Below are positions 1-47,497 of a DNA stretch of 47,497 nucleotides, in pieces. How positions within the stretch are numbered: position 1 is the stretch's first letter; each line of letters opens with the position of its first letter. The notes under the pieces are model-generated. The model searched no databases. It had not been told where the DNA came from and worked only from the letters and a program-made list of their open reading frames with translations. Source of the DNA: Phycisphaerales bacterium (GTDB taxonomy: Bacteria > Planctomycetota > Phycisphaerae > Phycisphaerales > UBA1924); the NCBI GenBank assembly GCA_014379385.1, contig JACMLW010000192.1:1-47497 (forward strand). The letters are read 5' to 3'. Both the position numbers and the translations under genes were made by a program.

Positions 1-729
1 CGCCATCCCGAACCGGCGCGTCAGCCACACCATGCAGAACGCCGAGGCTTCGAGCAGCACCACGCTGCCGAGCATGAGCCACGCGTGCAGCTCGTGAATA
101 GTCCCGGGGCCCGCGTACGTGCCCGCCACCCACTTCGTGAAGGCCGAGCCCGCCAGCGCGCCCAGCGTGCCCCCCACCGCCAGCACGCCGAAGACGCGCT
201 TGGCCTGCTCGCGCGTGAACCCATCGCTCATCAGCGACCAGAACACGGTGACCGCGAATAGGTTGAACACGCTCGTCCACACGTAGAACGCGCGACCGAT
301 CCACATCTCCCACGCCGGGGGCGCGAGCATCAACAGCCCGAAGAACACCGCCAGGTTCGCGCCGAAGAAGCGGTAGAGCAGCGGCACGAACCTCCGGCGC
401 GGCACCCGTCCCACCAGCCACGCGTACACCGGGTGCGCCGCCAGCATCACGCACAGCGTCCCGAGCCAAAGCCACTTGAGGTTGCGTATCCCACCCGCCA
501 CGCCCATCTCGTCGCGGATCGGACGGATGATGAAGTACGAGAACAGCAGCAGGAAGAAGCACGCCGCGGCCACGAACACGGGCTTGAGTTCGCGCTGCTC
601 GAGCCCGAGTGTACGCGCCGGCCACGCCCGCCGGCCCTCCCCACGATCCACGCTCCGCTCGCGGCCTGCACTGGGGCGACCCGGCCCGTTTGCTCGTCGA
701 GACTCGTTCTGGTCAAGCGGCTGCGTCAT
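1..729 (-). CDS. MFS transporter, NTP/NDP-exchange-like (3' end outside window)
   Basis: The frame is open from an ATG at 727-729 down to base 1, so the C-terminal part lies outside the window. After about 50 hydrophilic residues comes a hydrophobic helix with the stretch FSYFIIRPIRDEMGV, then further helices (WLGTLCVMLAAHPVYAWLVG and LAVFFGLLMLA). The R-P-x-R-D-E-M-G motif after the first helix is typical of a bacterial MFS group usually annotated as NTP/NDP-exchange or AAA-family-like transporters. The true substrate of most of these in free-living bacteria is unknown, so nucleotide exchange is only a family label. It is divergent from the epimerase gene at 935, with about 205 bases between them. 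The family call is fairly safe; the substrate is not. Confidence 0.7.
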   Translation of the reverse strand, partial: MTQPLDQNESRRANGPGRPSAGRERSVDRGEGRRAWPARTLGLEQRELKPVFVAAACFFLLLFSYFIIRPIRDEMGVAGGIRNLKWLWLGTLCVMLAAHPVYAWLVGRVPRRRFVPLLYRFFGANLAVFFGLLMLAPPAWEMWIGRAFYVWTSVFNLFAVTVFWSLMSDGFTREQAKRVFGVLAVGGTLGALAGSAFTKWVAGTYAGPGTIHELHAWLMLGSVVLLEASAFCMVWLTRRFGMA

Positions 730-934
730 GGATGATCCCAGGCCGCCGCGGCGGCAGGCAGCGTACCGCCGCCCTTCGGCACGGCTGCACCTGCAACCCT
801 TGCGCCAGCCGCGCGGTACACCCCGCACGGCCCGCGCCGGCAGCAATCCTCTGCCGCTCGCGCCGGGTTGCTTGCTTCAAGGGGCGTTGGCCCTCGCGAG
901 CCGAAGAACGCACCATTCATTGAAGGAGCCTTTG

Positions 935-2197
935 ATGTCCACGACGCGCCGCGTCTTTCTCCAGGCCGCTCTTGCCGGCGGCGCCCTCGCCTCGCTCGCG
1001 GGAACAGCCCGCGCCATTGAGCGATCCGCCGCGTCCGCGCCCCGCCGCAAGGGCCTCTCCATCCTCATCCTCGGCGGCACGAACTTCATCGGGCCGCACA
1101 TCGTGGACGCGGCCAAGGCGCGGGGCCACACGGTCACGCTCTTCAATCGTGGGATCACCGAGACCCGCAAGCAAACGCCGGTAGACGGCGTCGAGAAGCT
1201 CGTGGGCGATCGCGATCCCACCAAGGGTGAGGGCCTCAAGGCGCTCGAGGGCAAGAAGTTCGACGCCGTGGTGGATACCTCGGGCTTTGTGCCGCGGATC
1301 GTGAAGGCGTCGGCCGAGCTGCTTGCCCCGAACGTGAAGCACTACATCTTCATCTCGTCGCTCTCGGTGTACTCGGACAACAGCAAGCCGGGGAAGGACG
1401 AGAGCGACACGCTCGGCACCATGGCCGACCCGACGGTTGAGGAAATGGGCGCGCAGTTTGAGAACTATGGCCCCCTCAAGGTTCTTTGCGAGCAGGCCGC
1501 GGAGAAGGCGATGCCGGGTCGCGTCGCCAACATCCGGCCGGGATACATCGTGGGCCCCGGTGACGGGAGCGACCGCTTCTCCTACTGGCCGATCCGCGCC
1601 ACTCGCGGGGGCGAGATGCTCGCACCGGGCCGCCCCGAGGATCCGCTGCAGGTCATTGATGCAAGAGACCTGGCCGCGTGGATCATCCTGTGTATCGAGA
1701 ATAAGACCGTTGGCGAGTTCAACGCCACCGGCCCCGCCACAACGCTGGCGTGGGGCGAGGCGCTCGCGGCCTGCGTGAACGCGTCGAGCACCCCCCCCAA
1801 GCCAACGCTCGTGTGGATCCCCGCCGACTTCCTGGCGGCTAACGGTCTGCCCGCGGGCGAGCTGCCGATCTGGCTGCCGGGCGGCGTGGGGGGGGAGGGT
1901 GAGCACGCCGGGTTCCACACGCGCAGCGTGAAGAAGGCGGTCGCCGCGGGGCTCACGTTCAGGCCGATCCAGACCATCTGCAACGACCTGGTCGCGTGGT
2001 GGCCCAAGGAAGTGGAGCGTCGCCAGCGGGTGACGAAGGAGATGATGGAGAAGGCGGAGAAGGAGGGCGCGCCCAAGCCCAACATGCCAGAACCCTCGAA
2101 GCTCCGGGCCGGGATCGACCCGGAGCGCGAGGCGAGTCTTATCAAGGCGTGGACGGAGCGGGACAAGGCGCCGCCGGACTCAGAACAAAGGAAATGA
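935..2197 (+). CDS. Tat-exported NAD-dependent epimerase/dehydratase (extended SDR)
   Basis: A 420-residue protein. The ATG at 935 is preceded by AAGGAG at 923-928, which decides the start over longer in-frame options. The N-terminus reads TTRRVFLQ followed by a hydrophobic Ala/Gly/Leu segment, a twin-arginine signal ending near ARA, so a folded cofactor-bound enzyme is exported. The mature part begins with a Rossmann fold (LILGGTNFIG) and later has Y-G-P-L-K, the YxxxK catalytic pair of extended short-chain dehydrogenases. The C-terminal 50 residues are highly charged and Lys/Glu-rich. Planctomycetes carry many Tat-exported proteins of this type with unknown sugar or related substrates. It is monocistronic, ending at a strong terminator at 2259-2295. 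Confidence 0.85.
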   Translation: MSTTRRVFLQAALAGGALASLAGTARAIERSAASAPRRKGLSILILGGTNFIGPHIVDAAKARGHTVTLFNRGITETRKQTPVDGVEKLVGDRDPTKGEGLKALEGKKFDAVVDTSGFVPRIVKASAELLAPNVKHYIFISSLSVYSDNSKPGKDESDTLGTMADPTVEEMGAQFENYGPLKVLCEQAAEKAMPGRVANIRPGYIVGPGDGSDRFSYWPIRATRGGEMLAPGRPEDPLQVIDARDLAAWIILCIENKTVGEFNATGPATTLAWGEALAACVNASSTPPKPTLVWIPADFLAANGLPAGELPIWLPGGVGGEGEHAGFHTRSVKKAVAAGLTFRPIQTICNDLVAWWPKEVERRQRVTKEMMEKAEKEGAPKPNMPEPSKLRAGIDPEREASLIKAWTERDKAPPDSEQRK

Positions 2198-2258
2198 CTG
2201 CGGGCGGGCCGCCGAGACCGTTGGTCAAGCCCGCGTGCTGACAACATGCATGACTTCA

Positions 2259-2295
2259 GGCCGGCACGGGATTGATCCCGGGCCGGCCGTTTCTT
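2259..2295 (+). terminator. Rho-independent terminator of the epimerase gene
   Basis: The stem is GGCCGGC-a-CGGGAT, loop TG, then ATCCCG-g-GCCGGCC: 13 pairs with a single mismatch. It is followed on the plus strand by GTTTCTTG. It lies about 60 bases after the stop of the epimerase gene. Confidence 0.8.
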
Positions 2296-2354
2296 GCGCG
2301 CCGCGAGCCACAACCACCTCCCCGCCGCCCTGAATTCCTCATGTTCCGTCCAAC

Positions 2355-2384
2355 AAAAAACGGTCGGCCCATGGGGGCCGACCG
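2355..2384 (-). terminator. Rho-independent terminator of the porin gene
   Basis: A perfect 10-base inverted repeat, CGGTCGGCCC with GGGCCGACCG, at 2361-2384 is followed in the minus direction by six T (the A run at 2355-2360). It ends the porin transcript about 40 bases after its stop and faces the terminator of the epimerase gene. Confidence 0.9.
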
Positions 2385-2422
2385 TCGAAGGGTCGAATCT
2401 CAGACCGCCTGTGCGAGCTGAT

Positions 2423-3712
2423 TTAGAACAGGAGCTGGAACTGGAAGCGGACGGTGACCTCGCCGCTGTCGGAGTCGCCACGCAGACCCGTGCCGGTGTT
2501 CGGGAAGAACCCGAAGCCGACGAGGTCGTTGGTCTCCTCGAGAGCGATGATCGCGTCGATCGTCGCCTTGGCGGCGTGGCCGGCGTAGTACTGGTTGAAG
2601 CCGACCGTGATGAAGTTGTAGGAATCGTTCTCGAGGCCGCGATCGTCGTCGGCGAAGATGGCGTCCCAGCGGGCGAAGAGCTCGGTGTCGGCCGCGAAGC
2701 GCCAGCCGACCTGGACGACACCGCCGAAGTCATCGGTCTCGGCGTCAGCGGCGCCGAGGGTGCTGAACTCGTCGTGGCGACCGATGAAGGCACCGAACAC
2801 GTTCCAGCCGTCGCCCTCGAAGGAGAGGTCGGCGGTGTACTGGAAGGTGTCGCGGTCAACGTCCGTCGGGGCGTTGGTGTTCTGGGACTCCTGCCAGTGG
2901 GCGGCGATGCCCAGCAGGGCGGCGAAGGCCTGGCCCTGGGGGGCGGTGAAGTCCTTGAAGTTGTCCCAGGAACCATCGAACTTGTACTCGAAGCGGCCGG
3001 TGAAGGCGTAGTCCGCCTCGCCGGTGACGGCGAAGCCACTGCCCGAACCGGCGGTCACATCGGTGTTCTCGGAGTCAAGGCCGTCGGAGAAGGCGAACTT
3101 GAAGTTCCATTCCTCGCCGCCCCAGCTCAGCTGCACACCCTGCGAACGGTCCTGCGTGAAGGCCTCGTTCGTGATCGAGCGCTCAGCGGCAAGCTGAGAG
3201 GTCGAGCTCACGAGCTCCTCGCGGAGCAGCGGGAGCTTGAACTGGCCCCAGCGGGCGCGGAAGCCGTCACCGGCGTTGTACTCGACGTACGCCTCTTCGA
3301 GGTTGCTCGCGCCGTCGGCGCGGTTGAAGCTGCTCAGGACGCGGTAGGTCCAGTCCGGGTTGATGACGTGGCCCGTGAAGTCGAGCTTCGTGCGCCGGGT
3401 CTGGAAGCCCGTGTCGAAGTCGTCGTTCGTCACGGTGTTGTCGTCGTCAGAGAAGTTCAGCAGGTAGCGGAACTGGATCTGGCCGCCGACGTTGAGGCGG
3501 AAGTTGCCGTCGCTCGATGCGATGAAGAACTTGCCGTCGTGGCCGGCCGTCGCGCCGCCCTGCAGCAGGCTCGAGCGGGTCTCGGCGTCGGCGAGCATCT
3601 CGGCGACAACCGCCCGAACCTCGTCCTTGTTGATGGTGGTGGGCTCGGCGGCCATGGCGACACCGCTTAGGCTCAGAGCCGCACCGGCGAGCAACACAAG
3701 ACTCTTGGTCAT
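2423..3712 (-). CDS. Outer-membrane porin, OprP/OprO-like
   Basis: A 429-residue protein with a clear Sec signal (MTKSLVLLAGAALSLSG, cut near MAAEP). A short helical segment (DEVRAVVAEMLADAETR) follows, then alternating amphipathic strands beginning FRLNVGGQIQFRY and ending with the aromatic C-terminus RFQFQLLF, as expected for a beta-barrel recognised by BamA. Motifs such as TRRTKLDFTGHV and RARWGQFKLPLLREEL match the phosphate-selective porin family (OprP/OprO) as found in planctomycetes. An AAGGAG lies upstream of the ATG with good spacing. It is divergent from the PhoB-like regulator at 4269, which makes phosphate-linked control plausible but unproven. Solute specificity cannot be read from the sequence. 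Confidence 0.85.
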   Translation of the reverse strand: MTKSLVLLAGAALSLSGVAMAAEPTTINKDEVRAVVAEMLADAETRSSLLQGGATAGHDGKFFIASSDGNFRLNVGGQIQFRYLLNFSDDDNTVTNDDFDTGFQTRRTKLDFTGHVINPDWTYRVLSSFNRADGASNLEEAYVEYNAGDGFRARWGQFKLPLLREELVSSTSQLAAERSITNEAFTQDRSQGVQLSWGGEEWNFKFAFSDGLDSENTDVTAGSGSGFAVTGEADYAFTGRFEYKFDGSWDNFKDFTAPQGQAFAALLGIAAHWQESQNTNAPTDVDRDTFQYTADLSFEGDGWNVFGAFIGRHDEFSTLGAADAETDDFGGVVQVGWRFAADTELFARWDAIFADDDRGLENDSYNFITVGFNQYYAGHAAKATIDAIIALEETNDLVGFGFFPNTGTGLRGDSDSGEVTVRFQFQLLF

Positions 3713-4268
3713 TCTGAGACTCCTTCTTTGAGAGACGCATGCACAGGTGCTTATCGGACGCCCGTCTCCACGCGTCCCTTTTTCGATCCCGTCCGAACAA
3801 ATGAGCCGCCTACAAGGCTTCCAAGCTCCCGGACAGTGTCACTTCTCTTCCAGGTCGGTCCCCCGTGGACCGAGCCACTGTTCCATGTTCTGTCGAATCC
3901 TCACCCACTGCCGCACGTACCGATCTATTGAGAACGAGGCTTGATTTCCGCAGGGTCCATAAAGACTCGGGCCCTTTCCCGCTTGACCGATGCCGCTGGC
4001 GGCGTTCCCAGGACGGGCGGATAATACTCAGGCATCTTAGCGAACGCAAACTCACCTGGGTCATTTTTCGGCCAGAAGCCCCCCGGTCCGTCAAGTTATC
4101 TGGCAGGTGGCTAGCGGTTGCGAAGGTCGGGTTAAGCTTAACAATTGGGGTCCATCGGCCCGTGACCGGGTGGTATCCTCCTCCTCTCACAGTCAGGGAT
4201 GGGGGGCGCGGCGGTCTGGGCAACAACTCGTTCGTCGATCATATTTGCACCGTAACTCATTGTCGTAT
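3713..4268. other. Divergent promoter region between porin and PhoB-like regulator
   Basis: About 555 bases separate the divergent start codons. The short frames here have no family match, no ribosome site and no signal sequence, so I call no gene. It contains a 7-base-pair hairpin (TCGGTCC with GGACCGA, 3855-3873), a 12-base perfect palindrome at 4131-4142, and an AT-rich patch just before the regulator start. It must carry the promoters of both flanking genes. I could not identify a convincing Pho box. Confidence 0.6.
4131..4142. promoter_or_regulatory. 12-base perfect palindrome GTTAAGCTTAAC, possible operator
   Basis: The sequence reads the same on both strands and lies about 127 bases upstream of the response-regulator ATG in an otherwise GC-rich region. 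It could bind a dimeric regulator or be chance. No second copy was noticed in the window. Confidence 0.25.
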
Positions 4269-5018
4269 ATGAAGATATCGACTCTGAAACGAATTGTTGT
4301 GGTCGAGGATGAGGCCGATCTCGCCGACCTGCTCGCCTACAATCTCCAGCGGTCAGGCTATGACGTAAGTACCGCCAATTCGGGTGAGGTCGGACTCCGC
4401 ACAATCCTCGAAACCGCTCCCGACCTGGTCGTCCTCGACATCATGCTTCCGCAGTTGTCAGGCCTTGAGGTCGCCCGCGAGGTCCGGACGAACCCCCGCA
4501 CAGCCGCCATCCCGATCCTCATGCTCACGGCCAAGGCCGCGGAGGCTGATCAACTGGCCGGGCTGGGGATGGGTGCTGATGACTACGTCACCAAGCCGTT
4601 CTCGATGAAGGTCGTGATTGCTCGCATCGAGGCCCTGCTCCGGCGGTCGCCGAATGTGACGAACGAGTCACAGGCGGTGCTGTGCGGACCTGTGGAGGCG
4701 GACCTGGCCACCCACCGGGTGCTGGTTGATGGCGAGGAGATCAAGACAACACTCACGGAGTTCCGCCTGCTGGTGGCCCTGATGCGGGCCAAGGGCAAGG
4801 CGCTCTCCCGATATGAGCTGATGAGCCGGGCAATGGGTCCGGGTGTGATGGTGACGACGCGGACGATCGATGTGCATGTCGCGGCGATCCGGAAGAAGCT
4901 CGGTCAGCACAGCCCGATGATCCGCACCATCCGTGGGGTTGGGTACCGAATGACCGACCGGCCCGAGGAGTTCGCCCCCGACGAGGCTGGCGAGGTCGAG
5001 GCCGGTGAACAGGTCTGA
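4269..5018 (+). CDS. OmpR/PhoB-family response regulator
   Basis: A 249-residue protein. The receiver domain (residues 7-125) has the acidic pair E13-D14, phosphoacceptor D57 in VVLDIMLP, T87 in MLTAK and K109 in VTKPF. A winged-helix DNA-binding domain follows (about 140-232), with LTEFRLLVALM and the recognition and wing segment RTIDVHVAAIRKKLG...IRTIRGVGYRM. A short acidic tail closes it. The start at ATG 4269 fits the receiver fold, but no Shine-Dalgarno is visible. It is followed after 91 bases by its likely partner kinase. The overall style is PhoB-like. The divergent OprP-type porin supports a phosphate role, but this remains inference. Confidence 0.88.
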   Translation: MKISTLKRIVVVEDEADLADLLAYNLQRSGYDVSTANSGEVGLRTILETAPDLVVLDIMLPQLSGLEVAREVRTNPRTAAIPILMLTAKAAEADQLAGLGMGADDYVTKPFSMKVVIARIEALLRRSPNVTNESQAVLCGPVEADLATHRVLVDGEEIKTTLTEFRLLVALMRAKGKALSRYELMSRAMGPGVMVTTRTIDVHVAAIRKKLGQHSPMIRTIRGVGYRMTDRPEEFAPDEAGEVEAGEQV

Positions 5019-5109
5019 GTCGGCCCGGCCCGTTCTGCTAATATAGATGATGGCGCGGCCGGCAACTGGTCTCTGGTGATGGCGCGGGCAGAGGGGCGGC
5101 GGAGCAGGA

Positions 5110-6624
5110 ATGCCAGTTCGGGACGGCAGGCGAGCACGAGCACGAGCGACGGGCGGGGCCGCGATGGTCCTGGTTTTGGGCGCGGTCTTGTTGGCCGGGG
5201 TGATTGGTCCGCTTTGGGCGCGGTTGGCGGTGCTGGGGGTCGTCGTAACCCTCGCGCTCACGGTTGTGGGGTGGGGTGCGCGCCGGCGAGCTGGGAGGTT
5301 CCGAGGGGTTATTGCGTCGGCCAGATTCCTGACAAACGGGAATCCAGCGGGAGTTGAGCCTGAGGCGCAGCCGTCAGCCGATGGCGACCTTGCCGCCTTG
5401 GAGACGCTCTTGGCGCAGGCGAGAGAGCGTAGCGAGGAGCAGCTCAAGGAGGTCGCCAAGGAGAGCCGGAACCTTGAGGCGCTGATCGATGCGCTCGATG
5501 AGCCGGTGGTGGCGACCGATAACCGGGAACGTGTGCTCCTCTGTAATCGCTCGGCGGAGGCCATGTTTCACTCCGGCCCCGGGGGGCTGCGGGGGCGGCC
5601 GATCTCATCGGTGTTCACGCAGGCGGAGCTGCTTGCGATGCACGCCGCCGCGCGATCCGGGGAGACTCGGCGGGGGCGGGTGAAGATCGCGACGGTGATG
5701 GGGCCACGGGTGTTCCAGGTATCTGCGGCGCCGGTGCCGGTGGCGTGGGGAGAGGGCGTGTTCGGCGCGGTGCTGGTGCTGCGGGACGTCACAGAGCTTG
5801 ACCGAGCGGTGCAGGTGAAGACGGACTTCGTGGCCAACGCGAGCCATGAACTGCGCACACCGGTGTCGGCGATCCGCGCGGCGGCGGAGACACTCCAGGA
5901 CGGTGGGGGAGGGGGGGGCGAGGCGCACGACCCGAAGATGACGCGGCGGTTGCTGGAGATCATCACCTCGCACGCGGGCCGGCTGGAGGAGATGGTGCGG
6001 GATCTGCTGGACCTGTCGCGACTGGAGTCATCCGATGTGGGGCTGGTGATCGAGACGGTGCAGTGGGAGGAGATCGCGGCGAGCCTGCACGCGATGTTTG
6101 ATGAGGAGTGCCGCGCCCGGAGCCTGCGGCTGGAGATTGCATTTGATCCGTCGCTTGCCGGGGTCGCGACGGATTCGCGGCTGCTGTTGCTGGCGCTGCG
6201 GAATCTGGTGGAGAACGCGGCGAAGTTCGCGTATGAGGGAACAAGCATCCGGGTGAGCGGGCGCCGTGGCCGGGGTGAGGCGGTGGAGATCGGCAAGGGC
6301 GAGGCGCCCGGGTGGGTGCGGATGCAGGTGGCGGACAAGGGGCTGGGGATTCCGCTGGCGTATCGCGAGCGGGTGTTCGAGCGGTACTTTCAGGTTGATC
6401 CATCGCGCGCGGGTGCCGCGGGGAGCGCTGGTCAGCGAGGGACGGGTGCGCGGCGCGGCACGGGGCTGGGGCTCTCGATCGTGAAGCACGCGGTGAAGGC
6501 GCTGGGTGGTGAGGTGGGGCTCGAATCGGTATGGAAGGAAGGGACAACGGTCTGGATCCGCATTCCGGCGGATGTGCGGGAGCACGGTGGTGCGGGCGCG
6601 GCGAGGGGGAACAATGGGGGATGA
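5110..6624 (+). CDS. PhoR-like sensor histidine kinase
   Basis: A 504-residue protein. Two hydrophobic helices near residues 17-32 and 36-55 form a short membrane anchor with almost no periplasmic loop, as in PhoR. A linker coiled region (about 95-125), a PAS domain (about 123-232, ending VLVLRDVTELDRAVQVK), and a HisKA domain with H246 in FVANASHELRTP come next. The HATPase domain has the N box NLVENAAKFAYEG, G1 DKGLGIP and G2 RGTGLGLSIVK. A run of six glycines, encoded partly by eight consecutive G at 5911-5918, sits in the HisKA helix hairpin. The stop overlaps the next ATG (ATGA), indicating translational coupling. Confidence 0.88.
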   Translation: MPVRDGRRARARATGGAAMVLVLGAVLLAGVIGPLWARLAVLGVVVTLALTVVGWGARRRAGRFRGVIASARFLTNGNPAGVEPEAQPSADGDLAALETLLAQARERSEEQLKEVAKESRNLEALIDALDEPVVATDNRERVLLCNRSAEAMFHSGPGGLRGRPISSVFTQAELLAMHAAARSGETRRGRVKIATVMGPRVFQVSAAPVPVAWGEGVFGAVLVLRDVTELDRAVQVKTDFVANASHELRTPVSAIRAAAETLQDGGGGGGEAHDPKMTRRLLEIITSHAGRLEEMVRDLLDLSRLESSDVGLVIETVQWEEIAASLHAMFDEECRARSLRLEIAFDPSLAGVATDSRLLLLALRNLVENAAKFAYEGTSIRVSGRRGRGEAVEIGKGEAPGWVRMQVADKGLGIPLAYRERVFERYFQVDPSRAGAAGSAGQRGTGARRGTGLGLSIVKHAVKALGGEVGLESVWKEGTTVWIRIPADVREHGGAGAARGNNGG

Positions 6625-7160
6625 AGCGCCGGCGACGCCGATTGCGAGCCCCCCAGCAGAGCGTGCCGATCGACCTTGAGCAGGTCTCATTCGCGCGGGA
6701 GTTGTTCTGGCACAACGTGGTGCGAGAGATGCTGACGTCGCTGGGGCAGATGCAGCGGGACAGCGAACAGGGCGGGCCGAAGAACGGGGCCGACGCGGAG
6801 CTGTTTGACGGCCGGACGGCGGTGATCACGCGCGGGGGCGAGCGGATTCCGATTGCGGAGGTGGCGCCGCTGTTCGCGTTCGGGCTCACGGGTCAGGGAG
6901 GTCAGCGCGAGGCGGCCATGGCGGTTGAGTGCACGGTGTTTCGGATCCGCACGCCGGGAGGCGAGGTGTTCACGATGCCGGTGAGCGAGGTGCGCGCGAT
7001 CCACTCGCTGACGCCGCAACTGGTGAAGGAACTCGAGCAGTCGGCGATCGAGAACGTCACGAGGCAGACCGGAGAGGACGCGGAGGGCGGCCCGTTCGGC
7101 TTCGCCGCGTTTGTGCGGAGGAAGCAGCCCGAGATGCTGCCCGATGAGCCGGGGATCTAG
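6621..7160 (+). CDS. Unknown protein translationally coupled to the sensor kinase
   Basis: A 179-residue protein whose ATG at 6621 overlaps the kinase stop (ATGA). I do not recognise the family. The N-terminus is strongly basic (KRRRRRLR). The rest looks cytosolic, with no signal peptide or membrane helix. Residues 28-50 look helical (SFARELFWHNVVREMLTSLGQM). The middle contains alternating short strands around ITRGGERIPIAEVAPLF and ECTVFRIRTPGGEVFTMPVSEVRAIHSLT. The coupling to phoR-like suggests a related role, but phosphate regulators such as PhoU look different, being all-helical with E/DxxxD repeats that are absent here. Confidence 0.6.
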   Translation: MKRRRRRLRAPQQSVPIDLEQVSFARELFWHNVVREMLTSLGQMQRDSEQGGPKNGADAELFDGRTAVITRGGERIPIAEVAPLFAFGLTGQGGQREAAMAVECTVFRIRTPGGEVFTMPVSEVRAIHSLTPQLVKELEQSAIENVTRQTGEDAEGGPFGFAAFVRRKQPEMLPDEPGI

Positions 7161-7215
7161 CAGTCGGAGCGGAGGGGTGAGCGGGGCTGCAGGGGGTGGG
7201 CGGCTAGGATCGGTC

Positions 7216-8019
7216 ATGAGCGTGGTCGTCGCGATCCCGGTGTACAACGAAGAGAAGTATGTGCCGCGGGTGATCGCCCACGTGCTGGAGTACACGGAGC
7301 GGGTGCTGGTGATCGATGACGGCTCGACGGACCGGACGCCGGAGCTGCTGGACGCGATCGTGCGGCAGCAGGGCGGGGGGGGCATCAACGACTGCGGGAG
7401 AGGTCGGGTGCGGGTCTGCCGGCACGAGCGGAACATGGGGTATGGGCGCTCGACGCGCGATGCGTTTGAGTGGGCGGGGTCGTTGGGGGTTGAGTGGCTG
7501 ATCACGATGGACTGCGATGAGCAGCACGAGCCGCGGGAGATCCCGAATTTTGTGCGGAACGCGGCGGCGGGGGGGTTTGATGTCGTCAGCGGGTCGCGCT
7601 ATCTGTGCAGCAGTGAGGAGCTGGAGCGCGAGGGGTCTCCGCCGCCGGACCGGCGCCGGATCAACCGGCTGATGACGGAGGAAATCAACGCGCGGCTGGG
7701 TTTGCGGCTTACGGATGCGTTCTGCGGGTTTAAGGCGTACCGCGTGGCGGCGATGCAGCGGCTTGCGCTGAGTGTGGACGGGTATGCGTTCCCGATGCAG
7801 TTCTGGGTGCAGGCGGTGGCGGAGGGGCTGCGCATCAAGGAAGTGCCGGTGCGGCTGATCTACAACGACCTGAACCGGACGTTTGGCGGGCCGCTGAATG
7901 ATGAGCACGTACGGCTCGCGCATTACCGGCGAGTGCTGCACTGCGAGCTGGAACGGTGCGCGGACCGGTTGCCTGCGGCGTCGCGCGAGGGCGTGCAGGC
8001 GGGATGCGCGGAGACATGA
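7216..8019 (+). CDS. GT2-family glycosyltransferase, polyprenyl-phosphate sugar synthase-like
   Basis: A 267-residue protein starting MSVVVAIPVYNEEKYV, the classic GT-A opening. VLVIDDGSTDRTPELL is the nucleotide-sugar binding DDGS motif, MDCDEQHEP corresponds to the DxD-type metal site with its following Q/H, and DVVSGSRY matches the polyprenol-phosphate-mannose-synthase group. There are no C-terminal membrane helices, so it resembles single-domain DPM1-like enzymes or enzymes acting on other acceptors. Its ATG follows the previous gene by 55 bases, and its stop overlaps the next start (ATGA at 8016-8019). Donor and acceptor are unknown. Confidence 0.85.
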   Translation: MSVVVAIPVYNEEKYVPRVIAHVLEYTERVLVIDDGSTDRTPELLDAIVRQQGGGGINDCGRGRVRVCRHERNMGYGRSTRDAFEWAGSLGVEWLITMDCDEQHEPREIPNFVRNAAAGGFDVVSGSRYLCSSEELEREGSPPPDRRRINRLMTEEINARLGLRLTDAFCGFKAYRVAAMQRLALSVDGYAFPMQFWVQAVAEGLRIKEVPVRLIYNDLNRTFGGPLNDEHVRLAHYRRVLHCELERCADRLPAASREGVQAGCAET

Positions 8020-9509
8020 GCCCCCCCCTCTCCCCCCCTTCTCCTCCAGTGGAACTGGGGGAAGCGGAGGGCTTCGGGGATGCACGGATCGATCGCCTAG
8101 TGGTGGAGCCGTTAGCGGGGGCGTGGGAAGCGGCGCTGCGCGACCGTGGCGTGCGTTTGAGTGATCGGGCGCTGCGCTTCAGGGGTGAACTGGGCTTGCC
8201 TAACGATCGGCCAATCGTGATGAGCGGGCATCAACCGGGCGTGTGGCACCCGGGGATATTGGCGAAGCACATGGGTGTGGAGGCGGCGTCGCGGCGGTGG
8301 GACGCGGCGGGGGCGTGGGTGGTGGTGGATCAGGATGAGGTGGCTTCGTGGAACGTGGCGTATCCGGCCGTGGCGCGCGGTGAGCGCGGGGTGGAACGGC
8401 TGGTGCGCGGGGTGGTGAAGGCCGAGGGATTTGTGGGTCGCGATGTGCCGGCGCTGCGGGCGTCGGCGATCCGGCTTGGTGATGTGAACGCATCGCCGGC
8501 AACGGCGAGTGTGCGGGCGGGACTTCAGGGGATCAGGGGTGCGATCGAGCGGCGGGCCGGCGCGGCGAACGCGGCGGAGCAGATGGCGGGGGCGGCGCGC
8601 GAACTGATGGCCATAGGCACTGGCGGCCCAAGCGCGGCCACTGGCACGAGCGACGTGAGTGACACGGTCCGCTGGTTCATGGCGAGCGCGATCGCGCGGA
8701 CGGGATTGTTCGCGGGGTTGATCGAGCGGATGCGGCGCGATGCGCGCGCTTGTGCCGATGCGTACAACGCGGCGGTGGCGCGGACGGTGGTGGAGGGGGT
8801 GGGTGTACAGATGCTGATTTCGCGGGAAGACGGTGCCGCGGAGCTACCGCTGTGGCGGGTAGGGAGCGCGATGGGATCGCGACGGGAGCGGGTGTACGCG
8901 GACATGCTGGGGAGCGCTGGTGAGGGGGAGCTGCTGCCGCGGGGATTGATGATGAGCGGGGTGCTGCGGCTCGCGGGGTGCGAGCTATTTGTGCATGGGC
9001 TTGGAGGAGGCGGACCTCGTGGGTATGACCGGGTGACGGAGCGGTGGTTCGAGTACTGGCTGGGTGCGGAGGAGGGAAGGCTGGCGCCGGTGGCGACGGT
9101 GTCGGCGACGGGGTGGCTGGGGCTGCCTGAGTGGGAGGGGCGGGTTGCGAGTGATGCGGATGTGGCCGCGGCGGTGTGGAGGCGGCATCACGCGCGGCAC
9201 GATCCAAAGATGCTGGGGGATGAGGCGGGTGCGGTGGAGAAGGGGCGGTTATTGCGGGAGATTGAGGCGCTGCATGGACGGGGTGAGCGGTCGGCGCGGG
9301 CGTTCCGGGCGATGCACGACGGGCTGGCGAGTGTGCGAGAGGGGCGAACGGGTGAGATGAATCGCTATGAAGGTGAGGTGGAGGGGGCGCGGGCGCGGCG
9401 GGCGCAGTTGGATGTGGTGCAAGAGCGGTCGTGGCCGTTTGCGCTGTATGAGGAGTGGCAGATGACTGAGTTGAGGAGTGAGCTTGAGAAGAGGATGGGG
9501 GGCGAGTGA
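8016..9509 (+). CDS. Conserved protein with weak resemblance to BshC
   Basis: A 497-residue protein starting at the ATGA overlap with the glycosyltransferase (an upstream in-frame ATG at 8004 is possible). The N-terminal third has VMSGHQPGVWHPGILAKHMG and then WVVVDQDE. These positions echo the G-Q-Q-x-G-L-F substrate-binding segment and the following acidic DHD-type motif of BshC, the putative cysteine-adding enzyme of bacillithiol synthesis. The C-terminal half has LLPRGLMMSGVLRLAGCELFVHGLGGGGPRGYDRVTE, a block I recall as shared among unannotated planctomycete proteins, and a predicted coiled coil near the end. Active-site residues differ from BshC, and no BshA or BshB gene is in the window, so function is open. 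Confidence 0.55.
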   Translation: MSPPLSPPSPPVELGEAEGFGDARIDRLVVEPLAGAWEAALRDRGVRLSDRALRFRGELGLPNDRPIVMSGHQPGVWHPGILAKHMGVEAASRRWDAAGAWVVVDQDEVASWNVAYPAVARGERGVERLVRGVVKAEGFVGRDVPALRASAIRLGDVNASPATASVRAGLQGIRGAIERRAGAANAAEQMAGAARELMAIGTGGPSAATGTSDVSDTVRWFMASAIARTGLFAGLIERMRRDARACADAYNAAVARTVVEGVGVQMLISREDGAAELPLWRVGSAMGSRRERVYADMLGSAGEGELLPRGLMMSGVLRLAGCELFVHGLGGGGPRGYDRVTERWFEYWLGAEEGRLAPVATVSATGWLGLPEWEGRVASDADVAAAVWRRHHARHDPKMLGDEAGAVEKGRLLREIEALHGRGERSARAFRAMHDGLASVREGRTGEMNRYEGEVEGARARRAQLDVVQERSWPFALYEEWQMTELRSELEKRMGGE

Positions 9510-9797
9510 ACTCCTTTGCCGCTGCCTGAGCAGGGAACTCAGGCCGCGGAGAGATGAACCGGGGTCGAACCTTCGTCGAGTCGTGAGCGGCACGAGCACT
9601 CCTTCGGAGTGCGCTATTCAATGGGCGGCCTACGGTGAGGTCGCTGCGCTCCACCATCGGCTACTGGCTTGCAGGTTTCGGCCTGCGGGAATGAAGCGGG
9701 CGGCTCTGAGCGGGGGTGCCGCTGCGCGTTGCACCGGTTGCCGCTCGGAGCAGCGGCGAACCGGTGGCACGGGGCCTCGAACCACTACACTCGCCGC
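9510..9797. other. Hairpin-rich intergenic region
   Basis: In 288 bases there are four successive inverted repeats: GCCTGAG/CTCAGGC (9524-9544), GCACTCC-TTC-GGAGTGC (9596-9612), GCAGG/CCTGC (9671-9686), and a long stem CACCGGTTGCCGCT paired with AGCGGC-g-AACCGGTG (9732-9766) of 14 pairs with one bulge. None is followed by a T run. I find no convincing coding frame and no match to the cobalamin-riboswitch consensus. It may be a structured leader of the next gene or a palindromic repeat family. Confidence 0.6.
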
Positions 9798-10790
9798 ATG
9801 AGGCGAGTCGATCGAAGGCTGCTGACGGTGGTGCTGATGGTGGTGGGCGTGCTCAGCGCGATGGTTGCGACAGGTTGCGAGCGCCAGGAGCCGGAGACGG
9901 TGAGGGAAAGCGCGGCTCCGTCGGCGGGTGCGCAGCCGCGGGATATCGACGAGGTGCGGGTGGTAGCGTTGTCGCCGGCGATCGCGGCGACGATGCGCGA
10001 CCTGGGGCTCGGCGGGTTAGTCGTCGGGCGGCACGGGTGGGACCAGTGGAGCGATCAATCGCTGCCGAGCTGTGGCGACCAGGGGGGAGTCGATTACGAG
10101 GCGCTGCTGCGGGTGCGACCGACGCATGTGCTCTTGCAGTGGAGCGGGGAGGTGCCGCGACGGCTGGAGGAGATGGCGTCGGAGAACACATGGGAGCTGA
10201 CGAACCACCCGATCCTGAGTCTGGAGGACATTCAGAAAGCGGCGCGGGATCTAGCGGCGAAGTTCGCGACGGCTGACGCCGCGAAGGTGAGGGTGCGGGC
10301 GAGCGCAGGGGGTGCGCTCATCGAGCGTGATGATCCATGGCGCCTAGGGCGAGCGATCGGCGTGGATGGTGACACCGCGGGTGTGATTCGGCGGCGTGTG
10401 CTGCTGCTGGTGCCAGGGACGGCGCCAGCGGGGCTGGGGCCGGGGTCGTGCCATCACGAGCTGCTGGAGATTGTTGGGGGGGCGTCGGTGTTCGGGGCTG
10501 GCGCCGGGCCGTATGTGGAGCTGGATGGTGAGGATGTGCTGCGGCTGGCGCCGGGGGCGATCGTGGTGTTTGCTCCGAGGGCGCCGGGCGCGACGGGGAG
10601 GTCGGGATCGGTCGGCGTGGAGGGTTACGTAGAGTTGTTGGGGGTGATCGCAAAGCTGGATGTGCCGGCGGTGCGGGAGGGGCGGGTGTGGGTGATCGAT
10701 GACCCGCTGGGGTTGGTGCCGAGCACATCGATGCTGCGGGTGCGGGACGAATTGGCGCGGGCGATGGAGGCCTGGTTGGGCGGGCGATAG
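9798..10790 (+). CDS. Substrate-binding lipoprotein, BtuF/FhuD-like (helical-backbone receptor)
   Basis: A 330-residue protein starting at ATG 9798. Basic residues (MRRVDRR), a hydrophobic segment and a cysteine at about residue 27 (MVATGC) form a slightly atypical lipobox. Two alpha/beta lobes follow: VRVVALSPAIAATMRDLGLGGLVVGRHGWDQ, then GVDYEALLRVRPTHVLLQWSG, then a helical linker and a second lobe ending VREGRVWVIDDPLGLVPSTSMLRV. This is the layout of class III periplasmic binding proteins for B12, siderophores or metals. No permease or ATPase gene accompanies it, so the partner transporter is elsewhere or the protein works alone. The ligand is unknown. Confidence 0.75.
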   Translation: MRRVDRRLLTVVLMVVGVLSAMVATGCERQEPETVRESAAPSAGAQPRDIDEVRVVALSPAIAATMRDLGLGGLVVGRHGWDQWSDQSLPSCGDQGGVDYEALLRVRPTHVLLQWSGEVPRRLEEMASENTWELTNHPILSLEDIQKAARDLAAKFATADAAKVRVRASAGGALIERDDPWRLGRAIGVDGDTAGVIRRRVLLLVPGTAPAGLGPGSCHHELLEIVGGASVFGAGAGPYVELDGEDVLRLAPGAIVVFAPRAPGATGRSGSVGVEGYVELLGVIAKLDVPAVREGRVWVIDDPLGLVPSTSMLRVRDELARAMEAWLGGR

Positions 10791-10820
10791 TGGGTGCTCG
10801 GCCCTCGGCGATGATGTTCG

Positions 10821-11390
10821 TCATGCCGCGGCTGCATTTTCCTGTGAGCCATCGCGCGTGAGCGCGCGCCGAGGCTCGGTGCGCGGCGATTGCGGCTGGT
10901 GCTGCGCCGGCGCGGCGGCGGAAGGGGCGGGGTTCGTCCAACGGATCGGGTCGGCGCGAAAGCCGTCGGCCACGAAGCGGCGGAGATCGGCGAAGGCCAT
11001 GGTGGGGCGGCGCTGGATCTCGGCCCACGCCTGTGCGAACGCCGGGCGGCCCATGTTGTTGGCGATTCCGTCGGCCCAGTTCGACCAGGTCAGGTCGGAG
11101 ACGCGCCCGTGGCGACGAAGGAAGACCTGCTCGTTGGAGAGATCGAAGTACCAGTAGAAGTTGGGGAGGAGCAAGGAGAGCTCGGCCGCGTCGAGGCCTT
11201 CGCCGAGGAGGGCTTTGACGGGGACTCTGTTGGCCATCTGCCGGTATTCGCGCGCGAGCGCGTCCTCGAAGGTCATCTGGCTGTTGCGCGTGGCGAGGCG
11301 GAGCTGCCGGTACGCGATGATCATGCTCGTGGATGTGGCGACGCCGGTGAATGAGGCGATGGTCTGCAGGATGAGGGTGTAGGTGCTCAT
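10821..11390 (-). CDS. Small membrane-anchored protein of unknown function
   Basis: A 189-residue protein. A single N-terminal hydrophobic segment (TYTLILQTIASFTGVATSTSMIIAY) is followed by a cytosolic or periplasmic region with conserved-looking aromatic stretches (LLPNFYWYFDLSNEQVFLRRHGRVSDLTWSNWADGI). This resembles small proteins with one helix and a DUF4760-like helical domain; that comparison is from memory and tentative. The last 40 residues are low-complexity Ala/Pro/Gln. Codon bias of this minus frame is consistent and the reverse frames look like shadows. It is convergent with the BtuF-like gene, 30 bases away. Confidence 0.6.
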   Translation of the reverse strand: MSTYTLILQTIASFTGVATSTSMIIAYRQLRLATRNSQMTFEDALAREYRQMANRVPVKALLGEGLDAAELSLLLPNFYWYFDLSNEQVFLRRHGRVSDLTWSNWADGIANNMGRPAFAQAWAEIQRRPTMAFADLRRFVADGFRADPIRWTNPAPSAAAPAQHQPQSPRTEPRRALTRDGSQENAAAA

Positions 11391-11880
11391 GGCGGGGACT
11401 GATGGTGCTGGTCGCCGGACGCGCGGCAGACCGAGAGCTCGTGGGAGAACCGCGACTTGGAATCGGTGGGCCGCCAGTGACGGCCTGCGGATTCGCGGTT
11501 CGCGGGAACAACGGATTAGTTGGGGAGCGCCGGCGGGCGTGGGGCCTCGCGGCGATCAGGGTTGGGCGTTCCGGCTGGGGCGTTCAGGTTTGCTTCAATG
11601 TCGCCAACAGGCGGGGCACGAAGCGGAGCGGCGCTGAACCCGTTTCGCGGGGGCAACTGCGGCAGCGCGGCTGGCCCCGCCGGTAAATCGCCAGCACCCC
11701 AGGCACGCCGCGGCCGCGACCCGTTTGGGCCTTCCGGCGGCTTTTCGCGATGCGTTGGAGCGGGCGATCATGGTGTTGCTTGGTGGGCGCGTGGAATCTA
11801 GGCGCGAGGGAAGAGGCGGTCAACGGCGCGAGAGATCTTCGCAAAGGGTGGGAGCGCGCGGACTGCGTGGTGCGAGCGGG
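11391..11880. other. Gene-free stretch between two minus-strand genes
   Basis: About 490 bases with several overlapping short frames, none with a recognisable family, ribosome site or signal peptide. Composition is as GC-rich as the neighbours. It contains the promoter of the small membrane protein and the downstream region of the DUF4349 gene. I see no terminator with a T run and no RNA gene. A minus-strand frame at 11584-11844 is Arg/Pro-rich and is not convincing as a protein. Confidence 0.5.
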
Positions 11881-13026
11881 CTATATCTGCGGGGCGGGCT
11901 CGGCTGCGGCGGCGCGCGCGAGCCGCTTGTAGCCCATGACGATGGCGAGGGCCGCGAGCAGGAGCGCGAGCCAGACGATCAGGCCGCTGAGGGCGACTTC
12001 GATCAACCAGGCGACCGAGCCGGCGCGGGCGCGGAGGCCGTCACTCCACGCATTGCCGACGCGCTCAAGGAAGAAGTTGCCGATGGAGTGGCTCGGTTCC
12101 TCCGGGGGCGCGGCATCGGCGGGGGTGACGATGACGAGGACGGTGGCGAGGGAGACGAGCCTGCCGAGACGATCGCGCTGGGCCGTGAGCTGCTCGATGC
12201 GGGCGCGGATCTGCGCGAGGTGCTCGCGGAGATCGAGGATCTCCTTGAGGGGTGCGTCGGTGCGCGAGGTGAGGAGTTCGAGAAGCTCCTGCTCGACACG
12301 CTGCTCGTTTCGGAGGCGTGCATCGATATCAACGGCCTGCTCGGTGACGTCCTCGCCGGTGGAGTTCTCGGCGACGACGGTGCCGAGAGCGCGGAGCTCG
12401 TTGAGAACGGAGCCGAGACGGCCGGCGGCGATCCGGAGAGTGAGCTGGGCACGGAGCGCGGGGCCGTCGCCTGTGATCTGCGAGGCTTCGACATACTCGC
12501 CCGAGGCTTCGCTGACGAGGAGTGCGGCCTTGGCGAAGGCCGTGCGGGGGTCGGCGGCGGTGAGCTCGAGCGAGGCCTTCCGGATCACGTGGCGATCCTG
12601 GGGCATGGGATCTGCGGCGGGGCCGACGGAGGCGCCGCTTGAGGGTTGGAGCGATTCGCCTTCGAAGCCGCGGATAGAACTTCGCTTCCACATGGGCTCG
12701 GACGGACCCTCGTACTCATAGGCAACCGACTGCTCCGCCGCGGAGACAGCAGACATTACCGGAGGGAGTCGGCGCGAGCTTCGGGCCTTCCCGAGCGAGG
12801 GAAGCATGGCCACGCCGATGACCAGAACGAGCAGCAGCGAGCAGCCGGCCAGGAGAGGCCCAGGGATCCGGGTCGAAAGAAGCCCGCTGCGTGGGCGGGC
12901 CGTTGAACGGCGAGTGCCCGCGCGAGCGCCGAGCGCGGAGCGCCAGAGGTCCGATGTGCCTGCGGCCGGCCGCGTGAGCGCGGCGAGGTCGGCGGTGAGC
13001 GGGTCTGTGTCGGGTTGGGTGTTCAT
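11881..13026 (-). CDS. DUF4349 membrane protein, likely ECF sigma partner
   Basis: A 381-residue protein starting at 13026, where the ATG overlaps the stop of the sigma factor (ATGA). A cytosolic N-terminus of about 55 residues precedes a membrane helix (GPLLAGCSLLLVLVIGVAMLPSLG). The extracytoplasmic part carries the DUF4349 domain (about residues 145-300; RHVIRKASLELTAADPRTAF... and GTVVAENSTGEDVTEQAVDIDARL), with a coiled coil (LLELLTSRTDAPLKEILDLREHLAQIRARIEQL). A C-terminal helix (WLIEVALSGLIVWLALLLAALAIVMGY) ends the protein. The position directly after an ECF sigma gene suggests an anti-sigma or signal-sensing role, although the zinc-finger HxxxCxxC motif of many anti-sigma factors is absent. 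Confidence 0.8.
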   Translation of the reverse strand: MNTQPDTDPLTADLAALTRPAAGTSDLWRSALGARAGTRRSTARPRSGLLSTRIPGPLLAGCSLLLVLVIGVAMLPSLGKARSSRRLPPVMSAVSAAEQSVAYEYEGPSEPMWKRSSIRGFEGESLQPSSGASVGPAADPMPQDRHVIRKASLELTAADPRTAFAKAALLVSEASGEYVEASQITGDGPALRAQLTLRIAAGRLGSVLNELRALGTVVAENSTGEDVTEQAVDIDARLRNEQRVEQELLELLTSRTDAPLKEILDLREHLAQIRARIEQLTAQRDRLGRLVSLATVLVIVTPADAAPPEEPSHSIGNFFLERVGNAWSDGLRARAGSVAWLIEVALSGLIVWLALLLAALAIVMGYKRLARAAAAEPAPQI

Positions 13027-13580
13027 TGGTGTTCCTCGCGAGCGAGGGATGCGCGGAGGGCCTGGAGCGCGGTGTGCAGGCGGGACTTGAGGGTTCCAAC
13101 GGGTATGTCGAGAACGTCCGCGGCCTGCTGGTGCGTGAGACCCTGGTGGTAGCAGAGCAGCAAGAGCAGGCGGGTGCTCTCGGGGAGAGACGAGAGGGCG
13201 ATGCGGAGAGCCGGCGCGGCCGACTCGCTCATGGTGTCCGGAGCGATCTCGCTTGCGTGGAGCGTGCCGTTGGCGTGTGCGTCGCTTGTGAGCCGGGATC
13301 TGGCGTCGATCGAGCGATTGATGACGATGCGGTAGAGCCAGGTCTTCGCGGAGCTTCGGCCCGCGAAGCCGCGGGCGTGACGGATCACGCGGAGCCATGA
13401 GTCCTGAACGGCGTCGCGCGCGGCCTCCGGGTTGCCGAGTATGCCGGTGGCGAGGCCGAGGAGGAGGGGTTCGTAGCGATCGGCGAGGAGCCCGAGCGCC
13501 GGGGTATCGCCGCGAACAAAGCGAGCGAGGAGCTGCTCATCGCTCTCGAGTCCGCGGCTGGGTGGGCTGGGGTCCGGCAT
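13023..13580 (-). CDS. ECF-family RNA polymerase sigma factor
   Basis: A 185-residue protein with region 2 (about residues 15-85: LLARFVRGDTPALGLLADRYEPLLL, then AARDAVQDSWLRVIRHARGFAGRSSAKTWLYRIVINRSID) and region 4 (about 125-178: ALSSLPESTRLLLLLCYHQGLTHQQAADVLDIPVGTLKSRLHTALQALR). This is the minimal two-domain ECF layout that directs RNA polymerase to stress or envelope promoters. It is the first gene of a two-gene operon and is translationally coupled to the DUF4349 membrane protein, its probable regulator. Its target promoters cannot be named. Confidence 0.9.
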   Translation of the reverse strand: MPDPSPPSRGLESDEQLLARFVRGDTPALGLLADRYEPLLLGLATGILGNPEAARDAVQDSWLRVIRHARGFAGRSSAKTWLYRIVINRSIDARSRLTSDAHANGTLHASEIAPDTMSESAAPALRIALSSLPESTRLLLLLCYHQGLTHQQAADVLDIPVGTLKSRLHTALQALRASLAREEHQ

Positions 13581-13651
13581 GCCAAAGAGTTAGACCGCGG
13601 TGGTGGCGGGGCGGTTCGCGCGGCAGATAAAAAATCTCTCGTGCCGCTCGG

Positions 13652-15772
13652 CTATTCCAGTTGGGTCTCGAGCGTGCCGAAGGGCATCTTGGTGACGCTC
13701 TTTATCACCATACCGGACTCATCGACCCAGTAGCGGACGGTCATCTTCATGCCCGCGGCGTCGATGGCGGACTCGTAGAGGCGCATCGGGACCTGGGCGC
13801 CGGCGCGCTCGAACGTGCCGTCGTCGAGCCGCGAGAGAGTGATTGATGACGTGACCGGGTCCCACGAGGGGAAACCGAAGCCGAAGCCGGTGAGTTTCTT
13901 GCTCTGGCCCGGCTCGAGCGAGTGGTGCTTGAACATGAGGACGTCGATCACGGTCGAGGGGATGGCGTACGCGACCGCCTCGGGGAGCTTGGCGCGTTTC
14001 TCCGGGTGTGTCTTCTCGCCGCTGGTCGCGGAGGCGACGACGGTTGCGCCGTCGGCGTCGAGCGTGTACGTTGCATTGAGCGGCTTGGCGGTGAGCTGCG
14101 ACCAGCTCGCCTCGCGGAACTTGAAGTTGTTGTCCAGGTGCATCCAGGTGATGCTGGGGGACTGGAACCCGCCGAGCGGCTTGAAGTGGGACTTCACGTG
14201 GTAGCCGTCATCGGTCTGCGAGACGATGAAGTCTTCCGAGCCTGCATCGAACGCGCCCCACTTGAACTTGTAGGTGCCGCGGTGGAGAACCTTGCCCGGC
14301 ACGGTGAGCTCGACGTTGGCGGCGTCGCCCCCGGCGGGGAGTGCCGCGGCGGCGATGTGGTCCTTGACGCCGGCGAGGAGGCCATCGAGGGCGGCGCGGT
14401 CGTGATAGGCGCCTCGGTGGAAGACGCCGTGGATCTTGCGGGCGTTGCGGATGTCATCGAGCGGGTTTGCCGTGAGCAGAACGAACGAGGCGGCCTTGCC
14501 GGGTTTGACGGAGCCGTAGCGGTCGGCGACGCCGCAGAACGCCGCGGGGATGGTGGTGGCGGAGCGGAGGATATCGGCGGCGGGGATGCCGGCTTCCTGC
14601 CAGAGGAGCATCTCGTCATGGACGCCGGAGCCGGCGAAGACGCCGGCGTTGGCGAGGTCGGTGCCGACCATGAGGGGGATGCCGGCCTTGTGCATCTCGC
14701 GGACCATGCCCTGCATGGGCTTGACGGCGAGCGAGGCGAACTCGGCAAAGCCCCCGTAGGTGCCGCCCTCCCAGAACGCGATGATGTGGTCGGGGACGAA
14801 CTCGAGCATGGGGTTCGCGTCGAACGCGTCAATGTCGGCCATCGAGCCGATGCCATGCATGACGACCAGGGTGGGGCACTGGTGCATGCCGGAGGCCTTG
14901 ATCTTGGCGAGTTCCGCCGCGAGCTTGGACTTGTCGGCCTTGTCGAAGTAACGCCACGCGGCGAAGCTGGACCAGAGCCCCTCGCGGGCGCCGTAGCCGC
15001 CGCGCTCTTCGGAGGGAACGAGCTTGGCGATGATCCGTGTGAGCGCCATCTGGTGCTCGTTGCAATCCTGCCCCGCGTCGATCGCCTCCTCAACGGTGAC
15101 CGACTCGGGGATGTGGCCGGTGGCTTTGAGGCCGCGCTCGTGAGCGGCCTTCACGACGGCGCGGTAGACGTCGGGCTTGAGGCCCGAGTAGACCTTGATC
15201 TGGTCAACGCCGGCATCGGCGAGCTTGGCGACGGCCGCGACGCCCTCCTCGGGCGTGTCGCATGGCTCGGAGAAGGGCCAGGTGGGTGGGTCGCCATCGA
15301 TAATGGCCCCGGTGGCGATCATGTCGGGGCCGACGAGTTCGCCGGAGCGAAGGCGATCGCGGACCTGGAGGATCTGTTCGGTGGCGCCGCCGAGGTCGCG
15401 CACGAAGGTGACGCCGTGGGCGAGCATGAGCGGGCCGTAGGTGTCGGGGTCGATGTAGTGGACGTGGGCGTCGAAGAGGCCGGGGATGAGGAAGAGGCCG
15501 GCGCCCTCGATGATCTGGGTGCCCTTGGGGAGCGGCGGGGGCTTGGAGCCGTCGCGGATGGCGGTGATCGTGGGCCCCTCGACGACGAGGGAGTAGTGCT
15601 CGAAGGCCTTGCCGGCCTCGGGGTCGATGATGGTGATGTCGCGGATGAGGTACGCGGGCGGCGCGGCGGGCCGCGGCGCAGACGGGGGGGTTGCGAGCTG
15701 GGCGCGAGCCGGTCCGAGCGTGAGCGTGGTGCTGAAGGCCGCAAGGAGGGCGGGGATGACGAGGCTGTACAC
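13652..15772 (-). CDS. Secreted amidohydrolase with extra C-terminal domain
   Basis: A 706-residue protein with GTG start at 15772 and GGAG upstream. A Sec signal (MYSLVIPALLAAFSTTLTLGPARA) precedes an imidazolonepropionase/prolidase-like metal-dependent hydrolase. The metal ligands are visible as H103-x-H105 (DAHVHY), K193 (DQIKVYSG), H220 (GHIPES), H240 (NEHQMAL) and D372 (GTDLANAG). The TIM-barrel part ends near residue 470 (GKAASFVLLTANPLDDIRNARKIHGVFHRG). About 230 further residues form a beta-rich domain (from roughly 490) not typical of the family. The likely job is hydrolysis of a periplasmic amide, peptide or lactone, with substrate unknown. It follows the flotillin gene by 51 bases on the same strand. 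Confidence 0.85.
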   Translation of the reverse strand: MYSLVIPALLAAFSTTLTLGPARAQLATPPSAPRPAAPPAYLIRDITIIDPEAGKAFEHYSLVVEGPTITAIRDGSKPPPLPKGTQIIEGAGLFLIPGLFDAHVHYIDPDTYGPLMLAHGVTFVRDLGGATEQILQVRDRLRSGELVGPDMIATGAIIDGDPPTWPFSEPCDTPEEGVAAVAKLADAGVDQIKVYSGLKPDVYRAVVKAAHERGLKATGHIPESVTVEEAIDAGQDCNEHQMALTRIIAKLVPSEERGGYGAREGLWSSFAAWRYFDKADKSKLAAELAKIKASGMHQCPTLVVMHGIGSMADIDAFDANPMLEFVPDHIIAFWEGGTYGGFAEFASLAVKPMQGMVREMHKAGIPLMVGTDLANAGVFAGSGVHDEMLLWQEAGIPAADILRSATTIPAAFCGVADRYGSVKPGKAASFVLLTANPLDDIRNARKIHGVFHRGAYHDRAALDGLLAGVKDHIAAAALPAGGDAANVELTVPGKVLHRGTYKFKWGAFDAGSEDFIVSQTDDGYHVKSHFKPLGGFQSPSITWMHLDNNFKFREASWSQLTAKPLNATYTLDADGATVVASATSGEKTHPEKRAKLPEAVAYAIPSTVIDVLMFKHHSLEPGQSKKLTGFGFGFPSWDPVTSSITLSRLDDGTFERAGAQVPMRLYESAIDAAGMKMTVRYWVDESGMVIKSVTKMPFGTLETQLE

Positions 15773-15823
15773 GTGGAGGTCTCCGGGGGAGCAGCCGTGC
15801 TTGGGGTGAGTGACTGTTGCGGG

Positions 15824-17464
15824 TCAGGCGCGGGGCGCGACGCCGTCGCCGTTCGCCTGCGGTGCCGGGGCCGAGCGTGGGGCGTGGGTGTGCTCGTCGC
15901 GCACGCGCCCGAGCGCCGAGGGGAGCTCGATGCCGGCCTGCTGCGCGAGCTCGTGCAGGCGCGGCAGGGAGCCGACAAGGCCGGAGAGGAAGTCGCTGGT
16001 GGCGTTGCGGCCGTTCCCGCCGGGGCCGCCGGTGCCCTGGTCCCAGACGGTGATCTTGTCGATCTTGATGTTCTGGAGCGCCTTGACCTGCTCGGCGACG
16101 AGCTCGGGGAGCTTCTCGATGAGCAGGAGCGTGGGGGCGACCTGGGGGTTCTCGGCGCAGGCGAGGATGAGGCGGCGGTAGCCCTCGGCCTTGGCCTCGA
16201 GGACTTTCTGCATACCCGCGGCCTCGGCCTCGTACTTGAGGAGGATCGCGTCGGCCTCGCCCTTGGCCTCGCGCCGCCTCTTCTCGGCCTCGGCCTCGGC
16301 GGCGATCTCGATGCGCTTCTTCTCGATCTCCTGCGGGGCGAGATGGTCTTTGGAGAGGCGCGCAAGCTCCTGCTCGCGCTGGGCGATGAGCACGGCCTCG
16401 AGCGACTTCGCGCTCGCCACATCGGATCGGCGCTTGGCCTCGGCCTGGATTTCCTGGAGATCTGCCGTGCTCCTGGCCATGCGGATGCGAGACGTGTTCT
16501 CGCCCTCGACGGCGGCGGCCTCGGCCTCGGCGACGCGGATGCGCTGGGTCTGCTCGGCCTGCTTCTTCGCGGTCTGTGTCTCGGCCTCGCGCTGCGCGAT
16601 GGTGATATCGCGGTCACGCTTGGCCTGGGCCTCGCCGACGACGGCTTGGGCCTCCATCGCGGCGACGGCGACGCGCTGCTGCTGCTCGGCTTCTTTCTCG
16701 CCCTGGACGCCGGTGGCGATCTCGCGGGCGACGTTGACGGTCCTCTCGCGTACGGCGATCGCCTCGCCCGTGGCGCCCTCCTGGTCCTGCTGCGCGACCT
16801 CGACCTTGGCGCGGTTGATGGCCTCGGCGGCGGCGCGCTTGCCGATGGCCTGGATGTACCCGGACTCGTCGGTGATATCGCGGATGTTGACGTTGATGAG
16901 CTCGAGGCCGATCTTGTTGATCTCCTGGCCGACGTTCTCGTTGATCAGCTTCATGAACTTCTCGCGGTCCTTGTTGATCTCTTCGATCGAGAGGGTCGCG
17001 ATGACGAGGCGGAGCTGACCGAGGATGATGTCCTGCGCCTGCTCGCGCACGGCCTGCACGGGGAGGTTGAGCAGGCGTTCGGCGGCGTTGTTCATGAGCA
17101 CGGGGTCGGTGGAGACGCCGACGGTGAAGGTGGCGGGGACGTTGACACGGATGTTGTTCAGGGAGAGGGCGCCCTCGAGCGGGATATCGATGACGAGGGG
17201 CTCGAGGCTGAGGTAGGCGTAGTCCTGGAAGAGCGGGACGACGAAGGTGGCGCCGCCGTGGTAGCAGCGGGCGGCCTGGCCGCCGCCGAGCTTGCCGTAC
17301 TTCACGAGGATGCGGTTGGAGGGGCATCGCTTGTACTGCTTCAGGGCGACGATGAGCACGAAGAACAGGATCAGCAGGATGCCGCCGAGGGGCAGCAGCC
17401 ACGCGAGGGGCGTGTTCGAGCCCGCTTGGGCGAGGGTGAGTCCGATCGCGCTAGGGATGGTCAC
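15824..17464 (-). CDS. floT: Flotillin-family membrane scaffold protein
   Basis: A 546-residue protein with GTG start at 17464 and AGAAGGA upstream. One membrane helix (WLLPLGGILLILFFVLIVAL, about residues 22-41) precedes the SPFH/band-7 domain (about 45-230; SNRILVKYGKLGGGQAARCYHGG, IPLEGALSLNNIRVNVPATFTVGV, INKIGLELINVNIRDITDESGYI). A very long Ala/Glu/Arg-rich coiled coil (about 235-440) of EA repeats follows, then a C-terminal tail with a Gly-rich patch. Bacterial flotillins organise membrane domains rich in hopanoids or other isoprenoids and oligomerise there. The squalene-hopene cyclase in this window gives that link some interest. NfeD is encoded directly upstream. Confidence 0.93.
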   Translation of the reverse strand: MTIPSAIGLTLAQAGSNTPLAWLLPLGGILLILFFVLIVALKQYKRCPSNRILVKYGKLGGGQAARCYHGGATFVVPLFQDYAYLSLEPLVIDIPLEGALSLNNIRVNVPATFTVGVSTDPVLMNNAAERLLNLPVQAVREQAQDIILGQLRLVIATLSIEEINKDREKFMKLINENVGQEINKIGLELINVNIRDITDESGYIQAIGKRAAAEAINRAKVEVAQQDQEGATGEAIAVRERTVNVAREIATGVQGEKEAEQQQRVAVAAMEAQAVVGEAQAKRDRDITIAQREAETQTAKKQAEQTQRIRVAEAEAAAVEGENTSRIRMARSTADLQEIQAEAKRRSDVASAKSLEAVLIAQREQELARLSKDHLAPQEIEKKRIEIAAEAEAEKRRREAKGEADAILLKYEAEAAGMQKVLEAKAEGYRRLILACAENPQVAPTLLLIEKLPELVAEQVKALQNIKIDKITVWDQGTGGPGGNGRNATSDFLSGLVGSLPRLHELAQQAGIELPSALGRVRDEHTHAPRSAPAPQANGDGVAPRA

Positions 17465-17484
17465 GTTCCTTCTCTCCTGACTAC

Positions 17485-17544
17485 ATGGGGCCGAGCCGGA
17501 TGGGGCTGAGCCTGATGGGGCCGAGCCTGATGGGGCTGAGCCGG
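17485..17544 (-). repeat. Four tandem copies of a 15-base unit between nfeD and floT
   Basis: The units are ATGGGG-(C/T)-CGAGCC-(G/T)-G-like blocks at 17485-17499, 17500-17514, 17515-17529 and 17530-17544, differing only at two alternating positions. A decayed fifth copy may follow. The array ends 20 bases before the flotillin start on the minus strand, inside its leader. Confidence 0.85.
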
Positions 17545-17639
17545 ATACTGGGCTGAACGGGCGGGTTCAGCGGCGGGGCGGGAGGGGGGTTCAGCGATGC
17601 AGGGCGGCCGCGAGCGGGGGTTGGGGAGCGGCGCGGCTG

Positions 17640-18221
17640 CTAGATCGGCTGGACGGTGACGCTGTTGTCGTCGTTGATGCCGACGACGCGGACGCGGGTT
17701 CGTGAGGGCAGGTCGCCGGCCTCGGAGATGGCGTTGAACATGCGCTCGCGGTTGTTGACGATGAGGCGGACCTGGCCGCGACCGCTGCCGCGAGTGGGCA
17801 CGCCGACGTAGACGTCGCCCTCGACGCCGATGGTCTGGTCGATGGAGATATTGCCGGAGGACTGCATGTCGTGCAGGCCCTTGAGGGAGACGCCGAGGAT
17901 CCAGACCATGGCGATGCCGACACCGACGCCGACGCCGATGCTCAGGGGCCAGCCCTGGCCGTTCTTGTACGCGGCGAGGCCGCCGAGTCCGAAGCCCATG
18001 AGGAAGCCGGAGATGCCCTGGACCGAGAGGATCTGGAAGGCGTGGGCGGATGCGTCGCCGTGGTGGATATCGCCGCCGCCGTGGTCAACGCCGAGGTCGA
18101 GGTCCATGTCGGCGACGCCGCCGATGAGCATGAGGGCCAGGCGGAGGACGAAGATTCCGGTGCCGATGAAGGCGGGGACGGTGAACCACGCCGCGTTGTC
18201 GCCGAAGAGGAGATCGCCCAT
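17640..18221 (-). CDS. NfeD-like membrane protein
   Basis: A 193-residue protein starting at ATG 18221 with AAGGAG upstream, chosen over an in-frame start at 18281. The N-terminal half is membrane-embedded (WFTVPAFIGTGIFVLRLALMLIGG; ISGFLMGFGLGGLAAYKN; GVGVGVGIAMVWILG). The C-terminal 75 residues form an OB-like beta domain (TIGVEGDVYVGVPTRGSGRGQVRLIVNNRERMFNAISE, ending DNSVTVQPI). NfeD proteins pair with SPFH/flotillin partners in the same operon, as here, and are thought to support membrane-domain quality control. A His/Asp/Gly-rich loop sits between helices and is unusual. Confidence 0.8.
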   Translation of the reverse strand: MGDLLFGDNAAWFTVPAFIGTGIFVLRLALMLIGGVADMDLDLGVDHGGGDIHHGDASAHAFQILSVQGISGFLMGFGLGGLAAYKNGQGWPLSIGVGVGVGIAMVWILGVSLKGLHDMQSSGNISIDQTIGVEGDVYVGVPTRGSGRGQVRLIVNNRERMFNAISEAGDLPSRTRVRVVGINDDNSVTVQPI

Positions 18222-18397
18222 TTGGTTGCTCCTTCCTGCCCCGGAACGCCCGCAACGGCGCGGGGACCGGTGGGCCTTCACATGAGGCGCAGACTAACAG
18301 AAGTGCAGCCGTGGCACAAGGTTATTGGGAGAAGGAGCGGGGGGGTTTCAGCGGCGAGAGCGGGGGTTTCCGGGGGCGGGGGGCCACTGAAGCGGGC

Positions 18398-20257
18398 TTA
18401 CATCCGGTCGACGGTTTCAATACCGAGGAGGTTCAGGCCGTCGGCGAGGAGGCGCTCGGTGAGGGCGCAGAGGCGGAGGCGCGAGGCGCGGGTGGCGTCG
18501 CCCTGCGCGGTGAGCACGGGGCAGTTGGTGTAGAACGCGCTGAAGGCGCCGGCGAGGTCGTAGAGGTACTGGCAGAGACGGTGGGGCTCGAGACTCTGCG
18601 CGACCGATCGCAGGGCGCCGGGGTAGCGGAGCAGGGCGAGCGCGAGTTCCTTCTCGTGCTTCTCGGTGAGGCGCAGGGGGGCGCCCGCGCCCTGGGTCGG
18701 CGCGGGCGGGCCACCGGGTTGTTCGGCGGCCTTGCGGAGGATGCTCCGGGTGCGGGCGAGCGCGTAGAGGAGGTAGGGACCGGTGTTGCCCTCGAAGGCG
18801 AGCATGCGGTCGAAGGAGAAGACGTAGTCGCGGGCGCGGTCGTTGGAGAGGTCGGCGTACTTGATCGCGGCGATGGCGACGACCTCGGCGATGCGGGCGC
18901 GCTCGGCGGGGGGGAGGTCGGGGCTCTTCGCGGCAACGACAGCGCCGGCGCGCTCGATCGCCTCGTCGATGAGGTCCGTGAGCTTGATGTTCTCGCCGGT
19001 GCGGGTCTTGTAGGGACGGCCGTCCTCGCCGAGCACCATGCCGAAGCCGGCGTGCTCGAGGAGTGCAGGGCCGGTCGGTGTCGCCGCGTAGCCCGCCTTG
19101 TGGGCCGCACAGAAGATCTGCTTGAAGTGAAGGCCCTGGCGGATATCAACGCAGTAGATGACGCGTGAGGCGCCGAGCTTCTGCACGCGTCGGCGGATCG
19201 CGGCCATGTCGGTGGTGGCGTAGAGAAAGCCGCCGTCGCTCTTGCGGATCAGGCAGGGTTCGTCGATGCCCTCGCAGCGGACGACCAGGGCGCCGTTTGA
19301 TTCCTCGGCCACGGCGCGGCGGGCGAGGTCGTCCACGACCAGGGCGAGCTCTTCGGAGTAGCTGGATTCGCCGGCGGAGTGCTCGGCGCGCACGTCGGCG
19401 TGAAGACGGGCGCACGTCTCGAGGCAGGCCCGCATGGTGATGTCGGCGATGCGCTGCCAGGCCGCGACGGTCTCGGGGTCGTGGGCCTGCAGCCTCACCA
19501 GCGTGGCCTTGGCCTTGGCGAGCTCCTCGCGCGCGCCGGTGACCTGGGTTTCGAGCTCGGCGACGGCCTTGGGGTGGGCCCACCACCTGAGGGCCGCGGC
19601 GAGCCCCCGCTCGTCGGCGCTGCACTCCCGCTGCGCGAGCTTGTAGAGGCGCTCGAGGTCATCGAGCGAGAGGTCGGAGAAACTCAGGCGGCCTGCGGCG
19701 TGCTCCGCTTGTGCCTTGGCGGTGACCATCGCGATGTTGAGGCCCCAGTCGCCGACGTGGTTCTGGCGGACGACGGTGTGGCCTAGCCGAGTCAGCGTGC
19801 GGGCGAGGGCGTCGCCGATGATGATGGAGCGGAGGTGGCCGACGTGCATCTGCTTGGCGAGGTTGACGCCGCAGAGGTCAACGACGATGCGATGCGGGTG
19901 TTCGGGGAGGTCGATGCCAAGGGAGGGCGTGTCGAGGCGGCCGAGCAGGCCGGCGAGGGCCGCGGCGCTCAGCCGGATGTTAATGAAGCCCGGCCCGGCG
20001 ATGCTGGCGTCGGTGAACGGCTCGGCGATCGCGGTGAGGTCGAGCTTGGCGAGGATGGCCGAGGCGATCTCGCGCGGCGGCTTGCCCAAAGCCTTGCCGA
20101 GCGGCATAGCCGCGTTGGACTGGAAGTCAGCGAGCTGCGGGTTGCGGCCGGGGGTGATGAGCGGATCGGCGTCGCGCGAGGCGGGTTGGTCCGGGAACGC
20201 GGCGGCGATGGCCTGCTTGAACCGCTCGGAGAGAATGATCAGGGGATCAAAGGACAT
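18398..20257 (-). CDS. argS: Arginyl-tRNA synthetase
   Basis: A 619-residue protein with an N-terminal additional domain (residues 1-115), a class I catalytic core with HVGH at 138-141 (GVNLAKQMHVGHLRS), the ArgRS motif YKTRTGENIKLTDLIDEA, and a C-terminal anticodon-binding helical domain from about 480 (NTGPYLLYALARTRSIL ... GAFSAFYTNCPVL). It charges tRNA-Arg with arginine in the cytosol. The usual S-P-N before the HIGH region is replaced by G-V-N. It begins upstream of the NfeD-flotillin pair but is separated from it by about 175 bases and is probably its own unit. It is divergent from the PilZ gene. Confidence 0.95.
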   Translation of the reverse strand: MSFDPLIILSERFKQAIAAAFPDQPASRDADPLITPGRNPQLADFQSNAAMPLGKALGKPPREIASAILAKLDLTAIAEPFTDASIAGPGFINIRLSAAALAGLLGRLDTPSLGIDLPEHPHRIVVDLCGVNLAKQMHVGHLRSIIIGDALARTLTRLGHTVVRQNHVGDWGLNIAMVTAKAQAEHAAGRLSFSDLSLDDLERLYKLAQRECSADERGLAAALRWWAHPKAVAELETQVTGAREELAKAKATLVRLQAHDPETVAAWQRIADITMRACLETCARLHADVRAEHSAGESSYSEELALVVDDLARRAVAEESNGALVVRCEGIDEPCLIRKSDGGFLYATTDMAAIRRRVQKLGASRVIYCVDIRQGLHFKQIFCAAHKAGYAATPTGPALLEHAGFGMVLGEDGRPYKTRTGENIKLTDLIDEAIERAGAVVAAKSPDLPPAERARIAEVVAIAAIKYADLSNDRARDYVFSFDRMLAFEGNTGPYLLYALARTRSILRKAAEQPGGPPAPTQGAGAPLRLTEKHEKELALALLRYPGALRSVAQSLEPHRLCQYLYDLAGAFSAFYTNCPVLTAQGDATRASRLRLCALTERLLADGLNLLGIETVDRM

Positions 20258-20437
20258 GGGGGAGGATAGGGGAGAGGGCTTTGCCGTTAGGGCCGAGGAA
20301 GGCGAGACAGGACGGACGGCCGATTATGGGGCGGAGTGGGAGGCGATGACCCTCAGAGTCGGCGCGATCGGTACGAGAAGTTGGTCGCGTGGTGCGGCGC
20401 GTCGGACCGATTCACCGGCGAATTGCATGATGGAGGC

Positions 20438-20818
20438 ATGGGCACGACACTCGAACTAAGGAGAGGGGCGATCGGCGGGATGGGCGGGCAACGATCGGTG
20501 AACAAGCGAGCGCCGCGTCGATTCATGTGCAAGGGCCTCGCGTGCAGCGAGGGTCGGATCGCGGACCTCTCGATGGGCGGCGCCATGCTCCTGCGGCGGC
20601 GACCGTGGGCACTAGGCGACGAGCGCGACGTCACCCTTGAGAGTGATCGGAACGCGCCGCTTACCTTCCGATGCCGCTGCGTGTGGACCAAGCGCGAAGG
20701 CCCGTGGAGCTACTCGATCGGCATCACGTTTGAGGGCTTGAGCGGACGGAACCAGCTCGACCTTGCGAGGATCATGGAGCAGCACGTCAAAGCGGTGCCG
20801 GAACGCCGGGCCGCGTAA
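20438..20818 (+). CDS. PilZ-domain protein
   Basis: A 126-residue protein consisting almost entirely of one PilZ domain. It has the arginine-rich opening NKRAPRRF, the D-x-S-x-x-G motif as DLSMGG, and the strand series DERDVTLESDRNAPLTFRCRCVWTK and WSYSIGITFEGLS. PilZ domains bind cyclic di-GMP through these motifs and act as adaptors. The start is uncertain: ATG 20438 is placed close behind GGAGG, and ATG 20480 is also in frame with AAGGAG further upstream. The first arginine motif is present but is spaced as KRxPRR rather than the textbook RxxxR, so ligand binding should not be assumed. It is convergent with the following minus-strand gene, 6 bases apart. Confidence 0.75.
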   Translation: MGTTLELRRGAIGGMGGQRSVNKRAPRRFMCKGLACSEGRIADLSMGGAMLLRRRPWALGDERDVTLESDRNAPLTFRCRCVWTKREGPWSYSIGITFEGLSGRNQLDLARIMEQHVKAVPERRAA

Positions 20819-20824
20819 CGATAA

Positions 20825-22684
20825 TCAGTCTTTCTTTTTCTTACCGAAGTTGCCAAGGACATCGCCGACGGTGTCCTTGGCTTTTTCTCCGAGCTCGCCG
20901 CCTAGCTTGTCGGTGGCCTTATTGAGTGCCTTGTCGACCTGCTTTGCGGCCTCGCCGCGGGCGCGGGCGGCGAGCGCACCCGCGCCGGCTTTGGCGAGGG
21001 AATCGGCGAGGACCGCGTCGTTGAGCGTGATGAGCGGGTTGTCGAGCGGGCCGCGGAGGCCGAGCGGAAGGACAAACGACTTGACGGCCTCGGAGCCGAC
21101 GCCGGGGATGGAGAGGGTGGCGTTGTGGAGCGTGATCTGGAGGGGGAGATCGAGAAAGCCCACGCCCGCGGCGGACCACGCGCCGGAGAGGGCGAGGTCG
21201 GTGGTGCCGCCCTGCACGATCGGTGGATCGGTTGGGATGAGCGACGCCGCGAGCGAATCGGTGGCGATGCCGCTGAAGGCGAAGGAGAGCGAGCCGGTGC
21301 GGTTCCAGCCCGGGGCACCGAGGTTGAGCGCCGAGGTGAGCCGGCCCGAGCGGGAGCGGACGGAGATCGTGGGCTCCCCCGGCACGAGAGATGGATGCGT
21401 GGAGATGTTGGTGGCGTGGACGTCGAGGGGGTCGCCGGGAAGCTGTGGCGTGGCGATGCCATCGATCACCAGGTCGCGCACTAGGAAGGTCGGGGCCTTG
21501 TCGACCAGATGCATGGCCCGCACGCGGGCATACCCCTTCTCGCGGACCTCGCGCTCCAGGCGCTCGCGCAGGGTTTCCTTGCGCTGATCCGGAGACTTTG
21601 GTGAGCCATCGGGGTTGGTGTCGGGATCTGGCTTGCCCGCGGCGTCCTGCAGCCAGCGGCGGAGCTGGGCGAGCCGTTGCTTCCAGACCTCGGCGTCCTT
21701 CAGGTAATCCTCAATCGTCTTCTCGCCGGGGTTGGGAGCAGGAGAGGGCTCGGGTGGGGGGCGGGGGCCGATCAGCACGCCAGGAACGGCGCGGGCTTCG
21801 CCGTGCGACGCGTCGCGGAGGACGGCGCGGTCGAGGGAGAGTCGCTTGGTGAGCAGGTCCGACGAACTGACATCGGCCTCGAGCGATTTGGCGCGGACCA
21901 GATCGGTGCCGAGCGAACTGGGATCGGCCATCGCGAGGCCGGTAATGATGAATCGCCCCTTGCCGAGATCGAGGGTTGCGGATTGAACCTCAACGGTGGC
22001 GCCGTTGGCGCGCTCGAGCGAGCGGACCAGCAGCGCCGTGACGATGGGCTCTGACGCGAAGCGGTACCCGATGAACAGCAGCGCGACCATGAGCCCGGCG
22101 AAAATCACGCCCAGCACGCGGATGGGGTTGCCGAACCGGCGGGAGAGGAGATCCTCGTAGGTCTTGCCGCCTTTCTTGCCGAAGAAGATCCAGCTCGCGG
22201 CCCTGGCCCATCCCTTTGCCGCAAACTTCTTGTAGGTCTCGGAGGCGGTTTCAGCGGCCGCGAGCCTGCGGCGGAGGGATCCGACAATCGCGACTGCGAG
22301 GATGCCGACCCCCACGCCGAAGAGCAGGCCGAGCAACAGCCCGCCGGTTGTGACGTAGTGGTCGAACCCGAAGAGCGCGAGCACCGGGGTGTTGATGGCG
22401 CTCTCGAAGATGGGGCGGGTGGGGCCATCGAGAAGCACGCGGCCCACTTGGAATGTCAGGGACATGATCGCCAGCGAGACGAGCTTGGCCGCGACGCCGA
22501 CCGTTGCCGCAAGGAAGAGATTCGCATTGAGAACGATGAGCAGGAGCAGCAAGGCGATGATGAGGCCGGGCGCCTGGAAAAAACCGGGCATGAACCCGAG
22601 CATTGAACCGAGCACGGCGGCGAAGAGGATCTGGAGCGGCGTGGTGTTGCCGCGAATGAGCGAGCCGATGGACCGGGTGAGCAT
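20825..22684 (-). CDS. Membrane/AsmA-like protein, TIGR03546-TIGR03545-type fusion
   Basis: A 619-residue protein. The first 170 residues form a multi-helix membrane module (PLQILFAAVLGSMLGFMPGFFQAPGLIIALLLLLIVLNANLFLA ... TTGGLLLGLLFGVGVGILAVAIV) like the small TIGR03546 family. After a charged stretch comes another helix (VLGVIFAGLMVALLFIGY) and an AsmA-like periplasmic beta domain (GATVEVQSATLDLGKGRFIITGLAMADP..., later TTDLALSGAWSAAGVGFLDLPLQITL), as in TIGR03545. These two families are usually adjacent separate genes as I recall; here they are one. The C-terminus ends KKKKD. AsmA-like proteins help move lipids between membranes, a possible but unproven role. Confidence 0.7.
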   Translation of the reverse strand: MLTRSIGSLIRGNTTPLQILFAAVLGSMLGFMPGFFQAPGLIIALLLLLIVLNANLFLAATVGVAAKLVSLAIMSLTFQVGRVLLDGPTRPIFESAINTPVLALFGFDHYVTTGGLLLGLLFGVGVGILAVAIVGSLRRRLAAAETASETYKKFAAKGWARAASWIFFGKKGGKTYEDLLSRRFGNPIRVLGVIFAGLMVALLFIGYRFASEPIVTALLVRSLERANGATVEVQSATLDLGKGRFIITGLAMADPSSLGTDLVRAKSLEADVSSSDLLTKRLSLDRAVLRDASHGEARAVPGVLIGPRPPPEPSPAPNPGEKTIEDYLKDAEVWKQRLAQLRRWLQDAAGKPDPDTNPDGSPKSPDQRKETLRERLEREVREKGYARVRAMHLVDKAPTFLVRDLVIDGIATPQLPGDPLDVHATNISTHPSLVPGEPTISVRSRSGRLTSALNLGAPGWNRTGSLSFAFSGIATDSLAASLIPTDPPIVQGGTTDLALSGAWSAAGVGFLDLPLQITLHNATLSIPGVGSEAVKSFVLPLGLRGPLDNPLITLNDAVLADSLAKAGAGALAARARGEAAKQVDKALNKATDKLGGELGEKAKDTVGDVLGNFGKKKKD

Positions 22685-22751
22685 GGTTGGGTCTCGGGTG
22701 CGGGATAGAGCGGAGAGGAGAAGGAGGAAGAGCGCGGGGCGAGCTGAGCGG

Positions 22752-23345
22752 CTAATGCCCCTCGTAGTCCTTCACGAACTCGTAGAAACCCCCGCCTGTA
22801 TGTCTAAGGCTGCCCTTGGCGGCGAGCTCTTCCCAGACGGGGCGCGGGTATTGGTTTGGAGGGATGATCCCGACGATCTGCGACTTCTTGCCGCCGCTCA
22901 TGGGCCCGACGCCGAGCTTGGACTCCTCGTCCAGCTTCATGAGCTTGATCCGCTTCTTGAACGCACGCATGGCGGCGCGGAGTGTGTCGGGCTGGGGCGG
23001 GGCGCCCGGCCCTGTCTGCGATTGCCGGGCCGCGGCGGGCTCGACCGAAGCGGGAACTTCGGGCGATGCCGCTTCTGTGGCGTGCGACGTTGTCGGCGCG
23101 GGCGCCGGCACGGGAGGGCGAGGAACTCCCCTGGGCGCCGCGGGCGGGAGCGCGGCGACCTCGTCAAGCAGCTTGGCCAGCCCGTCAATGCTGCGTTCAT
23201 TGACGATGCGTGCGAGCTTGAGCTGGTCGGCGCGCGACCGCTTGAGGGCCACCTTGACCTGCGCCCACAGGGCGCCGGCGGCGTGGTAATCGGTGGTGGT
23301 GCGAAGTTGCTCGAGCAGGGCGCGGGGTTGGTCCGGGTGGGACAT
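22752..23345 (-). CDS. Conserved protein of unknown function, likely nucleic-acid or ribosome related (unproven)
   Basis: A 197-residue protein with two parts. The first 70 residues are helical and basic (LLEQLRTTTDYHAAGALWAQVKVALKRSRADQLKLARIV). A Pro/Ala-rich linker (about 70-115) leads to a conserved C-terminal block, RAAMRAFKKRIKLMKLDEESKLGVGPMSGGKKSQIVGIIPPNQYPRPVWEELAAKGSLRH. I remember similar C-terminal blocks in many planctomycete proteins with no assigned function. It lies 67 bases upstream of the AsmA-like gene on the same strand and is divergent from dut across 84 bases. No signal peptide or membrane helix. Confidence 0.6.
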   Translation of the reverse strand: MSHPDQPRALLEQLRTTTDYHAAGALWAQVKVALKRSRADQLKLARIVNERSIDGLAKLLDEVAALPPAAPRGVPRPPVPAPAPTTSHATEAASPEVPASVEPAAARQSQTGPGAPPQPDTLRAAMRAFKKRIKLMKLDEESKLGVGPMSGGKKSQIVGIIPPNQYPRPVWEELAAKGSLRHTGGGFYEFVKDYEGH

Positions 23346-23429
23346 GCGTGGAATGGTACAGGGCGCGAGCGGCCGGCATCGGGAGAATCGCGTCGGGATT
23401 GGGCGGCCGGCGTCCGGCTATCCTCGGGC

Positions 23430-23873
23430 ATGGACCAGGTTGATGTGCGTTTCAAGCTGCTTGATGAACGGGCGACGCTGCCGAGCTATCACAGCGAACT
23501 GGCCGCGGGGATGGACTTAGCGGCGCTTGTGCCGGATGGTGAGGTGGTCATCCGACCGGGAAGGATCGTGCTGGCGCGGTGCGGGTTTGCAATGGCGATC
23601 CCCGCGGGGTATGAGGCGCAGGTGCGGCCGCGCAGCGGGCTGGCGAGCAAGTTTGGCGTCACGCTGCCCAACTCGCCCGGGACAATTGATGCGGATTATC
23701 GGGGCGAAGTGATCGTGCCGCTGATTAATCTCGGAGCCGAGCCGTACGTGCTTAGGCACGGGGCGCGGATCGCGCAGATGGTGATCGCGCCGGTATCGCG
23801 GGCGCGGGTTCATGTGGTGGCGGAGCTGGACGAGACCTCTCGGGGCGCGGGCGGGTTCGGTTCGACCGGTTGA
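23430..23873 (+). CDS. dut: Deoxyuridine 5'-triphosphate nucleotidohydrolase (dUTPase)
   Basis: A 147-residue protein of usual length for the trimeric dUTPase. The five motifs are visible: AGMDLAA (motif 1), RPRSGLASK (2), GTIDADYRGEV (3), GARIAQMVI (4) and the C-terminal RGAGGFGSTG arm (5). It hydrolyses dUTP to dUMP and pyrophosphate in the cytosol, protecting DNA from uracil and feeding dTMP synthesis. It is convergent with purK, 15 bases away. Confidence 0.96.
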   Translation: MDQVDVRFKLLDERATLPSYHSELAAGMDLAALVPDGEVVIRPGRIVLARCGFAMAIPAGYEAQVRPRSGLASKFGVTLPNSPGTIDADYRGEVIVPLINLGAEPYVLRHGARIAQMVIAPVSRARVHVVAELDETSRGAGGFGSTG

Positions 23874-23888
23874 ATGGGGAATGTCGGC

Positions 23889-25071
23889 TCACGAAGGAAG
23901 CAGTGAGCGCAGACGGTCCAGCACGGCGTGCAGTTCGTCCGATGTCTCGGAGATCATGTTGATGTGTCCGACTTTGCGTCCCGGGCGCGGTGACTTGCCG
24001 TAGAGGTGCAGGTGGGCGCCGGGGATCGCTAGTACTCGGGCGTGATCCGGGATCGAGCCGATCAGATTGAGCATCGCCGCCGGGCGCGGCACGGACGTGC
24101 TTCCCAGTGGGTATCCGGCCACGGCGCGCACGTGGTTCTCAAACTGACTCGTGATCGCCCCTTCGATCGACCAGTGCCCCGAGTTATGCACGCGCGGCGC
24201 CATCTCGTTGGCCATGAGCATCGGCGCGCCATCGTCCCCAGATACCTGGAAGAACTCGATTGCCAATACCCCCACGTACGAAAGCCGCGCGAGCACGGCG
24301 GCAGCGTGCCGCTCGGCGAGTTGTTGGAGCGACTCGCGAAGATTGGGCGCTGGCGCTAGCGAAAGGCGGAGGATCCCTCCCGAGTGATGATTCTCGATGA
24401 GGGGGTAGAACGCGACCTCGCCGGATTGAGATCGAACGGCGATGATGGAGAGCTCACGTTCGAAGGGCACAAACTGCTCGAGGATGAGGCCCGCGATGGC
24501 ACTGTGCGTCGCGCCCTCACCGGCGGACGTGGGGGGGGGTGGGTGAGGTGGGGAACGCAGGACGACTGCGGCCTGCGAGCGCGGAGAAGACGGCGCGGGC
24601 CTCGGCTAGGGTGCGGACCACGGCCTGCCCCTTGCCGTCATACCCCATTCGACGGGTTTTCATCACCGCCGGCAGCCCGACGTGCGAGATCGCACGTTCA
24701 AGGTCGGCGTCGCCATCAACGGGCGCGAAGCGGGGCACAGCGATGCCGAGTTGCTGAAAGAGCGTTTTTTCGGCGATGCGGTCCTGGGCGGCGGCGAGCG
24801 CTCGCGGCGGCGGGTAGACCGGAAGTCGCTCGGCGAGCCACGCGGCGCACGCGCTCGGCACATTCTCAAACTCGTACGTCACCGCGCTCAGGCCGCGAGA
24901 GAACGTATCGAGCGCCGCCGGGTCGTCGTACGAATCGACGATCTGGACGCCGACTTGCGCGGCCGGCGCATCGGGTACCGGGTCAAGAAACCTAAAGCGG
25001 AGGCCGAGAGGAGTTCCCGCCAGCGCGAGCATGCGGCCGAGCTGGCCGGCCCCGAGGACGCCGATGGTCAC
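23889..25071 (-). pseudogene. purK: purK, N5-carboxyaminoimidazole ribonucleotide synthase, interrupted at a nine-G run
   Basis: Two frames make up one PurK. The N-terminal part (25071 to 24517, 184 codons) starts [15 protein letters not shown] and contains the ATP-grasp opening MKTRRMGYDGKGQAVV. The C-terminal part (open through 24470 to 23889) has LILEQFVPFERELSIIAVR, IEFFQVSGDDGAPMLMANEMAPRVHNSGHW and a normal PurK ending. They are in different frames, joined at nine consecutive G (24531-24539; C on the coding strand). Removing one base restores a continuous protein of about 393 residues. The join lies in a Pro/Thr/Ser-rich insertion not typical of PurK. It could be an assembly error, a real mutation, or slippage. 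It overlaps purE by four bases. Confidence 0.85.
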
Positions 25072-25622
25072 GGGGCCGCTCCGGGGACGGGCAGCCGGGG
25101 GTCCGGGTCATTGAGCACTCGCGCGCTCTGCTCGGCACGGAACGATTCGAGCGAACTGAGAATCGCCGGGTGCAATAGGGCGAGAATCGACCCGGCCAGC
25201 AGCGCGGCGTTAATCGCCCCGGCTTTGCCGATGGCGAGCGTCGCCACGGGAATGCCCGCCGGCATCTGCACGATGGACAACAGTGAATCAACCCCCTTGA
25301 GCGCCTTGCTCTCGACCGGAACTCCGAGCACCGGGAGCGAGGTCTTCGAGGCCGCCATGCCGGGCAGGTGCGCGGCCCCGCCGGCGCCGGCGATGATCAC
25401 CTGGATGCCGCGTGCGCGGGCGGTTGAGGCGTACTCGAAGAGAAGGTCGGGGGTGCGGTGGGCAGAAACCACCCGGACCTCGTGCGCCACGCCGAGCCTT
25501 TGCAGCGTTTCGGCGGCATGGGCCATCGTTTCCCAGTCCGATCGCGACCCCATGATGACCCCGACAAGCGGCTGCGGGGTTCTGGGAACGGCGGGACTGG
25601 TGGGCATCTTGGCTGAGGTCAC
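25068..25622 (-). CDS. purE: N5-carboxyaminoimidazole ribonucleotide mutase (PurE)
   Basis: A 184-residue class I Pur[14 protein letters not shown] is the phosphate-binding S-x-S-D motif, VVSAHRTPD carries the catalytic histidine, and [14 protein letters not shown] and [29 protein letters not shown] are the family's signature stretches. It isomerises N5-CAIR to CAIR in purine synthesis, acting after PurK. Its stop overlaps the purK start (ATGA), so the two are translationally coupled. About 20 extra residues precede the core. If PurK is truly broken, PurE could still supply CAIR only at high CO2 or if PurK is made by slippage. Confidence 0.95.
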
Positions 25623-25689
25623 GCGCGAGTCCCGACCTCCGAGGCGCTGCGAGTGGCCGGACCGGCCGCCTGGAGATTGCGAGACTGTA

Positions 25690-26148
25690 TCAGCCCTGCT
25701 CGGAGTGGTGCATGGGGCCTGCGGCGACAGGGCCGTGGGTTGCGGGCGCGGCGCGCCGATGGTGGAGGTGGGCGCGCCCGGGTTGATGGTGGCGCGCCGT
25801 TATTCTGGTCGGGACCAGACGAATCATTCGATCCGCGTGGGCGCCGAGGATACGCGTTGGGGTTGCTGCCTCTGCGGCAGGCCGGGCGGCAACTTCAAGG
25901 GGAGGCGGAGCGATCATCGCAGCGTGGGCACGCCGGTCCATCATTGCGGCGAAGAACGTGAGGCCCGGCAGCACGAGCAGCCCAAGGAGCGCCATCAACT
26001 CTTCGGTGCGAACGCCGGCGACGGCGGCGGGCGTGATGAAATACCACGAGAGCGCGAGGGCAACAAAAAACGAGGCGAGGCAGGCGGCGAGCAATCCGAC
26101 GTGCGGGAGACGAATCCGGAAAGTTGCGGGCAAACGACAAACTCCCAT
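25690..26148 (-). CDS. Small two-helix membrane protein, unknown
   Basis: A 152-residue protein starting at ATG 26148, with AAGGGG a few bases upstream. Two hydrophobic segments are visible ([22 protein letters not shown] and [22 protein letters not shown]). The remaining 80 residues are Ala/Arg/His-rich and low complexity. I do not recognise it. The hydrophobic part is convincing, but the tail could indicate that the true stop or frame is less secure than for the neighbours. It precedes purE on the same strand by 67 bases and is divergent from bamA. Confidence 0.45.
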
Positions 26149-26418
26149 GGCCCCTTGTGAGGGCTTTGGCAAAAACGGAGTCAGCCTCGAGCGTGACCGG
26201 CGGCGTCTTTGGAGCCGGCCCCCCAGCGGCACATCCCCGGGCGGCTTCGCATGATGGCGGAACTCAGGGGCCGCACACGATACCGTGAGGGCGCTTCGGT
26301 TTCAAGTTTGAGCGCCCCGCCCTGGTCGCGACCGTGCGTCGAGACGCGCCGCCGGGGAGGAATCAATAGTGGCCCCGGTTTGTTCCGCGGGCCCGGGTGC
26401 TGTATTGTCAGCCTCCCC

Positions 26419-29223
26419 GTGACCACTCCGCATAGAAAGATCGTCTCCACCCGGCGCCTCGCTGCCATCGCGGGCTGCGTGCTGGGAGTCTCCGGCCTCT
26501 GCGGCGCCCGTGTCTGGGCGCAGCCCGGCGACCCGGAGCCTTTCCCGCAGAAGCCCGACCCCAACCCGCCGCAGCATCCACCGGGCACGTCTCCGGGCCA
26601 ACAGCCCGCGCCGCAGCCGGGCGGCACCCCTGCGCCGGAGCAGCCGCGACCCGGTGACAAGGATCCCGGGATTGACGGTCCGGCGGGGGTCGGCCCGGCG
26701 GCGCCCCAGCCTGAGGTCCAGCCCGTCGACGAGGATATCGACCCGCATATCGCGCCTTTCGAGAACCGACTGGTGCGAGAAGTGCGGCTTCTCGGCCTCA
26801 AGCGTGAGCCCGAGCGGCTGGTGCGGAACCAGGTACGGACGAAGGCGGGCAATCCGCTGAACGCAGCGCTGATCCGCGAGGATGTCAAGAGGCTCAACCG
26901 ACTGGGCCGGTTCCGCGAGATCAGGGCGCGCCTGGAACCGTTCAGCGATCAGTCCGTCGCCGTGATCTACGAACTTGTCGAGACGCCGATCGTGACCGAC
27001 GTGCAGGCGGTGGGCAATCGCCAACTCAGCGACGCCGATATCGCGGCGGAGATCAACATCCTCGCGGATAACCCGGTGGACGAGTACTCGCTTGGTCGGG
27101 CGGCGCGCCGAATCCAGGAGCTGTACCGTAAGAAGGGGTACTACCTGGCCGAGGTGGAGGTTGACCGGAAGGAACTCGACGAGTCCGGGATCGTTCTCTT
27201 CCGGATCCGCGAGCGCGAACGGGTGAAGGTGCGTGACATCCGATTCGATGGGAACAACGCGTTCGACGGGGATCAGATCCGCAGCGACGTGAAGACCAAG
27301 GTTGCCGGGTGGTTCGAGACCGGGCCGCTGGATAACGACGTGTTGGAGGCCGATGTTGCCGCGATCGTGAACTTCTATAAGGATCGCGGCTACCTCGACG
27401 TGCGGGCGGACCGCGAGATCCGCATCTCGCCGGACTCGCGCGAAGCGATCGTAACGTTCCAGATCGACGAGGGGCGGCTCTACACACTCCGGAGCGTTCG
27501 GGTGCAGTTCCTCGACGACCTGCCCTCCGTCCCGCCCGAGCCCGACGCGGAGGATGTGGCGCTCCGGCTTGCCCAGGAGCGCGAGCTCACCGGCGATGGC
27601 AAGCCCGTGACGCCCGGGGAGATCGACGCCCGCCTGGCGGAGCTGCGGGCGGATCGCGACTCGCTGCTCGAGCAGCAACGGGAGCGCGACGCCGCACGGG
27701 TGTTCACGATCGAGCAGCTCAAGGGGCTGATGCTCATCAAGACAGGCGATGCCTACTCGATTAACCGGATCAACGAATCACTCGTGGCCCTGCGCAACGC
27801 CTATGGGCACATGGGCTACGTGGATGTTTTCCTCGAGAAGGCGGAGCTACGCGACGAGCAGGAGCCCAAGGTCGACCTGCTGCTCCGAATCGCCGAGGGC
27901 AAGCGGTACATGACGGGCCTCGTGAAGCTCAAGGGGAACACGCTCACGCAGCAGCAGGTGATCAGGCGGCACTTCGAGGTCAAGCCGATGCGGCCGCTGA
28001 GCACGCCGGCGATGGCCGAGACAAAGAAACGGTTGGACGATCTGCGGCTGTTCGAGGGGTCCGGGCAGGGCGAGAACAGCTCGGTGAAGCTGACGTTCCA
28101 GGCCGAGAATCCCGAACGGCCCGGCGAGCGCGATGTGCTCGTCGAATCCAAGGAGACCAATACCGGGTCGCTCGGGTTCGGCGTGGGCGTCACGTCCGAC
28201 GCGGGTCTGGTCGGACAGATCAATCTGAACCAGCGCAACTTCGACATCACCGACACCCCCGATTCCTTCAGCGAGATGATCAACGGCCGGGCGTTCCGCG
28301 GGGCAGGCCAGACGTTCAACCTCTCGATCCAGCCCGGCACCGAGGTCCAGGACTATTCGGTCTCGCTCACCGAGCCGTACCTGTTCGAGTCGGACTATTC
28401 GGGCACCGTGGGCGCGTACTACCGCCTGCGCGAGTACGACGAGTACGACGAGCAGCGGATCGGCTCGAGCGTGTCGGTGGGACGGCGGTTCGGGGAGCGG
28501 TGGGTCGCCTCGCTGGGCGTGCGCGTCGCCGAGATCGAGCTCTCCAATATCGAGGAGTACGCGCCCGTCGATGTATTCGCCGTCGAAGACCCGCATCTCC
28601 TTACCGGGTTGGGGCTCGGCGTCACGCGCACGACGGTTGACAGCCGCTATCACCCGACGAAGGGCACGCGGTTTGAACTTGGGATCGAGCAGGTCGGCGC
28701 GTTGGGCGGCGACTTCAACTTCACCAAGATCTCCGCCGAGCACACCGTATTCCTCCCGGTGTACGAGGACTTCCTCGGGCGAACCACGATCCTCTCGCTC
28801 AAAACGTCCGCCAACTACATCCCGCAGGATGTTGACGATGTGCCGGTGTATGAGCGCTACTACCTCGGCGGCCGGTCGCTCCGCGGCTTCCGCTTCCGCG
28901 AGGTCTCGCCCAAGGGCATCCGGAATGACACGGGTCTGCAGGGCGACGACCCCGTCGGCGGCACCTGGGCGTTCTTCTTCGGCCCGGAGATCGAGCAGCC
29001 GCTGTTCGAGCGGATCGTCTCGGGGGTCGCGTTCGTTGATTCGGGCACGGTGGTGAACGACGTCGGGTTTGATTCGTACCGGGTCTCGGTGGGTGTCGGC
29101 GTGCGTCTGTACATCCCCCAGTTCGGCCCGGTGCCGCTCGCGTTCGACCTGGCTTACCCGTTGCTGAAGGAGGACGGTGACGACACGCGGTACTTCTCGT
29201 TCTCGGTGGACCTGCCGTACTAA
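26419..29223 (+). CDS. bamA: Outer-membrane protein assembly factor BamA
   Basis: A 934-residue protein with GTG start at 26419, chosen because a Sec signal follows directly (RRLAAIAGCVLGVSGLCGARVWAQ). A Pro/Gln/Gly-rich linker (about 35-95) precedes POTRA repeats: NRLVREVRLLGLKREPERLV, TDVQAVGNRQLSDADI, VRDIRFDGNNAFDGDQI, a region with an inserted charged helix (about 370-440), and GLVKLKGNTLTQQQVI. The barrel starts near residue 570 and contains the conserved L6 motif as SLRGFRFREVSP. It ends FSFSVDLPY. BamA inserts beta-barrel proteins such as the porin at 2423 into the outer membrane. The long Pro-rich linker and the charged insert are larger than in proteobacterial BamA. Confidence 0.93.
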   Translation: MTTPHRKIVSTRRLAAIAGCVLGVSGLCGARVWAQPGDPEPFPQKPDPNPPQHPPGTSPGQQPAPQPGGTPAPEQPRPGDKDPGIDGPAGVGPAAPQPEVQPVDEDIDPHIAPFENRLVREVRLLGLKREPERLVRNQVRTKAGNPLNAALIREDVKRLNRLGRFREIRARLEPFSDQSVAVIYELVETPIVTDVQAVGNRQLSDADIAAEINILADNPVDEYSLGRAARRIQELYRKKGYYLAEVEVDRKELDESGIVLFRIRERERVKVRDIRFDGNNAFDGDQIRSDVKTKVAGWFETGPLDNDVLEADVAAIVNFYKDRGYLDVRADREIRISPDSREAIVTFQIDEGRLYTLRSVRVQFLDDLPSVPPEPDAEDVALRLAQERELTGDGKPVTPGEIDARLAELRADRDSLLEQQRERDAARVFTIEQLKGLMLIKTGDAYSINRINESLVALRNAYGHMGYVDVFLEKAELRDEQEPKVDLLLRIAEGKRYMTGLVKLKGNTLTQQQVIRRHFEVKPMRPLSTPAMAETKKRLDDLRLFEGSGQGENSSVKLTFQAENPERPGERDVLVESKETNTGSLGFGVGVTSDAGLVGQINLNQRNFDITDTPDSFSEMINGRAFRGAGQTFNLSIQPGTEVQDYSVSLTEPYLFESDYSGTVGAYYRLREYDEYDEQRIGSSVSVGRRFGERWVASLGVRVAEIELSNIEEYAPVDVFAVEDPHLLTGLGLGVTRTTVDSRYHPTKGTRFELGIEQVGALGGDFNFTKISAEHTVFLPVYEDFLGRTTILSLKTSANYIPQDVDDVPVYERYYLGGRSLRGFRFREVSPKGIRNDTGLQGDDPVGGTWAFFFGPEIEQPLFERIVSGVAFVDSGTVVNDVGFDSYRVSVGVGVRLYIPQFGPVPLAFDLAYPLLKEDGDDTRYFSFSVDLPY

Positions 29224-29351
29224 GGGGTCAAGCGAGGCTGTACCAGTCGGCGCGGACCGTGATCGTCCGAAATCTTGGCCGTGCCGTGACTGGGTGGGGG
29301 CGATGGGGCGAGCGGCGTGTATGCTTTGGGGCAGGATTGGGAGCAAGCGCC

Positions 29352-29915
29352 GTGAAGACCCAACTCGCCCCGCCGGACCGATGTAGCCTTACCCTCGACG
29401 AGTTTTTCGAGTACATGGATTCGCTGGCCCAGCGAGCGCCGCTGCACGAGTTGGAGTGGCGCCTGCGGGCCCTCGCGATCACGATCGATGACGTCGCGGC
29501 CCAGGTGCAGTTCGGCACGGACCGCTACCGCCGTAACCTGATGCGCGAGGGGGCGCAGTACCAGGCGCTCATACTTTGTTGGCGGAGCGGGCAGCGCAGC
29601 CCAATCCATAACCACGCGCACTCAACGTGCGGTGTGCGGGTGCTCAAGGGCATCGCAACCGAAACCGTATTTGATGTGTCGCCCTGCGGCTTAGTCAAGG
29701 CGGTCTCGTCGTCAGACTGCATCGAGGGCGACGTCGTGGTGACGCAGGACAGCGACACGCACCAGATGTCAAACCTCGAGGAGCCCGGGCACGACCTAGT
29801 CACGCTCCATATCTACTCGCCCCCGCTCCGCTGGATGGACACCTTCTCGCTCACCAACGGGCGGGTCGAGCGCGTCAGCGAGCACGTTGACCATATCGAC
29901 GGGAGCGGGATCTGA
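29352..29915 (+). CDS. Cysteine dioxygenase (type I family)
   Basis: A 187-residue cupin protein; the GTG at 29352 follows GGGAG by nine bases (an ATG at 29259 is possible but adds a sequence unlike the family). The iron ligands are H86 and H88 in RSPIHNHAHSTCG and H137 in DTHQMSN. C93 matches the position of the Cys-Tyr cross-link cysteine in CDO, which favours cysteine over mercaptopropionate as substrate. It converts cysteine to cysteine sulfinate with O2 in the cytosol. The adjacent downstream gene is a YeiH-type exporter, consistent with disposal of sulfite formed from the sulfinate. The exact substrate remains inference. Confidence 0.85.
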   Translation: MKTQLAPPDRCSLTLDEFFEYMDSLAQRAPLHELEWRLRALAITIDDVAAQVQFGTDRYRRNLMREGAQYQALILCWRSGQRSPIHNHAHSTCGVRVLKGIATETVFDVSPCGLVKAVSSSDCIEGDVVVTQDSDTHQMSNLEEPGHDLVTLHIYSPPLRWMDTFSLTNGRVERVSEHVDHIDGSGI

Positions 29916-30025
29916 CGCGCTTCTCGCGGCTCCTCGGCGGTCAGGGGAGCACGCCGCGTCCGTCCCGAGCGCCCGCCGCCTGGCGACGGCCGATCCTTTG
30001 GGCCGCGCTGGCCGCCGCGGGGATC

Positions 30026-31105
30026 GTGACCATCGCCGCGTATTGGCTGTACGGCCTCCCCATACCTCCGCTGCGGGTCGTGGACGACGACGGGAGCATC
30101 CGGCGCCCGTTCTCGGCGGCTCTCCTCGCAATTGCTGTCGGGGTGATTGTCCGCAACGTGTTCCCACGCGTAGCGATGCCCCTCTCGCCCGGGCTCAAGC
30201 GCCTTGTAAAGGTCGTCCTCCCCCTCTCGGTCGTGTTCGCCGGCGCCAAGGTTGACCTCGCGCGACTCGGGTCGGAACTCGGCGCTCGGCCGGTCGTTGT
30301 CGTGGCCGCGGGAATCTGTGTCGCGGTCGCCTCGGCGGTGCTGTTGGCGCCCCTGCTGAAGCTGCCGCGACGGGTGGGCGCGGTGATCGGCGCGGGCACG
30401 GCCATCTGCGGGAACCAGGCGGTGATCGCGGTGGCGCCGGTCGTCAAGGCGACCGACGAGGAGGTCGGTGTCTGCATCGCGACGGTGAACCTGTGCGGGC
30501 TGGTGGCGATGATGGCGCTGCCGGCGATCGCGGGCGCGATAGGCATGTCGCCGCATCTGTATGGCGTCTGGGCCGGATCGAGCATTCACTCGGTGCCGCA
30601 GACCGTCGCCGCGGGCTTTGCGCTCGGGGCCGCGGCGGGCGAGGTCGCGACGCTCGTGAAGCTGCTGCGCGTGGCGCTGCTGACGCCGACGGTGATGGGG
30701 CTCGCCGTGATCAAAACGCGCCGGGATGCGCGCCGGCTCGAAGCGCTGGCGGCTGCTGAGGGTGGGGCCGATGCGCAGGCCGGCGGCAGTGTCAGGCCGC
30801 TGGCTTTGGTGCCATGGTTCTTGTGGGGGTTCCTCGCGCTGGCGACGCTCAGCACGCTCGGGCTGCTCGGCCGTGTCACGATCCCGCTCGCCGGTTTCGG
30901 CGACAACGGACTCACCATCGACGTCAGCGAGTGGCTGGCCCGAGTCGGCTCGGTGCTCCTCACGATCGCGATGGCGGCGATTGGTCTGGAGCTTGACCTT
31001 CGCCACCTGGTGCGCAAGGGCGGGCCGACGCTGGCTCTTGGCCTGACGTCGAGCGTGCTGCTCGCCGGCACCACGCTGATCGTTTCGCTGCTCCTGATCA
31101 AGTGA
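30026..31105 (+). CDS. YeiH-family putative sulfate/sulfite exporter
   Basis: A 359-residue polytopic membrane protein of the YeiH family (UPF0324). Signature stretches include VVLPLSVVFAGAKVDLARL, GAVIGAGTAICGNQAVIAVAPVVKATDEEVG and GVWAGSSIHSVPQTVAAGFALG, and about ten helices are visible. GTG 30026 is the first canonical start, but it cuts into the first helix. The frame stays open upstream to CTG 29912, which overlaps the CDO stop (CTGA) and has CGGGAG upstream, so the real start may be there. YeiH proteins are proposed sulfate or sulfite exporters. Its position behind a cysteine dioxygenase fits sulfite disposal. Confidence 0.85.
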   Translation: MTIAAYWLYGLPIPPLRVVDDDGSIRRPFSAALLAIAVGVIVRNVFPRVAMPLSPGLKRLVKVVLPLSVVFAGAKVDLARLGSELGARPVVVVAAGICVAVASAVLLAPLLKLPRRVGAVIGAGTAICGNQAVIAVAPVVKATDEEVGVCIATVNLCGLVAMMALPAIAGAIGMSPHLYGVWAGSSIHSVPQTVAAGFALGAAAGEVATLVKLLRVALLTPTVMGLAVIKTRRDARRLEALAAAEGGADAQAGGSVRPLALVPWFLWGFLALATLSTLGLLGRVTIPLAGFGDNGLTIDVSEWLARVGSVLLTIAMAAIGLELDLRHLVRKGGPTLALGLTSSVLLAGTTLIVSLLLIK

Positions 31106-31137
31106 TCGCCTCCAAGCGCGGTCGCACGTCGCCCTCC

Positions 31138-31854
31138 CTACTCCCAGGGCGGAAGGTCAAAGACGACCGCAGCGCTGTCCGCCTCGCCCGCGAGCGCGAC
31201 CGACGATTCACCGGTGATCGCGGCCCCGTCGCCAGGTCCGAGCCGCTGTTCGCCAACGCGCACCGCGCCCTTGAACGCCTGGATATACGCCGACCGCCCG
31301 GGTGCCAACGAGAGCCTCGCCCCCTCGCAGGCGTCGAAGCGAGCCAGGTACATCTTGGCGTCCTGGTTGATCGTGAGCACACCATCACCGCCGCCCGGCG
31401 CCGCGACCAGCCGCAGGGGCGAACCATTGCCGGCAGCGGGCGCGCCGAGGTCAAGATCCTCGTACGACGGCTCCAGCCCGCGCTGCGACGGGATGACCCA
31501 TATCTGCAGCAGATGCACCGGCTCGGCGCGCGAGGCGTTGAACTCGCTGTGGCGGATGCCGCGCCCCGCGGTCATGCGCTGCAGCTGGCCAGCCTTGATC
31601 TGCTCGGTGTTCCCGAGGCTGTCCTGGTGCGCCAACGTGCCGGAGATGATGTAGGTCAGGATCTCCATGTCGCGGTGCGGGTGCATGCCAAAGCCCTGGC
31701 CCGGGGCAACGACGTCATCGTTGATCACCCGCAGCGGGCCGAAGCCCATGTGTTCCGGGTCGTTGTAGTCACCGAAGCTGAATGTGTGGGCGGTCTTGAG
31801 CCAGCCGTGGTCGAATGTGCCGCGGGTGGAGGCCGGACGGAGCGAGATGCTCAT
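31138..31854 (-). CDS. Pirin-like bicupin protein
   Basis: A 238-residue bicupin. The N-terminal cupin carries the pirin metal site H58-x-H60 (GMHPHRDMEILTYIISG) and H102-x-E104 (GIRHSEFN). The C-terminal cupin is degenerate, as usual in YhhW-type pirins that can act as quercetin 2,3-dioxygenases. The ATG follows the doxX stop with no gap, indicating one operon. It is probably repressed by the MarR protein encoded at 32385, since doxX has a matching operator. A redox or electrophile-response role is likely from family context, but the substrate is unknown. Confidence 0.92.
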   Translation of the reverse strand: MSISLRPASTRGTFDHGWLKTAHTFSFGDYNDPEHMGFGPLRVINDDVVAPGQGFGMHPHRDMEILTYIISGTLAHQDSLGNTEQIKAGQLQRMTAGRGIRHSEFNASRAEPVHLLQIWVIPSQRGLEPSYEDLDLGAPAAGNGSPLRLVAAPGGGDGVLTINQDAKMYLARFDACEGARLSLAPGRSAYIQAFKGAVRVGEQRLGPGDGAAITGESSVALAGEADSAAVVFDLPPWE

Positions 31855-32298
31855 TCAGCCCGCCTTTCTGGGAAATACCTTGTGCTCGGGGAAGAGCGCC
31901 AGGCGGCCACCGCCGGTGAAGGCGATGCCCAGCGCGACGACGCCGAGAGTCAGCGGAAACTCCATGCCGTTCTTCCCGGCCGAGAACGCGCCGGGATGCA
32001 CGGTGATGATCGCCACGGCCATCGTGATCGCGAAGGGAACCGCGGCGATGCGCGGCAGAATGCCCAGGATGAGCATGGCGCCGCCGCCGAACTCCGCCAG
32101 GGCGGCAAGCCAGGCCGAGACACCCGGCATGGGGACGTTCAGGGTTTCGAGGAATCCGGCAAAGCCCTTCATCCCGGGCCCCTCGAACGCTCCGAAGATC
32201 TTCTGCGAGCCGTGAAAGACACCCACAACGCCGACGATCGAGCGGATCAGCAAGAGGCCGACGTCGAGCGGCGTGATCTTGGATGCGGGGACTGCCAT
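31855..32298 (-). CDS. DoxX-family membrane protein
   Basis: A 147-residue protein starting at ATG 32298 with AAGGAG upstream, preferred over a longer frame to 32388. Four hydrophobic helices are visible: VGLLLIRSIVGVVGVFHGSQK, VSAWLAALAEFGGGAMLILGIL, AVPFAITMAVAIITVH and FPLTLGVVALGIAFTGGG. RSIVGVVGVFHGSQKIFG is the typical DoxX start. DoxX-like proteins lie in the inner membrane and are often in thiol or quinone stress operons. It is first in an operon with the pirin gene. An operator-like palindrome lies 41 bases upstream (32339-32356). Confidence 0.85.
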   Translation of the reverse strand: MAVPASKITPLDVGLLLIRSIVGVVGVFHGSQKIFGAFEGPGMKGFAGFLETLNVPMPGVSAWLAALAEFGGGAMLILGILPRIAAVPFAITMAVAIITVHPGAFSAGKNGMEFPLTLGVVALGIAFTGGGRLALFPEHKVFPRKAG

Positions 32299-32338
32299 GA
32301 CGGGATCTCCTTCTTCGATAATCTGATTGGGCGGAAAG

Positions 32339-32356
32339 TACATGTTACAACAACTA
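32339..32356 (-). promoter_or_regulatory. Putative MarR operator upstream of doxX-pirin
   Basis: On the minus strand it reads TAGTTGTT-GT-AACATGTA, an imperfect inverted repeat with two-base centre (6 of 8 arm positions pair). It closely matches the site next to the marR start at 32890-32907 (16 of 18 positions the same). It lies 41 bases upstream of the doxX ATG, a normal place for a repressor site. Confidence 0.65.
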
Positions 32357-32384
32357 TCTACGCGGAACCTCGCGGCTGTGTTCG

Positions 32385-32888
32385 TCACCGCCGCGGGGCG
32401 CCGGTTCCCTCCGCGGCGAGTTCCGGATGACGTGCCTTGAAGAGCAGACGATTGAGCTCCGCTAGTTCGGCGCGGGACATGTGGGCCAACTGAGCCTTGT
32501 GCATGTGGATGAGAGGCTGGTCGAGCTTCGCCAAGAGGTCAAGCCCCTTGGGCGTGATGCGCACCGTGACGACCCGCCGATCGGCGTCGTCGCGCCGGCG
32601 TTGCGCCAGCTTTGCCCCGCACAGTCGGTCAACCAGACGCGTGACATCCGGGACCGCGGAGACCATCTGCTGACCGATCATCTGCGATGGGAGACCCTTC
32701 GGCTCGTGCCCGCGCAGGATGCGCAGCGCGTTGTACGTGGCCTCCGAGAGCCCGAACGGTCTGAACAGGCGGAGGCTGTCGATTTCCAGCACCCTGGCGG
32801 TGCGGATGAGATTAAGGTACGCCTCCTCTTCCGGGTGGGCGAAGTGGTGTTTCTTGCCGAGCTCGTGTTGGAGCGAGTGGGGGGGCAT
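32385..32888 (-). CDS. MarR-family transcriptional regulator
   Basis: A 167-residue winged-helix protein starting at ATG 32888. The helical dimer part (EEEAYLNLIRTARVLEIDSLRLFRPFGLSEATYNALRIL) precedes the HTH (LPSQMIGQQMVSAVPDVTRLVDRLCGAKLAQRRRDDADRRVVTVRITPKGLDLLAKL), with the D-R-R in the wing typical of MarR. Its own operator-like palindrome directly abuts the ATG (32890-32907), leaving no room for a ribosome site and suggesting a leaderless message under autorepression. The same motif lies before doxX, so it probably controls the doxX-pirin operon downstream. The inducer is unknown; electrophiles or quinones are plausible for this gene set. Confidence 0.88.
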   Translation of the reverse strand: MPPHSLQHELGKKHHFAHPEEEAYLNLIRTARVLEIDSLRLFRPFGLSEATYNALRILRGHEPKGLPSQMIGQQMVSAVPDVTRLVDRLCGAKLAQRRRDDADRRVVTVRITPKGLDLLAKLDQPLIHMHKAQLAHMSRAELAELNRLLFKARHPELAAEGTGAPRR

Positions 32889-32889
32889 G

Positions 32890-32907
32890 TAGTTGTTGAA
32901 ACAAGTA
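32890..32907 (+). promoter_or_regulatory. Putative MarR operator at the marR start
   Basis: It reads TAGTTGTT-GA-AACAAGTA on the plus strand, with 7 of 8 arm positions pairing. It ends one base from the marR ATG (minus strand). It is the better of two matching sites in the window, the other being at 32339-32356. Confidence 0.65.
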
Positions 32908-32982
32908 TATCTGGCGTGCCCGCGGCCGTCAAGAGAGATGGATGACGCCCCCCGAAACCCAAGCGCCTCGGCAAGTTGCAGT

Positions 32983-33459
32983 TCAGCCACGCGCGTAGAT
33001 CACGAGCCGGTGCCCCTCGGCCCGCACGCCGCGGGCCTGACAGATGGCGTCGCGGATTGCCACCAGCTGGGGCACCTCAATCGGCGTGATTTCCTTGGTG
33101 TCAACACGCACGAGGAGGCCGGTCGAGCGGCGGCCGTAGGCGAGCTGGTAGTGCGACTGCTCGGCGTCGAAGAGCACCTGCTGGATGATTCCCGCTTCCT
33201 GCAGCAGCTTGATGGTGCGATAGATCGTCGCCTTTGAGACGCGGAACCCCGCGCCCTTCATCCGGTACAGCAACTGATCGACCTGGAACACTTCGTCGGC
33301 GCGGATGATCGCATCCAGGATCTGGGCCCGCTCCGGCGTGTACTTCAGCCCCACGTCGCGCAGCTTCCGACGGAACACCGCGCACAGCGGCTCGCTGATG
33401 CTCAGCTGCTCTTCGTCGCCGTCGCGGCTGCCGGGCTTGGGGAGCGGGGCCAGGTCCAT
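32983..33459 (-). CDS. Divergent Fur-family regulator lacking canonical metal ligands
   Basis: A 158-residue protein starting at ATG 33459, eight bases after the squalene-hopene cyclase stop. The N-terminal winged helix is clear (FRRKLRDVGLKYTPERAQILDAI...FQVDQLLYRMKGAGFRVSKATIYRTIKLLQEAGIIQQVLF), with the Fur recognition segment VSKATIYRTIKLL. After SHYQLAY the usual histidine-rich HxDHxxC and CxxC segments are missing: the sequence there is GRRSTGLLVRVDTKEITPIEVPQLV, with only C140 left. So DNA binding is expected, but metal sensing as in Fur or Zur is doubtful. It is the last gene of the ybeY operon. Confidence 0.8.
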   Translation of the reverse strand: MDLAPLPKPGSRDGDEEQLSISEPLCAVFRRKLRDVGLKYTPERAQILDAIIRADEVFQVDQLLYRMKGAGFRVSKATIYRTIKLLQEAGIIQQVLFDAEQSHYQLAYGRRSTGLLVRVDTKEITPIEVPQLVAIRDAICQARGVRAEGHRLVIYARG

Positions 33460-33467
33460 GCCGCAGT

Positions 33468-35915
33468 CTACGCGATCGCGCACGCCAGCCGACGATACCG
33501 CCCCAGCGCCATCACAGGGAAATAGTGCCGGTACAGGTGATACCGCAGGTAGAAGACCTTCGGGAACCCCGTGCCCGTGAAGAAATGCTCCGACCATCCG
33601 CCCGCGTGATCCGCTAGCGAGAAATCAAAGGCCGCGAGCTGCGTGGTGCCTGGATCATGAATGTTCCCATCCGTCCACGCCGGCTCGTGCGGAACCTTCT
33701 CGCTCGCAAGCTGATGATCGCACAGCCACGCCGCGGCACGCCGCGCGGACTCATCAGTCGGCGATACAAGATACATTAGGCTGAGCAGTCCCCACGCCGT
33801 CTGCGAGGCGGTCGAGGGGCCGCGCCCCATCAGCGAGCGATCGAGGTACGTGTTCGCAGTTTCACCGAAGCCCCCGTCGGCATTCTGCACGCAGCGCAGC
33901 CACTCCAGCGTGCGGCGCAGCGACGGGTGAAAGACCGATGCGTCGCCGCTTCGCCCCATCGCGTACGAGAGGCCGCCCACCGCCTGCCACGTGCCGTACA
34001 CGTAGTTCACGCCCCAGCGCCCCCACCAGCACCCCTCCGGCTGCTGGTGCCCCAGCACATACCTCACGGCGCTGCGTACGGCCTCGCTCTCTCTCGCCAC
34101 CCCGCATGTAATGAGCGCCTCGAGCACCCGCCCCGTGATGTCTGCGCAGCTTGGATCCTGCATCGCGTTGTGGTCTGCGAACGGGACCGCCTCCATCCAC
34201 GGCCGGTCCTTCGTCCGGTCGAACGCCGCCCACCCGCCATCATCGTTCTGCATCGCGAGCATCCAGCGCGCCGCGAGCCGCGCCGTACGCCGGCACTCCC
34301 CCGCGAGCCGGTCGAGTCCCGCCGCATCGTCGCGCCCCGAGCTCGCTCCATGTCGCGCCACCCGATCAGCCGCGCGCCACAGCGCCTTGGCCGCCATCGC
34401 GGTGTCATCGACATCCGGGTACCAATCGTTGCGATACTCAAACGCCCATGCCGCGCCGTCCACGCCCAGTTGAATCCCCCGATCTTCGGGCCGCAGATTC
34501 CGCACCCAGTCCCCGTTGCGGCGGACCTGGCGATCCAGGAGCCAGCGGCAGCACACGCGGACCTCCGCGCTATTCCCGATGTTCAGCCCCGTCTCTGTCA
34601 GCGCGTACAGCGCGATCCCCGTGTCCCAAACCGGCGAGAAGCACGGCTGGATACGAAGATGCGCGCGAGCGGGCTCGGTCGGCACGGTGGAGGCAGGGGG
34701 GACAGGGGGCCGCACGATGAACGCATCAAGCTGCGCCTCGGCATCGCGAATGACCGGATGCCATCGCTCGTACCCCAGCGACTTGAGCGCAATCTGCGCG
34801 TACACCATCGGGGGGAAGATCGCGCCCAGGCCCTCGGTCGTCTCCGGGTTCATCCGCTCGACAAGCCATCGCTCCGCCAGGCGCTTCGAGTACTCCTGCA
34901 GCGGCATCACCCCGGCGCGAGCTGCCAGCTTGAGCAGCCGGTCGATCACCAGAAACGCGTTGCTCCAGTTCAGCGGCTCGCCACGGTCGATCCGCTTGTT
35001 CAGGCGCGACCGCGCGTGGTGGCTGACGAACAACTCATCGATCCCGAGTCCCGCCGGGAGGCGCCGCACCGGGCGCGTCGCCGCGCAGATCGCCAGCGGC
35101 AGGATCATCGTCCGCGTCCAGGCCGCGACCTTGTCCAGGTGGAACGGGGAACATCGCGGCAGCAGCACGATCTGCGCCGGGATCGCGGGGCACGCATCCC
35201 ACGACACCTGCCCCAGGCACGCGAGGTAGAACATCGAGAACGTGTTGATGTTCTCGGCACCGCCCATCGACAGCACGAGGTCGCGCGCCGCCCGCATGTG
35301 CGCTGCGGCCGGCGGGTCGCCCATCAGCTTGAGCGCGAAGTACGCCTTCACCGTCGCCGAGAGGTCCACCGGCGAGCCGGGATACTGCCCCCAACCGGCG
35401 AGACTCGTGCCCTCCGAGGGGGAGGGGGGATGGCCACCCACATCCACCCGCGCGTGCAGCCCTTGCGTCATCCGCAGATGGTTCGCTAGGAGATGAAGGT
35501 CGTCTCGCGTGGGGCGACCGGCGCCTCGATGAGCCCCACCGGCGCCCGGCGCATCGCCTTCCTCCTGCCCCAGGATCCACTTCATCAGCAGGTACTCGCT
35601 CGAGAGAATCGAATCGCCCTCAAGCTCCGCGCACCAGTGACCCGCCGAGACGCCCCGCCCACTCTCAGTCCCCGTCGCACCCCACGGACGATCGTCGTGC
35701 TGCTTATCGAGGAGCGCCGCCACCGCGCGATCCAGAGCGACGCTCACTGCCGCGGCCATGCCCCGGCCGGCGGTCGGTATCGTGGGGCCAATCCTTGCGC
35801 GATCCGAGGTGCCGTCGGGGGCATCGGCCCCGCCGCGCGAAGACGTCGGAAAGGGGGAGGGGGGGGAAGACAGGGCGTGCGGGCCCTGACCTGGAGCATC
35901 GATCGCGATCGTCAT
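33468..35915 (-). CDS. shc: Squalene-hopene cyclase
   Basis: An 815-residue protein whose ATG at 35915 overlaps the stop of the CorC-like gene (ATGA). The class II terpene cyclase acid motif DxDD is DVDD at residues 501-504. QW-type repeats are seen in [24 protein letters not shown] and [24 protein letters not shown] and [24 protein letters not shown] are family hallmarks. It cyclises squalene to hopene at the inner membrane, the base of hopanoids. It is about 100-150 residues longer than usual because of a disordered N-terminus (about 1-50) and a loop of about 60 residues near 118-178. Sterol cyclases have a different acid motif context, so SHC is preferred. Confidence 0.93.
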
Positions 35916-37291
35916 TTGGAGCTCTGCCCGTTCTCTTCGCGGCCCATCGAGGCCGGGGCCTGCGCCAGGCCGGCGCCCGGCTCGGACGGCCGCACCTCCA
36001 GCCGCACCTTGAGCACCCGCTGCGGTGACGCCTCCAGCACCGTCACCACCGCCTGGTCGTGCCTGAAGCTCTCGCCGGGCGACGCGATCCGCCCGAGTAT
36101 CGCGTTCACAAAGCCGCCCACCGTGTCGTACTCGTCGCTCTCGGGGATGCGCCACCCAAGTGGTGTGAGCGCATCGTTCACATCATCGATGTATGCCCGC
36201 CCGTCCACCTCCGCCGTGCGCGTGTCGAGCTTCACCTCCACCTCGGGCGTCTGCTCTTCCTCGTGCTCGTACTCATCGCGGATATCGCCGACGATCTCCT
36301 CGAGAATGTCCTCGATAGTCACCAGCCCGCTGGTGCCGCCGTACTCGTCGGCAACCATCGCGATGTGGACCTTCTTTTGCAGCAGCTCTCGCAGCAGCTC
36401 ACGCACCGTCTTGGTCTCGGGAACAAAGAACGCCGGCCGCAGGATCGATCGCAGGTCGAACGGCTGACCGGCCTCGCGCGCCCCGCCCCCGGCGCCCTCC
36501 CCCGCCAGCCAGCGCATCAGGTCCTTCACATAGAAAATACCGACGATGTTGTCCAGCGAGTCCTCATACACCGGGATGCGCGAGTGCCCGATCTCCTTGA
36601 TCGTCCGCGTCACCTTTCCCAGGTCGTTCGTGACCTCGAACGCCTCCACCTCCGTCCGCGGTGTCATCACCTGCTCCACCGTCAGGTTCCGGAACTCCAC
36701 CACCGCTTCGATCATGTCGCGCTCGGCCTCATCAAACTGCCCCTCGCGCTCCCCCTCCTCCACCACCGAGAGCAGCTCCGCCTCCAGCACCTCGGACTCG
36801 GTCGACGCCTGGATGCCCGCCAGCCTCTTGACAATCTCGTCGATGAACCGCGCCATCGCCCGCGCCGGCGCCGCGATAATCCAGCACGCCCGCACCATCG
36901 CCGAGCATGAATAGAGCGTCCGCTCCCCAACGTGCCAAGCCACGCTCGAAGGGATCGCGATCGCGACAAGCCACAAAAGCCCCCCCGCGATCGGCACGCC
37001 GATCAGTGCGTCCTTCAGCACATAGCCGGTCTCGGGCGTGACCGTCGCAACCTCCGCGACGCACGCGACGACCACGGACGCCGCGGAGAGCGACTCGAGA
37101 ATCCCCATGGCGCGAGCGTGCCCGGGTGTATCGTCGAGGATCGCCTTGATGCGCCGCGTCGCGTTGGGGCGGTTGCGGACGGTCGCGATGTCCTCCAGCA
37201 CCGCGCGAGCCAGATCAACCAGCGAGAGCCGGAGCGACGCGAACAGCCCCGTCGCGATGAGAGCCGCGAAGAGCACCCAGAAAGGGTTCAC
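35912..37291 (-). CDS. CorC/HlyC-type CBS-domain membrane protein
   Basis: A 459-residue protein; the GTG at 37291 overlaps the ybeY stop (GTGA), preferred over ATG 37312. A DUF21-like membrane module ([72 protein letters not shown]) is followed by a CBS pair (about 205-330: [68 protein letters not shown]) and a CorC_HlyC domain (about 345-430). Such proteins are implicated in magnesium or cobalt efflux and usually lie beside ybeY, as here. It forms the middle of the ybeY-corC-shc-fur operon. Confidence 0.9.
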
Positions 37292-37896
37292 GGAGCGCCC
37301 CCATCGGCGCACCCAGCGCCCGTCGGCGCACCCGCGAATGCAGATCCCACGCCGAGCGCTCCGAGCAGCAGGTCTTCCTGCCGGTGCATCGCGCTGAACG
37401 ACACCTTATCGTGGTCGTCGTACCCGTAACAATGCAGAACGCCATGGATCGTGTAGAGCAGCAGTTCCCGCCGCACCTCGTGCCCGCGCTCGGCCGTCTG
37501 ACGGGCCGCCTCATCGAAGCAGATCAGGATTTCGGCGTCCAGTGGGTACGGCGGTCCCTCCCCTGGGCCGTCGGTCAGATCAAACGTCAGCACATCGGTG
37601 GTGCCGGCGATCCGGGAATACCGCTCGTGCGCCGCGACCATCGCCGCGTCGTCGCAGATACGGACGGAGACGACTCCCTGCATCGACATGGCCCCCGCGG
37701 CCGTCGCGAGCTTCTGTGCGAGCCACTCCAGATCGGCCGATGGCAGAAGCCGATCGGGGTCGTTCACTTCGACATTGACGCACTCAGACGCGCGCGCGTC
37801 GATCAACACCGGGACCGTCTGCCGCACCGGAAGCATGCGGACCAGCGTCGGTCGCCGGGGGGGTTCTGACGTCTGTTCGTTCCCGGCGTCGTCCAT
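37288..37896 (-). CDS. ybeY: Endoribonuclease YbeY
   Basis: A YbeY-family protein with the zinc-binding motif H-G-x-L-H-x-x-x-x-D-H as HGVLHCYGYDDHD, and the conserved stretch GTTDVLTFDL. It acts in 16S rRNA 3' end maturation and ribosome quality control. The start is uncertain: I use ATG 37896 (202 residues), but ATG 37977, 37935 and 37836 are in frame, and the fold itself starts around VNVEVNDPDRLL. No Shine-Dalgarno decides. The first 40 residues are polar and unlike the family. Its stop overlaps the CorC-like start, and PhoH, its usual partner gene, lies about 5 kb away on the other strand. Confidence 0.88.
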   Translation of the reverse strand: MDDAGNEQTSEPPRRPTLVRMLPVRQTVPVLIDARASECVNVEVNDPDRLLPSADLEWLAQKLATAAGAMSMQGVVSVRICDDAAMVAAHERYSRIAGTTDVLTFDLTDGPGEGPPYPLDAEILICFDEAARQTAERGHEVRRELLLYTIHGVLHCYGYDDHDKVSFSAMHRQEDLLLGALGVGSAFAGAPTGAGCADGGAP

Positions 37897-38107
37897 CGGC
37901 GTCGTGGCGTGGCCCCGCCCAACCCCTCCGTTCATCCGCCGATCAAGGGCGACACGCCCACATCGGCAAGCTGCCATTGTAGGAGGAACCTCATCAATCG
38001 CGCCGCGAGAATCCGTTATAAGTTAGTGCGTGCTCATGAAATTAAGATGCCGTGAGCCGCGCCAACACCCTCTTCGGGTAGACTAACCGAACGAGGAGAG
38101 CCTGCAT

Positions 38108-39010
38108 ATGTGGAAAAGCGCGCCCACCGCCGCCACCGTCGCGGCAATGTTCCTGAGCGCCGGCGTCGACCCACCGGCACCGAGCGAGAGCAGCGGCTCG
38201 ATGCCCGCGGCATCGAATCCAGCCGAGCCGTCGGCTCCTCATGCGCCGTCAAATGAACCCGCCTCCCCGAAGTCGCTCGTCTCCTTTCCACACCCACTTA
38301 TCTCCGAGGTGCTCTACGCGGTGCCCACCTCGGGCGGCGATGCCAACGGCGACGGCACCCGTCAGGTAGCCGGCGACGAGTTTATCGAGCTCATCAACCC
38401 GCACGACAAGCCGATCCAGCTCAAGGGTTACAAACTCAATGACCGCAACCCCTTGGCAAAAGGGCAGTTGCGATTCGTCTTTCCGACGGTCGAACTCCCG
38501 CCCGGCGGTGTGGTCGTCGTCTTCAACGGGCACGAGTGTAAGTGGAAGGGACCGGTCGGCGATTCCAAAGCACCCCCCGATTCCGCCAATGAGCGCTTCT
38601 ACAATGCCCTCGTCTTCACGTTTAAGAGTGATACCCAGCGCACAAGCTGGGCGAACCAGGGCGACTACGTCCTGCTCAGCGACCCCGCGGGTGAGCCGAT
38701 TCACTGCGTGTACTGGGGCACAGTTGAGGAGACGATCCCCGAGGCCGCGAAGGTTGAAGAGGCCCCGCTCGTATTCAAGTCCAGCATCCAGCGTCAGCAT
38801 TTCGGCGGCGAGTTCTTCGAGCACGCGGCTTTGCACGACGAGCCGTTCAGTCCGGGCAAGCCCCCCGAGCCGGCGCCCAAACCCAGGGCCGCGCCAGCGC
38901 CCGAAGGGTCAACCGGACCAACCCGGGCACCCGCCGCGGAGCCAACAACTCCCGTCCCCTCTGAATCTCCCGCCCGTCCCGATCCTTCCGCGTCACCTGC
39001 GTCAAAGTAG
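38108..39010 (+). CDS. Lamin-tail-domain protein, probably exported
   Basis: A 300-residue protein with a short N-terminal hydrophobic stretch (AATVAAMFLSAG) that may be a weak signal, then a Pro/Ser/Ala-rich linker. A lamin tail (LTD) immunoglobulin-like domain follows at about 63-190: LISEVLYAVPTSGGDANGDGTRQVAGDEFIELINPHDKPIQLKGYKLND, PTVELPPGGVVVVFNG and NQGDYVLLSDPAGEPIHCVYWG. The D-A-N-G-D-G loop looks calcium-binding. A long Pro-rich tail ends the protein. Bacterial LTD proteins are usually extracytoplasmic and of unknown binding partner. GAGGAG precedes the ATG. The kinase gene starts two bases after its stop. Confidence 0.75.
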   Translation: MWKSAPTAATVAAMFLSAGVDPPAPSESSGSMPAASNPAEPSAPHAPSNEPASPKSLVSFPHPLISEVLYAVPTSGGDANGDGTRQVAGDEFIELINPHDKPIQLKGYKLNDRNPLAKGQLRFVFPTVELPPGGVVVVFNGHECKWKGPVGDSKAPPDSANERFYNALVFTFKSDTQRTSWANQGDYVLLSDPAGEPIHCVYWGTVEETIPEAAKVEEAPLVFKSSIQRQHFGGEFFEHAALHDEPFSPGKPPEPAPKPRAAPAPEGSTGPTRAPAAEPTTPVPSESPARPDPSASPASK

Positions 39011-39012
39011 TA

Positions 39013-39831
39013 ATGAAACTCATTCGCATTGCCAGCGGCGAATCCCGCGACGAGTGGGCGAAGTTCACGGGCGCCATCGGTCCCGGGCCAACCCCGGAGT
39101 TGATGCTCGCCAAGCAGGAAGCGGGCGACTGGGTCGCGCTGGGGACGGCCGGGGGGGCGCGGGTCGTCATCAAACACCGCCGCTTGCATGGACTCTTCGA
39201 TGTTGCCCGAACGTGGTTTGGCCTTGGCCGGCTCGCGCGACAGTGGCGCGGCGCCGCCACGCTGACCAGGCTTGGCCTTGTCACGCCGCGGCCGCTCGCG
39301 CTCGGTGTCAGTCGCACGGCCGAAGTGCTTGTCATGGAGCACGCGGGGGGTGAATCGCTGCTGAAACTCATGGCGGGACAGACAACCCGGCCCCACGCCG
39401 TTCGTGACGAGCACCGCATCGCCGAACGCCTCGGCGAGGCCATCGCGCGGCTCACCGCGCTCGGATGGTTCAACCGCGATTTCAAGCCCTCGAACATCCT
39501 GATCGCCGACCCGATCGAAGACCCCGTCGTCGTGCAGATCGACACCGTCGGCATCCGTCGCACGCAGTCGCGAACCGGTTTGTATCGCCCGCGCGGGGGG
39601 CGCCGCGGCGCTCCGCGCCGCATGCTCGCCTCCCTGTACATGGAACCATTGGGGTGCGGGTTCCCGCCGCGCCGGGCCCTGCTCATGCGCGGGCTGACGG
39701 CGTACACGAACTCGGCGCTGGTCGGCATCACTCCCGATCTGATCCGGGCGGCGCGCCACTCGATTTGGCGGTTGCTGGATGAGGAAATCGCTCGTCATGG
39801 CGACCCGACTCCTCGCACACCGCCGATCTAG
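39013..39831 (+). CDS. Kdo/WaaP-like lipopolysaccharide kinase-family protein
   Basis: A 272-residue protein kinase-like fold. The ATP lysine is K54 in ARVVIKHRR, the catalytic loop is N-R-D-F-K-P-S-N (D156, N161), and the metal aspartate is D177 in VVQIDTVG in place of DFG. Catalytic residues are therefore intact. The small size and RDFKPSNILI style fit the WaaP/KdkA group, which phosphorylates sugars of the lipopolysaccharide core, but planctomycete members may have other targets. It starts two bases after the LTD protein gene. The next gene, a methyltransferase, is 48 bases downstream on the same strand. Confidence 0.75.
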   Translation: MKLIRIASGESRDEWAKFTGAIGPGPTPELMLAKQEAGDWVALGTAGGARVVIKHRRLHGLFDVARTWFGLGRLARQWRGAATLTRLGLVTPRPLALGVSRTAEVLVMEHAGGESLLKLMAGQTTRPHAVRDEHRIAERLGEAIARLTALGWFNRDFKPSNILIADPIEDPVVVQIDTVGIRRTQSRTGLYRPRGGRRGAPRRMLASLYMEPLGCGFPPRRALLMRGLTAYTNSALVGITPDLIRAARHSIWRLLDEEIARHGDPTPRTPPI

Positions 39832-39879
39832 GATCGCCCGCCGATTCCAAGGAATAACGCCCCATAGGAAACGACCCCG

Positions 39880-40899
39880 GTGCTCTCGAAGCTTAAGAAG
39901 CAGGCCAAAAAAATCCTGGTCCAGCATCCAAACGCGGCTCGGGCCTTTGAAATGGCAAGACAGTCCGCGCCCTCCCCCGAAACCACCCCCTGGCTCTACG
40001 CCAAGCCGCTCGCGGGCTACGAGCACATCCAGACTTCTCACGGTCCCGTTCGTTATGTGCCGCCGCGAAGCACCATCCCCAACACCACCGACTACCCCGC
40101 GGCACCCCCCGGCCCCCATGTGCAAGGTGGCAAGCGCGAACTCGATCGGCAATCGCTCGCCTATTACCCGCGCCACTTCGTGGCCGACCATCCGCGCAAG
40201 TGGGACTTTCCCGCCTACCTCGACAACCCCTCTTGCCGCTGGCTCCAGACCCTCAAGGGCCTGTATGCAAGCCCCTTCTCGTTCCCCGCGTCGCTCTCGC
40301 CCGAAGCCGGCCTCCTCGTCCATTCGCTCATCCGGAATATCCGCCCCAGGGTCATCATCGAGACAGGCACATTCATCGGCATGAGCACGCTCTGGATGGC
40401 CGCGGCTCTCCAGGAGAACCGCGACGGCGGCGTCGTTCACACCTTTGATTACTTCGGCCCGATCTCGGCCGGACCATGGCGCGAGGTTGAGATGCGCGAG
40501 GATCGCATCGGCTTCGTCGCTTCCAATCTCGCGCAGGCCGGGCTGGCGGACCAGGTCGTCCTGCACGGCGGCAACACTTCGTTCGAGATCCGCGCAGCGC
40601 ACCAGGAGCTCAAGGTCGCTTCCGCAAGTGGTGGGGGCGGGGGGGTGCAGTTCGCGTTCATCGACGCCGACCATGGCATCATGGGGACCAATCAGGATTT
40701 CTGGGCGGTCGAGCCGCTGCTCGACACCGGCGGCTACATCCTGCTGCACGACACGTTCCCCGACCTCTGCGGCGGGTACGAGGGGGGCCGCAACCTGCTC
40801 GACCACGCCAACTCGATCGGCGTCGGCACGTACGAGAAAGTGGACCTTTACCTTTCCCCTATGAACTATGGGCTCGGTCTGCTTCGACGGATCGGGTAG
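39880..40899 (+). CDS. Class I SAM-dependent methyltransferase (Methyltransf_24-like)
   Basis: A 339-residue protein with GTG start at 39880. The first 120 residues are a non-catalytic N-terminal region without a known match. The Rossmann methyltransferase core starts near RVIIETGTFIGMSTLWMAAALQ (glycine-rich SAM motif with acidic E), continues GGVVHTFDYFGP and VVLHGGNTSFEI, and has FAFIDADHG and GGYILLHDTFPD as in the family often called cephalosporin hydroxylase-like or Methyltransf_24. The substrate is unknown; the operon with a sugar-kinase-like protein suggests glycan modification. It is convergent with the PHP gene, 22 bases away. Confidence 0.8.
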   Translation: MLSKLKKQAKKILVQHPNAARAFEMARQSAPSPETTPWLYAKPLAGYEHIQTSHGPVRYVPPRSTIPNTTDYPAAPPGPHVQGGKRELDRQSLAYYPRHFVADHPRKWDFPAYLDNPSCRWLQTLKGLYASPFSFPASLSPEAGLLVHSLIRNIRPRVIIETGTFIGMSTLWMAAALQENRDGGVVHTFDYFGPISAGPWREVEMREDRIGFVASNLAQAGLADQVVLHGGNTSFEIRAAHQELKVASASGGGGGVQFAFIDADHGIMGTNQDFWAVEPLLDTGGYILLHDTFPDLCGGYEGGRNLLDHANSIGVGTYEKVDLYLSPMNYGLGLLRRIG

Positions 40900-40921
40900 C
40901 GGCCCGGGCGCTCACCCGCCT

Positions 40922-41674
40922 TCACGCCGCCGGCGCGGCCTGGCGATCCGCCGGCGCGCGCCTTGTCACCCGCGCGGCTCCGCGAACCGTCATGTCCAGC
41001 ACCCACGGCCTCGTGAACCAGCCCCGCGCCCAGTACCGCAGCATCTCGCCCGCCGTGTGCCGACCCGGCACAATCTGTGTACGGTGTGCCAGCACCGATT
41101 CGAGCACCGCCTCGACGCTCAGTTCGGGTGTCTCTACCACTGCGTGGGCCCGTCCTACCGTCGCGGCGAAATGCGCATCGGACCCGGCGATCACAGGCTG
41201 ATGGTGCCCGCGCGCAAACCGGCACGCCGCGCTATTGCTCGCCGCCTCCACCGTCTTGCTGTTGCAGCCTTCAACGGCGTCAAACGCCACCGTCCGCATC
41301 ACCTCATGGCCGACACCAGAGCGGAGCCGGTCGTACGGATGGGCCGCCACCGCGATCGCCCCTTCTGCGTGCGCCCGTCGCACCACCCGCGCGGCGGACC
41401 AACCCGGTCCCGCATCCCATGCGGCGCCGAGCACGAGCACGTGCCCCTCGATGCACGACACCTCCACCCCCGGGATAACCAGGAATCCATCAACCGCGCA
41501 CCCGGATGGATCGGCGAGCCCAAGCCGCACCAGTCGGTCATACCCGCCGCGCCGGTCGTGATCGGTAATGGCGATGCCGTCGAGCCCGCGCTCGCGGGCG
41601 GCGGAAACCATCACCTCGGGCGCATCGAGCGCATCGGGGCTGGCCCGCGTGTGGACATGGAAGTCGATTCTCAC
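40922..41674 (-). CDS. PHP-domain phosphoesterase
   Basis: A 250-residue protein starting at GTG 41674, where VRIDFHVHTRASPDAL matches the family opening; GTG 41683 and an upstream ATG at 41743 are also in frame. The metal-binding motifs are HVHT (motif I), GIAITDHD (II), IPGVEVSCIEGHVLVLG (III), AAHPYD, and AGSDAHFAATVG near the end. Such stand-alone PHP proteins are hydrolases of nucleoside phosphates or short RNA/DNA ends (like the YciV/RnaAM group). The last 40 residues are basic and likely disordered. It is 117 bases downstream of the HU gene on the same strand. Confidence 0.85.
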   Translation of the reverse strand: MRIDFHVHTRASPDALDAPEVMVSAARERGLDGIAITDHDRRGGYDRLVRLGLADPSGCAVDGFLVIPGVEVSCIEGHVLVLGAAWDAGPGWSAARVVRRAHAEGAIAVAAHPYDRLRSGVGHEVMRTVAFDAVEGCNSKTVEAASNSAACRFARGHHQPVIAGSDAHFAATVGRAHAVVETPELSVEAVLESVLAHRTQIVPGRHTAGEMLRYWARGWFTRPWVLDMTVRGAARVTRRAPADRQAAPAA

Positions 41675-41791
41675 GTGCGCCACATAAGGAGTATCGACGC
41701 GCGCTCCGAAGGTTGCTTCTATTGCAACGCCAAAGTTGCGCAAAGCCCATGGTCACGCGGCCTTCGGACATCGCCGTGGCATCCACGGTAC

Positions 41792-42214
41792 CTAATGGAC
41801 GGTCGTGGCTTTATTGCCCTTGGAGCGGCCTTTGTGAACACCGTTTCCCGAGGCCCCGTTGTTCGTGTGGCCGTTTGGTCCGGTCTCCTCCGCCTCGATC
41901 GCCTTGCGGATGTGCTCGGCACATCCCTCCGGGTCATCCAGGCAGAGTTTCATGAGCCGTCCGACCTTGAACTTGACTGTTCGCTTGGCCGGCACCGAAA
42001 CGCGCTCCAGCGTCTTTGGGTTCTGGGCCACGCGCGGTGCCCGCAGCTTGATCTCAAACACCCCGAAGTCCCGGAACTCCAGCCGGTTCCCGCTCCCCAA
42101 CTCGAGAATGACCTCGTTCAGGAATGCTTGCACCGTCTGTTTGACTACCTGTCGCCGCTGCCCGGTATGTTCCGAGATGCGATCGATCAGGTCTTTCTTC
42201 GTGATTGTGGCCAT
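41792..42214 (-). CDS. HU/IHF-family DNA-binding protein with C-terminal tail
   Basis: A 140-residue protein. The first 95 residues are the HU fold: MATITKKDLIDRISEHTGQRRQVVKQTVQAFLNEVILELGSG, NRLEFRDFGVFEIKLRAPRVAQNPKT and VSVPAKRTVKFKVGRLMK. The DNA-bending arm has the R-x-x-R-x-x-x-N-P motif with proline intact. A 40-residue tail (PEGCAEHIRKAIEAEETGPNG... GRSKGNKATTVH) is polar, Asn/Gly-rich and partly basic; most HU proteins end before it. It compacts or bends chromosomal DNA. It lies divergent from a candidate short peptide gene and is followed by the PHP gene. Confidence 0.92.
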   Translation of the reverse strand: MATITKKDLIDRISEHTGQRRQVVKQTVQAFLNEVILELGSGNRLEFRDFGVFEIKLRAPRVAQNPKTLERVSVPAKRTVKFKVGRLMKLCLDDPEGCAEHIRKAIEAEETGPNGHTNNGASGNGVHKGRSKGNKATTVH

Positions 42215-42518
42215 AGCGGTGCCCTGAAGCGGTGCCAGTGACGCCCGGCAAAAACTGTTTCTCTCTCACTCTCACATCGTCTCCGGCCATGACGGTGCCG
42301 AAACCCCGTACACGAGCCGGGTTAATTTCATTTACTTCATGAAACACTGGTCAAACCGAGCTGCAATCCCGGTGCCCAGGCGGCCTTCCGAACGGCGGCC
42401 AACGCCTTTGGGAGGTTGCAGTATGGCCGACTTCCCCACCGGGGTCAATGGGCATCCCTGGGTACAACAACAAGTCCCACTAGGATTTGCATCGCCTTAT
42501 GGCAGATGATTCTGAAAT
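42215..42518. other. Intergenic region between HU and lipoprotein genes
   Basis: About 304 bases. The part next to HU is AT-richer (around 42320-42345, with TTCATGAA palindrome) and likely carries the HU promoter on the minus strand. A candidate 28-codon plus-strand gene occupies 42423-42509. I found no RNA gene or terminator with a T run here. Confidence 0.5.
42423..42509 (+). CDS. Candidate small protein, 28 residues
   Basis: An ATG at 42423 follows GGAGG at 42411-42415 with seven bases between, the best ribosome site in this intergenic region. The frame encodes 28 residues beginning MADFPTGVNGHPWVQQQ and ends with TGA at 42507-42509. It is polar with several aromatic and glycine residues, and has no signal peptide or membrane helix. 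No family is recognised. It could be a true small protein, a leader peptide, or chance. Confidence 0.3.
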   Translation: MADFPTGVNGHPWVQQQVPLGFASPYGR

Positions 42519-42980
42519 CTAACGAATCGGAGCAGCGTCCACCCCTCTCAGATCCTGGAGTCGCTGCATCAGTGTGTGAAGCAGATGATCCTGAGTTTTT
42601 TTATTCTCGAACCGGCCTACCTCACAGCGAAGCGTGAGAACCACCGGCAAACCAGGGATCCACCCATTTTGGGGCCTACTAACTTCCAGTACGCCCGGCT
42701 CGTCCCGGATGCTTTTGAGTTCGTACACTAGCCGATTCGGGTCCGGATTGGATCGATCGACCACGGCCAGTTCTACCTGTCCGGTTGCCACGCTCACGGC
42801 CGCGGGAACATCCTCCCAATCGGCCACAACCGTGCGAGAGTTCTGCTCCGGCGAGGCGCCGTCCGCACTCCCCGTTGGACCCGAGGCGCACCCCGCGATC
42901 GCAATTGCGATCAGCATCGCCGCCGCGATACTCCTCCAATGGTTGATTTTCGTATTTTGATAGGATAATGATTCAACCAT
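42519..42980 (-). CDS. Small lipoprotein of unknown function
   Basis: A 153-residue protein starting at ATG 42980 (GTG 42989 also possible). The hydrophobic segment SIAAAMLIAIAIAGC ends in a good lipobox I-A-G-C near residue 31. The mature part is about 120 residues with an N-terminal low-complexity region and a beta-strand-like core (VPAAVSVATGQVELAVVDRSN, GVLEVSRPQNGWIPGLPVVLTLRCEVGRFENKK). No family is recognised. It is divergent from phoH by 77 bases. Likely anchored in the periplasm on the inner or outer membrane. Confidence 0.65.
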   Translation of the reverse strand: MVESLSYQNTKINHWRSIAAAMLIAIAIAGCASGPTGSADGASPEQNSRTVVADWEDVPAAVSVATGQVELAVVDRSNPDPNRLVYELKSIRDEPGVLEVSRPQNGWIPGLPVVLTLRCEVGRFENKKTQDHLLHTLMQRLQDLRGVDAAPIR

Positions 42981-43057
42981 GGCGGTCACAGCGTATCATC
43001 GCCGTTCCGGTTGTGGTCGCCGCGCCGTTCGTGTCGTGCGCCCTTTTGTAGCGCGGA

Positions 43058-44251
43058 ATGGCGGCGCCGGCCTTTGGAGATCTGCCAACGTTGGAGATTA
43101 CGTTCAAAGTGCCTGAGGGGGCCGAGCGCGTCACGATGCTCGGCCTGGGCGATCGCAACCTGAAGATCATCAGGGAAGCGCTGGGGGTCAAGGTTTCTGC
43201 GCGCGAGGGCGTCGTGCGCGTGAGCGGCGAGCAGGAACCAGTCTCCGCGGCCCGAGGTGTTCTTGAACGGCTGGGTGTCGCCGCCGAACGTAACGAGCCC
43301 CTCTCCAGCCAGGAAGTGCTCGATCTGATCGGGCGCGCCATGTCAGGCGAGCTGCGCGTGCCGTCCGCCAAACCAATCGGCGGCACAGGCGGCAACGGCT
43401 TTGATGACGCCGACCGCGAGTACGGCCCAGCCTGGGACCGCACGCTGGATGTCTACGCAGCCGGCCAGCCCTTGCGCGCCCGCACGCCGAACCAGCAGGT
43501 CTACCTCGACGCCATCCGCGACCACGATCTGGTCTTTGGCATTGGCCCAGCCGGCACCGGAAAGACCTATCTCGCCGTCGCCGCGGCGGTGCATCTGCTC
43601 AAGGCCGATCGCGTCCGCAAGGTCATCCTGGCTCGCCCCGCGGTGGAAGCCGGCGAGAAACTCGGCTTTCTCCCGGGCGACCTGCAGGCCAAGGTCAATC
43701 CGTACCTTCGCCCCCTCTTCGACGCCCTCCACGACATGATGGATTTCCCGACCATCAAGCGATTCATGCTGAATGACGTGGTTGAGGTGGTGCCCCTCGC
43801 CTACATGCGTGGCCGAACCCTCAATAACGCCGTGATCATCCTCGACGAGGCCCAGAACACGACCAAGGGCCAGATGCAGATGTTCCTCACCCGCATGGGT
43901 CGCGGCAGCAAGATGATCATCACCGGCGACACGACCCAGATCGACCTGCCCGATCCGACGCAGTCAGGGCTGATCGACGCGGCACGCCTGCTGTCGCGGG
44001 TCAAGGGCATTGGCTTTGTCACGCTCGATGAGCGCGACATCGTGCGGCACCACCTGGTCCAGCGCATCGTCGAGGCCTACGGCCGGCGCGACCAGGCCGG
44101 GCGGCAGGTGCGGGGATTTGATATTCACACAGTGGATGGGGCGGGCGTGGCCGACGCCGTCGGGAGGGGAGGGCCGGGGTCTTCGGAGGCTCCTCAAACT
44201 GGGGCCGAAGCGCCGAGTGTGGCTGAAACTAGGTTACCGGACGGCCGATGA
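43058..44251 (+). CDS. phoH: PhoH-family ATPase
   Basis: A 397-residue protein. An N-terminal KH-like region (about 12-80; VTMLGLGDRNLKIIREALGVKVSAREGVVRVSGEQE) precedes the PhoH P-loop domain, with Walker A GPAGTGKT, the PhoH block ILARPAVEAGEKLGFLPGDLQAKVNPYLRPLFDAL, Walker B VIILDEAQNTTKGQMQMFLTRMG and ITGDTTQIDLP. A poorly conserved tail of about 60 residues follows. It is a nucleotide hydrolase thought to act on RNA with YbeY. The pgpH gene follows on the same strand, completing two members of the phoH-pgpH-ybeY-corC neighbourhood found in many bacteria. Confidence 0.93.
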   Translation: MAAPAFGDLPTLEITFKVPEGAERVTMLGLGDRNLKIIREALGVKVSAREGVVRVSGEQEPVSAARGVLERLGVAAERNEPLSSQEVLDLIGRAMSGELRVPSAKPIGGTGGNGFDDADREYGPAWDRTLDVYAAGQPLRARTPNQQVYLDAIRDHDLVFGIGPAGTGKTYLAVAAAVHLLKADRVRKVILARPAVEAGEKLGFLPGDLQAKVNPYLRPLFDALHDMMDFPTIKRFMLNDVVEVVPLAYMRGRTLNNAVIILDEAQNTTKGQMQMFLTRMGRGSKMIITGDTTQIDLPDPTQSGLIDAARLLSRVKGIGFVTLDERDIVRHHLVQRIVEAYGRRDQAGRQVRGFDIHTVDGAGVADAVGRGGPGSSEAPQTGAEAPSVAETRLPDGR

Positions 44252-44310
44252 GGACAACTGGGCTGCTCGATTGAGCGGACCATTTGGTAGGAGCGCCGAG
44301 CGAACTACGA

Positions 44311-46794
44311 ATGTCGAGGGCAGCAAGCCAACCCGGAGTACGTGGTCGTCGCGGCGGAGGCCGCTTCTCTCGTCCCCCCCGCGACGGGCGGCGCGGGGCC
44401 GCTTCCGGTTCAGCCGGCGGCGGGTCGTCCCGCGGCCTGCTGATGGAGCGCTTCATCCACTTGTGGCGCGAGCCGGGCACCGGCTGGGGATTAACGATCT
44501 GGGCGACCTTTGCCGCTGCCTGCACCCTGATGGCCATCCTGTCGCGCGAGCGCCCGCTGGTCGCGGTCGGGCGAGTGATGAACCAGACTGCCACCGTTCG
44601 AGTCGCGTTTAAGCAAGAGGATCGCGCCGCGACCGACCAGTTGCGTCAGGACGCCCGCCAGCGCACGCCGCGGATCTACGTCGCCGACACCACCGAACTC
44701 CAGGAGCTTGGGGTCTCGCTCCAGAACCTTCCCGCGACGCTTGTCGCCGCCGAGACCATTCAGGACGTCGCCCCGGACATCCGCGACAAGTTCGGCCTGA
44801 CGGCCGAACGGCTCGCGGCCGTGCAGGCGCAGACCATAGACGGCGAGCCCACCAAAGGGTGGATCGACAGCACCGACCAGCTCTACGCCCTGCTCTTGCA
44901 GCGACCGATCCTGGATGGCCAGACGTTCCAGCGCGAATGGCAGAGTCTGAACAAAGAAATCCAGTTGATGGTCGAGGATCGCACGGAAACCGCGATCAGC
45001 AGCGAGATCATCAACGGCAGCGACCCCGCCAAGATGGAGCGCGAGGTCGCGGGCATCGTCCGGCAGGCCGGCTTTTCAGGTCCGTTGCTCGCGGTGGTCA
45101 CCGCCCGGCTGCTGTACGACCCCAAGCCGACGTTTCGCTTTGACTCCGATGCAACGACCAAGGCCCAGGACCAGGCGGCCCACCTCATCGCCGTCGTCGA
45201 GCGCGACCGTGTCCCCGGCCAGGTGATCTTCACTCGCGGCGACGTTCTACAGCAGGAGGTCTACGACCTCTACGGCGCGGAGCTCCGCGAGTATGTCAAT
45301 CAGACTGAGGCGTGGAAAGTCTGGCTGCGGCGCGCCAGCATCGCCGGCGCGGTGCTCGCCGTGACGGGCGCGATCGCGGGATACTCGGCGCTCTTCCTCC
45401 CTCGGATTCGCCGCAACCCAGCGCACGGCGGGGGGATCGCGGCGCTCCTTGCGGGCGCCCTGGGCCTGGCGTGCTGGGGAACCGTGACGGACCCGGGCCT
45501 CCTCACGCTCACGGCTATCGCGCCGACCGTGTTCGTCGCCGTCATCCTCGGAATCGCCTACGACCGGCGCGTGGCCCTCGGGTACGGCGCGCTCCACGGG
45601 CTGCTGGTTTGTACCTCGCTCGATCAGCCCATCGGCATCTATGCCCTGATGATCACAGGCATCGGCGTGGCGGTGTGGTCGCTGCGCGAGGTGCGCGACC
45701 GCACCAGCCTGGTGCGCATGACGGCCTATCAGGCGGCGGCCCTCGCGGTCGGCACGATCCTCGTGGCGCTCATCGACCGACCGCTTGTTGAGGCGTCCCT
45801 TCGCCAGACACTGGTCGATGCCGGTCTGGCGGGTTTCGGCGGGCTGCTCGCCGGCGGCGTGACCATCTTCATATTGCCAACCATCGAGCGATGGTTCGGC
45901 ATCACCACCAGCATGACGCTGATCGAGCTACGCGACCCGAAGCACCCCCTGCTCCGCGAGCTACAGCAGCGGGCCCCGGGCACGTACAACCACTCGCTCA
46001 ACGTGGCGAACCTCGCGGAAGCGGCCGCGGAGGCCGTCGGCGGCAGCGGGCTGCTCGCGTACGTAGGCGCGCTCTACCACGACGTGGGCAAGATGAACAA
46101 GCCCGACTACTTCGTGGAGAACCAGACGCCTGGCATTAACCGGCACGACAAGCTCAGCCCGGCGATGAGCCTGCTGGTGATCGTCGGCCACGTGAAGGAC
46201 GGCTTGGAACTGGCGCGCGAGCATGGCATCCCGGAGCCCATCCATCACTTTATCGAGGCCCATCACGGCACCACGCTCGTCGAGTACTTCTTCCACCGAG
46301 CCCGTATGTTGGCGGCCTCGGGCGGGAGCAGCGGAGGCGGGATCGGCGCTGGCGCCGCGGCGAGCGGCAATGGAAACGGGAGCGGCAACACGCACGGCGA
46401 TCTGTCGGCCGCGCCCGAGGAGATCGAGTACCGCTACCCCGGCCCCAAGCCTCGCACCAGGGAAGTCGCGATCGTCATGCTGTGTGACGCGGTGGAATCG
46501 GCCTCGCGCTCGATGAGCTCGCCGACGCCGAGCCGGATCGAAGCGGTCGTGCGTGCCCTCGCGACGAAGCGGCTGATGGACGGCCAGTTCGACGACTGCG
46601 ACCTCACGCTGCGCGAACTCAACACCATCGTCGAGGCCATCTCCAAGACGCTGGCGGCGATCTACCACGGGCGCGTGGCGTACCCCCAGGGTAACGAGAG
46701 GGCGGGGGAGCCCAAGACGACAGCTGTGATGCCACAGCCTTTGTCGAGTGGGGGCTCCGTTGAGGCGCGTGCGCCACAGCCGGCGCAAGTCTGA
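44311..46794 (+). CDS. pgpH: PgpH-like 7TM-HD cyclic-di-AMP phosphodiesterase
   Basis: An 827-residue protein starting at ATG 44311 (TTG 44284 also in frame). One membrane helix after a basic Gly/Arg-rich stretch precedes a large extracytoplasmic domain (about 80-335; VMNQTATVRVAFKQ...). Seven membrane helices lie at about 340-540 (LRRASIAGAVLAVTGAIAGYSALFL onward). The HD hydrolase domain has NHSLNVANLAEAAAE and the catalytic pair H590-D591 in ALYHDVGKMNKPDYF, then HGIPEPIHHFIEAHHGT. A Gly/Ser/Asn-rich insert of about 40 residues splits the HD domain near 670-700, which is unusual. PgpH proteins degrade cyclic di-AMP. Confidence 0.9.
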   Translation: MSRAASQPGVRGRRGGGRFSRPPRDGRRGAASGSAGGGSSRGLLMERFIHLWREPGTGWGLTIWATFAAACTLMAILSRERPLVAVGRVMNQTATVRVAFKQEDRAATDQLRQDARQRTPRIYVADTTELQELGVSLQNLPATLVAAETIQDVAPDIRDKFGLTAERLAAVQAQTIDGEPTKGWIDSTDQLYALLLQRPILDGQTFQREWQSLNKEIQLMVEDRTETAISSEIINGSDPAKMEREVAGIVRQAGFSGPLLAVVTARLLYDPKPTFRFDSDATTKAQDQAAHLIAVVERDRVPGQVIFTRGDVLQQEVYDLYGAELREYVNQTEAWKVWLRRASIAGAVLAVTGAIAGYSALFLPRIRRNPAHGGGIAALLAGALGLACWGTVTDPGLLTLTAIAPTVFVAVILGIAYDRRVALGYGALHGLLVCTSLDQPIGIYALMITGIGVAVWSLREVRDRTSLVRMTAYQAAALAVGTILVALIDRPLVEASLRQTLVDAGLAGFGGLLAGGVTIFILPTIERWFGITTSMTLIELRDPKHPLLRELQQRAPGTYNHSLNVANLAEAAAEAVGGSGLLAYVGALYHDVGKMNKPDYFVENQTPGINRHDKLSPAMSLLVIVGHVKDGLELAREHGIPEPIHHFIEAHHGTTLVEYFFHRARMLAASGGSSGGGIGAGAAASGNGNGSGNTHGDLSAAPEEIEYRYPGPKPRTREVAIVMLCDAVESASRSMSSPTPSRIEAVVRALATKRLMDGQFDDCDLTLRELNTIVEAISKTLAAIYHGRVAYPQGNERAGEPKTTAVMPQPLSSGGSVEARAPQPAQV

Positions 46795-46820
46795 TCAGTC
46801 CGCGGTGTGCCGGGTCTTGC

Positions 46821-47497
46821 CTAGTTGTCGCCGTAGAACTCTCCCAGCACCGCCTCCCAGTCCGCGAGGCACGCGATTCCGATCATCCGCAGGCGCACCT
46901 CCTCCGCCCTCGGATGGTGCGCTGCGAACCGGATCCCGAACTTCCGCATGGTCTTGGACGCCAGGCCCTCTCCGCTCACCGCCACCGCGAGCCGGAAGTG
47001 CTCGCGCAGCACCTCGCGCTGCTCGGCCACGGTGGGCGCGGCGGGCGCCTCGCCGAGCATCATCTGACGAGCTTGCCGGAAGATCCACGGATTGCCGATG
47101 CACCCGCGCGCCACCGACACGCCGCTCACGCCTGTGTACCCGATCATCCGGAAGATGTCGTGTACATCCCACACATCGCCCGAGCCGAAGATCGGCTTGT
47201 CCGGGTGACGCCTCACGATGTCGCGCAACAGGTCCCAGCGCGACGGCCCCATGTACTTTTGCTCGACCGTTCGCGCGTGCACCGTTGCCCACGCGTACCC
47301 CATGGCGTAGGTCGCTTCCAGAATCCGCTCGAAGTTCGCGGCCATCTCGGGCGTGTCGTCGAATGAGCGCCGCAGTTTCACGGTACACGGGATCTCCGCC
47401 GGCACGGCCGCGCGCACGGCCTCGAGTATCGCGATCGCCCCCTCGGGTTCGGCGAGCCAGTGACCGCCGCGAGCCTTCTTCGAGATTTTTTTGACGA
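46821..47497 (-). CDS. tRNA-dihydrouridine synthase (5' end outside window)
   Basis: A partial Dus-family protein; the gene starts beyond base 47497, and the visible 225 residues include the C-terminal half. VKKISKKARGGHWLAEPEGAIAIL corresponds to the C-P-x-x-K-x-x-x-x-G-x-G stretch, followed by PCTVKLRRSFDDT, the conserved V-H-A-R-T (ATVHARTVEQKYMGPSRWDLL) and PIFGSGDVWDVHDIFRMIGYTGVSGVSVARGCIGNPWIF, which is the FMN-phosphate site. It reduces uridine to dihydrouridine in tRNA D loops using FMN and NADPH. It is convergent with pgpH, 26 bases apart. Which Dus subtype (A, B or C) cannot be fixed from this part. Confidence 0.92.
   Translation of the reverse strand, partial: VKKISKKARGGHWLAEPEGAIAILEAVRAAVPAEIPCTVKLRRSFDDTPEMAANFERILEATYAMGYAWATVHARTVEQKYMGPSRWDLLRDIVRRHPDKPIFGSGDVWDVHDIFRMIGYTGVSGVSVARGCIGNPWIFRQARQMMLGEAPAAPTVAEQREVLREHFRLAVAVSGEGLASKTMRKFGIRFAAHHPRAEEVRLRMIGIACLADWEAVLGEFYGDN

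Follow-up and report, generated by a model that had tools for sequence, protein, structure and literature searches.

The ybeY-corC-shc-fur gene run of a Phycisphaerales bacterium: a probable lineage-specific rearrangement

Among the known arrangements close to the locus studied here is the ybeZ-ybeY-corC-lnt operon of enterobacteria, in which ybeY lies directly upstream of corC, as excerpted in PMC12421838, and a squalene-hopene cyclase (SHC) gene is mentioned for Poriferisphaera corsica in a passage of PMC7783415. An exact-word search of the open-licence literature returned no paper joining ybeY and hopanoid. The window analysed here, a stretch of 47,497 nucleotides on a contig of an uncultured Phycisphaerales bacterium, shares the order ybeY then corC with the enterobacterial operon. 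It differs from the latter in having neither lnt nor a phoH/ybeZ gene directly upstream, in a corC-like product with a CNNM domain, and in continuing with shc and fur. Compared with the ybeY-corC-cysS order of Phycisphaerales, the overlapping pair is shared, but the third place, held by cysS in several relatives, is held by shc. The cyclase belongs to the same family as that of other Phycisphaerae loci, whereas elsewhere shc stands among varying, unrelated genes. Because relatives keep shc, fur and ybeY-corC apart, we consider it very likely that the run is a lineage-specific rearrangement, a local reshuffle and not a regulated system of a new kind.

Gene order and junctions

Sequence reading and Pfam place four genes on the minus strand, from 37896 down to 32983, in the order ybeY-corC-shc-fur:

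37288 to 37896, minus strand: ybeY, rRNA maturation RNase, first in the run (PF02130, 5.1e-22; TIGR00043, 3.9e-25)
35912 to 37291, minus strand: corC-like CNNM/CBS/CorC_HlyC membrane protein, GTG start (PF01595, PF00571, PF03471)
33468 to 35915, minus strand: shc, squalene-hopene cyclase, ATG start (PF13249, PF13243; TIGR01507)
32983 to 33459, minus strand: Fur-like regulator (PF01475, 1.3e-18)

The four identities proposed in an earlier, sequence-only reading of this DNA were borne out by Pfam, which found the YbeY domain, CNNM, CBS and CorC_HlyC domains together in the second protein, the N- and C-terminal SQHop_cyclase domains and a FUR domain. In NCBIfam, the CorC-like and Fur-like proteins each fall under every cut-off.

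The stop codon of ybeY (TGA, 37290-37288) overlaps the GTG of corC (37291-37289) in a GTGA, the stop of corC (TGA, 35914-35912) overlaps the predicted ATG of shc (35915-35913) in an ATGA, and the stop of shc (TAG, 33470-33468) is followed by an 8-nt gap, ACTGCGGC, and the fur ATG at 33459. The GTGA and the 8-nt gap of the sequence-only reading are thus in the sequence as described; its ATGA is present too, with a shc start that is only inferred there. The start of fur is backed by the N-termini of relatives (MDLAP in L102; L107 and L109 begin similarly).

Judged by their common direction and near-zero-gap packing, the four genes are plausibly, and probably, read as one message, which would start ahead of ybeY. 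No sigma-70-like promoter match was found within ybeY-fur, although this is a weak test in planctomycetes. No terminator-like site was found across the 31000-38300 stretch, so read-through past fur may occur, and Rfam gave no RNA element at gathering level in 30500-39500.

The start of shc is likely at 35915, a position favoured because relatives open with similar peptides (MTIA in the window, against MTIA, MTTT and MTTP in L063, L059 and L228, respectively). The codon-usage gene caller chose instead the in-frame ATG at 35759, which would leave a 152-nt gap and no overlap with corC, so that shc would adjoin corC, and the 152 nt between them could hold a promoter or leader for shc alone. The low complexity of SHC residues 1-52, with their C-rich repeat, fits this shorter form, but the agreement of MTIA with the starts of the three relatives and the lack of any sigma-70-like match in those 152 nt make it rather unlikely. 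The sequence CCCCCCTCCCCCT occurs twice within shc (35852-35864 and 35417-35429), in low-complexity coding stretches, and in six exact copies across the assembly.

Neighbours of ybeY-corC and shc in relatives

The adjacency of ybeY and corC, which the sequence-only reading had taken to be a known pairing, is conserved in the family, and ybeY is immediately upstream of corC here too. A corC gene was detected in 76 of 81 genomes of the family; ybeY adjoins it at all 20 fetched family corC loci, as well as in two further genomes, G288 and G416, and the exact -4 overlap is present at 12 of 22 loci compared, window included. Because this overlap is so frequent, what is unusual about the run comes down to two junctions, corC-shc and shc-fur, as judged by sequence comparison. 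cysS is the direct same-strand neighbour 3' of corC in 6/22 loci and also in G416; in the window's genome, cysS lies on a different contig, C123. These neighbour tables, like those for shc and fur, are approximate, since our home-made gene caller misses or misframes genes (e.g. ybeY in L098). Genes named by sequence, which we take to be phoH- and pgpH-like, lie about 5 kb from ybeY on the plus strand of the window (43058-46794). In one relative (G377, L131), phoH-/pgpH-like genes are directly divergent from ybeY-corC.

shc is present in 40 of 163 family genomes and in 90 of the 397 class genomes sampled, and its neighbourhood was fetched from every one of the 40 family genomes (the window among them) and from 49 of the 78 found outside the family. 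shc stands beside corC or fur in none of the other 39 family genomes that carry it, and at none of the 49 loci from outside. The four-gene order, whose absence from close relatives the sequence-only reading had named as refuting its proposal, is thus missing from all 39, including G294, the nearest by SHC, where corC is on a different contig and fur shares a contig with shc at a distance of about 42 kb. At least 500 nt upstream of shc was available at 37 of the 40 family loci and 5 kb at 32; 5 kb upstream together with 3 kb downstream was available at 31, and contig edges may hide a few neighbours. Genes named by eye from sequence as Gfo/Idh-like, FIST-like and acyltransferase-like recur near shc in some relatives and are absent from the window, and the idea of a conserved shc partner gene was rejected.

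A looser proximity does recur, ybeY-corC being within about 9 kb of shc in 2 of the 39 genomes, G288 and G416, and in both within 5 kb. Among 11 family and the 49 outside loci, the Fur-like gene was near shc in none and ybeY-corC was nearby in G288 alone, about 4 kb away and divergent. The remaining 28 family loci gave one further case, G416, with ybeY-corC-cysS-methyltransferase-shc on a single strand (L228, 8828-16025), and 73 loci on named genome contigs, from partly overlapping genomes, gave no ybeY-corC case beyond G416 (L137) and G288 (L203). Assuming 18 kb around shc and a 3.3 Mb genome, the chance of two such extra cases is P ~0.02 for the 39 family genomes and ~0.08 for all 88 relatives, a mild hint from gene positions that the proximity of ybeY-corC and shc may be more than pure accident.

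This recurrence, the near-zero gaps at the three junctions and the occurrence of Salmonella corC in an operon with the envelope gene lnt, according to an excerpt of PMC12421838, would suit a selected functional operon, one whose joint expression of YbeY, CorC and hopanoid synthesis serves envelope or stress adaptation and which the Fur-like protein regulates. We regard such an operon as improbable: the order is missing in the nearest relative and in all other shc-bearing genomes examined, the window genome, G288 and G416 fall at three different points of the SHC tree, and the Fur-like gene occurs with or without shc. A more elaborate proposal is that shc moved repeatedly and independently beside ybeY-corC, co-expression with ribosome maturation and cation handling being useful, and that the Fur-like protein, made from the same message, senses a non-metal signal and links in the state of the envelope; to this we would give scarcely any credence.

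The SHC protein itself has the features of its family. It scores 481.4 bits against the TIGR01507 cut-off of 431.1, and the DXDD motif, which is the catalytic motif of squalene-hopene cyclase, is present as YPDVDDTA in alignment with the solved SHC 1gsz. On an SHC tree of 37 of the 40 rows (left out were L060 and L240, where no ORF was called, and L236, shorter than 600 aa), it groups with G294, the nearest family member by SHC, with a support of 99/98, and therefore shc is no recent foreign gene; this and the even composition of the stretch lend no support to horizontal acquisition. SQS_PSY domains, of the squalene-synthesis type, are encoded away from shc, on contigs C83 and C211 of the genome. 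The one on C211 is followed by an amine-oxidase-like gene that looks HpnE-like by eye.

The genus is sampled by one genome, a 227-contig assembly, and the four-gene order has thus been seen once. The fragmented assembly, the uniqueness of the order and the absence of the genome's own fur from its usual place by exbD2 would fit a contig that joins pieces lying apart in the cell. Such an artefact would need two joins, each falling exactly at a gene boundary; shc, corC and fur each match the genome just once at the thresholds applied, SHC and CorC both match G294 best within the family, and the stretch does not stand out in 4-mer composition. We consider an assembly error highly improbable; the run is genuine as sequence, and its order is, across the genomes compared, confined to one lineage.

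In the local reshuffle that we favour, the genome's only shc, inherited vertically, and the widely conserved Fur-like gene would have come to lie 3' of the conserved overlapping ybeY-corC pair, at a position often taken in relatives by cysS or unrelated genes. The shc product would make hopene from squalene, itself probably supplied by HpnC/HpnD-like enzymes whose genes lie on other contigs, and the Fur-like protein would be a house regulator with no specific hopanoid tie. The locus carries a caution: tight same-strand overlaps resemble a designed operon, yet comparison finds ybeY-corC alone to be conserved.

A near-universal Fur-like protein

The FUR domain of the protein at the end of the run is recognised by PF01475 at 67.8 bits, against a cut-off of 23.1. 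It shares with Fur/PerR regulators the winged-helix part and the overall length but differs in having neither HHxDH nor CxxC, as seen in an alignment with solved Fur chains (6d57). In the Fur family these are the metal motif and zinc site. HHxDH or CxxC was found in none of 18 family rows; one conserved His, in [GN]HR, is left in 16/18, and a S[KR]ATxYRT stretch is kept in all 18. The alignment left out L096, L100 and L124, for which the gene caller took another frame. An exact-phrase search on Fur in the open-licence literature found no paper.

The sequence-only reading had suggested that the tail gene might govern membrane lipid output. The comparison speaks against it: 79 of 81 genomes of the family have the Fur-like gene, independently of shc (40/163), and in relatives it commonly converges on exbD2 or follows a polX-like gene, its neighbours being exbD/tsaE/thiL-like or polX-like (all of these names were given by eye from sequence). 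A role as a dedicated hopanoid regulator is unlikely because the gene is near-universal, does not track shc, stands elsewhere beside exbD or polX, and encodes a protein with neither HHxDH nor CxxC, and we rejected it on these sequence grounds. The genome's own exbD1-exbD2 locus, on contig C208, is without fur, which fits relocation of the Fur-like gene. The near-universal occurrence, in this Phycisphaerales family, of a Fur-like protein devoid of the metal motifs is the more lasting side result and a testable question in its own right.

The marR-doxX-pirin genes downstream

The run had been described as ending at the Fur-like gene, but three more genes continue on the minus strand down to 31138, the first of them preceded by a promoter-like sequence:

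32893 to 32932, minus strand: sigma-70-like promoter TTGACG-17-TATACT (32932-32904) and palindrome TTGTTTCAACAA (32904-32893), candidate marR operator (motif match)
32385 to 32888, minus strand: marR-like regulator, first gene of a probable separate unit (PF01047 barely above cut-off; PF12802 under cut-off)
31855 to 32388, minus strand: doxX-like membrane protein (PF07681, 1.1e-21)
31138 to 31854, minus strand: pirin / quercetinase-like cupin (PF02678, 1.5e-36; PF17954, 6.9e-22)

Because the promoter match and the TTGTTTCAACAA palindrome stand before marR, these genes are probably a separate, MarR-autoregulated unit, in which the two elements would serve as promoter and operator. Exact-word searching of the open-licence literature found no paper joining DoxX, pirin and 'MarR family'. 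The promoter is the sole sigma-70-like match in 31000-38300, where shuffling gives 0.7 expected, so that alone it is not significant. The palindrome, a pattern picked after being seen, occurs once in the window, where base composition predicts 0.003 copies, and overlaps the -10 of the promoter match by one base. The marR ATG is at 32888; an alternative GTG upstream, at 32990, would overlap the fur stop.
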